Assembly: GCF_016859285.1 (NCBI RefSeq)
Contig: NC_053420.1
Location: 9,372,001 to 9,436,000, forward strand
Source: Xiphias gladius
Lineage: Eukaryota; Chordata; Actinopteri; Istiophoriformes; Xiphiidae
Length of the DNA: 64,000 nt
Direction: 5' to 3'
The notes beneath the pieces were generated by a model, which searched no databases, was not told where the DNA came from, and saw only the letters and a program-made list of their open reading frames with translations. Positions within the stretch are counted from its first letter, which is position 1. Each line of letters begins with the position of its first letter. Of this stretch, positions 1-64,000 are shown piece after piece. The position numbers were made by a program, and so were the translations under genes.

Positions 1-603
1 TTGTGAACTGCATTTAAGCCAAAAAAGAAGAAAAATGCTGACAAAGCTAACTGCCCTCCATAGGCTTCACTCGTAAAAGACTAAAGTTTTTGATCATTTT
101 TTCTACCTAAAGCGTAAATTGTACAAGAGTGGGTCATTCATACGGACTCTCCTTGTGAACATAGTAAACACAACCACATTTGAGGGCAGCATAAATCAAG
201 TCGCTCATGCCGATCAGACACTATAAACTTCAAATAAAATACAATGAAACTGAATTTTTAGGAAGCTAGGTGAGAGACATGATAGGTGAGAAACACAATA
301 GCTGTAACTAAAATGAGATATCCGAAAACAAAAATATACTAGGTATTATTTTGACTACATGCCACTAAGCATATATAAATGTATGCTTTTGTGTGACTTG
401 TATATGATATATGTTACTGATGACTTAAATATGTATGAGTAATTCAGTATGTCTGAACCTCCCTAACTGAGGTGTTAATTAAGGTGGAGGATCTTTAGAG
501 GGTGTTTTCCCGCTGCTTGTCCTCATCTGGCCTGTCTTTCTGAATCTTGAGTTTTGAGACTGCTGTGGCATAAACTCTGTCAAGTAGTTATGTGGAGTCA
601 TAT

Positions 604-865
604 GAACTGCAACTTACGATTGTTTTCTTTATCGCTTAATCTCTTAATTATCTTTTCAATTAAATGATCAATTGTTTAGTCTGTAAAATGTCAAAAAGGT
701 GAAAATGTGCATTACGAGTTCCCAGATCCAAAGGTCATGTCTTCAAACTGTTTGTTTGTCCAACCAGCAGTTCAAAACCCAAAAGGAATTTAATTTGCAA
801 TTTTATTAGAGATAAAAACACATCACCACATTTAACAAACTGAAACCAGAGGCTTGAGAGAAATT
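604..865 (+). repeat. Dispersed repeat, CTGCAACTAA / ATTAATC family (degenerate copy)
   Basis: It starts with CTGCAACTTACGATTG, passes through a run of TTAATC/AATTAAATGATCAATTG and TTTAGTCTGTAAAATGTCA, and ends near CAGTTCAAAACCCAAA and AAACTGAAACCAGAG. I recognise this order as a common teleost short dispersed repeat. Related copies lie at about 10.68, 26.10, 28.01 and 30.77 kb. Confidence 0.55.
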
Positions 866-1874
866 AATCTAAACAAGATGCTGAAGTCTTTTCGCAATCA
901 AAAATCATTCACCTAATTAATCAACTAAATCTTACAGCACTATCCCAAACTTTGCTCTCCTAGATCTTCCTCTCATTAATGTATACATTTTACATATTGA
1001 CACATTTTTGACTGTCAAGTATAGTTTGGTCCATGTTGCCAAAGTTAGATTTAGATTTGAGAGGAATATTTAAATAGAGAAAAGTGCCCAGTAGAAATAC
1101 TTTACACAAACCCAAAATTGACTTTTCTATTTGGCTGCAAACTAACTAAAAGTAAGACCACATATTTTTCAGAACTGTTCACATTTTAACATTTTTGTGA
1201 ACCAAATATGACATATTCAGTGTTAGACTCATTATAAAAAAAGGTATGGCGGGAGAAGATAGTAAAAATGTGGAGTTGAGTTTTCTTCTTGTTCTCTATC
1301 CATCTTTTTCCATCTCTTCTGGTATGCAGAGCCATGTACATCAGTGAAGCATTTCCAGCTGTAATTCCTCTTCGCTGAACAATCTGTTCTACAGGTGGAT
1401 GAACATGGTCTGGCAGTCAAGGCTGAAACTCTTTAGACAGGTTACAGATGCTGTATGGTCCATCTGAGTGGAACCAGGGTGTAAAGGCTTCTGCGTGCCT
1501 CAAAACAGACTTCACACAAAGAAACATTCATCTACATTGGACCTTCACTGATACATTTTTCCAGGCTGGCTAAAAATAATGATGAGAGGAGGCTTTGTTT
1601 TACTGTGCTTTGTTGGAGATGTAATGACGTCCAGTCCTGCCTTCCAATGTTTCAAAGTGAACCATTGACAAAAAAAGTAGCTCTAGAATTGGAACAACTT
1701 TTAATGAAGGGGTAGTTAACATTTGATGTTGTTTTAATGAGATAGTCATCAACACCAGCCTCAATAAAGGGGTCTTTAAAAGTTAACAGCAGTTTATCAT
1801 TCTTTCTCAGTATGTCGCTGTGTTTTTTTTTTTAAAGCTACATCTTACATCTGTTATACATTGTTTTTAGCTTT

Positions 1875-1896
1875 CTTTTTTTTTTTTTTTTTTTTT
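1875..1896. repeat. Poly-T tract
   Basis: About 22 consecutive T, read directly. Confidence 0.9.
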
Positions 1897-2264
1897 AACT
1901 CTTACGCCGGTTTAATACCAAACATATTAGAATGAAAAATTTAGTGGTGCGTACACATAATTTTAAGTTTTGGATTATTTACAACACTCCAACATTTACA
2001 ACAATAATACAGCATATCAGACTCTGTGATAGATAGTATAGAAAAAAAAAGTCCTGGACTTACTTCCATCTTTGTCCTTGATGCTTACACAGTCCACCAA
2101 CCCTCAAGACAGTAACAGGCATTCAGTGTCCAAAATAAGATATTAGAAAACAAGGCTAAAGAAAAAAACAGACATATAAACAAAGATGCACAAAAGTCAA
2201 CTTTTCCTCCTCCTGTCAATGGCGCACATTGTTGGAGACAGTGTGTTTGGGGGTCAAAGATCAA

Positions 2265-2270
2265 TTTATT
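2265..2270 (-). terminator. Candidate polyadenylation signal of the left-end membrane gene
   Basis: AATAAA on the minus strand, 24 bases past the stop codon of the unrecognised membrane gene. This would give a very short 3' UTR, so a more distal site is also possible. Confidence 0.4.
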
Positions 2271-2293
2271 TCAAAGTTCAAATATCAGTTAAT

Positions 2294-5200
2294 TTAAATT
2301 TTGGCAGCTAAACCTGGTGGAAATTCAGGGTAGCGCAGGTCACTATGGCTCTCTCCACTGGAAAGAATGGCCTTGCTGTGTGCAATCTCATACTTGAGCT
2401 TTTGGTGTTGAAGACCTGTAATGGTTCCTTTTTTTGTTTCCATGAATTTTGTTAAAATCCTCCTTTGCTGGATTCCTGGCAGTGTATAACAGAACATGTG
2501 CATCAGAACTATAATCAACAGAATAGGGGATTCAGATTGTCATAAAAGAAAGGCAAAAAAGGAGCAAATCAGAAAAAAACAAGGCTCCTATCTCAGGGAT
2601 GTACAGTCATACAGTTTTTTTTATATAAGTTTCCAATGACAGCAATCCCTGGGCTACACAGGACCTAACAAATACTGAAACATTTTCCTGACAGAGATTT
2701 ATAGTGAGCAGATGAGGAGTACAGCAGGATAAGTAGTTATGTGAAGAATGCCTGTTTTTACACTAAGATCTTCTGGCCAATCACGGTAAAAATTGTAAAA
2801 ACTGCAGGTTAAAGTCTTAAATATAAAACTAGCTAGACTTATTGCTAAACTGCTTATATGTCTCTTACCATGTTTAGAGGCTGTTATACACGGGATGAAT
2901 ATTTTGATAATTTTCCTCTCCTTCTGTCCCCAAAATAAGCAGGACTGTAATTGCCTACAATTACAGAAGCTTGTATTATGCCTCCCCTCACTGGCATTAA
3001 ACCTGATTAGCCACCCTTCTTATATAATTGCATTAGCATCTATCCTTCCATGCAGACATGTCCCATCATCTCTTACAGCCTCAGGCACAGTTCAAGGAGC
3101 CTGGTACTCACAAAACATGGAAAGAAAAACAAAGGCTACTGTTAAACCTACTGCTTTGCGACGGCAGACAGTGTTCTCTCTCTTAGTAACACAGGAGGAC
3201 CGCCTTTCTCTGATATCACATTTGACATCGATGCAGTTGATTGGTTCAAGCTCAACATTTATAAGTGTAACTATAAGGCAGCACATGAAAATGGCATAAA
3301 TTAAAAAAGTGTAAAAGTGAATATCTGCGGGAAAAAGCATCACAGATAGAATAGGTCTATGCCTGTGACTGAGCTGTATTGCCTCTCTCCAGTGAAGTGC
3401 TCCTGCAAGCAGGAGTACCTCATCATCTGTGCGAGTGCGAGTTACAATAAGGCCACACACACTGACTGTGAACTGTGACTCACTCGCCTCATCCAGCATG
3501 CCAACCACAACTCAACCCTGTAACCCGACAATCCATCTGTAACTTCCGTCCTTTCAGACTCAGTCATTATAATATTAACAACATGTTGAGAGGGGAAACT
3601 TGCTTTTAAAATCTAAAATGCCATATACTATGCCATATACCTTTTAAAGTATATGGTTACTTTTGCATTTAAATAAGTGTTTCAAGCCAAACTTGATACT
3701 GATGATGTTTGCTTTCCACTATCTGTAGATGGTGATGAAGGCAAATTGTGAACACAGATCAATAGGCTTGTCCAATATCCAAATTTGTAGTCTGTTTGGC
3801 AGTTCTGCTTTCTAAGCTTGTAATTTCATAGGTCATAGTCATAATATGTACAGAGTATAGACTAATTTTGTAAAAGAATCTTCTTTTTGATTTGAGCCAC
3901 TAAAAACAAATAAGGCAAAGGCCCTAAGGACCACGAAAAGTGACGGGATACAAACAGTCAAATTTGCAGAAAAAGAAAACATCAAACACAGCACCACGTA
4001 TGCATTTTTACGTACACACTGGTGCTTCTGGCGTCACTTTATTTACCCTCTATAAAAGCAGGGGTGAATTTATTTGGAGAAGGCGTAATCATAATGTAGG
4101 GATATAGAGAACTGCAGTGACAAAAACAATGGCTGCAAAGCCACAAAGGGGTCAGAATTCAATGTGAGAAGCAGTTTGACTGGCCATAAAAAGGAGGTGC
4201 AGATACAGTATACCACAGCGTCAGTGAACCGAGATTTCAAAGAATCCTACCACAAAATGTCAAGCAAAGGCAGAAACAAAAGCCAGAAAAGGAAATGGAG
4301 TCCCTTTTCCACAAGGTGGCAAAACATTAGTGAAAGTCTAGACCACCTTCACACTGCCTCATATTTGGAGCTGCTGCACAAAAACTTCAAATGCTTTGGC
4401 TAGGTAATGTATCGGAACTTTGTCGTCCAAACCCAATGTGTGGTACTTGTACTGAAAATGTTTACTTTCCTCTCTAAATACTCCCTATGAGCCACTTTGC
4501 CCCCCCCCCAATCCTAGTATTCATTTGGTGAAAATGAAAACAATATTATTTAAGATGTTTGAGTTACATACAGAAGAAAAGTCAAAAACAAACAAACTGA
4601 CCACAACTTAATATCTTATAAAACACAACATGGACTGCTGGATGGTTGGCTAATACAAAGAATATATTTTGGACAATGTTTTAGGAATAACATAGCTGCT
4701 AAAGCCAACATGCAATCTGAGAGTGTTTGATGTGCCACTCATTAATAACACTGCTGACAGACAAAAACAGCAATAAACGGAAAGTAGATTAGTCCTCTTA
4801 TTTTATTGCAAAATTGTCGGACTGTGTCTTGTACTTTTTTTCCTGAAATGTAAAAGATGTGCCTGGCACTCTATTTTTAAAAGATTTGCCTGATTGTTAT
4901 TATTAAGACGAAACAGTAGACAACACCAGCAATGTCTGGCCAAACAATTTCCCTAAGTGAATGGAGAAATCAAAGCAGCTATTCTCTCCAAACTTTGAAA
5001 GCCATATCTGATCTGGCATGTGCCATTGTAGTGTCCTCCAATAATTGGCTTTAATTCTGAAAACAAATAATCAGTGGAGTTACAGTCATACAGTCATGGG
5101 TCACTGAGGCTGTTTCTTAAGTTCAGCTCTTAACTCAGCCAAAGTTAATTCACAAGCAGACTTGACTTAATGATAATATACTGTACAGTTCATCTCAGGC

Positions 5201-8200
5201 AACCGAGGTCTGCCACGGTTTTAACAAACTGCACAGACTAAACTTACACTGTGCTGTTGAGTGAAGAAAACAAAGAACACCACATACACTGACCCCCTTG
5301 GGTCATTGTTGTAAGAGTTTATTTAACTAATTTGGAGTACTTGAGCAGAGCCTGTTTCTCTGCTGAGTCTGTTGTGTTTAGTTACACTGTGTATAGAGAC
5401 TGGGGTCAGCTGTGTTTCCTCAGCGCAGTGAGACCAAACACAACCATCAGTGAGTAATGAAACTGTCCTTGTTAAATCTGCCATTTGCCATTCTCATGTG
5501 GTTGTTTCTGTCTTAGTCAGTGATTATATTTCACTTTGTTTGGTTTGTGCAATGTAAAGAAAAATGTTTCACACTTTATGACACATTCTTTCTGAATCTG
5601 TTTCCACTTATCCTTGACATAAAGTTAATCGGCTTATGCTGCATTTGTCTACAGTACAGATGTTTGATCAGCTGTATAATCTGATTGGTCAACAGGAAGT
5701 ATGTTTTAAGTTCTCTTGTGGGAACTGCTTAGCTTATAAATACTAAATCACAAAGATACGTTATCATTTCTGCAGAATGTGCACCGTATCGCAGGAAACA
5801 TAAACAATAGGCTGCTATTGTCATCCAGATGTTGCAATCAGAGTGTCTGTTTTCTGTGATAACACTGAAGTTTCTATCTGTTGCATCACTAAAAGTTTTG
5901 GATGAAAAGTCAGAGACCATTCTTTGAACCTTTCTGACTGAGTGGCCCTCCCTGATCTTCTTTTTGGCTCGACTCCGTTCGGTCTCCGTTTGGACCTGAT
6001 GTGGTCTACGGGTCCAGCGCTACGCAGACTTTCACACATCTGCCTTAAATCACAACCGACTGCCAGCAGAGGCCCGGTTTCTTAACTAAAGGTCATATTG
6101 TGTTTGAAACGGTTTCCCACATATTTGTCTGATAACATAAAACAGAGATTTGCCTCAACTAGATGCAACAGGACAGCAGTGTTAAAGAAAATGGGGAATT
6201 ATGAGCTTCCATTGCGTGCTATTATCCTCCTTAACGTATATCCTTTGACTAGTTGCCAAAAGACAAAATAAGACATTTTACTTTCCTACAACTTGTGGAC
6301 AAGCTGAGGCAGGTATGCAAAGCTGCAAACCTTAAATGTAGCCTTAAATGTGTTGTATGTGTGTCCTTGAACACTGCAATGTTCAGTGTTCACATTTGTG
6401 TTGAAGCCAGCCTTCCGATAGCACGTGTAAGCATCTCGGTTAGCTCGTGTGAGATAACTGCATTAAAAAGTTGTAATTTGATTCCAATACATGTATTATG
6501 TTACATGTAGAGTTTCTATAGTGCTCACCGAATTTAGGACTTTTTAAAGACCTTTTTTAATACCACATTATTGCAATTTAATACATTTTTCACTGTCGTA
6601 CTGAAGAATGAAGGAAAACCAGTAAGGAAAATTAGGGCTTACAAGTACATGACACATATAATCACATTTTTGTCAGTACTTAGCTCTACAGTATACAACA
6701 ATAATTTCTGTATTATAAATTAATAACAACATGATCTGGACCCAGATAAATGGCAAAAAATTGATGGCTGGATTACCCAATTAAAAAATAATACCTTCAT
6801 AATAATACCTGTGATTAACAGCAACAGTGCTCATAGTAAGTCTGACGGTGCCAACTGAAGCTCCACAGAAATGGCTTAACCGCCTCTTGCATGCACAATC
6901 CACATCGCACCAGCCTCACTTGTAGATTACAGATGTGTTACATCTCCCAACAGCCCCCAACCACATAAATAAAGACTAATATAGATGTCTATGACAAGCA
7001 AAAAAAATATATTCATGATCTTTCTAAAATAACTTTTTAATACCTTTTTGAGGGAAGTAAGTTCAATGCTTTTTACTCTGTGCTCTTTTTATTCTTTACT
7101 CTGTACATCATATTGTGGCGATTTCTGATTGTCTCCATAGTTAAAACTCGCCTTTAAAAATGTGTCTGTTTCCATTCTGTAGTCAGTCCTTCTTACATTT
7201 TGGGTGAAGAAAATAAACATTAGCAAAATCCAAACTCCAAGTTAGTCTGAACCTCTTGTGTAAATGTGATATTTCTTAAATTGTTCACAAACTGCGTATA
7301 ATTCATTTTAATTCGAAGAAGGAGATTTTGTTTACTGGAAAATTCCAAAAAATTAGCTTAACTGACATTTATTGACCTCATCCTGAACCAAAGCTGCAGT
7401 CTGTTGTAGAGTTCACCACCCGGTAATGCTGTTTTTTCTTCTTAAGTTTAGGTTTTCCAGTATTTTCAGGTCAAAACAGCACACTTGAATATTTAACTGA
7501 ACGCCACGATCCATTAGTGCTGTAGTCAACCAAAGAAAATCTTGGTACACCAGCGATTGTCTAACCAATGAGAATTCAGTCCGATGAGCGCATATCAATC
7601 AACCAATCAACCAGTCGACCGAGAGACTATAGCCCTATCATCCGTATTTCAGTGACAGACAGATCTCTCTGAAGTTTATCATTCACACAAATTCATTATA
7701 GTGTCTTACCGTCTTTAGCCCACTGCCAACTATCACCTGCTGCTGTTGCTGCTGTGCTGTGTGTTGGTGCTTGGGTGTGTTCAGGCCTTTGTCAAACAGA
7801 CTCCTATTTGAATACACTGATGTCGGCTAGTTGCAAGATCTGTATTCTGAGAGAACATCATTTCCCCAAGGGGAGTATCAATGAGAGGATAAGAGCTGAA
7901 CTCTCATTCACCATTTTGTGCTGCACCACAGTCAAGAAGTGAATTCATTAATCGGGAACTGGCTTCGTTGTGTTTTAAGCCTTCTTTTATTTTGTAGTAA
8001 AGCAGAATAAAGCTGCACATAAGATATCTGTAACTTGTGCCACTGCCTATCTCTTTTCCATGACTCTCAGTGCTTTTTTCCCCCCCTTCTTAACAGTACC
8101 TCTTCTGTGTACCTAATTTATGTGGCTCATAAAATTTTTTTTAAAAGGCCTCAGGAAGGAATATACTGTACATTGCCATTGCCATAGCAACAAAATTAAG

Positions 8201-11200
8201 CCTTATTTACCTTTGACAGAAAACACTATTCAAGTTAAGAGATGTTTAGGCGCTATCTTTGCTGCATCTTCCTGCTTCTCTCTGTGTATCTATGAAAACA
8301 CCTCTGCAGATCTGCAAGCATGGTTAATTGAGGGGATTCTCATCCATCAGTTAAGATGTGTACTGTAACAACTGCAGAGGCTGAAATGCTTTGCCAGTAA
8401 CTAAAGTCTAATTAAGGCAAGCAGCAATATTACGACAGTTTAGCAATTTAGTCACACAGGAGGAAAATGATTGAGAATTTCTAGGATTTGTTCAGAACCA
8501 TTGCTAGGACATTAAATTTGAAACACTATCTTCACATTAAGGTTTTTCAAAAACACAAAATAAAATTTGAAAATTCCAATCACTGCCATAAACCCACCCT
8601 CAGTAAAATAGTTTCCTAGTAGTGACTTGGTCTGAACATCAGATAACACATTCTGGAAAGGTGTAAAGTTTCCATCAGGATTGCGGAACAATTGAAATAA
8701 ATAAGTTAGTCAATGCAGAGTGTAATAGTATTGTTGACAATACTGATATTAAAACTGCTGTGTAAAAACATCTATTTCTAAATAGTTTCTTTTATGAAAT
8801 TGATGTAAAATTCAAATTTTTAAGATAAATGGACGGCATTTTTCACAAGCCATCTATTACATGTCATCTGTCAAATTTATTTCACATAGATTAGATAAAT
8901 TTTGCCTTAAATATGAAGAAAAATGTTTGTAGCACCATTTACAGACTTTTTTTGAGTTACAGTCTTCTATTTTGATACAATTTGACAAAAATAAATAAAT
9001 AATATAACGATGTGCATGAAATTTGTATGAATTACAACAGCAGTTGAAAAATGTTTATTATTATTTATAGAATTTATAGAATCAAAGTAATGGACTTGGT
9101 TACTGACCATTGCCGTTTGCAAAATTTTGGCAAGCTATATCGAAGCTACAGCAAAAATGAATTGAAATGTTTAATTCTCAATGAACTTTTAAAGTTTAAA
9201 TATTTGCTATAGCACCACCACCTGGAGAACTGTCTCATTATTTGAGTGTATGTTATTGAGGCCCATATTGCAAAATTTAGTACATTTTTGTTCATGGCAA
9301 GGCAGAGATAAAGGAAAGAGGGGAAGGAAAAGAAAGAAAAGAAAGTTTATTGGCTTACTAGTTTCTATCATCATTAGGGTAAAGATAATAGAATATTAAT
9401 GAACTTCATATGATAGATCCCCAGGTTTTACTTTTGTGTTTGAGGACTTAAATTCAGCGCAAAGCTACACTTCAACCTGGTTAGCAGTTTTGCACGGATG
9501 ACCACAGCAATGTAATGAGCAGTATGTCACTCAAAGCCCACTGAAGGCTTTCAGATAAAGTCACCTGCACCTCCCTTCCTCAGGGGATCAGGTTACTGGA
9601 GGGACTGTGTGACTTTTACCATATGAATGAAGCCACTGCCCTTTTCTTCAGAGGGAGGTGGATTATTCCTGGTCTGCAGACCTGATTGTGTGCCACACCG
9701 GGCTGCGTGTCAGTCAACCCCGACAGGATTCATTAAACTGACTCCATTAGAGCTAATGAGTTGTAGGTCAGTGCTTGTGGGTGGCCATTCCGTTCAGGAC
9801 TAACAGACCACATAACTAACTGGCTTGCTGATTTAGTTTATTCATGCCAACAAAGGAAGAAATGTTTCGTGTGCCTTTAGTGTATATCTGAATCCATAGC
9901 ACGTTCAAACAATAAGAAATAAGAAATGCTACATAATTCATAGTTCAGTCAGTCAAATCACAGAGACTGACTTTGTAAATACACCGTATGCTTGACGTCT
10001 AGGCTCCGACTTTATAAGTCTACAAAAGCAAACTCAGTCCAACAGAGATTGGGGAATGACAACACCTACCCTCCCTTTCCCCAGGGGAACTTAGACTCAG
10101 AGCCTACGGGTGGATGTTAGGTTGAATTTGAGCAACAGCAGCAGTGTTACAACACAGTTTGCAAACAAACTAGTGTTGGGTTGTTTGACTGTTTTTTTCC
10201 CCTGGGTATTAACCAGGTATTGACCTCTAAAAAAACAAAAACAAAACAATTATCAACACCAACAGGAACAAAAGTTGTGTAACTTAACCAAACTGCAGGA
10301 GAGGTCTCTCCAAAAAACCACAGGCAGCAAGAATCAGGGGTAATATCCACCAGCTAACAAGCATGGAGTCCTCCGTGACTCTGGTACATGAACGATTCTG
10401 GCGAGGCCCAAAGCTCCCAAACAGCTTCTTCGGCATTCTTTGATGTACAGGCTGTAGTTTGGCATGTACAGGAAGTGTCAAGGGTGACAAGTCTGTACGA
10501 GCTGGTATCTGCAGCAGCCAAGTCGAGTCAAGTATATGGGTTAGTAGTACTGAACGGTCTCTTGGGGCCAGTACTAAAATAAACAGTTTTAAAGTGTTAT
10601 GACCTCTAAACAGTATACAGCATACAATAGCAGAGTAAGAAACTCAGACAACTTAAATACACCATAACGATTCAAAGTAGGGCTCCAAGTAACTAGTAAC
10701 TAAAATTATTCATCCTAAAAATAAAAAAAGTGATAATCTTCCAGTTATTTTCTTAATTAAGTGATCATAATCATTTGGTCTGAAATATCAGAAAATGCCT
10801 ATTATAATTTCCCAGAGTGCAAGATGTATTAATCTTTATGATCAACAGTCCAAAAACTCCAAAATATTCAGTTTAATGTCATAACTAGAATTACTGCCTC
10901 ACCGTTCAATGCCCTCGCCAAAAAGTCAATTTGCAGTTTACATCCATGTCTATCCAAACTCATATAATATATGTAGTGAAGATTTTTAAAGGAATTTCAG
11001 AAAAAAGGTCCTAAATGTATTTATTGTTTTGATATATAGGGATATATATACACGTAAATAAAATTGATTTGACTTTGTTAAGCTTTGTTGTTCATGTTCT
11101 GCTGTACGTCTACTGTATTTGTGTGCAAGTTCATTGAGAGAAACAAAAAACAGAGTGAAACTCCTTGTATGCGTTCGCATGCTTGGCCAATAAAGCTGAT

Positions 11201-12058
11201 TCTGATAGATCACAAAGTTGTAGCCATGACAGCAGACAATGGATGTTGCTGCAAAGAAGCTACAAATTCTAAGAAGTAGATGCTACACACACATCTTCAA
11301 CCCGGCAGCACAGAAGATCTATATAATCACCAGAGTTTCAAGGTGGGCACCAAAGATTACCGTCACCAATTCAGTATCTGACCAAACGTTAAATATGGAC
11401 GCAATCTCCTCTTCTGTTCTTGAGTTATGGTGTTGAATATTGGCCAGAAAAGTGTTACTGTAGAACATTACAATGTCACAGTGAAGGTGACCTTTGACTT
11501 TTTGGATATAAAATGTCCTCACATAATCATTTTATCCTATTAGACATTTGTGTAAAATGTTGTCATAATTAGCGTATGAATTCTTGCGTTATGGGCTCAT
11601 AGTGACCTTGACCTTTGACCACCAAAATGTAATCACTTCATCCTTAAGTCCGAGTGAATGTTTGTGCCAAATTTGAAGAGATTCCCTCAAGGCGTTCCTG
11701 AGATATCGCATTCACGAGAGAGGGACGGACAGACAGGCAACCTGAAAACATAATGCCTCTGGCCACGGTTCTCACAACAATGGACGCATAAAAAAAAAAA
11801 AATTTTAATTAAAAAAAAAAAAAAAAGAAAAATCTCCACATTTCAGATACTTGAACTGGAGAATGTTTGATATTTTAGCTTGAAAAATGACTTAACTGAT
11901 TAACTGGCAGATTAACTGTCTGCCAGTTGACTAGTCGACTGATCTAGCTCTACTGCAAAGTGTGCATATGACATACTATACAGTATGTTGCAGTAAGTAC
12001 ACTTACCAGTGCAACACAAGTTGTCTGCCTGAACAAGCTTTTCCCCCATCTTAGTCAG
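2294..12058 (-). CDS. Unrecognised two-pass membrane protein, four coding exons
   Basis: I do not recognise this protein. The exons, in transcript order, are 12007-12058, 10359-10508, 3112-3324 and 2294-2508. Each is bounded by AG and GT: a poly-T acceptor plus a GTAAGTG donor for the first, GCTGCTGCAG before the second, TTTTTCCCGCAG and GTGAGTA around the third, and ATTATAG before the fourth. Reading phase is kept across all three junctions. From the ATG at 12049 (A at -3, G at +4) the product is 206 residues. It has a Cys/Thr-rich N-terminal part, a hydrophobic segment at about 66-88, a loop with four Cys (about 95-118) rich in Arg/Lys, a second hydrophobic segment at about 122-145, and a basic then polar C-terminal tail ending in Ala-Lys-Ile. 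The donor of the second exon (GTTAGC) is weak. The frame is open for three codons upstream of the ATG, so a longer N-terminus is possible. The protein may sit in a cellular membrane; no function is implied. Confidence 0.5.
3325..10358. other. Large intron of the left-end membrane gene
   Basis: About 7 kb between two predicted coding exons. It is mostly AT-rich. It contains a GTCGAC-type dispersed repeat near 7.4-7.7 kb. Other open frames here (for example 5821-6039 minus and 4164-4403 plus) lack convincing splice signals. Confidence 0.45.
7420..7680. repeat. Dispersed repeat with GTCGAC / TCAACCAATC core
   Basis: The stretch holds CTGTAGTCAACCAAAGAAAATC, repeated ATCAACCAATC motifs, CAGTCGACCGAGAGACTATAGCCC and GTGACAGACAGATC. 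I recognise this order from teleost dispersed repeats; the class is not clear. Confidence 0.4.
10678..10885 (+). repeat. Dispersed repeat, CTGCAACTAA / ATTAATC family (old copy)
   Basis: GGGCTCCAAGTAACTAGTAACT is followed by TTAATTAAGTGATCATAATC, TTTGGTCTGAAATATCAGAAAATG, TTTCCCAGAGTGCAAG and CAACAGTCCAAAAACTCCAAA. This is the same order of blocks as the copy at 604-865. Confidence 0.5.
11210..11790. repeat. Dispersed teleost repeat with AAGGTGACCTTTGAC blocks
   Basis: Repeated blocks GTGACCTTTGAC and GTGACCTTGACCTTTGACC are followed by CCAAATTTGAAGAGATTCCC, CAAGGCGTTCCTGAGATATCG, GGGACGGACAGACAGG and ATAATGCCTCTGGCCACGG. I know this order as a very common percomorph repeat. It ends in A-rich sequence. 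Confidence 0.7.
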
Positions 12059-13344
12059 CTATGTCAAATAAAACAGCTTTACTGAGTGAAGACAGCGTAG
12101 AGTAGAAACTTAGTGACTAGATTCTAGCTCGGTACGGCAAGACTGATTGGTCAGCACCAGTGGTCAGCTTCAGCCCAAAAACCTAATTAGATACAAAAGC
12201 AGACAGCAGCTATTATGTGAAGTCTACAATGGGGAAATAGGAATATGGAATATGAACGGAATATGCCACAGAACATATTCACTGCTAGGCATCCCAGACA
12301 TGAGGAACCAGTGAGCATCTTTTACAATGCACGAGGGCCTGCCAGCAGCCACTACAAAATGTGGCCATTCCTCATCAAAGAGGAATGGAAAAATCTAAGC
12401 TTAGCAACATACCATTTTCCAGGCAGACAGGCGGCAGATATGTCATAGCAGGGAAAGCACATGTTCCTAATAACAATGGTTTCTGCATTTCATTTAGGTT
12501 CCCTAACTCTAGGACTCTGGTATTTTGCATGCTGGCTCAATGGTATGGCTTACTGGGGCGCCTAAATGAAACATAACCGTCATTAATTTTGTTTTTCCTG
12601 TACTAACAAGCGGAAAAAAATGCTGTCAACTAATTTGCAACATCAGGCTGAGACAGAACCATAATTTACACATATTAAACATCATCAAAAACTCATGTTT
12701 TGAAGCAGACGGTCTCTTAATATGAAATGTTTATTGTTTCCCATGGGCACAAGAGAGTTGAAGTTGAATAAGCAGCATAAATTAAGCATCAGGTTGACAA
12801 TAAATGCAACAACTGAGTACAGCAGCAGCATGAAGGTAATAAAGTTAATAAAGTTATAAAGTTAAATATGATGGGAAGTATAAAGAGAAGTTATGCCTAG
12901 CTGAATATAAAGTGTGTTGACAAAATGTGAAGGTTATCCTACCAAGTAATCAGATGCTTGTGTGTTGTCCGGGTCACACGCGGTTATTTTTACAGCCCCA
13001 AAGGCAATATACAATACAACCGTCTCTGCACACCTGGTTTACAGCAGGAAATGTCCCAGAACAAAAGTAACAACCGAAGAGGAAATGCCGCAAATTCGTA
13101 TCTCTCAATGCTGTATAAATAAACAGCATGACAGCATTAAAATACCAAAGAAATTTAAGCTCAGCCTAAAAAAAGAAACTAACACACACAATGAATAAAT
13201 ACGCTAATACTCATACAGGTAAATGACAGCGGCATATTAGCATAACACCGAACAGCCGGGGAGGCCTTATAGCAAGCTAACTGACAAGTACACCAACACA
13301 AACAGTCACACACAGATAAGCACAGTAGAAAAATAAGCACGTAC

Positions 13345-13493
13345 TTAGTTTGGTGAAGTGAAGCAGTGATCCTCGGCACCTCATCGATGGGAATTAGCGC
13401 GTCAGGAGGTCCCAAAACTCTGCCTCGCAGGCCGGCAGTGCCTGCGTGTGGCCGACCACAAATGCGGCGATGAATTACTCCATAAAGCGCCAT
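13345..13493 (-). CDS. Possible first exon upstream of the left-end membrane gene (50-codon open frame)
   Basis: An ATG at 13493 in good context (A at -3, G at +4) opens a frame of 49 codons plus 2 bases, ending at a GTACGTGC donor. The stretch is more GC- and CpG-rich than its surroundings, as expected of a promoter-proximal exon. If it is spliced directly to the exon at 12007-12058, the frame stops at the second codon boundary of that exon (AAC TGA), 5 bases before the strong ATG at 12049. It would then be a 50-codon upstream frame in the same transcript. Alternatively an unseen small exon continues it, or it belongs to another transcript. I do not recognise the peptide. Confidence 0.35.
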
Positions 13494-13514
13494 GATGGCG
13501 TTTGGGCGGGTGGG

Positions 13515-13536
13515 CTGGCTAGCTAGCTAGCTAGCT
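13515..13536. repeat. (GCTA)n microsatellite
   Basis: About five GCTA units just upstream of the ATG at 13493 on the minus strand. Confidence 0.8.
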
Positions 13537-14094
13537 CACGAAAGGTTGCGCTAGCAACGGCCGCTGAAGCAAAAGCTCTCGTAAATTAGTTTGAGAGTAA
13601 AACGGTGCGCACGGAGCAGGGTGGTGGGAGTTTAAATTACCCGCCCAACTGGAAAAGGGTGCGTTAGATATAAAATGTGTGGAGTCGCTGCAACACTGTA
13701 AACTCTGATTTCAAAGTTTTCTTTGAATCATATCCTCAATGCTACTCCACTTAGAAAAACCAGAGTTTTTTTGGATACCTAAAAAAAATACGACATGTTT
13801 ATGTTACGTGCCATCAGTTTTTAATTATTTCGACTGTGTCTTGAAGAAATCCTGTTTTCCGTCAGTTTGGTACGGCGAATGGCTCTAAACACTACGATAC
13901 CCATGAGCCTCGGCGACCGTTGGTCTGGACATGAAGCTAGTCCCAGGTGCGAGTCACAGCTGTGATAAAACTGGGCCATAAAACGCACAATTGTTGCTAA
14001 ACTCGTCTGACATCGACTCGGAATCTGGAAGCAAACTGATCTGTAATTGTAACTTTTCACGTTTGTTCACTTTATTTTGACACAGGGACACTGT

Positions 14095-14265
14095 CAACGG
14101 TGGAAAGTAACTGAGTATATTTACTCATGCACTGTACTTAGGTACTTGTATTTAACTTTAGTATGCCATTTTATGCTACTTAGTACTTCTTCTCCACTAC
14201 ATTTCAGAGGGAAATATTTTTTTCTATTACTACATATACCAAGAAGCTCTAGTGAACCCATTAGT
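14095..14265 (+). repeat. Dispersed repeat, 'AAGTAACTGAGTA' paste family
   Basis: GGAAAGTAACTGAGTATATTTACTC, CACTGTACTTAGGTACTTG and CTCCACTACATTTCAGAGG are in the order of a common percomorph repeat. Related copies lie at about 25.8, 34.05, 34.7 and 45.7 kb. Confidence 0.7.
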
Positions 14266-14319
14266 TACTCTAAGAATTAAATTAAAACACTTAGGATAAT
14301 CTTATAATTTGCAGTGTTG

Positions 14320-14480
14320 TAAACTAATAATTCCCAGGCTTTTTGGCTTGTGACCCCTTACAAAAAACCATTTGGGGCTCCTTGCCATGTTTCAGATGTC
14401 TGAGTTTCTTATCATTTACACCAAAGAGTCATTTGCCCTCTAAACTTCCTTGGATGGTTTGGTTTAAATTACTGTTCAAG
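14320..14480 (+). repeat. Dispersed repeat fragment (GGCTTGTGACCCCTTAC)
   Basis: CCAGGCTTTTTGGCTTGTGACCCCTTACAAAA is followed by GTGTCTGAG-like and CTAAACTTCCTTGGATGG blocks. I recognise the order as a teleost dispersed repeat. Confidence 0.45.
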
Positions 14481-17204
14481 GCTCGGTGAGGTAAAAGTAT
14501 CCAAGAGTTAATACAAAAAAACAGCAGAAATTAAAGAAAGATCCCAAAACTGAACACAATTTTGTGTATCAGAACTTCGTTTTTTTTTTTTTTCTTCTTC
14601 CCTCTCCCATTAATCACTTTTATTCTTTTAATCATTAAGACACTTTTGTACATTGACTTAAGATGTTCAAATTTCCACTTTTTTTTTCTCAGCATTTCAA
14701 GGACTTGAAACAAAATTAAAATAATTGATACAATATACACACGATACATAAATATTAACTGCCAAGGTTTAAGGAGACGCAATCACAAATAAAGTGAGGA
14801 AGTTGTGATGTAATTACATTCAAATAAAGGGATGAAATCAACATGGAATGTTTCACTTCTTACTGTACTTCTCAACTTTGTCCCAGATAAAAGGGGAAAG
14901 CACGACCCCAGAACAGCCTGAATTCTACCAAGCAGAGGTTTAACACAGCCTTGGAAATGCTCCACACGGATCTTGGTCATGCTGATTCAACAGCATTTTC
15001 TGCAGTGTTGTCATTGGCACATTGTGCTGCAAACATCCTGCTCAACATCATTCCAACTGCGTTTTATTGGGGTTATTTCTGGGAAGTGTTAAGGCCTTTT
15101 TCAGAAAGTCAAATCAAATCTAATGTGATACAGTGACTGTTCCATGACAGGGCACATTATCCAGCGGAAAGCATTTAATAATTATACACAGAGAGACCCA
15201 AGGTGTGCCAAGAAATACCATTTCCTTTACAGTGGCACCGCCACCATTATCTTGACCAAGCAACATATTTCCGCTCTTTACTCATCAGGTGGACGTGTGC
15301 TGCTGCAGCCCATCTGCTTCAGAGCTCGATGTGAGATGCCCCAGTGCACACTAATGTTGTACAGCAGTCTTATGTGCATATTTGTAGCCCACCTAGTAGC
15401 TTGAATGAATGTTGCCGTTTTCCTCTCACCACAGTACGAGACTGCTGAGTGCATGTCTTTAACCACTGAGTAGCTGTTAGAGCTTTGGGTCACGGGCCAA
15501 AATCAGATCCCTGTAATAACTGAGACATTTGTTTTCTATTGACATGATCTGTTTTTCATTATACTGCATATTCAATGATAATGTTCTTCTTGAACAGTGT
15601 CAAAATAATAAGGCATTTGCATTTTTAGGTTTTTAACTGAGATCACAATTATTCACGAAGCTCCCAGTGTGTTCTTCACACAGAAATGATCTTTAATAAG
15701 ACAATATACATGACATGAGCATGTATGCTTCTAATGTATTTTTCTGCTGCTGTAATTCAGCTGATCTACAACACATTCTCAGGTGATGCATAAAAAATCT
15801 CAAAATGGCTCAGCTGCCGGCATTAGCTTGAGTAGATCAAGTGTTCTAAAGTTATTGGATTGTCAGTGTTAATGAAACTAATCGAGGAGAGTCACAATCA
15901 AGATCGCATAAAGATTCAAACTGATACTATTTATGTCTCTAGTTGACCTCGTCTTTGAATGTACCGTGGCATCATTCTTGGTTGTGATTGACCCAAAATC
16001 TCAGGCACTGTATATACTGTGGGCTCAGAGCAATCTGAAACCAACGTGAATGTTGGCGTTACGCTTCGTGTCCGTTCCTGTCCACGTTAACATTTAGCCA
16101 AACTGTAACTGAACCTTTCGATGCTTTTTGCTTTTCTGACAGAGTATGCACGAGATCATTTGAGTTAAACAACATGTTTTTCTCCTTTGTACTCTACTAG
16201 TCTTATACTCTACGCTTTCGTATAATAGTTTGACAAAACAATCCCAACTCGAAGTTCACTCGATTCACATATACAGTAGGGTGAGCACTCACAAATTTTC
16301 TTCTTACGTTTTTTTTAATCAAATCCTCAGCGACAGTCCACTACACACATACTGTACACAGTGTTTTAGAGCCCAACACATCCACGCTGTAGCGAAGAAT
16401 TTCATTCAAGAAATTTTGTAAGTTATTTCCCTATGTGTGAATACAGTGGACTTTTGCTCCTGGCGCGTAAGACTTATTATAAAGGCAATGAGTAGAGCCT
16501 GTTACCTACTGCTTTCCAGAGCTCTCAGCCATATCACGGGGTTTTCATCGGCACATGGAGTGTGCTCGGTTGTCATGGACGTGTTGACGTGAGAGCTCAG
16601 CGGCTGTTTAGGAGGCCATCCATTGCTCTTTCAGGACTCCCCCCCCTGAGAAGACGTTTAACTGAGGTCACATATCAACAAGTTCATCTCCATGACTGAG
16701 ATGAGCTTACTTTGTCCGCTGATAAGGAATGTGTGATAGGGTTGAAGACTCCAGAAAAAGCCAGTGAGTCAACTTTGAGTCGCTGTCGTGTTATCAAACT
16801 GTTGATAGGTCAGTTGATCCAAGGTCAAGAATGAACTTTTATGCTTAAAATAAATCGTATATATTGTATGTATATACAAATAGTTGCCTACATATACATG
16901 TACATGTAGTGTACGCATGGACGCTTTTCCTTCCTTTAACGTACTTCACCAGTGTCAGACACTTAATACGCCAGGAATGCACAGCTTGAGTAGACTTTCT
17001 GTCTAGTACAAGCATTTTATACCACCAGCAAAGGTAACTATTCAACCTCTGTGTTGGTCCAGCAGTTAATTGTTAAGTGGTCTGCAGAAAAGAAGGAGAA
17101 TGTGTTACAGTTAGACTTTATGAAAGACACATGCTGTGGTTGGGGGTATTAGTGTCAGGAAAACGGTCAGTGTTGCTTCACTTGTTTTCAGACACGGTAC
17201 AGAA

Positions 17205-17320
17205 TCAGGGTGGCTTATATAGCAAACAGCCCATTCTGCAGGTGAAAGGTCACAGGTTTAAGTCCCCTGTCTGCCAGAGACCACCATTGTTGAGCAGCTG
17301 TAAAGCAAGAGCAGCTCCTG
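17205..17320 (+). mobile_element. tRNA-like SINE fragment
   Basis: The order GTGGCTTATATAGCAAACAG, CCCATTCTGCAGGTGAAAGG, TCACAGGTTTAAGTCCCC and TGTCTGCCAGAGACCACCATTG is consistent with a decayed tRNA-derived SINE head. GGTTTAAGTCCCC resembles a B box. Confidence 0.4.
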
Positions 17321-18382
17321 TGTCAGTGTAGATTCTTTACAGGAGTACACTGGTGTCATTTAAATTTACAGCCCATTTACCTCTGTTTATCTACAGCTGA
17401 CACTTTAATTTTGCTGTACATTCCTGTAAGTGCGCCGTGTCCTGATGACTGTTTCTAACTTCCTCTGCCATACTTGAAATTAACTACTTGTAAAGATATT
17501 TGAAATTTTTGTCAGGGATTATTTTGGAACTTTTCAAGCTTTTGGAGACTTTATTTCTGTGGGTTTCAGGTGGCTGACACTAAGTAAGGTGTGACGTAAC
17601 AGCTAGTCTGCCGACATGAAAACGCTTAACTCAAGCACACTTGAGCACAGTGACATAAGAACAGGACAAAATGCCAAAACTAAATTAAGGCTTTTGCTTT
17701 ACTGTGATGGATTATCTTGCCCGAACGGGGGCTGCGTTTCATCGCTGCACAGAAAGGAATCATGATACTTTAGATGCAGGAAATCAAACCGGATGGAATA
17801 ATTTAACAGAGCGAGACAATGAACAGCAATACCCTGATTAAAGAGACTGTTATGTAGTGTTGACATCTTTCTAACTCCGCTGGTGTTTCTGTGCGGCTTC
17901 ATATACAGAATACCAAATTCCAAAATGATCTAGTTTTTTAATGGCTCCTAAACAATCTTTAAACTTCAAATATCTTGATATATATCTGTCTTTTAAGCCG
18001 CAGGACTGTTAAACCCTCAAGAACCTGTCAAAACGCATATGTTGAGGAATGCTGACAGAATTTACAATGTTAATATTAAAATACCCTACATGTTTCTTTT
18101 GCTTTAACAAATCTTTGATTTTATTTTTTTCAAGTAATTTAAAATGACAGAAAGACAGTTTATGCATATAATGCACAGATTTTGCATTTTAAACATACAT
18201 ACACACCCTGCATGTTTCCACATTAGGAAATATACATTATGCAGGTCTGCTTTTTTATTGTGAGGATCTGGTGAGCGGGAATAACATATTAACTTTTTCT
18301 TCCGGTATCAGTCTCAGAAAGAATGTGTTTACAGTGGTTTTATGAGCCGGCTGAGACACTTACTCCGCTTGTCTCTCAACAG

Positions 18383-18531
18383 CGCTGAAGAGTGGAGACA
18401 GAGGAGGGCAGAGGTGTGCTGGATGGGGGCCACAGCCGGGCCTGATGGCAGGAGCCCAGACCACATCAAGCTCTAATCACACCCTCTAGGGGCCTCCGGG
18501 GTGCTACAGTTCACGTGGAGACACTGAAAAG
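18383..18531 (+). other. ngf: Possible 5' noncoding exon of ngf
   Basis: A GC-rich block of 149 bases lies between a good acceptor (GTCTCTCAACAG) and a good donor (AAAAG/GTATGA). It has no long open frame. It lies 4 kb upstream of the ngf coding exon on the same strand. Vertebrate ngf genes have several noncoding 5' exons, so this is a reasonable but unproven candidate. Confidence 0.3.
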
Positions 18532-18944
18532 GTATGAAGATGGATGGATGATAGTCTCCAAAGGAAAGAAGTGCACAAAAAGTAAAATGTATATATACTA
18601 TTGATTCATTGGTGCAGCAGCATATAGATCAACCAGTCAAACCATCTGTAGGGTCACAAACACAACATCAAATAAGTTGCTCAATACGTGATGACATCCT
18701 AAATAAGACTAAGTTTTATTCAATACAGACTTGCACATGTCAAAATGCCATATTAACATGATTTCACAAAAATCATATTTAGGCCTAAAATCTTATGTAT
18801 TGATGCTATAGAAATTCAAATCCGCTTCATTGTCTACTCTTTAACAAATCCTTACATTTTACACAGTTACATGTTTTTCTGAAAAAACTAGCAATTAAAA
18901 TGAGCGATAAACAGGATATGAAATAATAGGGAATATGTTGTAAA

Positions 18945-19130
18945 ATTGATTGGGCAGCTCAGAAGGTAGAGCAGGTCATCCCCTGACAGGAAGGTCAGCG
19001 GTTCGATGCCCAGCTCCTCCTGGCCGCATGTTGAAGTGTCCTTGGGGCAAAATACTGAATATGCGTGAGTGCACGTGTGCGAATGCGATGTATGAGCTTG
19101 TGTGCGGATGGGAGAATGTAGTTGATAAGA
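18945..19130 (+). mobile_element. tRNA-derived SINE
   Basis: GGGCAGCTCAGAAGGTAGAGCAGG resembles a tRNA A-box region. CAGCGGTTCGATGCCCAG is a near-perfect B box. These are followed by GCATGTTGAAGTGTCCTTGGGGCAAAATACTGAA, a tail I recognise from percomorph tRNA SINEs. It is truncated or diverged at the 3' side. Confidence 0.75.
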
Positions 19131-19311
19131 CTCCATTTGCCGATTTACCATCTAATTGAAACAAAAAACATACTCGAGCAGGGAGGAAATTCCACTGCTG
19201 GTAGATGAGGTACATTAGAGAAATCATATAATAAGAAGAAATTGACAGGAGCAGAAAAAGAAGATGTCGGGAAAATGAGCTTTATTCATGTTGTTTGCTC
19301 CCCTAACATAT

Positions 19312-19560
19312 TCAATAAAAAAAAAGAGAAAAGTGGTGTAACATGCTACTAAACGCAAATAATTTGTCTAAAACCACCCTATTCTGTATTATTGTAATTG
19401 GTCAGGTATGTATTATTCATCTTGACCAACGATATTTTGCACAATCTCTCCAAAACGTGTCTCAGAAGGTGCTCGCCTCTGTTTCTGCACTGCAGTTGTC
19501 TGGGGATCTAATCTCAGATCAGACCTCTGGAGTTCTCTTAAATTTTAAAGAAATTTAAAG
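19312..19560 (+). repeat. Dispersed repeat, uninterrupted copy A
   Basis: It runs from an A-rich start with AAAGTGGTGTAACATGCTACTAAA, through ATTATTCATCTTGACCAACGA and CAGAAGGTGCTCGCCTCTGTTTCTGCACTGCAG, to CAGACCTCTGGAG. A second copy with the same block order sits at 23.59-24.35 kb, split by an insertion. Confidence 0.6.
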
Positions 19561-20227
19561 TTGTAAGAAAGGTGATAGCTTTTGTTTGTAAGCACGTGAT
19601 CAGGTGTAACAGTGAAGAATTGTTGTTTTTGTCGTCCGCTCGAGTCCAAAATTTCGCTTGAAGCAGCTTGTTAAAAACAGGCCGTGACCTATGCTCACAA
19701 AACTTCTCCAGTACTCCTCTTTTTCCTGTCCCGCTTGTCTACAGACATTTTTCACCGCAGATGATTTAACACGGGAAACTCATAGGCATAATAATAACAT
19801 TAATAATTGTTCTGTGTCAGTAGGCCATGCCAGCGAGCCAGCAGTTTATTACCAAACCCTGGAACTAATACACTTGAATAGAATCACCCATCATTAAAAC
19901 TGTGTTTTTCTAAAATTACATAACAAAACATCTGCCAGGAAAAGGCACTATTCTAAGACATTTTTGCTGACCAAAATCTCTAGTGGATTTCTAAAATGAC
20001 TGTTGACATGTTAGCTTTTCATATGTAATGAGGCATGTCTTATAGAGTATTAGTAAAATGCTTCAGGTAGCATTTTAAAATAGAATTAACTACGAAACAG
20101 AGACAATGGACAAGATCATTTTTATCCTTTTATCCATCTCACATGTGTGTGTTTCTTAATGTCTTCTTAATGTTCCTCTTGCAAAAGAGATGTTGCCACT
20201 GGAGAGGCACTTTGCGCATTTTCTAAT

Positions 20228-20250
20228 CCCCCCCCCCCCTTTTTTTTTTT
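20228..20250. repeat. C/T homopolymer run
   Basis: About 12 C followed directly by about 11 T. Confidence 0.9.
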
Positions 20251-21179
20251 AATCGTTCTTACACTTGGCTTTAAAAGTTTTAGTTCTTTTTTCCACTGGA
20301 TGAATGTCTCCTGCTTCCTGCTGTAAAGCAACCTTTCTGTGTGCCCCATAGCAATCCCACTAATTGGCACATAATGTCAAAATAAGAAAAGGCAAGCCTC
20401 CAGTGCAGTGATCTGATCTGTTTACAGCAATTATACTAATCATCCTAAAATTGATGCACTAGTGTTCTTTTTTTTTTTTTTTATGTCCAAATGTTGCACC
20501 ACACACAGGAAAACAGAGCCCAGTGGTGAGGTGTGAACAGACCTCAAAAGCGTTTATTGGTGTAATCATAGCTCACATCAATTACTTTCTGTACAGGCTA
20601 TATTTTTCTTTTGATTTATTGTGCCAACAATTTGAATCCAGGAGCACTCACCCTCACGCCCGAGGCAAAAACAACATACAGTATCATAAACCTACCTGAC
20701 AGATCCCCCTAGCATCGCTGTCACAGGTGTTAACACGCCTGCAATTCCTGTTGTACTGAGTTAATACACTGCACAGGCTGTCAATTTATGCAAACCGGTA
20801 AGGACAGAGTGGAGTGGAGTCAAAGTGTAAAGAAAAGAGAATGGTTTCAAACCGATGGGATGTCAGAACAATGTCAGTTATATTCCCGTGGGTGATGTGA
20901 CACCTACTGTATTTCCATGGATGACTATAAACAGGATCTTCTTTTCTATTCCACGAAGGGACTTCTGCTCTGTTTCTAGGGAACCGTTCAATTTCTTTCC
21001 TGCTTAACCGGAGACAAACTCATGGATTCCATTTTCATGTCTGTCAATACAGTTGGAAGATTATATTAAACTGAGAGCTTTGCGGAGCTTAGATCAAATC
21101 AGGGATATCTTTGGAATCAAGAGGAAAAATTCTCCCAAACTTGAAGGATAATCAAGGTTAAAGGTTAAGTGTATTTATC

Positions 21180-21198
21180 CAAAAAAAAAAAAAAAAAA
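21180..21198. repeat. Poly-A tract
   Basis: About 18 consecutive A, read directly. Confidence 0.9.
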
Positions 21199-22561
21199 GA
21201 AAATTATGAAAATGCAAGGTTCCCATCCATATCAGCCATTAAATTGGATATGAAACCTTCAACCACTTCCTGTTTACATTCAGAAAATATAAATTTGGGA
21301 TAGTAGTTGTAATCTGTTGAGCCACTCAAGCAGGGCTTCATTTCAGTATCCTGCCTACTTCTTTCGGATTTGTAGACTAATTTTTAAATTAGCTCTTATG
21401 CTTGAGCGTAGAATTTTTGATCCGAATTTCCGGACCTTTGACCATCTCTAACCTAAACCTGAAAATAACCATTTGCTGTTTGCAAATGAAGTGCTGAAGA
21501 CCAAAGAAGTCTTGTCAAAGTCCCGTTTAAATATAAACATGTCACACACAGATTTATTTATTTTTTTAATGTACTGTACTTGAGAAAACTCTTAAGATTA
21601 GTCCATCAACCTTCAGTGTTAGGTGAAGGTGTGTTTTCCTACTTTAAAAAGAGGAGCTGCTACATTTGGTATTATCCACACACTGAATTAAGGCTCCCAA
21701 AACTTCAGTGGAATGTAATTCAATTATTTATTTATTTATTTTTGCTTCACTAGTATTTGGGGCTGTAATCCAGTGTACAGACACTCTCCATTTGTCTCTC
21801 TGTTATCCTCCATCTGGCCTATAACAGGATTAGATGTGCAGTTTCTGTTCCTTGAAACTGCACCAGATATATAAAAAAGTACTGTATTCTTTATTTTGTC
21901 TGACTTTTGGGAAGCACGAAAAAAGAAGCTGAATATATACTTTTTTTTAAAGTGGCTATACTCAATATATTTTTTTTGTTAAGGATGGATCACATGACTA
22001 CTTACAGTATGCGGGAAAGGGGTCACTCAAAGTGATGAACCCACAGAGAATCATCACTGACTGCAGTTCCCTGCAGCTCTACAGAGCTCAATGTGCTGTT
22101 TTGGCTGCAGCGGGCAGCGGTTTTCAGCCAAAATGCTCTATACCAACGTTACGCTACTTACTTGGCACCGGCTCAGCCAGATATTTCCCCTCAGGAGTTG
22201 GTAGAGGCCGAGGACCAAGCTAAATGGAGAAAATATTGGGCTTACGTTCACTGATGCGAAACTGGGCTCCAAATGAATTCTAATGTTACTACCTACTGTA
22301 TCTGCTAGATGTGTGAATAGGCAACTGTTTGCTAACAAGTTGGCCAAATCACTGACACATAATATGTCAGTGTTCGTTTCACAGCTTGTTTCCACTGCCC
22401 CAGAGTGCCCAGAAAATCAGCCATTGCAGGTTTAAAGCACTGTGTGAGAAATGCAGTTGTCAACACACCGGTACAAGGCCTTGTCACCATGTGAATATAC
22501 TGTATATCTACAAGAACAGAGGTTTTTTTGGTGTCTGTTTACGCCCTTAGGTTGTGTGCCC

Positions 22562-23167
22562 ATGAGGTCGTCCGTGCTGGTCCTGTTCCTCTTCTTCAGT
22601 GCCCAGGCTGTGGCCACTATCGGAGGGGAATCGTGTGCCGCCACGACGGCACAGCAGCGGGACCCAGGCAGCAACCGCAACTCCATCCCCGCAGTGGACC
22701 CCAAGCTCTTCACCAAGCGCCACTACCTCTCACCCAGGGTGCTCCTCAGCTCCCAGCCCCCCGATGCAGAGCCGGCAGCGTCACGGGGTGCCGGCAGAAG
22801 GACGCGCAGGCGAGCAGGGCAGCCTCAGCACCGTGGGGTGTACTCGGTGTGTGAGAGCATCAGCGTCTGGGTTGGCAACAAGACCAAGGCCACAGACATC
22901 TCAGGCAACGAGGTGACGGTGCTCCCGGATGTGAACATCAACAATGTCAACAAGAAGCAGTACTTCTTCGAGACAACGTGTCACAGCGCTCACTCGGGCA
23001 GCACAGGCTGTTTGGGAATCGATGCGAGAAACTGGAACTCCTACTGCACCAACTCACACACTTTTGTACGAGCGCTGACTTCGTTTGAAAACCTGGTGGC
23101 GTGGAGGCACATACGCATCAACGTGGCCTGTGTGTGCGTGCTCAGCCGCAAGTCATGGCGGCAGTGA
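22562..23167 (+). CDS. ngf: Nerve growth factor precursor
   Basis: Secreted neurotrophin that acts as a dimer on TrkA and p75NTR to support sensory and sympathetic neurons. The frame gives 201 residues from the ATG at 22562. A hydrophobic signal peptide spans about residues 1-20. A short prodomain follows and carries the NGF-typical DPKLFTKR and SPRVLLSSQPP blocks. The basic furin site RRTRRR ends at residue 84, leaving a mature chain of 117 residues. The six cystine-knot Cys are at 97, 140, 150, 162, 190 and 192, with the family motifs WNSYC and ACVCVLSRK. The whole precursor lies in one exon, as is usual. An acceptor-like CCCTTAG lies 12 bases before the ATG, which supports this start, although the frame stays open upstream to 22451. 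There is a sequon (NKT) at residue 106 in the mature chain. Length is normal for fish NGF. The prodomain blocks separate it from BDNF and NT-3. Confidence 0.95.
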   Translation: MRSSVLVLFLFFSAQAVATIGGESCAATTAQQRDPGSNRNSIPAVDPKLFTKRHYLSPRVLLSSQPPDAEPAASRGAGRRTRRRAGQPQHRGVYSVCESISVWVGNKTKATDISGNEVTVLPDVNINNVNKKQYFFETTCHSAHSGSTGCLGIDARNWNSYCTNSHTFVRALTSFENLVAWRHIRINVACVCVLSRKSWRQ

Positions 23168-23592
23168 ACACTTGACCCGCACATCGCACGCATGCAGGCT
23201 CACACACTCAGTCAAGTGCGGTACATACACATGCATACTCAAGTTAATTTGCAGCCAGTTGTGAATTTTCTCTGCGTAACTTATCACCAAAGACTTCTCA
23301 CCCTCTGCACAAAGTAAATTATTGGTATATGTCAAAGTATCAGGACTGCATGTATATACACCAGGCCTGGGTCAAATCGTATCCGCAGTTGGTTTGAAGC
23401 CAGGTTTTGACCTGTTGGAAGCACCAAGTATTAAGGGACTGTTGCGGTGTCATCTGACTACTTCAGCTCTGGTTTATAGCAGGCTCAGCACACAAAGGTT
23501 TAAAACGCAGGTGCAGGCTAAATTGCACCTGACTGCTGTGTGAAAAAGAGCATCAAACTTTTAAGAATTACGCATAGGATTGCTCTAGGAAC

Positions 23593-23598
23593 AATAAA
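23593..23598 (+). terminator. ngf: Candidate ngf polyadenylation signal
   Basis: AATAAA about 425 bases after the ngf stop codon. It lies at the A-rich start of a dispersed repeat, so it may be incidental. Confidence 0.35.
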
Positions 23599-23691
23599 AA
23601 TCAAAAAAAGAAAAAAGCGGTGCAACATCCTATCAAATGTTTAAAGCAAGTGCAAATAATAGGCTACGATTTCCCAAAGAAGCCAGGAACT

Positions 23692-24130
23692 CAGGAGAAA
23701 GGACCCAAATGCAGACACACAAGACAGGCTGATGCGGTGAAGGTGTTTTAATACAAAAAATCAGGCTGGACAGGTGGATGGACAGGTGTCAAGCACACCG
23801 GCAGGCACTAACGACACGGGGACCACGAGGGATGATCCACAGGAGCAAAGGTAGATCCACTAGGAACTCGGGAGCTTACACAGGAAACTAAAAAGACGAA
23901 CCGACCGAGAGTGAAGGGAGCACAGAGACTAAACACACGAGAAAGGCAGGGGTAATTGGGAACAGGGGACACTCAGCAGGGCGCGGCAGGCAATCAAATA
24001 GGCAGGAAACACACAAGGGCAGGAAGTACAACAACCGCAGACACACAAAAAAAGGTAATTTCAAATTTAAAACAGGAAATAATAACACAGAGTCCAGGGC
24101 AAAGAGTCACTCAAAGGGAAGATTATGACA
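23692..24130 (-). mobile_element. Nonautonomous mobile element inserted in repeat copy B
   Basis: Purine-rich sequence (GGACCCAAATGCAGACACAC, AGGTGTTTTAATACAAAA, then many ACAGG/GGCAGG blocks, ending near GATTATGACAT). I recognise this as a common teleost repeat, read here on its reverse strand. It interrupts the repeat described at 23588-24350. End points are approximate, and I could not define terminal repeats or a target-site duplication. Confidence 0.5.
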
Positions 24131-25824
24131 TAAGACTATCCCCATTCCAAATTATACACGTCGCTTGAGCAAACAAATTATTCATCATGACCAACAACAT
24201 CCTCAGAATCATAACACATTACAGAAGGTATGTCCCCACCTCTGTTTCTGTACTGCAGAATCTGCAGGATCTACTCTTAACTCCAGAGATTTTCCATTAT
24301 CACGAACTGCTGAGGGAAGAATTCAAAAATCCCACCGCACCAATGTACAGTGTGCGTTTTACCATTTATAGCCGAGTTACACTTTAGATGAACAGAGCAT
24401 ATATTTTTTCATGAATTAATACCGCAGTATATCATATTGTCGTAGCTACTAAAACAATTAACATGTTTCAGCTGCCTAAATTACTGACAAACTGAGATCA
24501 TGTCTGCAGGCACTGGACATGTGCTGCTACATTTAGTTTATACATTGCTCCAATCTGTCACATCATCAGTCACCCTCTTCCTGCCGTCAAAAATAAAGTG
24601 ATAAGGTCATACAAGCCAAAATAATTTAACTCTGAGAAACTGATAAAATGATTTGAGCTGTAGAAATCTGCACTTAGGCTGCATTTTGAGACCCCTGCGG
24701 CGGTTTTGACTTAAGCCTCAGATTCGGCGACCTCCGGTGGCGTTCAGGCGAATTCAGCGGGGCGCAGGGTTCAGACTGAGCGACGGGTGCAGTTTAGACG
24801 GCAGCCTCGGAGGCCACAGCGTGGGGTTTAACAGACCAGACAGCACGTCTTACACTAGAAAACCACAGCTAAGCTTGTCACAGAGCGACAGCCCAACAAC
24901 ACAATCAGGATAATTATAGTATTTCTCTGCCACCCCTTACATTTTTCCTACAGCACACCCCAACTCACTCTAAGAAGCCTAATGCAACCCACAAGTCATG
25001 GAAACACAATTTGACCCAGGTCTGATGTAAACAAAACTTTTTGTTAAAATGTTGTTGTTGACATTGTTATTTATTAAACACTCACATACATGCACTGTGT
25101 GTTTTATGAAGTTTGTTGAATACTAAGCCTGTTGTCCCTTTCAGTCTTGACATGAGAAAAAGCTTCATATTTTTTTGGCCCAGATGGAAAAATGAAGAGA
25201 AAACCCATATGGCTTCATTTTACTGCCAGTAATTTGGTGTTTTGGCCTTGCTTTGTGCTTTCCTCCTGCTCTTCATTCTACAGTAGATATGACACAAGAG
25301 GAAAAAGACATAAAGATAAATAAGATTGCCAGTGATTCATCGGCCGGACTCTGGCTGATAACATCGTGGCTTGTCATTTTCTTTGATTTGGCAGTGGCAT
25401 TTCGGTGTCGTGAGCGCACGGCACATTCTACTCAAGGCGGACAGTCGATACCAGTTGTGACGTTTTGGGCCCAGAGCCTAATTTCGCATCACGGCTGACA
25501 TTTAAAATCTCCGATGTGAGCTCTGTGAGCTTGGAGGTAAACTTGAAACCGAGACAAAGGGCAGCTGCTGAGAGCATTTTTCTGGAAAACTAGAGTTTTA
25601 AGAGAAATACTCCCACAGAGCTGTCTACCTGTCATCCGTGAATATGAATGATCAGAGCCACTTTGTTTAGTTTACTACTGGCTGTGTTAGCCTCACACTC
25701 AGGCATCAGTGCACTGCCCAAAACGAAAGGCACCACTGCCCTCTAGAGGTTAAATGCTGGCACATGTCTACTATTTCTTCAAATAAAACTTGTGAAGAGT
25801 AACAACCCTGCTGCTAATGGTGCT

Positions 25825-26095
25825 GGAGGGAGTATTCAGATCCTTTAACTAAGTAAACGTTTTAATACCGCACTGTAAGAATGCTCTGTTACAAGTTAAA
25901 GTCCTGCATTTAAAATGTTACTGCAGTAAAAGTATGTAAGTATAATCAGGAAAATGTACTTAAAGTTTCGAAAGTAAAGGTGCTCAATGCAGAAAAAAGT
26001 CCCCTGTGAGTGTTATACTATTAAACATTATTATTACTGATGCATTGATGTAAAAGCAGCATTTTACTGTTGTAGCTGATTGAGGTGGAGATCAT
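25825..26095 (-). repeat. Dispersed repeat, paste family, reverse orientation
   Basis: Its reverse complement reads as the right half of the copy at 45.67-46.17 kb: GCAGGACTTTAACTTG, the AAAAGTA-type block and GGATCTGAATACTCCCTCC. Confidence 0.65.
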
Positions 26096-26100
26096 TTTGA

Positions 26101-26180
26101 CTGGGCTGCAACTAATGACTATTTTCATTATGGATTCTTCTGCTGATCATTTTCTCAATTAAGTGATTTAGTTTTATGTT
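26101..26180 (+). repeat. Dispersed repeat, CTGCAACTAA family
   Basis: GGGCTGCAACTAATGACTATTTTCATTATGG is followed by TTTTCTCAATTAAGTGATTTAGT, close to the family consensus as I know it. Confidence 0.75.
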
Positions 26181-27467
26181 TTGTGTTTTGTTGTTGTTGT
26201 TTTTTTTGTTACCAAACAAAGCAATGATACAAAACATGTAGCCCTGGGGGTGTGGGACACGGACAACTACATGTGGACAAAGATCTTTTGATTATAAAAC
26301 CACCATAAAACGGTCTTAAATTATCTTATCTCGGCTCAGATTTATATAACGTTCTTATCACCAGAGGAGAGCATCAACCAGATGGAGAAGATATGACATT
26401 AGATTAGATTTAGATGATGGCGTACTTAACGCTTTGCTTGCAGAAAAGTCCCAAGATCTGACTTTGAGGAGGATCTGTGTTTGTGTTACTGTTATATGTG
26501 AAACAAAAAGTTCTGCAACAAGTAAGTATTTATAAATATACATCAATTTTGTTCATCTCAAAACAACACAACGCCCTTGGTGCGGATGACTTTGCCTGAC
26601 TCATGTCTAAGCAAATACTACTCCTGAGAATAACAATGTAATTTTTGTAATGCGCAAAGACCGGTGACATTACTCATTTTTATGGCCAATGAAGTTATGA
26701 ATTTAGTAAGTAAACAAGAATCAAATCAGTTAATCAAATGAGCGGGATTCTTGACCTTGGATCTGGTCGCGGCTCTCAAAGACTCTGGGATGAAGAAAAA
26801 CGCCCGCAAGTGGACCTTAGAGTCAAGATTGTTCTGTCGAGTAATAATGAAAGCATAGTACAAAAGTTCACGAAGCTTGTGAGTGAGATCAGAGAGTTGG
26901 TAGATGGAAAAATAAATGAGAATTCAAAGTAAAACAAATGCGTCTGCACTTCTCGATCTGTCCACTAGATGGAGACAGTGGCAGGGCAAGACACCCTGGA
27001 CGAGTGTGTCCGCCTCGTCCCGTCTCCACTGCACCTCGCCCCCCCCCCCGGGCGACGCACGCGGTCACGCGATTCTAGCTTTTCAGGTGACGAAACGCAA
27101 TCGTCGAGGCACCGAGGTGTGGTTTCCAAGGCACCCACGGCGCCGCCGCGTGGCCCTCCTCGCCTCCGCTGTCTCCCCCGCATCGCGAGGATGACTCGCA
27201 GCCGCGTGGAGATCGGGTTCCGTCGTTGCGCCAGATTTACACATCGAGCCCAGAAGAGCGAGGGCGAGGAGGGATAATGGGATTTCGACTCCATTAAACC
27301 CCGAGGATACGGTTTCAGTTTGGGTGGACTTCCACTGTGATAATTACAGCTCTGACTTCACGACAGGATTGGATGACCAAACTGAAATTAGGTTAACATT
27401 GATGAAGTTCAGTGGTCTTATTCAGGCTTACATGGAAACGATTAATCATTGGTAATTCAACGGGGCA

Positions 27468-27481
27468 CTATCTATCTATCA

Positions 27482-27534
<53 letters not shown>

Positions 27535-27536
27535 CT
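27468..27536. repeat. (TATC)n microsatellite
   Basis: About 16 TATC units, with one imperfect unit near the left end. Confidence 0.95.
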
Positions 27537-27666
27537 TTGTCACAACCGAATCCCTTTATATTCTTGCCAGAGTTGTTGTCTGATAGAAGAAGAAATGGGC
27601 AGTGATGCGATGTGTCTCATGATCCACCCCGGGCTGATTCTCACTGATACCCAGGCAGACAAACAA

Positions 27667-27675
27667 GGGGGGGGG

Positions 27676-27711
<36 letters not shown>
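27667..27711. repeat. G10 run followed by (CA)n microsatellite
   Basis: About ten G, then roughly 16 CA dinucleotides. Confidence 0.95.
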
Positions 27712-27715
<4 letters not shown>

Positions 27716-28009
27716 TTTCCCTCCCACGTCGGCGCAGCAAAACAAAGGCCCCACGAACACGAGAGGCTTGAATGTGCGGGTGGGCGGGCCCGGGCCGACG
27801 CCGCCGGGGGCCCTGAGAGACAGAAGACACGGAGGGGCTTTGGTGATGCGGCCCGTCACTCACGGGAGCTGGTTTGAGTTCAGCGTGGGAAAGCAACACG
27901 CATGGCTCCACCATCAGATCATACAGTGGTAAATGACTGGTTATCAAGCAAATGAACAAATGACTCTGGCTTCATACATGATACAAAGGATAGTTCGTGC
28001 CTTAACACT

Positions 28010-28160
28010 GGAGCCGCAAGGATTAGTCGATTAATCGGTTAGTCGATCGACATTAAATTAATCGTCAGCTATTTGGATCATCGATTTCAGTCTTTTTTTG
28101 CCAGAGGTTTCACGGTCCCAGCTCCTCAAATACGAGGATTTTGCTCCTTTTCTTTGTAAA
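28010..28160 (+). repeat. Dispersed repeat, CTGCAACTAA family
   Basis: GAGCCGCAAGGATTAGTCGATTAATCGGTTAGTCGATCG is followed by TTAATCGTCAGCTATTTGG and CCAGCTCCTCAAATACGAGGATTTTG, a recognisable member of the family. Confidence 0.7.
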
Positions 28161-28899
28161 AACATGATAATAATCTGAGTATCTTTGGCTTCAGGGCAGT
28201 TGCTCGGCCATAGCAAGACATCTGAAGACGTCGCCCGGGGGTGGGGGGGTTATAACATACATTTCCCGCAGCTTTCTGACGTTTTACGGACCTCACGACT
28301 ACTTGAGAAAGTCATGGGGCAGACTAATTGATAGTGAGGCCGGTGTTTCGCTGCAGCCCGGATTAAAACACACACACACACAGAAGCAGGCGGGTATTAC
28401 TGCAGATGTTCACGGTGACACGTAACGCCAGAGGGAAAAGGCCGCAGCTCCGGGCAACTACCATCAAAGACGAGCGGGGTCACGTCCTTGGTCCACAGTC
28501 ACGTCGGTGACTGCGCTTTGGGTGCAGCGCTGTGGACAAGATCCCTTATTGTCACAACAAACACTGATATCAGCGGCAGCATGTCGGGTGACCGGCAGGT
28601 CCGAAATCGTGCCTGTGAGATATGAATGGTCACTGAGCTGATTAACTCGTGTCCTACAGCCCCCCGAAAGACCCATTGAAGGTCCTCAGTCTAAATTCAT
28701 TATATTTGCTCAATAGTAGCACAAAAAATAGGGAGTGCAGACAGATGGCAGTTTTCTGTAACTGCTTTCACATCTCCCACCCAAACAGACTGTTATACAA
28801 GTTGGTATTTAGTCAAATCTCCGACTAGTTTTCCTTTAGACATCAAGGTTTACTGGACAAAGTGTGGTGAAACAGCGCTCTGGTTTGGGGAGTTGTACC

Positions 28900-29324
28900 T
28901 CTGCTATGACTTTTTTGCCGAGCCGTGCCGAGCCGTGCTGAGCCCCAAGCAGGGCCATTACCCACCGTAAACCAGCCTCTGCCTCCTGCCGTCGAGGGAC
29001 ATCCTGGAGCCTCCCCCAGGAGTCCCACATCGGCCCCTGAACCCCCCCCCCTCCATCCCACCTTCGGGAACCTCAGCGTACACACGCACGCACACGCGCA
29101 GGGGCGGGTGCAAGCAAGCGGCGTAACGGCAGCCAGCCCCGTGCGCGCGGCTCGTGCGCATGTTTTGATGTTTGGACGGTGTCGCGGTGCGGCTCGACGG
29201 CATCATTGCACGGGGGGCCGATGTCCAGCTGGAAGAAGCGAGGGTTTGCGAAGCAGCAGTGTGCAGGGGGAACCGCGCCGTAGACACCACACCGTCAGGC
29301 AGACCGATAGAACCAGGCGACATC
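28900..29324 (+). promoter_or_regulatory. tspan2: CpG-rich promoter and 5' UTR region of tspan2
   Basis: A GC- and CpG-dense stretch ends at the tspan2 ATG (context CATCATGA, with C at -3). It fits a CpG-island promoter. No TATA box is evident, and the transcription start cannot be placed. Confidence 0.5.
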
Positions 29325-32300
29325 ATGAGCAAAGTGCAGGGCGGAATGAGATGCGTGAAATATCTGCTCTTCGTCTTCAACTTCATCTTCTGGGTAAGTC
29401 CGCTCAGCCAACGCGTTGCATGGGAACACCGTTTCAAAAATCCCCCCCGCTGTTCAAACAGCCTGATAATCGTCGTGTTTTGTTTTGTTGTTGTTGTTTT
29501 TTTTTTTTACCTCTGTCAGAGGAGCCGATATCCTGCTGGTTTGACTTAACGCGTTTTAAGTGATTATCCGGCTCTGTTTTGCCGTGGGAAAACCTGTCGG
29601 TGCGCCACCTTATTGCGGTGTTTGCGTGGCCAACGCTGATATCGCCAGATATGGTTCGTATTTCACCTGGCCTCATTATTCACTGGAGATCCAGTGGGGA
29701 GCGGTGCTGGTAATGTAATCCCGCAGATTCCCTCTGCCCACCTGCTCCCTTCCTATTACCCTCCGACTCAGCCCGACACTCTTCTCTTGCCCTACACTGT
29801 CAACCCAATCCCGAATGACATTATCAGGTCCATTGTACCTCGTCGGGGCCCTTGGAGCATCCCCGATCTATGAAATGTTTTCAGAAAATTAATGAGCAAG
29901 TCAAGCCACCAAGCCACTGACAGGGTTTCTGTAGTATGTAATGTACCATGGTCACGCTGCAGCACACACAGAGCTGCAGTGTGTTGCCACTTTTCCAACA
30001 CACCCACTGTTTAGGTCCTCTCTCATGATTTGGCATTGTGCTGTGACTTTCCTGCTGCAGGTCTGGGTGTGTGTGTGTGGGGGGGGTGTTTTTGACAGGC
30101 AGGGATAATCTGTTTTGGGTGCAGGGTTTTGTCTCGGTCTGTTATGCTGCAGCAGATCTGCTCAGATAGGGTTACCTGTGGCTCCAGCTGCAGCAGAGGC
30201 TGCCTCGCTTTCGACTTGCTGAGCAGGGACTTGTCTTGTGATTACCTGTCTCGATGAGGGGGCGTACCGCATTGGGTTAGCGTGGTCTCGAACGGCGGCT
30301 TTGAAGCTGTTTTGGCCGGTAACCCACTAAAACAAAGCTACGGTACTGTTTGTCTGCTTGTGACCCCTTGCCCTCAGGCCGTGGACATGTGCACACGAAG
30401 AGCGAAAAAGAGATGCTTCCTTTTCAGATCGCTTCATTTGATTTTAAGAGGCCCAAAGAAGTTAAAAAAGAAAAAAGTCAGTCATCCACAAGAAGAAAGG
30501 CAAAGGTTAAAAGAAAGTATGCAAATGTAAACAGGTTTCTGGTGCCTGTCTTGCAACTCCCAGGTGGGGAACCACTGATTCAGAGAACAACATCGGTGCC
30601 AAATGAATTTGTTTATCCTGCCACTTCAGACTGCAAAGTCGGCATACGTGCACCTTGTGAAAAATGCTGCCCTGTGTTAAGAGCGACATTTCATTTCACA
30701 AACTGTGAGGGGTTAAAACAAATAGATGACACACGTTGTTTCTCAATGTAACCAGTAAGTTAAAGATGCCGCTTAGGCTGCAACTAAGTGATTATTCTGC
30801 CAATTATTTCCTTGGTTGATCCTTTAGTCCAGGGTGACGTTTTCCAATGGCTTTGTTTTTTCCGACAACAGTCCAACACCGAAAGATTTTCAGCTCATCA
30901 CCACAGAAGACAAATAAAAGCGTCAGGTCCTCACAACTGACAAACTGCAGCTAAAATAATGTTCGGCAATACCGGTTTGAAAAGTGACTATAGAAATGAA
31001 TCAGTCGTCAATTGATCAGTTGGGGGCAGATTGATTTTTGTGTTGATCGTTTCAGCCATGATAAGCCCCTGTAACTCCCCAATGGATGCTGATGTTTTAC
31101 TGCTAAATGATGCAGTATAAATACAGGTTTAAGCGGCTGCGTTGGCTCATTTGTGCTCTCCAGGACGATCACTCGTGTCACCCAAACAGACAGCGGCCTC
31201 TTTGTTTAACAGTCCTGGGGACTGAAAGCGGAGAGTGTACAGTACGCCGTCACTTCGGGGTGCGGAGCCAAGCAAGCAGGCGCAGCCGATGCCAGCGTGA
31301 GTTACGTCACCCAGGCGCCGCGAGCCTGGCACGGCCTGTGGCTGAAACGCACCACGGGAGACGGAGCGCTGATGCCGGCGGCGATGCTGGCGTTCAGATA
31401 TGATACTGTGGTGGTCCATATGGAAACAGGTGCTGCTGTCACGGAGTGTCCTGTTCCTTTTTCGTAACGTTTTTGCTCTCACTCTAGCTCTCTGACAGCA
31501 GATATTTTCCTTCTCGGATGTGATTTTATATTTTTCTTACAGTCGATTACCATGATACTCATGATAATGTTACTGTAAGATGAAGATTAAGAAATGTGGG
31601 CTGTAATTTAGTTTTTAACCTGTTAATTATTTACTCACGTGTAACATGCTGTAAAACTGAACTTCTGTTTAGTTGAATATAAAATTAATTATCCTTTAGC
31701 AGTACACACTAACACACTTATGCACATTTAGTATTAAAACCCCCTCACCTGTCTTTTAATTAAATATAACAGTGGTGTTTTCGACCAAATAATGTTTTCC
31801 AGGTGCGTCTAGCAGGTCAGGAGGATTAACTTTCTCAGGGGGACAGCTTGGTCTCAATCGACTGGTTTATTTCTGGTCAAGATTGCCCAGGGAGCAACTA
31901 TGTCCTCTCTGTGTTGTGGCAAACTCATCGGGCACATCACACCTGACGAGTCCGAGTCTATACCTACACATATCACCATGAAAAATGAGATTATTACATG
32001 GGATATTAGCTTACACAGAGGAGACAGTTGACTTCAAGTAGTGCTTGTGATCTGTTTGAGAGCCGAAACAAGTCTAAAACTGTTGGATTTTTTTTTGTTG
32101 TTGTTGTTGTTTTTTTTGAAAAACCTTTAGTCGCTCAAGAGGTGATGCATTAACATTTCTGGTTTGTTCTGAATAAACTGAAGAAAAAACAGGCAGTGAG
32201 CATCAATGGCCACTTTGCTGACAGACGAGACAAAAACGAGAGCGCCAACTGCAGAATCCCCCATCAGCTGAGGACCCAAAGACAAAAAGAGGATGGGGCT

Positions 32301-35300
32301 CAGTTTTTCTAAACGTGAAGGGATTCCTGGGCAAACGTCCCAGAACACTGAGAGCTTATCGCCAAAGACGTCACTTAAAGCCCTGACACAGGAGCCATGT
32401 TTCAAGAAATTTCTAAAATTGCACATTGTTATTCTGCAAAAGTATGTGACTATGACATGAATACCGATTTTACAATTTATCATTCCTCAGCTGTCGGGCT
32501 TGTTGGTGCTGGCTGTGGGACTCTGGCTCAGGTTTGACCCAGAAACAGTGGAGCTCTTGACAGGCGCCGGCGCCCCTGACACCTTCTTTATAGGTACGTC
32601 ACGGTTTCTGCAGCCTCCGATCACACCTCACCTTCCATCCACAGATCATAAAATATGACTCAAGATGCATGAGTAAAATCATTTAAGTTATTTATGTCTT
32701 TTCTCGTGATGAACTGATGGACAGTAATTATTTAGTAAGGTCATTTAAATAAACCAATGATGTCATTTTAAATGTGGTTTATGGGTTTTAGCTGTTTTTT
32801 ACATAAGTAATGCATAACATCAGGAGGGAGTGAAGTCATGTGGGTTTAGGATTTGAATGCTATTGTGCTGATTCATTTCCTCTCAAGGCCAGAAACTAGC
32901 AGTTCAAACCAACAGTTTGACACCTTGATGTAACAAGAATAAAGTGCGAAGCTACAAAAGAGTAATCGAGCAGGCTCAACAGAGATGAATACACATTTTC
33001 AGGTGTAAAAAAAAAAAAAAAAAAAAAATCTCATTCGGGTGTAGAAACAAATTTTATATGTGCCACCAAATCAGCCTCCTCCACAGGGCAGCACCAGACC
33101 TGATGACATCAAGTTTTATGGTGCATCATATAATAAGCCCTTGTTAACTTCCTTGGGGACTTCTCGTCACCGTTCTAACCGAAAAACCTTTCAGGGGCCG
33201 CAGGTGTTAACTGAACAATGATTAATGTTTAACATTTTACCTTCAGTGCGTCGTGATGTTTTTCTTTCACTTCCCCTTGGACCCTCGGGTAATCGGGCCC
33301 GTCCGATCGAAGGGGGAAAGCGTTTTCCGTTTTCAAAATCCTCAAACACGAGCAAGCGGGGGCTCACGGTGCTGCGTGCAGAGGGGCAGTGAAAACGGAC
33401 ATGTCGAAGGACTGCTGAGATGCAGCATTAGTGGCAGCGCGCCGGTTTATGGGTTATGGAGACAGTGGTTTGATTTTCCTTCCGCTGGAATCGCGCAAAT
33501 TGATCAACCGGACATCAACAAATGGTGACAAATGGACCTGAGCCACCAGCTGATTGAGGACCGGCTCTGTCTCTTCGCTGAAATATGTCTGAAGCGCTTT
33601 GCGCTCAGCTTTTGATCGATAGTGAATGAAGAGCTCCTTTGCAAAGCTCCCGCTAAAACACACAGTGGACTATTAAAACATACAGTAGACGAGACAAGCA
33701 CCCTTCAGTGTGTGGTAGTGTTGCAAGACTCCATACAATAGGCCCTCTCTCTCTCTCTCTCTCTCTCTCCTTCTCTACCTCTCTCCCACTCTCTCGCTCT
33801 GCGTAGGAGCGGATGATTAGAATGAAGCCTGCTCTTGTTACTCCCATTCAGACCATGACCTAAAATGGTGACTTCACTTCATCAGCTCTCTGCAGTGCTT
33901 TCATGGAACTGGCTGTCTCCCTCGGGACATGAGTAACAGGTTGGGTGAGGCAGCTCTGGGGCCGGTTAAATTGACATGCAAATATCAAATTCTCCGATAA
34001 CGTCCAACTTGTCTCACACGTTTTTTTTTTTACGTGTACATTAACTCACGTTCTGTACCTGAATGTATTTTAGTGAATATTTACTGGAGTACTTAGATTT
34101 TTTTTTCTGATTTATACTTCTACTCCTCCACATTTCAGAGGCAAATATTCTCACCCCACTACATTTTACAGGACTATTTCTTGGCCGGGTGAAGTAACTT
34201 CCTGAAGTCTTGTCGTCGCCTCGGGAAAAAACCGGCAGAGACTTCAGGAAGTCACAGCTCCCACAACGTGTCGTTTTTACACTGCAGTTTGAGTGCGGAT
34301 TGAACAAATGGTAGAATGTGTTCTTTTGTGAGCTTTGTGATGAGATGATAGGCGGATTTAGTTACCTTTGAAACAGAGCTAGGCTAACTGCTTCCCCCCC
34401 GCTTGAGTTTTTACGCTAAGCTACGCTAACCGGCTGGGCTGTCGCTTTTTACCACACCGACATGAGGGTGGCATCGGTCTCATCTAACTCTCAGCAAGAG
34501 AGCGGATAAAACGTATTTGCCAAGATGCGGAACTGTCCCTTTGAGATTTTTACGTACAAAACATATGAACGGCCCATAACAAAGGGAGCACTGATATAAA
34601 CTAACAAAACAGCGTAAAGCTAACAGAATAACGTCTGTCTTGATCAGTTACAACATTAAAATGATGCTTACTCATCAGTGCATCAGTAATAATAATCCAA
34701 TCATTTATAATGAAATAATAAAAGGGCCCGACCTGCATAATGGATACTTCTACTTTACGCCCTTTAAATAGATTTTGCCCGTAATACTTATGTACTTTTC
34801 CTGATGCAGTATTTCTAGACAACAGCAGACTGCAGGAGATTACAGGCCGCCAGTTATCAGTTTATCTACGTAGCTATCGGGACGATCCAGCAGAGGGTCG
34901 ATCATCTTACAGAGGAGCCTTTAGCAACACAAGAGATATCATCATGAGCCTCCGGAGCAGGCAGAATGGCGGGGCGTCGCTGCCCACATGCCCCTCTAGC
35001 AGGGAGCCTAAACACGCTGATACCATAACAAGGCAAAGTGGCAGCATTCCCTACGGGTGATTCACTTTCCATCCCGTCACCTTTGCTGCTCCGTGTTCCA
35101 GCGAGTAAACAGCCGTGATGTGCGTTCACGGGATGGAGACAGTGCACCCGAGGGATTTTCATTAATTTGTATGGCCACCAGCTCCCTGCCAGCGGCTTCA
35201 ACAAGGAGGAAGTACAGCTGGCGGCTGTCTGCTAGATATCAGCGGCTTCACTGAGAAGAAGTGCTACAGTAAGGCAGTGCATATTAAAGTGATGGGAAAC

Positions 35301-37918
35301 ATCAGCAGCCAAGATCACTTCTGCGTAGACTCTTTGTATATACAGTAGAAGCTGTCTCGGCCCATTATATTTTCCAGAGCTAACCCAGACACTCTGCTTT
35401 GAAGTGGTCTAACCCCTCGCTCCCAGCTCCCTTCAGCGCAGCAGTTTGATTCGCCTCGTCTTCACCTCCCTTTTTCGTTCAACAGCAGCAAAACAACAGC
35501 TTGCATTCCCCCCATGTGGATTAATTAAATTGCTGCAGTGGTTGCCGTCTGTGTCACTGATTAGGCCCTCAGCACGGACCTCAGGGAACCGGCCCGGTGT
35601 ATAGTTACAGTCTAAAGGGCTCAGTAGTGAGGCCTGGGAGCAGGGGAGCAGACCAGGGCGGTGACGACATCCAGACTCACAGAGGGTTAGGATGGTGGTG
35701 GTGGGGGGGTTGTAGTCTAATTGTGCAGCAGTCAGACCCCCGAAAATTTGATTTGCCTTTTTACCAGACAGATGGCATCTGTTTCACTGCTTTATCCTGC
35801 AGGAACATGAAAGCACAAAGTCGGAGAAAACTGGAAGTAACACTAATGTTTTTAGAAGAGTAAAGCGGAAGCCTCGTCTCTCAATAGACCCGCCAGCTCC
35901 ATCGGCTTTAATTCAGTTTTGAGAGTCTGCCCGTGCCTCTGAGAGACGTGTAGATGGGCAGGACTCCCAGTAATTTGCAGCTCGCCTGCAGCAGGACAGA
36001 GTCCAGGGTCTAGTTCTGTTCGACACACCGACAGCGAAAGACAGATGGCCGCTGCAGGTATTTATTTTCACAGGTGTCAGTCGGTGGACTGTCTCGACAA
36101 GCAATGGTCCATCTTATTTTTCTGGGTTTTGACATCAATCCTAATCTGACAGACTCACTGTGCTAATTTATCAAGTGAAGACAAAATAACCAAAACAAAA
36201 AAAAACCCTAAAAAACGACGAGATTTTTTTTTAAACGTGATCAAAGAAGCAATAAACCAAACATCAAAAAAGTGGCGGGGGCTTGTGTTAGAGACTTGAC
36301 TTTCTTCTTCTTTTTCCTTTCATCTCAACTCAAATCTTTAAAATTCTTAAGTGGCTGCACTGAAGGAGTAGGTGGATAATCAGCGTTTCAGAGCCTTTAG
36401 GCTAATAAAGACGTTTCCACCTACACTTCTTCTGGTAGTCGGTCACAACAGGGGTCCTTTTAGAAATTCTGCTTCAAGGGACACGAAAGCAGTTGGATCA
36501 TGCTGCCATCCTTAGTTGAAGCTGCGAACTGCAGCCATGTGACCGAGCACTAACAAACCACGATTGGATCCGTGCCTTCCAGTCTACTGAGGCTGTAAAT
36601 TGTTATATCAGGAACATTACAGAGTTAGATGATCAATTTCCTGATGTACTTCCACAGAGTAACACAATTTAAGGCACTAATCTATTTGCCTTTGTCTCTT
36701 TTCAGCTGTGTACATCCTTCTTGGCGCAGGGGGGTTGATGATGATCGTCGGGTTCTTCGGTTGTTTCGGGGCCGTACGTGAGTCTCAGTGTCTTCTTGCA
36801 TCGGTGGGTGAAGGTGCTCAAAAGTGCTGCCTCTCGTGGCGCTATTCATGCACTGTGTACTGATGTTCCTTTTCTGGCATTTCAAAGACACACGTAACAC
36901 AAGCCAGCAGATCTTTTTCTATTAAATATACCGCCCTTCCCAGAAGGCAATATTGAACCTCTTCTCTGTTCTGCAGTTCTTCGCTTGCCTTCTGATAATC
37001 TTTGGCGCGGAGATTGCCGCGGGCGTCTTTGGATTCATAAACAAGGAGCAGGTACGGACTTAAGCAACTCGTTTTTATTCAGTCAGATTGTAATACGTCT
37101 TCAAAACCACAAGTAAATGATTTATTATTATCTCTTCTCAATAAAAGATTGTTGAGGAAGTCCAAAAGTTTTACAGTAGCTCCATTGCTGACGCCGCCAA
37201 TTCAAACAGCACTGCAATCGCGGTCATTTACCACAGGACCGTGAGTAAAACTTGCCCTGTGTTCAGTAACCTCCCTCAAATAACTCTCACAGTTAATGCC
37301 CCGGTATCACAATTTCCCTCTCTCTACTTTTTGCGTTTGCAGTTGAACTGTTGTGGAGGATCCACATCAGACTTGTCTAATGAGCTGTGTGCAGACACGC
37401 CCCGTGACACCCAGGTAAACCCTCACGCCTGCTGGGGCGCCGTATACACACACGGTGGCAGTATAGCGCTCTCTCGGGATTACAAGATTGGCTGCAATGT
37501 GGCGTTTTTTTTAATCACACGTGTACCACTGAATAATTCACAGCGGGATTGTGTGCAGTATGATCAACATGAATGGTTTATTGATTGCTTTCAGGACTGT
37601 CTGTCTGCAATAACAGACTTCTTCAATGAAAAGCTGCATATCATTGGATACATTGGGATTGGTATTGCCGGTGTTATGGTGAGAATTTACAAGATCTTGA
37701 AATTGAACTTCATAAAACAGAAACAATTGTTTCAGTTTTTGACCATTTTTCTCTGTTTATCCTCAAGTTGCACTGGTTTGTGGTACTTGATACAACCCTA
37801 CATGAAGTACCATAATTACTTTAACATGTGCCAAAAATGTGTGTGATTTCAGATCATAGGGATGATCTTCAGTATGGTGCTGTGTTGTGCCATCAGGAAC
37901 AGCAGGGAGGTCATATAG
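29325..37918 (+). CDS. tspan2: Tetraspanin-2
   Basis: Four-pass membrane scaffold of tetraspanin-enriched microdomains; in mammals it is prominent in oligodendrocytes. Eight coding exons: 29325-29393, 32491-32593, 36706-36803, 36977-37051, 37148-37240, 37343-37414, 37595-37678 and 37853-37918. All have AG/GT borders and consistent phase, 219 residues in total against 221 in human. The N-terminus has the family pattern [20 protein letters not shown]2 and TM3 are in exons 3-4 ([14 protein letters not shown] lies between them). The large extracellular loop carries the CCG motif (NCCGG, exon 6) and two more Cys (ELCAD and DCL), the four-Cys pattern, plus an NST sequon in exon 5. TM4 ends in [11 protein letters not shown], nearly identical to the human C-terminus. 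The first exon lies in a CpG-rich promoter. The introns of 3.1 and 4.1 kb after exons 1 and 2 hold most of the gene's length. Confidence 0.95.
30240..30590 (+). repeat. Dispersed repeat in tspan2 intron 1
   Basis: ACCGCATTGGGTTAGCGTGGTCTCG, GGTAACCCACTAAA, TGACCCCTTGCCCTCAGGC and TTGCAACTCCCAGGTGGGGAACCACTG are in an order that I recognise from teleost repeats. Confidence 0.5.
30772..31060 (+). repeat. Dispersed repeat, CTGCAACTAA family, in tspan2 intron 1
   Basis: TAGGCTGCAACTAAGTGATTATTCTGCCAATTATTTCC is at the left end. CAACAGTCCAACACCGAAAG and the TTTCAGCTCATC block follow, as in the other copies. Confidence 0.65.
33009..33027. repeat. Poly-A tract in tspan2 intron 2
   Basis: About 20 consecutive A, read directly. 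Confidence 0.85.
33745..33769. repeat. (CT)n microsatellite in tspan2 intron 2
   Basis: About 12 CT units, continuing as imperfect CT-rich sequence to about 33.80 kb. Confidence 0.9.
34048..34180 (+). repeat. Dispersed repeat, paste family, in tspan2 intron 2
   Basis: GAGTACTTAGATTTTTTTT and TTATACTTCTACTCCTCCACATTTCAGAGGCAAATATTCTCACC match the left half of the copy at 45.67 kb. Confidence 0.6.
34340..34560 (+). repeat. Dispersed repeat 'GCTAAGCTACGCTAACCGGC' in tspan2 intron 2
   Basis: ACAGAGCTAGGCTAACTGCTTCC, ACGCTAAGCTACGCTAACCGGCTG, ATGAGGGTGGCATCGGTCTCATCTAACTCTC and GCGGAACTGTCCCTTTGAG are in the order of a very common percomorph repeat. Confidence 0.75.
34675..34815 (+). repeat. Dispersed repeat, paste family fragment
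   Basis: AATAATCCAATCATTTATAATG, then GATACTTCTACTTTA and AATACTTATGTACTTTTCCTGATGCAGTATTTCT, as in the middle to right part of the family. Confidence 0.55.
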
Positions 37919-38876
37919 ATGGTGAGTTGACCCCCATCCACCCCCGACCCCCATCCACCCCCGCCGGCCCGACCACTACAAGCTCACTGAACCCACCAAA
38001 GTCACTTTTCAATGTCATTTCCCATAGTCCAGACTGATCTGGTGGGCGAGTACAATACATCCCACTTTTCCCAGCCATCCACGGGCCACATTCAACACGA
38101 CACGCTGGATCGCCATCTTCACAACTTCTCCTCGACTCCACCAGCACTCCAACACTGATTTGTCTCTCTGCCCTCCTCCACAACACCTGCTCCACTTCTG
38201 GCACGACTCTGTGACATTCCCTGGTTCTAACATCCTTTTGTTACACTGCTGCCGCCGCCGCGCTGTAGCCACGGCGCGGCACTCGAAGCCTTCTTTGACA
38301 CAGGAATGTTGTGACTGAGGAGTATATGCTGTAACTATGGACACCTATTTTATGCATCTGCTGTTAACATTATTTATTCTGTAACCTTTGTAGCCCCTTT
38401 TTATGTAATTTAAATGCCTAATGCCAATCATACTTTGTGCGCTTACGTGTTTTGAGGACTAGCCTACCTTTGCGGAGTACATTTCCATAATGTGCCTATC
38501 TAGTCACACATACAAGCCTCCAGCTACTGTACCATTTACCTATTCCTTGTGATCTCTGACGACGTACATGAAGACTGTGCTTGCTCCCTGCCACCACTCC
38601 AAAGTATTGCTACTTTCAAGCACAATAGAAGTGTAGACGTGATATCAACCCAAAGGGTTAGAAAGGTCGGATGATAAATTGACGCTCTGTAAATTTCCGA
38701 ACTCGTGTAAAAGGCAATGAGCAACAGCACGACCTGAGCTCCTCTGGAGCACGTGTGATTTGTAACAAGTGATCTAGTTTGCGTTTTGTGTGAATTATTG
38801 TGGACGCTAATCTTGTTGGTGTGCCAATAAGATGTGAATTATAGAATAATATAGCAAATGTCATACTGTTAAACAT

Positions 38877-38882
38877 AATAAA
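38877..38882 (+). terminator. tspan2: tspan2 polyadenylation signal
   Basis: AATAAA about 960 bases after the tspan2 stop codon. It defines a 3' UTR of about 1 kb. The next gene (slc25a22) is convergent, with its stop codon 1.9 kb further on. Confidence 0.6.
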
Positions 38883-38904
38883 ATAATATATATACTGGGT
38901 GCTT

Positions 38905-40790
38905 TCATTGATATGTTTGACCGTTTTCTGTTTCCTGCCTCTGAAGTGTGAGCTTTTTTTGTAACGAGGCAGCAGACGGCAGAGGAGTGGTTTCATGAAT
39001 GTAAATTTTGTGGTTGGTGAGGTTCCTGAACACGTCAGCGCTCTGTGTAGGCCTACTGACAAGAAATGGCAGCCGCGTATAGAATGGCAGCACAATGCCG
39101 CGACCAGAGGGAAGCAGTGCTAGCAACTGCAGGAAACTCAATCCCAAATGAAACAGTTAGATACAGACCATGCGGTCAGAAAGGGCCCAGTAACTCAGGG
39201 TTGTTTAAACAATATGGCACCGGTTTGACAAGTGGAGTTTGTGTTGATATATTGAAGAAGTGTCTTCTGTTAAAGGTCAAGAATGAACCTTTAGAGGGTA
39301 AATATTACATTGACTTCAGTATCTTTATACAATTCTCCAACTGTAATTTCTACATATTTATTTACCGTCATCAAATTTTTTACATTGTTTACTAAACATA
39401 TAAGGCATAATGCTGACTGATGGCATGGTCCTTTGTCATTTCTTTTCCAATACGCATTAAATGTTTCGGGATACTGCCAGCTGTGGGGGCTCCACTGTCA
39501 TTAGCTTAACTGCAGTTTAAAGTTTAAGCAAAGTGTCTGACAAAGCAACATAAGTGTTCATATATGTAATATGGTTCACAATGTGTAAATATCAGTTATG
39601 ACCCCCTCTGTAGTTGTTTAATAAATAAAAAGCTTCATGCAGCATTAGTTCTTTTGTCTATCCCCTTCATGTAAACTGATAATGGTTTCCCTACATTTGT
39701 GAAGCCCGTTAGGCCACTCATTCAATGAATCAACACAGAATGAGTGCATTGCAAATTTTTATGCATATATACACAGTATGTACAAAAAAAGACATCACAA
39801 ACACGTAAAGTACGGTAACAGTCATTTTTCACATGATCAGTGACAGTAATAATGCTCCATCTTCAGAGATCTGCTCTGTTAAGGCATAAACCAAAATTTA
39901 CCTTTTGAGTAAAATGGTAGGTATGCGTATGCAAATCTCTAAACTGAGGTTGTGTGGACAAACACATGCATACTTAATGTGCATGAAGGTATCTCAAGTT
40001 TTTGCAGATAATACGATATGACGAGTGGTTCACAGACTACTAAACAACAGTAGGGTTAATATCAAGTATACAACAAGATGCTGCTAATGGTTTGTCAAAC
40101 CGTATGGTCCCATGTCAGTTGGAAGGCTCATGATCAGTCAAATTTAACATGTACACTCACAGTTATTGCATGAAATGTATGTTAAAAAAGGAAAAAAAAA
40201 AAAAAAAAAAAAATTGGACCCCATTGTTTCCCCCCCAATTTGAAGCCATTGTTCTAATACTTTGTTCCAGTTCTATAACATGAGACAGCAACGGAAAAGG
40301 AAGAAAAACATACAAACAAAGTACTTCAAGCTATTTTGTTCAGCCATTCAAAATAAAACTAGCTCACACATACAATATAATATGAAAAGTGATAACATGG
40401 AAGAAAATACAAAAACATGTCTGTCTCTTTGATGGAGTGAGCTCCCCTCCCTCACAGAGGGAAACAGAACAGGACCGTCTCAGGACAAAGAAAGAATAAC
40501 ACTGCAATTCTTGAGTCCCTCAACATAGTAAGGCTAACACATTGATCAAACATTGGCCACAGCCCACTGAATAAGTCATAAAAGTGTTTAAGTGCAACAC
40601 AGCTGTCAGACCATACAGAGGATGAAATCACAGGTCTTTACACACTGAAGCCTTTCTGACTTTGTCAAACAAGACTTGTGTACATTTTTTTTTCTCTTTT
40701 TTTTTTTGCTGTAAACTGTTGGTATGTAGCTGCCACTTGTTCTTCATTCATATTCGGAGGGTTCATTGCATAGCCAGAAAACTGATTCAG
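38905..40790. other. Intergenic or 3' UTR region between convergent tspan2 and slc25a22
   Basis: No supported coding exon. The right part probably includes the slc25a22 3' UTR, but I see no clear minus-strand AATAAA. There is a poly-A run at about 40191-40213. An open frame of 109 codons at 39066-39395 has no splice or homology support. Confidence 0.45.
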
Positions 40791-40792
40791 TC

Positions 40793-44302
<3,510 letters not shown>

Positions 44303-45110
44303 ATTGACTTTCCAATAAGTGACGATAAGTAAAGAAGATGTGGAAACGAAGTGATATAGATCCGAGTTGTCCTTCAGTCAGATTAATGAACGGAGTCCTA
44401 GAGAGGGAGATAATGGCAGACGTCAGTTACTCGGAATATATGGGCAGGGTATATGTACACTACAGAGGCTTAGGCTTATCTAGGTACCTCAGAGTCATGA
44501 GACCATGATGTGGCAGCTCTGCTACTTGCAATTTGAGTAGTACAACCCGTGGGCGTGTCCTAGTTCACATACCGGAGCACCATACATGGGCATTACCGCC
44601 TTTCATACATTCTTGGTATTGATGTAGGGTGTAATTTCCAAATAGTTACCGGTCTCATGTACGTTTGTAAAGTAGATTTTAGGGAGGGTAAAGTCAATGC
44701 AAACCAACGAGACAGAGCTTCGGGTCCTTCTATACGTGAAAATAAAAGGTTCTGCATTGATACATTAAGTATCTTCCATTGTAGTAAAGGAAGCCTTTAG
44801 AAATAACGAGCATAATCTCTGTGAAGCGTTGTGTCAAAACAGTTAAGAGCCGCCGCTTTTAATTCCGTACAGAACGCTCGGCTCGGTGGGTTAGCAGGCC
44901 CCGTTAGCGGAGATACCCATTCAGGAGAATACCGCTCCTAAAAGCGAACAAGCTGGCTACCGAAAGAAACTTCATGACGCTAAAACAAATGCTAAGTTAT
45001 TTAAATATAAATAACAGCCTTTAACTTACCAAATATTATCTTGGGAGTAATTCTTTCAGATTGCTTCGAGACGTTAATTTCTGTTAGCGTCCGTTAATAT
45101 AGCTGTAAGT
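44303..45110 (-). promoter_or_regulatory. slc25a22: 5' UTR exons and promoter region of slc25a22
   Basis: The exon with the start codon appears to extend upstream to an acceptor (CCCTCTCTAG/GACTCC) near 44396. A noncoding first exon ends at a clean donor (ATATTTG/GTAAGTTA) at 45030 and probably begins near 45.1 kb. Sequence upstream of 45.1 kb is CpG-richer than its surroundings. No TATA box is obvious. Confidence 0.5.
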
Positions 45111-45667
45111 GGAGAGACAGGAAATTTCCACTGCGTTTTAACCGGGGGGATGGCACTGGCACACAAAAGGTCCCCGTTACCGGCGAATTAGAACAAACTA
45201 CCACGTAGCTCATTTGCATACCGGGATTTGATTGGCTACGTTTGTCATTCCCCTTCTTTCATTGCAGGATAGACGGATCAATCACCCTTCTCCACCAATC
45301 ATACAGCTACAAAGATAGCGAAGGGGGTTAGGATGAGAGAAAACCATTGTTCGACGAGCACTTCGTTCAACCGTATTGGTTAAAAGTTAAACTAAATGGA
45401 CGCTAGTGTTTAAGGTTAGACATTTAAACTAGGTTTTTAGAGATCAGAGATACGTCTAAATTCGGCGAAGGGGTCAAGACACCGTATCCCAAAAGGATCC
45501 TAAGGCTTAATATGATCTTGGTCCCATTGTAAGCTCTGAGAGCTAAGACCGCCATGGCATTAAGAATGCTCTGGCAGACTCGCTGGCCCCAACGGTGGAC
45601 TGACATCATCCCATTGTATTGTATTCTAGTCTTTTCCACTCTACTCAGGTGCTTTATAAGTGGGTCC

Positions 45668-46170
45668 CAGTGGTGGACAGTAACAAAATACATTGCAAAA
45701 TACAGTACTGTACTTAAGTCAATTTTGGAGGTACCTGCACTCGACGTGAGTGCTTGCATTATGCTACTCTGTACTTCTACTCAGCTACATTTGAGAGAGA
45801 AATATTATACTTTTTACTCCATTTCATTGACCTGACAGCTGTAGTTGCTAGTTACTTTACAGATTAAGATTTTACAAAACATATCGGTTTATAGAATATG
45901 ATACATTGTTAAAACTCGTTGTTAGCTCCGATGTGACCTGCTACATTAATATGCTACTTATGGGTTAATGCATAGGCAATATAATATCTATAACATATGT
46001 AGCTCTGATAGGGGCTGTTTTACTGTATTAGGAGCACTTTTACTTTTGATACTAAAATTAATTCCAGAGTAAGATTTTAAAAGCAGGACTTTTACTTGAA
46101 ATGCAGTATTTTTAAATTGTGTTATTGCTACTTTTATTTAAGAAAAGTATCTGAGTACTTCTTCCAACAC
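45668..46170 (+). repeat. Dispersed repeat, paste family, near full length
   Basis: It runs from CAGTGGTGGACAGTAACAAAATACATT, through GTACTTCTACTCAGCTACATTTGAGAG and CTGACAGCTGTAGTTGCTAGTTACTTT, to GCAGGACTTTTACTTGAAATGCAGTA and GTATCTGAGTACTTCTTCCA. It is the longest of five copies in the window. Confidence 0.8.
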
Positions 46171-46199
46171 AACACCTGCATGCTATCCTTCAGCAGGAT

Positions 46200-46410
46200 A
46201 AATGGGGGCGGGTTATTTGATGAGATTCACCCCTCCCTCATTACCCATTGTTAAGTTGCCCTTGAGCAAGTCACTTCTTATTTCAAACTGCTGGATCTGT
46301 TGGGCAGGTATTCACTAGTGTGCTTTTGTGCCACTGTGTGAATATGAAGCAGGATTTCACTGAAAGGGAGACTTCATGCTCACTGAATCCACCTTAGATG
46401 AATAAAGGTA
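46200..46410 (+). mobile_element. SINE-like element (tail part)
   Basis: TTAAGTTGCCCTTGAGCAAGTCACTTCTTATT resembles the 'CCTTGGGCAAGACACTGAA' block of percomorph tRNA SINEs, followed by GTGTGAATATGAAGCAGG and TTAGATGAATAAAGGTAAA. The tRNA-like head is not recognisable. Confidence 0.45.
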
Positions 46411-46914
46411 AAACGATCTATTTTTGTGGTAAGGCTTTGCCTATGTCTTATCTAGGGTGACTCAGGAACAAAAGATAGCCTACTGAATTACTCAAGTAGA
46501 TTTTTCTTGGGTTTAGTCAGACCATCTGGTAAGTTCTACTCAAAGTGAACCAATTGCAGATGTTCACAGTACCTAGTAATAGCTGCATAATATGAGAACT
46601 TACAGGGTGGATGCCAAAGACAAGAGGGCTCTTGTTGGCGGTAACTGGTTTATCTGAGGTATGAGTTTCAAAGGTGCAGACACATTCCAAGGCATTAGGA
46701 GCTTGTCTTTTACTGCCGATGCATAACTGAAGCTGAAAACTTGTGTAACAGTGGGTGCAGGAGACTGTTACAAAACAGGAATCTACAGCCATGCTGGCTG
46801 CTCTGTTAGGATCTCCTTAGGCCAGTGGTTCTCAGTTTTTTTTCTGGCCTTCTCCTCCTTCAGAAGCCTGAAAAAATTCCTCCAGCGGGGGGCCAGCTGG
46901 GGGCACTACGTAAA

Positions 46915-47190
46915 AAGTCAGGGGATCACCAAAATCATCAGAACACATTGTCTTGCGCCATGGATATCTTGTACAAAATTTCATGGCAATCCATCCGATA
47001 GTTGTAAAGGCAGGTCACTAAAAACCAAAAATGTCTACCTGCTGGTGGTGCAAAAGGAAAAGTTAGGGGAATCATCGCAGTCAGTAGTTGATGAGATATC
47101 TCAGTCTAAACCGAAGTGGTGGACGGATCAACCAAATGGCCGACCGACACTGGCATCCCTAGAGCCATGCTACTAGCATAGCTAAAAAAA
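46915..47190 (+). repeat. Dispersed repeat 'CATGGCAATCCATCCGATAGTTGT'
   Basis: AATTTCATGGCAATCCATCCGATAGTTG, then GAGATATCTCAGTCTAAACCGAAGTGGTGGACGG, CCGACCGACACTGGCATCCCTAGAGCCATGCTACTAGCATAGC. I recognise this as a very common percomorph repeat. Confidence 0.75.
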
Positions 47191-47604
47191 ATTCTCACAT
47201 TTTTTCTAGCTGAATAAACACAACACAAACAAAACTGTATGGTTTGTCTGAATGAAAGAGTGTTCGGTATGTGCACCACATAGCTGGTTCTCTTGAAGTG
47301 CTGATGGAAGCAAATTCCATTTCATCCACTGCTTTATCCATTAGGGTATTAGGGTTTTCAAAACACCTCTACAAAGGGAATTTCGGTTGGGCAATTCAAA
47401 CCATTGTGTCATATCAGTCCATTGATTTTAGAGTCATATCAGGTCAACTGTTAATATAAAGCATACAGCATAAATAACCCTCCAGTTATGTGGATATACA
47501 CGTAGAGCCATTCTTGACCATATCAATAATTTGTAATCAGAACGTGTTTTTGAAAAGTCATGACCTAACAAAAACCTATATTATATATTGTATATAAATA
47601 TATA

Positions 47605-47850
47605 TTATGCTTCCTAGGCGCCTTCCATTGGAAGTTGTCTTGGCACATCCAACTGGCAGGAGACTCCACGGTAGACCAACAAAATGCTGGAGAGACTATA
47701 TACTGTATATCATCTGGCCTAGGAACGTCTTGGGATACCCCAGGAGGAGGTGGACAATGTTGCTGGGGAGAGGGAAACCTGGACTACCTTACTCAACCTG
47801 CTTCCACCACGACCCGACCCCGGATAAGTGGCAGAAAATGGATGGAACTA
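47605..47850 (+). mobile_element. LINE-like 3' end fragment
   Basis: GGCGCCTTCCATTGGAAGTTGTCTTGGCACATCCAACTGGCAGGAGACTCC is followed by GGAGAGACTATATACTG, ATCTGGCCTAGGAACGTC, GGAATG-like CCCAGGAGGAGGTGGACAATGTTGCTGGGGAGAGG, and GGATAAGTGGCAGAAAATGGATGG. Teleost genomes carry many such tails, which encode the end of a reverse-transcriptase frame (RGRPRxRWRDYI-like residues are visible). The frame is broken by shifts, so it is a dead 5'-truncated copy. Family not assigned. Confidence 0.6.
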
Positions 47851-49518
47851 TATTTACCTACCAAATTGTTCTATATTGCATACATGCACCTATCAGCCAC
47901 AACATTAAAACCATTCAAGTGAATGAGAAAATGGTATATATACACCATTCAGCGACAACAAAACTAGTAACTGGTTTTAGTAGTAAAAATACTCTTACCT
48001 ACTAATTACAATGAAGGTTTGATCAAGAATAAAACAAATTGTCTAATAAAAGTAACCCGATTTTAACCATTTAATGCATATAGGTCAAAGGAAAGAAGCA
48101 GTGCAGTATTTCGTGCACTCAGAGGATAAAGTCATAGGCAATGGACTACAAATCCCCTAATGGACTTAATACTCCGTCATTCCGTCAGCTGACGGTTTGC
48201 AAGGGTTAAATAAAGTGTCAGATTGTCAGAAGTTGTGCAAGCTTCCTCAAGGCTATAGTGGCTAAGAAAACAAGTTTCCTAGTGTCAGCATTTTATGAAC
48301 TGGTTTTCCATCCATGTGTCCCCTTACACAATTAACTGGGCCACATCTAGCTTCTTCCACTTCTGCCCTCAAAACACACCTTGCCCCAAGGTGGAGTCAA
48401 AGCTAATAATTTTATGAATTATGTCAGGCATCAGTGGTATGCAGGCCTTTTGATATGGGGAGTAATGCAGTTGGTGATCACTCCTTTTGACTTGTGAAAG
48501 TGAGACCTTCTCTCTCTGTCAGAGGAAATTTCTCCTTGGCCATAAATACCTTTAAATCTATGATACAATATGCTGGCCTTTAGGTCACCATGTTTGTATT
48601 CTACTTTGTATTTCACGCTATTCTGATCAAAAATGCGATACACCGTCAGAGCCGCAGAGCCAACAAATAAGACAAATAAGGCTCAGTTACATCCAACAAC
48701 TGTCTAAACCTAACAAAGTAGTTTTTTCATAAACAATGAGACACTTTGATTAGAAAACTGTCACTAACAGGACACTATAATATACAGAAGTGACATAATA
48801 TAATATTGAGAGGAAAGATCGATGTGACAGAGGTCCACATGATGGACTTACCACACATTCTCCCACTCTGAACTGCTGAGCTATTAATAAGATCCAGCTG
48901 TCCTCCCAAATCCCCTTTGTGAATGGGAAACTACACATAAACTCTACCTGAGATGAGAACAAAATTACTCAACAGCTTATAAACACAATGTAAGTTTGGT
49001 GATTGGTGATTCTTCTGTGTGCATTGTGTCAAATGTTTCTGGTTTGACATTGTCACTGGTAATCCATATAATAATAAGTGGTGTGTCAACAATCATGTGC
49101 TTTCCAGAATGACTGTGGAGGCAAATATAGTATCATGAGGTGACATTGTGGAGCTTCATAGCCTTGTGTTTGTTATGTAGTAAACAGAAAGCTATGGTCC
49201 AGCACAGAATATGATTAAGTCAAGCACAGCTTAGTCTGAGAGCAATTTAGAGACTTCAGCTTTAATTGAGTTGCATTTAGAGTACCCCTTTCAGAGTAAA
49301 CATAATAAGTCTGGGAGTCACACATGTGCGTGTACAAGAGGATAAATAATGAAGCTGTCAGAAATACGCACCAGGATAAACCCTCATTGTAAACTGAGAA
49401 GCAGAGCTGCAGCACAGACACGTTGGGCAACAAAGGCACAATAAAACCAGCTGGTACAATAGATAACAGTAAAGGCAGTACAGATATCACTGTATCCATC
49501 ACAAGCTAGAGGATGATG

Positions 49519-49524
49519 TTTATT
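49519..49524 (-). terminator. tshb: tshb polyadenylation signal
   Basis: AATAAA on the minus strand, about 85 bases past the tshb stop codon. Confidence 0.6.
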
Positions 49525-49609
49525 TTTTCTTAAAAACATTCATGGTTCATGCAGTTCCAGCTCAGTAATTTTAACAAAAACAGACACGATGAGAACAAAA
49601 ACAAAACAA

Positions 49610-50923
49610 TCAGAAAGGGATCATGTAATTGCTCTGGCCAGGGTACGGATAGATACGTCGAACTGGTTTGGTACACTTAGCTCTGTCCACGCTGGCTCTG
49701 TGTGTGCACTCATCGCTGTCAGTCCTGCAGGCACCACAGTGGCAGCTGAGAGCCACAGGGTAGGTGTAGACAGGGTCGGAGTCGAAGGGACAGCCAGGCA
49801 GTATGGCTGTACGGTACTCCACCTTGTCATAGGTGCAGCCTCTCTGGATTAGGAAGCGTGGGCCGAGTATTTCCCGCATGTTGCTGTCCTGCTCATCATA
49901 CAAAAACACAAGCGTAACAGCACATGAATGATCTCGTGATACATTGCCCCTTGAGCTCATTATTTAGTGTGCTTGATTTCAGATGCAGTTGGGAAAAGAT
50001 GTGCCATGATTGTTTAATTTTAATGTGACTTCCTTACCTAATGTCAAACAGTGGATCTTTTAAATAAACGTACCTCGTGTCGTACTTATGTAAGGGTACA
50101 ACAAGTTGCAAGTTGCATAATTGTAATGGATGATGAGCGGGAAAAGGCCTTTTGTAAAATGAAACCGATCTCTTACAGTTGGAACTTAAACACAAAGGTT
50201 TGGTCAGATTTTAGTAACCATTTTCTACATTCTAGATTCTAAATTTATTGAAGACTTCATAATATATTTTGAATGTAAAGACTCTAAAATAAATGTATTT
50301 CAATTTTTTTATTTTGATGGGATTTTTTGAATTTACAAGTGCCATTTTTCTAGAAGATTGCCTAAAGTATGTTTTAATGTTTTCTTTCACGATTTTACAT
50401 GTTTGATAAGCTCCCCAAAATCTAATAAAAAACAGAGAATAAATACGGAATTTAATGTTATCACTTTTTTGATATAACTACCTTACCTTCCGTTTCCAGT
50501 TTAACACTTGATTACACACTTAGATGCTTGGCTATGATAAAAATGGAAAAGTGTTTTGATTGATAATGATTTTTGAAAAAAAAAAAAAAAAAAAAAAGTT
50601 TCAAAGTTGATCCACACCTTCCAGCTAAGTAGAATCAAGAATTTTTAGTGCCCATGGTCTAAACTATAACTTTTCCAATGCCGTTTGATAGTTTTCCTTC
50701 TTTCATCCTGAAGAGGTAACGACAGTCTATTCTTTGGACACAAAGGACTTTTAGTACATACCCTTGAGTAGCAAAATCCCACGCAGATAGTAGTGTTGAT
50801 CGCCACACAGAAGTCACACTGGGGCTTCTCCACGTACAGGGTGAAGTCAGTAGGTAAACACATGGGAACAGTTGGGCTGAACAGCAGGAAAAGGAACCAG
50901 CAGTTGAAAACGGCAGTCTCCAT
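49610..50923 (-). CDS. tshb: Thyroid-stimulating hormone beta subunit
   Basis: Secreted by pituitary thyrotropes, it pairs with the common alpha subunit to drive the thyroid. Two coding exons, 50762-50923 (54 codons) and 49610-49888 (92 codons plus stop), are split at a GTATGT donor and a GAGCAG acceptor. The intron sits next to YSR/D, the conserved position in glycoprotein-hormone beta genes. The product is 146 residues. A signal peptide spans about residues 1-20. The mature chain has the canonical twelve Cys at 22, 36, 39, 47, 51, 72, 87, 103, 105, 108, 115 and 126. An N-glycosylation site NTT is at 43-45, and the CAGYC-type motif appears as CVGFC. ILPGCP and YPVALSCHCGAC are family landmarks. 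INTTIC and the short Tyr/Pro-rich tail fit TSH-beta rather than FSH- or LH-beta, as does its place beside tspan2 and sycp1. Fish may carry a second tshb; this one is probably the ancestral-locus copy. Confidence 0.95.
50576..50597. repeat. Poly-A tract in tshb intron
   Basis: About 22 consecutive A, read directly. Confidence 0.85.
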
Positions 50924-51148
50924 GTTAAGTAACGTTATTTTTTCCAGTCAATTCTGGACCTGCATGGGAAAGAAAACATAGAGAGACAAGTTGACAACCA
51001 GATCACAGAGATGATCAAATGTTTGGTATCTTAAACATGGCATTCCTTGTTCTGCTCTGCCCGTGAAACTCACCTGCTTGAGAGATGTGGTCAACCGCCG
51101 TCCTGGTGATGCTGTGAGTCCGAACATTATTTATGCGAGCAATATATA
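50924..51148 (-). promoter_or_regulatory. tshb: 5' UTR exon and TATA-type promoter of tshb
   Basis: The start-codon exon extends to an acceptor (CCCATGCAG/GTCCAG) at 50959. A noncoding exon ends at CAAGCAG/GTGAGT (51074). About 40-70 bases upstream of that exon's likely start, the minus strand carries ATAAATAA (about 51127-51134) and TATATATT (about 51141-51148). Either could serve as the TATA box. A compact noncoding first exon with a TATA promoter is normal for pituitary hormone beta genes. Confidence 0.5.
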
Positions 51149-51227
51149 ATCCACCTTTCTCCAAGCTAGCCCTTATCATCTATCTGTGACGAAAAGGAAG
51201 AACTGAACTTTTTGGCCATTATGTGAA

Positions 51228-51246
51228 TGACATGCATTAATTATTT
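51228..51246 (-). promoter_or_regulatory. tshb: Possible Pit-1/POU site upstream of tshb
   Basis: The minus strand reads AATAATTAATGCATG, an AT-rich POU-type site. It is one mismatch from the Pit-1 consensus (A/T)(A/T)TATNCAT. It lies about 100 bases upstream of the candidate TATA boxes. Pit-1 drives tshb in mammals, so the position is suggestive only. Confidence 0.3.
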
Positions 51247-51249
51247 CCT

Positions 51250-53430
51250 TAATGGAGAGAGTTCATGCAGTAATCAGGGAGAATGGTGCAATGGATCATG
51301 CACTAGCTGAAAGCGTCTGTGCAACTCTGTATCTAATTTTGTCCAAAGTGGCCTGAAGCAGTGTCGACTAGGTGTCACAAAATGCTGAAAAGCTTTTTTT
51401 CCGCTTGAAAGAATGTATCATTTGTTAATCACCATTCAAATTTTAACCCGAGTTTTAGATCCTTTTCCAAAACAAACCTAATCTGTCTCTCATTTGAGCA
51501 AAAATTAACTGAAGCTTCTTTTAATGCAAAGTATTTCAATACACTGAATGTGCATGCACAGATCATGCTTTGTGTATTGTGGGTTAAAGAAATTAACACT
51601 AAAGAACAGTAGGCAATGTGCACAGCTCAATAAACAAACTGTTACAGTTAAAACGTGTGCAGAACATGGGTAGAAAAACATGCAGAGAGGGTTTATCTAA
51701 TCTTTTCTCCTGGTAAAAAATAAAAACTGCCGCAGTAAACACCAACATTAATGTCCAAATGTCGAATATTTCAGATGTGGACCACAAACTACTGACAAGT
51801 CAGTACCTCGACTTAAAAAGTGATAATACAATTAGAATTATCCACCCAACACCTCCAGAGTGCAGGGACTTCCTTAACTTTCCTTTTTCTTTAATGACTG
51901 TCAAGATAGCCGAAGTCTCTTTGATACATTAAGGTAACATTGTAAAGTATACGGTTGTTTTTAAAATCACTTTTATTAGTTAATAGTATACTGGGATTCC
52001 TACAGACAATCACACATCCTGCGCTGTGCAGTAAATTAGACTTAATATATTAAATTGTATATACACCAAAAAGTCTGATTAACTTCTTTTTAATTTCAGT
52101 ACCACAGTACACAGTACCTCTTACTGAATTGAAGTCCTCATCTACTAAAAGTTATATTTTACAATGCACGTAGCTAACTTTGTGTCATTTGCTCACACAC
52201 TTATTACACATTTATTATTACAATAAAACACTAGAATGGCACTCAATAGAGCGCGGGCCTATGCCAAGGCCGGGAAAAAAATTCAAATAAATATATAATA
52301 ATCATATTAAATGATCCGGATCTGCCCCAAAATTGAAGAGGTTCTTCCATGGCCCATGCCCCATCCCTCCAGCAACTTCGGTGCAAATTGGTTCGGTACT
52401 TTGTGCGTAATCCTGCTGACAAATAAACAAAACAGAAAACCACAAAACTTGGCAGAGAAACAGTCCAATGAAAATTCAGTGTTCATCTTAGCTGCTCTTT
52501 CTCGCTCTACTGCTCACCTTTACAACCATTAACAGTATGTGCCATTTGACATTAACCAGTTTTAATCTTGTGGCTTGATATGCCTTGTGCTGGCCTAAAC
52601 ATCTCTGTCAGCAGCTTTACGCCTACTTTTTTCTCTCGCATCTGCATTATTGTTTTACTGTAGTTGTAACGTTTTTCGTGTGACCCCTCTGCGTTGTTAT
52701 GTTCGAAATGATGTGTTTATCTATCTATCAAGGGATGATAATCAAAGATAAAGATGTTCTAAGTAAAACAATGGTAATCACATAAAAATATTATACGACA
52801 GTAGTAGTGACCCAACCTTAATGATTTAACCCTGCCTTGCCTCCTGAAATTCCTGACATAACCAATGACTACTGAGTAACCTGGAGCTGTCATCTTCAAA
52901 AGAGAAAGTCTCTTGTTTCAGGCACATCACAGGATACTGACCTTTTACCATCACTAAAATTATGGCTGACTTCAGTACAATGTGTCCTTGATGGATTATT
53001 AACTAAAGTGAAGAAATCTTTATAGTCTGCTGAATGCTTTAGAGTGGACCAGAGCAGAAATAGTTGAGGTATCTGAGTGTTCTACTGGCAAAGCGGAACA
53101 CAACAGGCAACTAAAACCTGGAAATCTGAGGATTTTTCCATTCTTTGCTGAAGGTCTGAAGAGAAACTTTTAATATGAATGCAGCTGATTTTTAATCTTT
53201 TTGACAGTTGACAGATTCTGAAAAGTGCTGAAAAGCTTTTTTTGCTATCTTTAGAGTGTATTTTTGCTTTTGGCATTGGTATATGTACCCCTGGACCTAA
53301 GGGCAATTTCGGGATAATTATAGGGAAGAACATTAAATATTGGCAAGATACCATAATACAGAAATCCTGCTGAATCTAAGCCTTCTTAACTACAGCTCGA
53401 AGAAAAAGGTACGAGGACGCTCCATCTGCT
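51250..53430. other. Intergenic between divergent tshb and slc5a8-like
   Basis: About 2.2 kb shared by two divergent promoters. It contains one dispersed repeat (52.23-52.43 kb) and no coding exon that I can support. The slc5a8-like 5' UTR must begin in its right part. Confidence 0.5.
52235..52430 (+). repeat. Dispersed repeat 'GATCCGGATCTGCCCCAAAATT'
   Basis: GCGCGGGCCTATGCCAAGGCCG, ATGATCCGGATCTGCCCCAAAATTGAAG, CATGCCCCATCCCTCCAGCAAC, AAATTGGTTCGGTACTTTGTGCGTAATCCTGCTGACAAA. This is a familiar teleost repeat with clear block order. Confidence 0.7.
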
Positions 53431-53439
53431 GAACTAACC

Positions 53440-56400
53440 ATGGTTGGTACAGGTGGTCCAGTGGCCACTTTCTCTGTGTGGGATTATGTGGTATTCGCTG
53501 GAACGATTTTGGGGGCAGCTGGTATTGGGCTCTTCCAGGCCGTTCGAGGCCGCAAGGAGACCAGCAGCGCTGAGTTCTTGTTGGGCGGACGGCAAATGAC
53601 AGCGGTGCCGGTTGCCATGTCCCTCACTGCCAGCTTCATGTCTGGCATCACGGTCATTGGCACCCCGGCCGAGGCCTACCAGTTTGGAACTGCCTTCTGG
53701 ATTTTTGGCTTTTCCTATGCTATCATGTCTGCTGTCACTGCTGAGATCTTTGTCCCACTTTTCTACCGACTGGGGATCACCAGTGCCTATGAGGTGAGGT
53801 GTCACAGGCATCTGAATCATTTTAATGGTACAAGAGCTTGCCGACAGGTGCAGCAGTAAATAACTTACAATTAACGACCAATAAGGCAAGCATGCTTTAT
53901 TTGTAGGCTATAGAAATACAACACTTCTATAGTTGATGTTTCTATTGATTCATCCACTATAGTTGGCAGTGTCTTGTTTAAAATGATCAGTGGTTCATAA
54001 GGCTGTACTGTATCCAACTGGTATAAAAGAATGTCCTCCAAAAGGTGAGTATAAGTTGGGAGTAAAACATAAAGAAACAAAAACAAACAAACACTTTTAA
54101 TATTCTGTAAATATGGATGTGTATAATAAGCCATTATGTGTGAGCAATCCAATCCATCAGTTTACTGACGTTTGACGGTTTAAGTTTCCCTTTTATTTCT
54201 AGTACCTGGAGATGCGCTTCAGCAAGCCCATTCGGATAATTGGCACATCAATGTACATTGTGCAGACGGTAAATAAAACTATGCTTTTACTGAAAAAGAA
54301 AGAGGAATATTCAGTCACTTTTTGTAATTAGATAATTAAAAACAAAACTACAAAACAATGAAGAGTTGAACAAATGCCCTTGATTAAAATGATGAATCTA
54401 ACAAGGTAAACAGCACCTGCCTTTTTTCTTTTTGACTTTATGTAAAATTGATTCTTGATGCCAATTCCAAGAATACATCAATATGAATCCCATGGTTGTT
54501 ATGCTTCAATCTAATCAACTAATGGTGGGATCTTTTCTCAGGCTCTGTACACCGGTTTGGTCATCTATGCTCCAGCTCTTGCACTAAATCAAAGTAAGCC
54601 GAAACACAAAAAGCTCACAAAACTAGGGTAGATAAGTATTTTTTTAGGTTTTAGCCTTACTAAACTATAATACAGATACAGTGTTCTGTCTAATCTCCTT
54701 ACAATGATCTATATTTTCAGGACAAAATAGTTTATGTACTACTCATATCACTGTTATGACATTAGTTTTTCTTTCTCTCTTGTGTGTCACACGTGTTCTT
54801 GTTATAAATAAAGGGAAAACCCAAATTGAGTGTCAAGTTACAGAGATGGATACTTATATCATTTTAACCTATGAATCATCATGGAGCTTTTATTTCCATA
54901 CTAGTCACTGGACTTGATCTGTGGGGAGTGCTAGTGGCTACAGGAGTGGTGTGCATCCTCTACTGCACTTTGGTTCGTACTGTACATTTCAAAAAGTATT
55001 ATAAATTGTACTGAATTAACGATCTGTGTACCCAACAGTATACAAAAAGTGTGTAATGTAAAAAAACATGGACTAAGATCCTCAAGTCCAAGTGTGTTTC
55101 TATTTTAAAGAGTCAGACCAAAAACAGTCTGGTTCATTATGGTTTTTATGAACAATTTTACACTTTGGCACCATCATACACCTATTTTAGTTTGTGGTTC
55201 ATAAAATTGAAACTGCATGACAATGTATCGTTGTAAACATTCGAACATTTCAGTAAGCCTCAACTCAGCATTAAATGGGAAAGAATACACAAAAGCACAT
55301 GGAAATGTTCAGCTATCCCTAGAATTTTGTTTCAGGGCGGTCTGAAAGCAGTAATCTGGACAGATGTGCTTCAGATGGTGATCATGCTGGCAGGTTTTGT
55401 GGCTGTTATAGCTAGAGGAGCTGTACTGCAGGGAGGCCTGACGAAGATTTGGGAAGATGCAGGCCAAGGAGGCCGACTAAAGGCCTTTGAGTAAGTACAC
55501 CAGCAGACTAGTGTTTGTTGTAAGAGTGTGTTTTAAACTGATAACGCTACCAGATAGGTGGGGCTTCCTGGATCAGAGCAATTGAATGAGCTTCTTCTAA
55601 GTTTGCAGCCACAGGGAAAGAAACTAGATCAACATTCTTATAATTTCCTGCTACCCCTAATTGCTATCGTATCTACAGAAGGAAGCTTCACTGGAAACTG
55701 TTCTGCACTCAGTCAAAAAAAACTGATTATATCAGTGATTGACAGACCTCTTACTAACTTAAAAGTGACACCCTACATTTTTGGAAGTCTGTACTGTGAT
55801 GTCCCCAAACGGTACCTTCAGTATTCTTCTGTATCATTGATATTCTATCAAAGTTTTGACCCAGATCCTCTGAAGCGACATACTTTCTGGACCATTATAG
55901 TCGGTGGTAGCGTGATGTGGATCTCTATCTACTCTATCAATCAGTCCCAGGTGCAGCGCTACATCTCCTGCAAAACCCTGGGACATGCCAAGATGTGAGT
56001 GTTCCTGCAAGGCAGTGCAACAGCAAACTGTTCTATTGACTGTGAGCCAAGGTTCATGCACTGACAAATCTTCTCTTATCTTTCAGATCTTTGTATGTGA
56101 ACATGGTTGGCTTGTGGGTAACTGTGAGCCTGGCTATGTTTTCTGGCCTCACCATGTACTCAATTTACAAGAACTGTGACCCACTAACAAACGGTGATTT
56201 GAGCACATCTGACCAGGTAACTGCAGCTGCAGTTGTCTCCCAACTCCGCCATCACACGGCCGTCATACTGTGTCTTACCCAACAAATTTTAGAGTCAACA
56301 GTAAAAATGGTCTATATTTGTAAACCAGCTGCTGCCCTACCTTGTGATGGATATTCTGGCAGACTACCCAGGAATCCCTGGCTTGTTTGTGGCTGCTGCA

Positions 56401-59400
56401 TACAGTGGGACCCTTAGGTGAGGCCTGAAAAACAAGGAAAAATGTACTATTTTGCATCAGAGTCAGGAATGCTGTATTGATAAGGAAAGGTACAGCGGTG
56501 AGGAAATAATGAGCTAGCGATACCTGGATCATGTTGCTTCCTGAGAAAAAGTCCACATCATTGTTACTGTTGCATTTACATTTCCAGTCCTTTTATTTAC
56601 ACATTATGCAAGCAACCCACCATCTCCCTGCTACCCGAGACTAATCTTATCTAAATGCTAATCTACCATTTAAATGCGTCAGCCTTACTGTTTTTTTTTT
56701 TCGGTGACAAAAACTTACTGTTGCTTATTTCTCAGCACGGTGTCGTCCAGCATTAATGCCCTGGTCGCTGTCACCGTGGAAGACTTTATTCTCCCTGTGT
56801 GCAAAAACCTCACAGAGAGACAAGTGACCTGGATGAACATGGGCCTGAGTAAGTTGTGTCAAAAAATACTGTCGTGCTAGCCCACGAATGATCACGTACG
56901 ATAGAAATGTGGAAGGAAAAGAGTGAGTGAAGCCAATTTTTTGTGATTTACAGAAAAAAAAATGTTCAGAAGAAAATGTTTTCCTTAAGACCTTTGTCAA
57001 TTATTAAAACATGCCTGGAGCAAAAAGGTCCTCAAACACTTCATAACCTAGTATGAGTTTAAAGCAGATTCTTATTATGAATACCCCAGTAATCACTATA
57101 CAGTAGGACTCCTATCACCCTCTCACTCCAAGAAACTCACTAGATGCCAGTAGACACCAAGATGACAGCTATCTCATTCTGTTACTGTTAAGAGATAGCT
57201 AAACATGTTACCAGCTCCACTGTGCAAGTTATGACGTTACCATAAATGTGTTAAAGGCATACAAAATCGAGTTTATTTTAATTACGTCATTATGATTTGT
57301 GAAGAAAAGAAGATTTCACAGGACACGATGCACAAACATTGGTTAATGTTACAATAATGTGCAGGATTTCTTCAGGAGATTTAATGAGAAAAACATGCAC
57401 AGGCAGGAACTCGTGAGCTTCTTTTGGGAAGGTTAAGGTCAAGGGTGCGGCTCCACTATCTCATTTTCCCTGGGAACGCTGCAACAGGAGAATAATTCAA
57501 GACATTGGTTAGTATGGATCTGTGTGCTATTTTTACACAATGTTACAATGTTCCTGTTCCTTGCAGTGCACTGGAAGGTGCTGATTAGAGCTGTTATTTA
57601 TAGGAGTGAAACAGACAGAAAACAGGGTTTCTGAAGGGTTCACAAAGTTAAATTCAGGATTTTTAAGACCTTTTTCATACCACATAAAATGAAATTTAAT
57701 ATCTCTTTCATAATCATGCCAGCAGAAGTATGAATAAAAAAACCAGTAGGGATGATATGACCCAGAATTACTTATTATTATTTCACTGTTTTTTTTCTTT
57801 TTGGCAGTGAAACTCCACAAAAAGGATTACAGCTTGCTGCGCACACAATCCTCTGTCAAAACAATCCCGCTTCTAGTTTCTAAGCATGAAACGTCTCCTG
57901 ACAACCCACAATTGGATACAAAAAAATGCTCATAAATAACATTACTGCCTATGGCAGGCAAGATAAAAATATTTAGGACTTTTGCTAAATTCAATTCAAG
58001 ACCTTTCAATGGATTAGGTTTAGGATTAGGGTTTGCAGACCTGCTGAAAATTCATACATCAGTGACATTTATCACAAAAGTTTGATGAGAAAATTTAAAG
58101 TTGTACGACCCAGATGTAGCTTTCCTGTAAAATCTGTGTGTAAGAATTTAGCTCATCTGCCTTAAACATTTGTATCTGTATTTTTGGAAGTTGCGAGGAC
58201 ACCTTTTCTTTTAGTTTAATAACGCTGATTTAACATCTCCCAGGTGTGTTCTTTGGGGCCCTTTGTATCGGGATGGCTGGAATTGCTTCAGCGATGGGAA
58301 GCATTCTGCAGGTAAACCTATCCCAACACCCTGCACTAACACGCACTACTGTAGCCATTCACTGCTCTACAGCACCACCATGAGCTGCATATTAAAAACT
58401 ACAAGCCTCCTTCCAATTTTCTAATTTTCAGGCTGCTCTGTCCATATTTGGCATGATCAGCGGGCCTCTTCTCGGTCTTTACCTGTTAGGCATGTTTTTC
58501 CGCACAACAAATTCAATAGTGAGTATTTTCTATTACTGGAACCTTTACTAGAACAACTGCACCCTCTGACAACACAAAACAAAAAATCTTGTGACACATC
58601 CATGAAATGTTTGACTCCAGTCATATTTACTTTGCAGGGAGGACTACTGGGAATGATTATTGGTCTAGCGTTGACTCTGTGGGTGGGGATTGGAGGCCAG
58701 ATCTACCCACCAACACATGAGAAGACAAATCCTCTGCATCTCAGCACTGTGGGCTGCAATAGCACCATGAGCCAGAACTACACAACGACAGCTCCCTGGA
58801 CCAGTCCAATGACTCTGACCCCGCAGCCTGAGTGAGTCATGTTACGTAAAATAAAGGTCCATTTGATGATACTCAAGCACATGACTTGGTCACAGTAATA
58901 TGTAGTAATACTGGTGGTCACTAAAATTAATGCTGACTTAATATTCAAACACCGATTCTACTGAAAACAAGTTGAATAAAACTGAATCATTAGGAAAAAA
59001 CCAATCCAAAGCCTAAAAGACTTAATTTCATTGGCAATTCATCATGAAAAGTAAAAACATCTCCGAAAACATTTTAGCCTTACAGCTTTCATCACTGTAT
59101 CCCAGCTCAGAGGCAATGTTCCCATATGTATGCAACAAAAAACAGGTGCTACATTATCATGGTCTTGGTCCACAAATTTGATTAAGCAAATATGTTGCAC
59201 CCGCTACTTTTCTGGACTACATTTCTGAAATAAATTTTTGTCTAGGCTGTACATTTATTCCAAAAATTCTAAAATACATGTTAGCTGGATAAAACATCTG
59301 AAGATCCCCTTAGAATATTTTATGACCTTCTTTAGACCAAATGATTAATCGAGGAAATAATCAACAGATGAAGTGATGATGAAGCTAACCGTTAAGTCAA

Positions 59401-60329
59401 AGCCCTACTTTATAAAACTGTGTCATCAGAAAAAGGTGTCACGGATTTTGGTGTATCAAGTGTATAGTAAAAGGTGGATCATCAGAATAGAAGCTTGTGT
59501 TGTACAAGAGCTTCCTAGTGAAGTCATAGTCAAAAGTACTCAAATCTACTCTCACATTGTGTATAGTGCCATCCCATAAAGGCCTTATGTGGCTGTAAGA
59601 CTTGATGTAGTTGTGACTCTATGTGATCGAACGTAGCACGTTGGTGGTAGAAATATTTTAATATCTTCCAATCTTGAGGGTTTTTGGTAGTGTTAATATC
59701 ACCAAGCAGTTTAACACCACGTGTTAAAGGAATAGTTTGACTTGGATCAGTAAAATGATTTCCTGTGTGTATCAGTGTCAGACCAGCTTTGGCAGACTCC
59801 TGGTACTCTCTGTCCTATCTCTACTTCTCTCTGTTGGGCGCACTGACGACAATCGTGTCTGGCCTGCTGGTGAGCATTGTCACAGGTAAGACACCCTTCT
59901 CTAACCCCTACTTCCACTGCAGAGACACAACAATGCTGGAAAAGTGTCAATGTTTCATATTAGAACGTGTAAAACTGTTATGGGAATATGGAGCTGTGTT
60001 TTAGGTGGATGCAAACAACAGAAGCTGAGCTCTGATCTGTTTGTAAAGAAGAGCGACCTGATCTGCTTCAGCCGCTTTAGTAAATCAAAGGTAAGATTTT
60101 GACCCTTTTGTCAGGTAACGGGTAAAAAAGTAAGGATATACCAATATTACTCACTAAACCAAGCAAGATTTTGTTATGTTATTAATATGCTATTTATGTT
60201 CTTATCCCACTACAGGTATCAGATGCCCCAGAAAAGGCTGCAAAAGAGATTCACATTGGAGCTGACAACTCAACATTCTCAGAATTTGATGTGATGAGCA
60301 ACGATGTTGAAAAAGCAACCAAACTGTAA
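53440..60329 (+). CDS. slc5a8l: Sodium-coupled monocarboxylate transporter, SLC5A8-like
   Basis: Plasma-membrane sodium symporter for lactate, pyruvate, short-chain fatty acids and nicotinate. Fifteen coding exons: 53440-53793, 54203-54268, 54542-54593, 54905-54972, 55336-55490, 55854-55994, 56087-56216, 56329-56417, 56736-56848, 58244-58311, 58432-58518, 58638-58831, 59776-59885, 60005-60090 and 60216-60329. All have AG/GT borders and consistent phase, giving 608 residues (human SLC5A8 610). Family landmarks in order: [106 protein letters not shown] and [10 protein letters not shown]. Sequons follow the GCNST block in a late extracellular loop. The C-terminus ends T-K-L, a class I PDZ ligand like the T-R-L of human SLC5A8. 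It reads closer to SLC5A8 than to SLC5A12. The start is in good context (ACCATGG). The symbol is tentative; orthology needs a tree. Confidence 0.92.
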
Positions 60330-61400
60330 TGCTGCAGTATCAATGCACCACTCCTCGTGGAGACATTCTTATTTTTATTTTATAAACAGATGAATGACAA
60401 GCCACAATTATTTTGCTGCTACATCGATGTGGTGCATTTGATTTGAGTTGTGCATTTGGAAAAGAAAAAGAAAAAAAATGAACTCTATTACCTGGATGTG
60501 TGTATGTATGTTAATACGACTTATGAGATATTTTAACAATGTTGCTAAAAATACATTATTACTTATATTTTGTATTAAGAAGGAGCTTGACATGTAGTAA
60601 TAAGGCTCAGAAAACGTAAAACTGAACTTACAAAGAATGTAATTTAAATTTAAAAACTTGACGACTTATGTCGCTACCAAACTGAGGTGCTTAAACGGCA
60701 GAAAAAAAAAGAAATAGTACGAAAATGTTCTTCTTCTATTACATAATTCTTTAATTAAATAAAGACATTAATGCTGTTGTAATCTTTATCACAATAGGGA
60801 AAAGGGCACTTAAAGTAGCACAAGGTTACCACATCTTTTGCTCCACAGATTGTTCTACCCCCATTTCCTGTCCAGCAGTGATGTGGCAAAATTGTTTTAC
60901 TTTTATTTCCCTTTGTTCAGTTGTTCTCTCTTATACCGACTCCTAGCTCTATATTCTGCCTGAACCCTGTACTTCCTCATTTTATTCTTACACAGAATGG
61001 CCCACTGGAATATTGTTGTTGCCCATTTGTTTTTGGGTATTTGTTTATTGCCCGGTTATTTTGATAAGGAATTAGTTCAATCTTTATGAATTACCTGTAC
61101 AAATTAAACACAAAACAACCCTTTAATAAATATTTTGCACAAAATTCAACAATGTTGACTGAAAACACACATATAAACAGGTATACAAAGTCAGCGCAAG
61201 GAACTACAGCAAGTGCATGATCTTCGTATGTGAGAGAAAATACAGAGCAGTGAAGTGAAGAAAAATACATTTACTGTGTAGTTAATGTTTTTGCAATGCA
61301 GCTCCAGTTCTATTCTAGGCTGTAAAATTTATTTGAACTGCGTGAGAGGGAGAGACAGAGAGAAAGAGAGAGATTGAGCTTTGGTCTAGGTAACAACCGT
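60330..61400. other. 3' UTR of slc5a8-like gene and intergenic DNA
   Basis: AT-rich. It includes the polyadenylation signal at 60758, a further AATAAA near 61124, and a short (GA)n tract near 61346-61372. No coding exon seen. Confidence 0.5.
60758..60763 (+). terminator. slc5a8-like polyadenylation signal
   Basis: AATAAA about 430 bases after the stop codon. Confidence 0.6.
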
Positions 61401-61407
61401 GTCCTTT

Positions 61408-61421
61408 GTCTCCTTGGCAAC
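61408..61421. promoter_or_regulatory. RFX X-box-like element
   Basis: GTCTCCTTGGCAAC matches the palindromic X-box pattern (GTNNCC, short spacer, RGCAAC) bound by RFX factors. It lies about 190 bases before the donor of the probable noncoding first exon of the mucin-like gene. A second, looser motif (GGTAACAACC) lies 17 bases to its left. Confidence 0.4.
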
Positions 61422-61479
61422 ATACAATAGAAAGTGTACAGAGCTCTGACCTGCCCACTTTTACCTGCTGCTATATCAG

Positions 61480-61601
61480 CAAATAAACTCTTTAGCTCTT
61501 CCAAGTTTGTAGGAAGTGGAGAGTCAGCCGTGACATGGAGGCTGACTCACTGCCAGGGAAGTGAACTAAGTTACTGTTTTCAGTCATACCAACAAAACAA
61601 G
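61480..61601 (+). other. Probable 5' noncoding exon of the mucin-like gene
   Basis: A strong donor (AACAAG/GTGAGC) after 61601 fits the acceptor TTTGTTTTCCAG ahead of the start codon at 62072. The exon's left end is not defined. Confidence 0.4.
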
Positions 61602-62071
61602 GTGAGCCGTTTTTTGTTTTTTTTCTAAATCAGTATACAAAAATGAATTCTGTAAAAGTCATTTACTTTTTAATCAAAGTTTGGACTTAGTCAAGCTTTC
61701 GCATGAGAGGGAGATTAGAAAATGTTTCCATCAATGTAGCTACAAAAGATCAGAGAGTTGGTAGGCTATTATGTATTTTCTTAGAATGTACAAAGTCATG
61801 TCTAGTGTGTACAGTCATTTCCTGCTGCAAGTATGTTAATATAAACTGAAAATGTATTGCATAAGTCCTACTTACACAAGGCACCATGTTTAAGGTATTG
61901 TTTACACTGCATAACATTGTCAGGGACTTACAAAACTCAGACTTTGATTTTAAACTGAATATTGCAAAGTTAATGGAAAGAGATGTATTTATCAGGGCAG
62001 TGTTTACAGTTTTTATTTTACACAAGTGTTTTTCAACCCATGTTTTGTTTTCCAGTACAGCATCTAGTGCC

Positions 62072-63033
62072 ATGGATACCATCTTTGCTACTCTGCCTTG
62101 TTACCTTCTGGCCATTTCTTTTGCTGTGGCACAAAAAGAAAAAGGGAATTTGATTATCGCACCGGCAACAGCAACCCCTGGCTTAAACGTGACAAACACA
62201 ACTACATTTCTAACATCTTCTAACTCCACTGTACATGCAACTGTTATCTCAAATGTGACTGATGACACAACTCCATTTACCATCACAACCTGGGACAATG
62301 AAACATTCAACGAAACCACAAGTCACCCCCAGACTCCTCAGTCAACAACCATCTTGACTCCCCTAACAAATAGTCCCTCACTGACAACTGCCACACCTGG
62401 CACTCACGCTCCAACATTTACTGTGCTGACAGTGCCAGCAATCCAGACCTCAGCAGGTAACATTGGTACCGCTGATACTACAGTCATTACAACTGAAAAT
62501 TCATCTCACACTCTCAATACAACTTTAGATTCAGTGAACAGAATCCCACAAGGTTAGCATCAGGCTCCATTTTCTAATTTGCAAAGTTCTATTAATAATT
62601 CAATTGCTCATTTTATGCTTTTATTTAACTTCTGTCAATTACTTCCTTTTTTCCTATGCTTCTAGGTTTTGGACTAAACATTTCAGAAAAGAATTTGACT
62701 ATTGTCTTCAGTGTTGCACTGGGAGTGTTCGCTGTGGCACTGGTTATGTTCATGTTTCAAAGATGTAAACAGAAAATCCAATACTTGCATCAGCCTCTTA
62801 ACGACACTAATTACACAGGTAAGTAGCTCTCCAGTCATCAAACAATCAATACAAATTATTTTACTTATTATTAGCAGTTAAAAATACCTATTTAATTTTC
62901 AACAGATGGATTTGCAGCAGATGATGATACACTCATAATTTCTGGAGGACTTTATGATGGCCATCAGCTCTACGATAATGTACCTACAGCCCCAGAAGAC
63001 CAATCCCAATTTCACCTCGAGTTCCTTCATTGA
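62072..63033 (+). CDS. Mucin-like single-pass membrane glycoprotein, MUC15-like
   Basis: Three coding exons: 62072-62552, 62666-62818 and 62906-63033, with AG/GT borders and consistent phase, 253 residues. A signal peptide spans about residues 1-20 (MDTIFATLPCYLLAISFAVA). A Thr/Ser/Pro-rich ectodomain (about 25-168) has ten N-glycosylation sequons. A membrane segment lies at about 171-192. A 60-residue cytosolic tail follows RCKQK and carries an acidic DDDT block and two closely spaced Tyr motifs (LYDG and LYDNV). This is a type I sialomucin architecture. Human SLC5A12 is followed on the same strand by MUC15, and here an SLC5A8-like gene is followed on the same strand by this gene. MUC15 is therefore the best guess, although the ectodomain cannot be aligned by eye. 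The open frame extends upstream to 61886, but an acceptor just before 62060 and the signal peptide support the ATG at 62072. Confidence 0.75.
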
Positions 63034-63315
63034 GGACAGACAGTTAACTGCAGTTTGAGATGTCACCTTTGATATAAAACAGACATGGACACAACCAATT
63101 TTTCTTCACAACCAAGTTCTTCATGAGAAGCTAAAGGCAGAGAGAAAGGGAAAATGATGATGGGAAGAACATTTAAACAAGAGCAAAACTGATTGATTTG
63201 AACATTACTTTTACTGTCACTGTCACTGTCAATACTAGGATAGATATATATATATTAAGATAGTAATACATAACAACTATACCTTTTCCCACACCAACAA
63301 TATAAACTTGTGCAA

Positions 63316-63321
63316 AATAAA
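63316..63321 (+). terminator. Mucin-like gene polyadenylation signal
   Basis: AATAAA about 285 bases after the stop codon. It lies 316 bases before the convergent sycp1 stop codon. Confidence 0.55.
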
Positions 63322-63636
63322 TGACATTTCATGTGAACATCCAGAAATTCTTTCATGGAACAGAATTTTTTGCAAAGTACTTAAAAACATAGAGGGTGAC
63401 TCCACTCAAAATCGACCTCAGACACCTAAATTCACCTGTCATAAACAATACAATTTAGCTGATCCATAACAATACTTTCTATGCATATTAAGAAATAAAA
63501 TTGCCTGTTATTATTATTAATGTCTATTTGAGCCATAACAGTACTATCTATGCATGTTAAGAAATTGGGAATATGAACATTTAAAGCTGTGTAATATTGT
63601 TGTTAATACTGTTCATCTGACCTGTAAGAGCAATAC

Positions 63637-63964
63637 TTAAGCAAAGATCTTCTCATTGTTCTTCTTTTTTTTCTTGTCACAGCCAGTAACCGCAGTCCAA
63701 CCAGCATCCCTCATCCTTTTCATTGCAGCTAGCTTCAAGGAATTCCCTGGTGATTTATGAGTGAAAGGGCTCTGGATCTGAAAAAATGTTGAGCGTTTTT
63801 TAAATAACATTTACAGGGCTTATTTCATTTTTGTTTGTGCATAAAATGCTTAAAGATCATTTTAAAATAACATAACGCCCACTAGGGCAGTATGTTACCT
63901 TTTTGAAAGTGCTGAGTTTTGAGTGTGGAGCAGAAAAAATGGGTGTGGGTGCATTTGCAAAGGT
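63637..63964 (-). CDS. sycp1: Synaptonemal complex protein 1, last two exons (partial)
   Basis: Transverse-filament protein of the synaptonemal complex in meiosis. Two exons are visible: 63899-63964 (22 codons) and 63637-63777 (46 codons plus stop). Acceptors are CTTCTTTATAG and ATTTTTTCAG; the donor after the first is GTAACA. The final exon encodes SPGNSLKLAAMKRMRDAGW and ends in a Lys-rich stretch and NEKIFA. That matches my memory of the human SYCP1 C-terminus (GSTLK...KMR...W...KKK...EKLF). In human, SYCP1 lies next to TSHB in the same relative orientation, which supports the call. The rest of the gene, including the long coiled coil, lies beyond the window. Confidence 0.8.
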
Positions 63965-64000
63965 CTATAAAGAAGACAAACAGAAAACCAAATCAGCTCT

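Follow-up and report, generated by a model that had tools for sequence, protein, structure and literature searches.

The transporter gene beside tshb in the swordfish (Xiphias gladius) window, the whole stretch of 64,000 nucleotides that was analysed, is slc5a8l (SMCTe). It is an old gene within the SMCT branch of SLC5, which fishes have retained next to tshb and tetrapods have lost. This is already in print. The fuller reading, in which slc5a8l encodes an SMCT1-like symporter, is followed by a separate mucin-like gene and belongs to a block of 2R copies, is highly probable as a whole. A sequence-only reading of the same DNA had proposed that one ancestral block of neurotrophin, glycoprotein hormone beta, SMCT transporter and mucin genes was duplicated and that mammals lost two of its members. 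That proposal was partly supported. It was right for the transporter, as had already been published, too narrow on the loss, and unsupported for the mucin.

Gene Order and Gene Models

The genes of the window lay in the order ngf (+), tetraspanin (+), mitochondrial carrier (-), tshb (-), slc5a8l (+), mucin-like gene (+) and presumed sycp1 (-). The features were as follows.

22448..23167, plus strand: stop-to-stop frame containing ngf, given as context (Pfam NGF, E 1.7e-50)
49610..50923, minus strand: tshb, coding exons 50923-50762 and 49888-49610 (Pfam Cys_knot, E 1.9e-29)
50924..53439, unstranded: divergent tshb/slc5a8l interval, tentatively proposed as a shared regulatory region
53440..60329, plus strand: slc5a8l (SMCTe), 15 coding exons, 608 aa (splice model, Pfam SSF, SMCT1 structure 7sl9)
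Coding exons of slc5a8l, plus strand: 53440-53793, 54203-54268, 54542-54593, 54905-54972, 55336-55490, 55854-55994, 56087-56216, 56329-56417, 56736-56848, 58244-58311, 58432-58518, 58638-58831, 59776-59885, 60005-60090, 60216-60329
62072..63033, plus strand: putative mucin-like single-pass membrane protein, 3 coding exons, 253 aa (splice model, shuffle test, hydropathy)
62072-62552, plus strand: mucin-like exon 1, predicted signal peptide and Thr-rich ectodomain
62666-62818, plus strand: mucin-like exon 2, predicted juxtamembrane and transmembrane parts
62906-63033, plus strand: mucin-like exon 3, predicted cytoplasmic tail
63637..63810, minus strand: presumed last coding exon of sycp1 (open frame)

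An intact 15-exon SLC5A8-like gene and a mucin-like gene on the same strand had been claimed beside tshb, and both were recovered as splice models (53440-60329 and 62072-63033). The proposed limits of the feature, 53440 and 63033, coincided with the start and end of these models. The slc5a8l model opened with the ATG at 53440 and closed with a stop codon ending at 60329. It held 608 codons plus the stop with no internal stops, and all 14 introns were of the GT...AG type.

The gene lay between tshb and sycp1, the sycp1 side being a presumed exon of 57 aa (63637-63810, minus strand) that had no Pfam match. We take this piece to be sycp1 from its resemblance to the protein and from the published gene orders (PMC9309457, PMC4048157), and the names slc25a55a for the mitochondrial carrier and tspan2 for the tetraspanin were taken from the same orders. 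The carrier, as a join of two frames, matched Pfam Mito_carr at 7.1e-12. For the tetraspanin the match (E 0.0003, 20.9 bits) fell under the curated cut-off of 32.1, perhaps because the query was part of an unspliced frame. An open frame was also seen at 47598-48005 (plus strand), which judged by eye may be the closing part of a LINE-type reverse transcriptase ORF. Repeats detected in 47000-53500 comprised three short families of two copies each, together with four inverted pairs, also short.

Family and Pocket Residues of the Transporter

The slc5a8l product matched Pfam SSF at 6e-38; it was full-length for an SSF protein and came closest to the SMCT/NIS branch. The solved-structure search covered 177,635 distinct sequences, seven of which matched at E 1e-20 or better. 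The best solved relative was human SMCT1/SLC5A8 (7sl9, E 1.9e-224), aligned over residues 7-601 of 608, followed by NIS (1.6e-167) and the multivitamin transporter (5.6e-137). Identity was 57.7% to SLC5A8 (589 columns), 51.0% to SLC5A12, 48.4% to NIS and 46.3% to SMVT, where the SLC5A12 sequence, here and in the site and column counts below, was a provisional one.

Twenty sites (NIS numbering) were compared among the window protein, four vertebrate SLC5 proteins and a bacterial outgroup. The sites were drawn from PMC12892324 and PMC7034854, apart from 66, 76, 90, 293 and 413, which were our own choice. Seven sites (72, 76, 90, 94, 293, 357 and 417) separated NIS from both SMCTs, and the window carried the SMCT letter at six of them and the NIS letter at 293. 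The residues S69 and Y144 (PMC12892324) and D191, Q194, Q263, S349, S353 and T354 (PMC7034854) were common to slc5a8l and the four vertebrate proteins; the outgroup departed at 144, 349 and 354. S416 and F417 are further sodium ligands in NIS (PMC12892324) and were replaced by A and L in slc5a8l, as in SLC5A8. Most letters of the sodium site were kept. In 101 columns SLC5A8 and SLC5A12 shared a letter that differed from that of NIS; there the window sided with the SMCTs in 69, with NIS in 14 and with neither in 18. With the provisional SLC5A12 left out, SLC5A8 and NIS differed in 259 columns, and the window matched the former in 114 and the latter in 49. Judged by these residues, slc5a8l is a monocarboxylate-type member, not an iodide-type one.

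The linkage to tshb had been noted as a curiosity, probably a coincidence, SLC5A8 having first been discussed as a thyroid apical transporter. Under a rival reading slc5a8l would carry iodide apically in the thyroid axis, and its place beside tshb would be functional. A weak slc5a8l signal in a thyroid follicle of stickleback at 30 dpf (PMC9309457) and the NIS letter at site 293 are consistent with this. The iodide site of NIS, however, consists of Q72 and Q94 (PMC12892324), and slc5a8l has T and Y there, as do SMCT1 and SMCT2. Tetrapods, moreover, retain the thyroid axis. They do so although slc5a8l has been lost from them (PMC9309457), and a role of slc5a8l in thyroid iodide transport is extremely improbable.

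The monocarboxylate-type reading gives the following picture. The protein most likely works as an alternating-access symporter like SMCT1, driven by the sodium gradient. Its substrates would most likely be lactate, pyruvate, short-chain fatty acids and other monocarboxylates of this kind, and it would probably be placed at the apical face of epithelia. Plata in 2007 reportedly described, to go by the title, electrogenic sodium-monocarboxylate transport by SLC5A8L/SMCTe.

Retention in Fishes and Loss in Tetrapods

The gene order around slc5a8l and its presence in gar, coelacanth and lungfish were published in 2022 (PMC9309457). In that study slc5a8l formed a monophyletic group and lay at the tshb locus in gar and coelacanth, although TSHB is missing from the coelacanth order as printed; hence it is not a teleost-only copy. 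A presence at the tshb locus outside teleosts had been expected for other fishes and for amphibians. It holds for gar and coelacanth and fails for amphibians (PMC9309457). The loss itself stood, but its restriction to mammals did not, as slc5a8l was absent from the tetrapod genomes available at the time (PMC9309457).

Earlier studies had met the same gene. In 2012 SMCTe was kept apart from SMCT1 and SMCT2, and no good evidence was seen for a fish-specific gain or a tetrapod loss (PMC3319611). This SMCTe appears to be slc5a8l because of its place on stickleback group 17 (PMC9309457, PMC3319611). In 2014 the cluster sycp1-slc5a8l-tshb-slc25a22-tspan2 was given for seven fishes, all teleosts, besides the grouper neighbours (PMC4048157).

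Origin of the SMCT Genes

A 2R origin of slc5a8l was proposed tentatively in 2022, starting from paralogs on human chromosome 2, and the origin of SLC5A8 was left unclear (PMC9309457). The same paper considered the relationships among slc5a5, slc5a8, slc5a8l and slc5a12 to be poorly resolved. A tetra-paralogon uniting the glycoprotein hormone beta and neurotrophin genes with lin7 and kcna genes was established in 2011 (Dos Santos, PMC3280201). The main text of that paper contains neither 'slc5a' nor 'muc15'. Its [TSHb], [FSHb] and [GPHb-ghost] sets include human chromosome 1, chromosome 11 at 0-48 Mb and chromosome 12 at 0-124 Mb, respectively. When the two sources were combined (PMC9309457, PMC3280201), the empty SLC5A8L site, SLC5A12 and SLC5A8 fell in these regions in that order, and the three SMCT genes occupied three of the four published neurotrophin/glycoprotein hormone beta regions. 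SLC5A8L (beside NGF/TSHB), SLC5A12 (sharing a chromosome with BDNF/FSHB) and SLC5A8 (sharing one with NTF3) would then be 2R copies of one region, and SLC5A8 would gain an origin. The placement agrees with the published remark that the SLC5A8L, SLC5A8 and SLC5A12 sites, but not that of SLC5A5, share proto-chromosome 11 (PMC9309457).

A direction follows from the paralogon. NGF was paired with NTF3 and BDNF with NTF4 (PMC3280201), and slc5a8l should therefore pair with SLC5A8 rather than SLC5A12. In a FastTree analysis of six sequences slc5a8l was joined to SLC5A8, with a support of only 0.811. The four-taxon site patterns numbered 17 for the window with SLC5A8, 14 for the window with NIS and 10 for the window with SLC5A12. 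The identity of SLC5A8 to other sequences is raised because it has the shortest branch. Tree and site patterns point in the predicted direction and are too weak for proof. Furthermore, the [GPHb-ghost] set is nearly the whole of chromosome 12, so the fit of SLC5A8 is a weak test and could be due to chance. If confirmed, the placement of SMCT1, SMCT2 and SMCTe on the neurotrophin/glycoprotein hormone paralogon would explain the source of SLC5A8.

The Mucin-Like Gene

The mucin-like model ran from the ATG at 62072 through three coding exons to a stop ending at 63033, and encoded 253 aa. Both introns were of the GT...AG type and in phase 1. Hydropathy marked the N-terminus as hydrophobic and gave a single strong hydrophobic stretch, near residues 168-195. 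In the 148-residue ectodomain there were 39 T, 13 S and 11 P, along with 9 N-glycosylation motifs. At 230 codons, the stop-to-stop frame of the gene was longer than the longest frame in each of 300 dinucleotide shuffles (3.3 kb; maximum 177), but the part from the ATG to the splice site, about 160 codons, was below that maximum; the case for a real gene rests, therefore, on the whole architecture. From this architecture the gene is likely real, and its product would be a surface protein separate from slc5a8l and without a known family assignment. No Pfam family scored above the cut-off, and no Pfam SEA match, as a SEA-type membrane mucin would give, was obtained up to E 10. Matches to Glu_cyclase_2 (E 0.041 for the whole protein, 0.014 for the tail) and Adeno_E3_CR2 (tail, E 0.064) were under the cut-off and were set aside as chance. 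A solved-structure search up to E 10 gave six matches, the best being an antibody heavy chain at 0.027, and these were attributed to composition. The tail exon (62906-63033) encodes the letters YDNV, a candidate for the YxN motif bound by Grb2.

The gene might be the ohnolog of MUC15, in which case the SMCT and mucin genes would have been duplicated together, and the tetrapod TSHB locus would have lost its copy of each. Its order and strand relative to the transporter match those of human SLC5A12 and MUC15, and the build is similar, a Ser/Thr-rich ectodomain being followed by a single membrane span and a short tail. Both SLC5A12 and MUC15 lie at ANO3 in human (PMC9309457, PMC2151771). The sequence comparisons, however, argued against this relationship. 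Pfam Mucin15 (PF15672) matched neither the whole protein nor the membrane-plus-tail part at E up to 10, a search in which the program filters discard most weak matches; human MUC15, as a provisional sequence, scored 544 bits against the same library as a positive control. BLASTP against this human MUC15 gave a best E of 0.11 with the low-complexity filter and 0.50 without it, the Smith-Waterman score of the tail was reached by 77 of 1000 shuffles, and single-sequence hhalign returned a probability of 0.8% (P 0.075). Mucin ectodomains diverge fast, and the missing similarity is therefore weak evidence against MUC15. As to the surroundings, human MUC15 sits within introns of TMEM16C/ANO3 (PMC2151771), and no ANO gene was recognised among the window frames inspected. 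In their text, figures aside, the two published fish gene orders mention no mucin here (PMC9309457, PMC4048157), and literature searches on muc15 with synteny, slc5a12 or fish returned no title on the mucin-like gene among the matches listed. MUC15 was called mammal-specific in 2007, chicken and Xenopus showing traces of similarity (PMC2151771), and in 2017 a contig from sea trout that carries a Muc15 domain was annotated as MUC15, its best match being pike MUC15 (PMC5315281), so that a recognisable MUC15 exists in fishes. Membership of the mucin-like gene in MUC15 is unsupported at the level of sequence, and the ohnolog relationship is improbable. Of the joint duplication of SMCT and mucin in one block, the transporter half is supported; the mucin half is not.

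The Divergent Interval Between tshb and slc5a8l

The tshb and slc5a8l genes were head to head, on the minus and plus strands, with 2,516 bp between their ATGs (50924-53439). One shared divergent regulatory region may lie here, and the kidney activity reported for the fish tshb promoter would then stem from a promoter or enhancer of slc5a8l working in the opposite direction. We consider this possible, on balance not favoured. A 1.8-kb fragment upstream of grouper tshb drove GFP in the proximal pronephric tubule, and its activity was weakened by knockdown of Pax2a or Hnf1b (PMC4048157). Given the head-to-head arrangement, this activity may belong to slc5a8l, as grouper tshb directly adjoins slc5a8l (PMC4048157), on its upstream side if the orientation is that of the window. 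Consistently, zebrafish slc5a8l has been published as a marker of a pax2a-positive gonadal soma cluster, and Xenopus slc5a8 as a marker of the proximal tubule segments PT2 and PT3 and also of IT2 and DT1. Zebrafish slc5a12 has likewise been published as found in the pronephros.

Other observations weigh against a shared region. A motif scan of the interval with ten consensus patterns (HNF1, HNF4, Pax2/8, Pit-1 and others) found none enriched, since each observed count was reached by 20 or more of 100 shuffles. The tshb mRNA itself was reported in grouper kidney, and in zebrafish as data not shown (PMC4048157). By in situ hybridization in stickleback the stronger kidney gene was slc5a8, not slc5a8l (PMC9309457). 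As to earlier proposals of such a region, the word 'bidirectional' is absent from the main text of the grouper promoter paper (PMC4048157), and a literature search showed the phrase 'bidirectional promoter' in none of the matches listed; the idea may still have been published. Two 40-nt stretches near opposite ends of the interval, 51379-51418 and 53222-53261, are 78% alike, which may be chance.

A broader combination goes further: tshb and slc5a8l would form an old divergent regulatory unit, expression of fish tshb in kidney and gonad would be spill-over from the slc5a8l promoter, tetrapod tshb would have been freed by the loss of slc5a8l, and the mucin-like gene would be a further member of the block lost with it. 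We regard this combination as rather unlikely. A shared divergent promoter, if confirmed, would explain why the promoter of a fish pituitary hormone marks kidney tubules.

Comparison With Known Systems

The mucin-like protein shares with MUC15 the architecture of a type I membrane mucin-like protein but has no significant sequence match to it. Human SLC5A12 (SMCT2) is a paralog of slc5a8l on 11p between ANO3 and FIBIN and was lost in percomorph fishes (PMC9309457). Human SLC5A8 (SMCT1, 7sl9) carries the same letters as slc5a8l at NIS sites 72, 76, 90, 94, 357, 416 and 417 and differs at sites 71 and 293; it is a paralog located elsewhere, on human chromosome 12 and at gar Loc8 (PMC9309457). 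The closest counterpart is stickleback slc5a8l/SMCTe (ENSGACG00000005284), where the order ngf-tspan2-slc25a55-tshb-slc5a8l-sycp1 is that of the window (PMC9309457, PMC4048157). No difference from the fish slc5a8l/SMCTe was found, and the window adds to this order the mucin-like gene between slc5a8l and sycp1.
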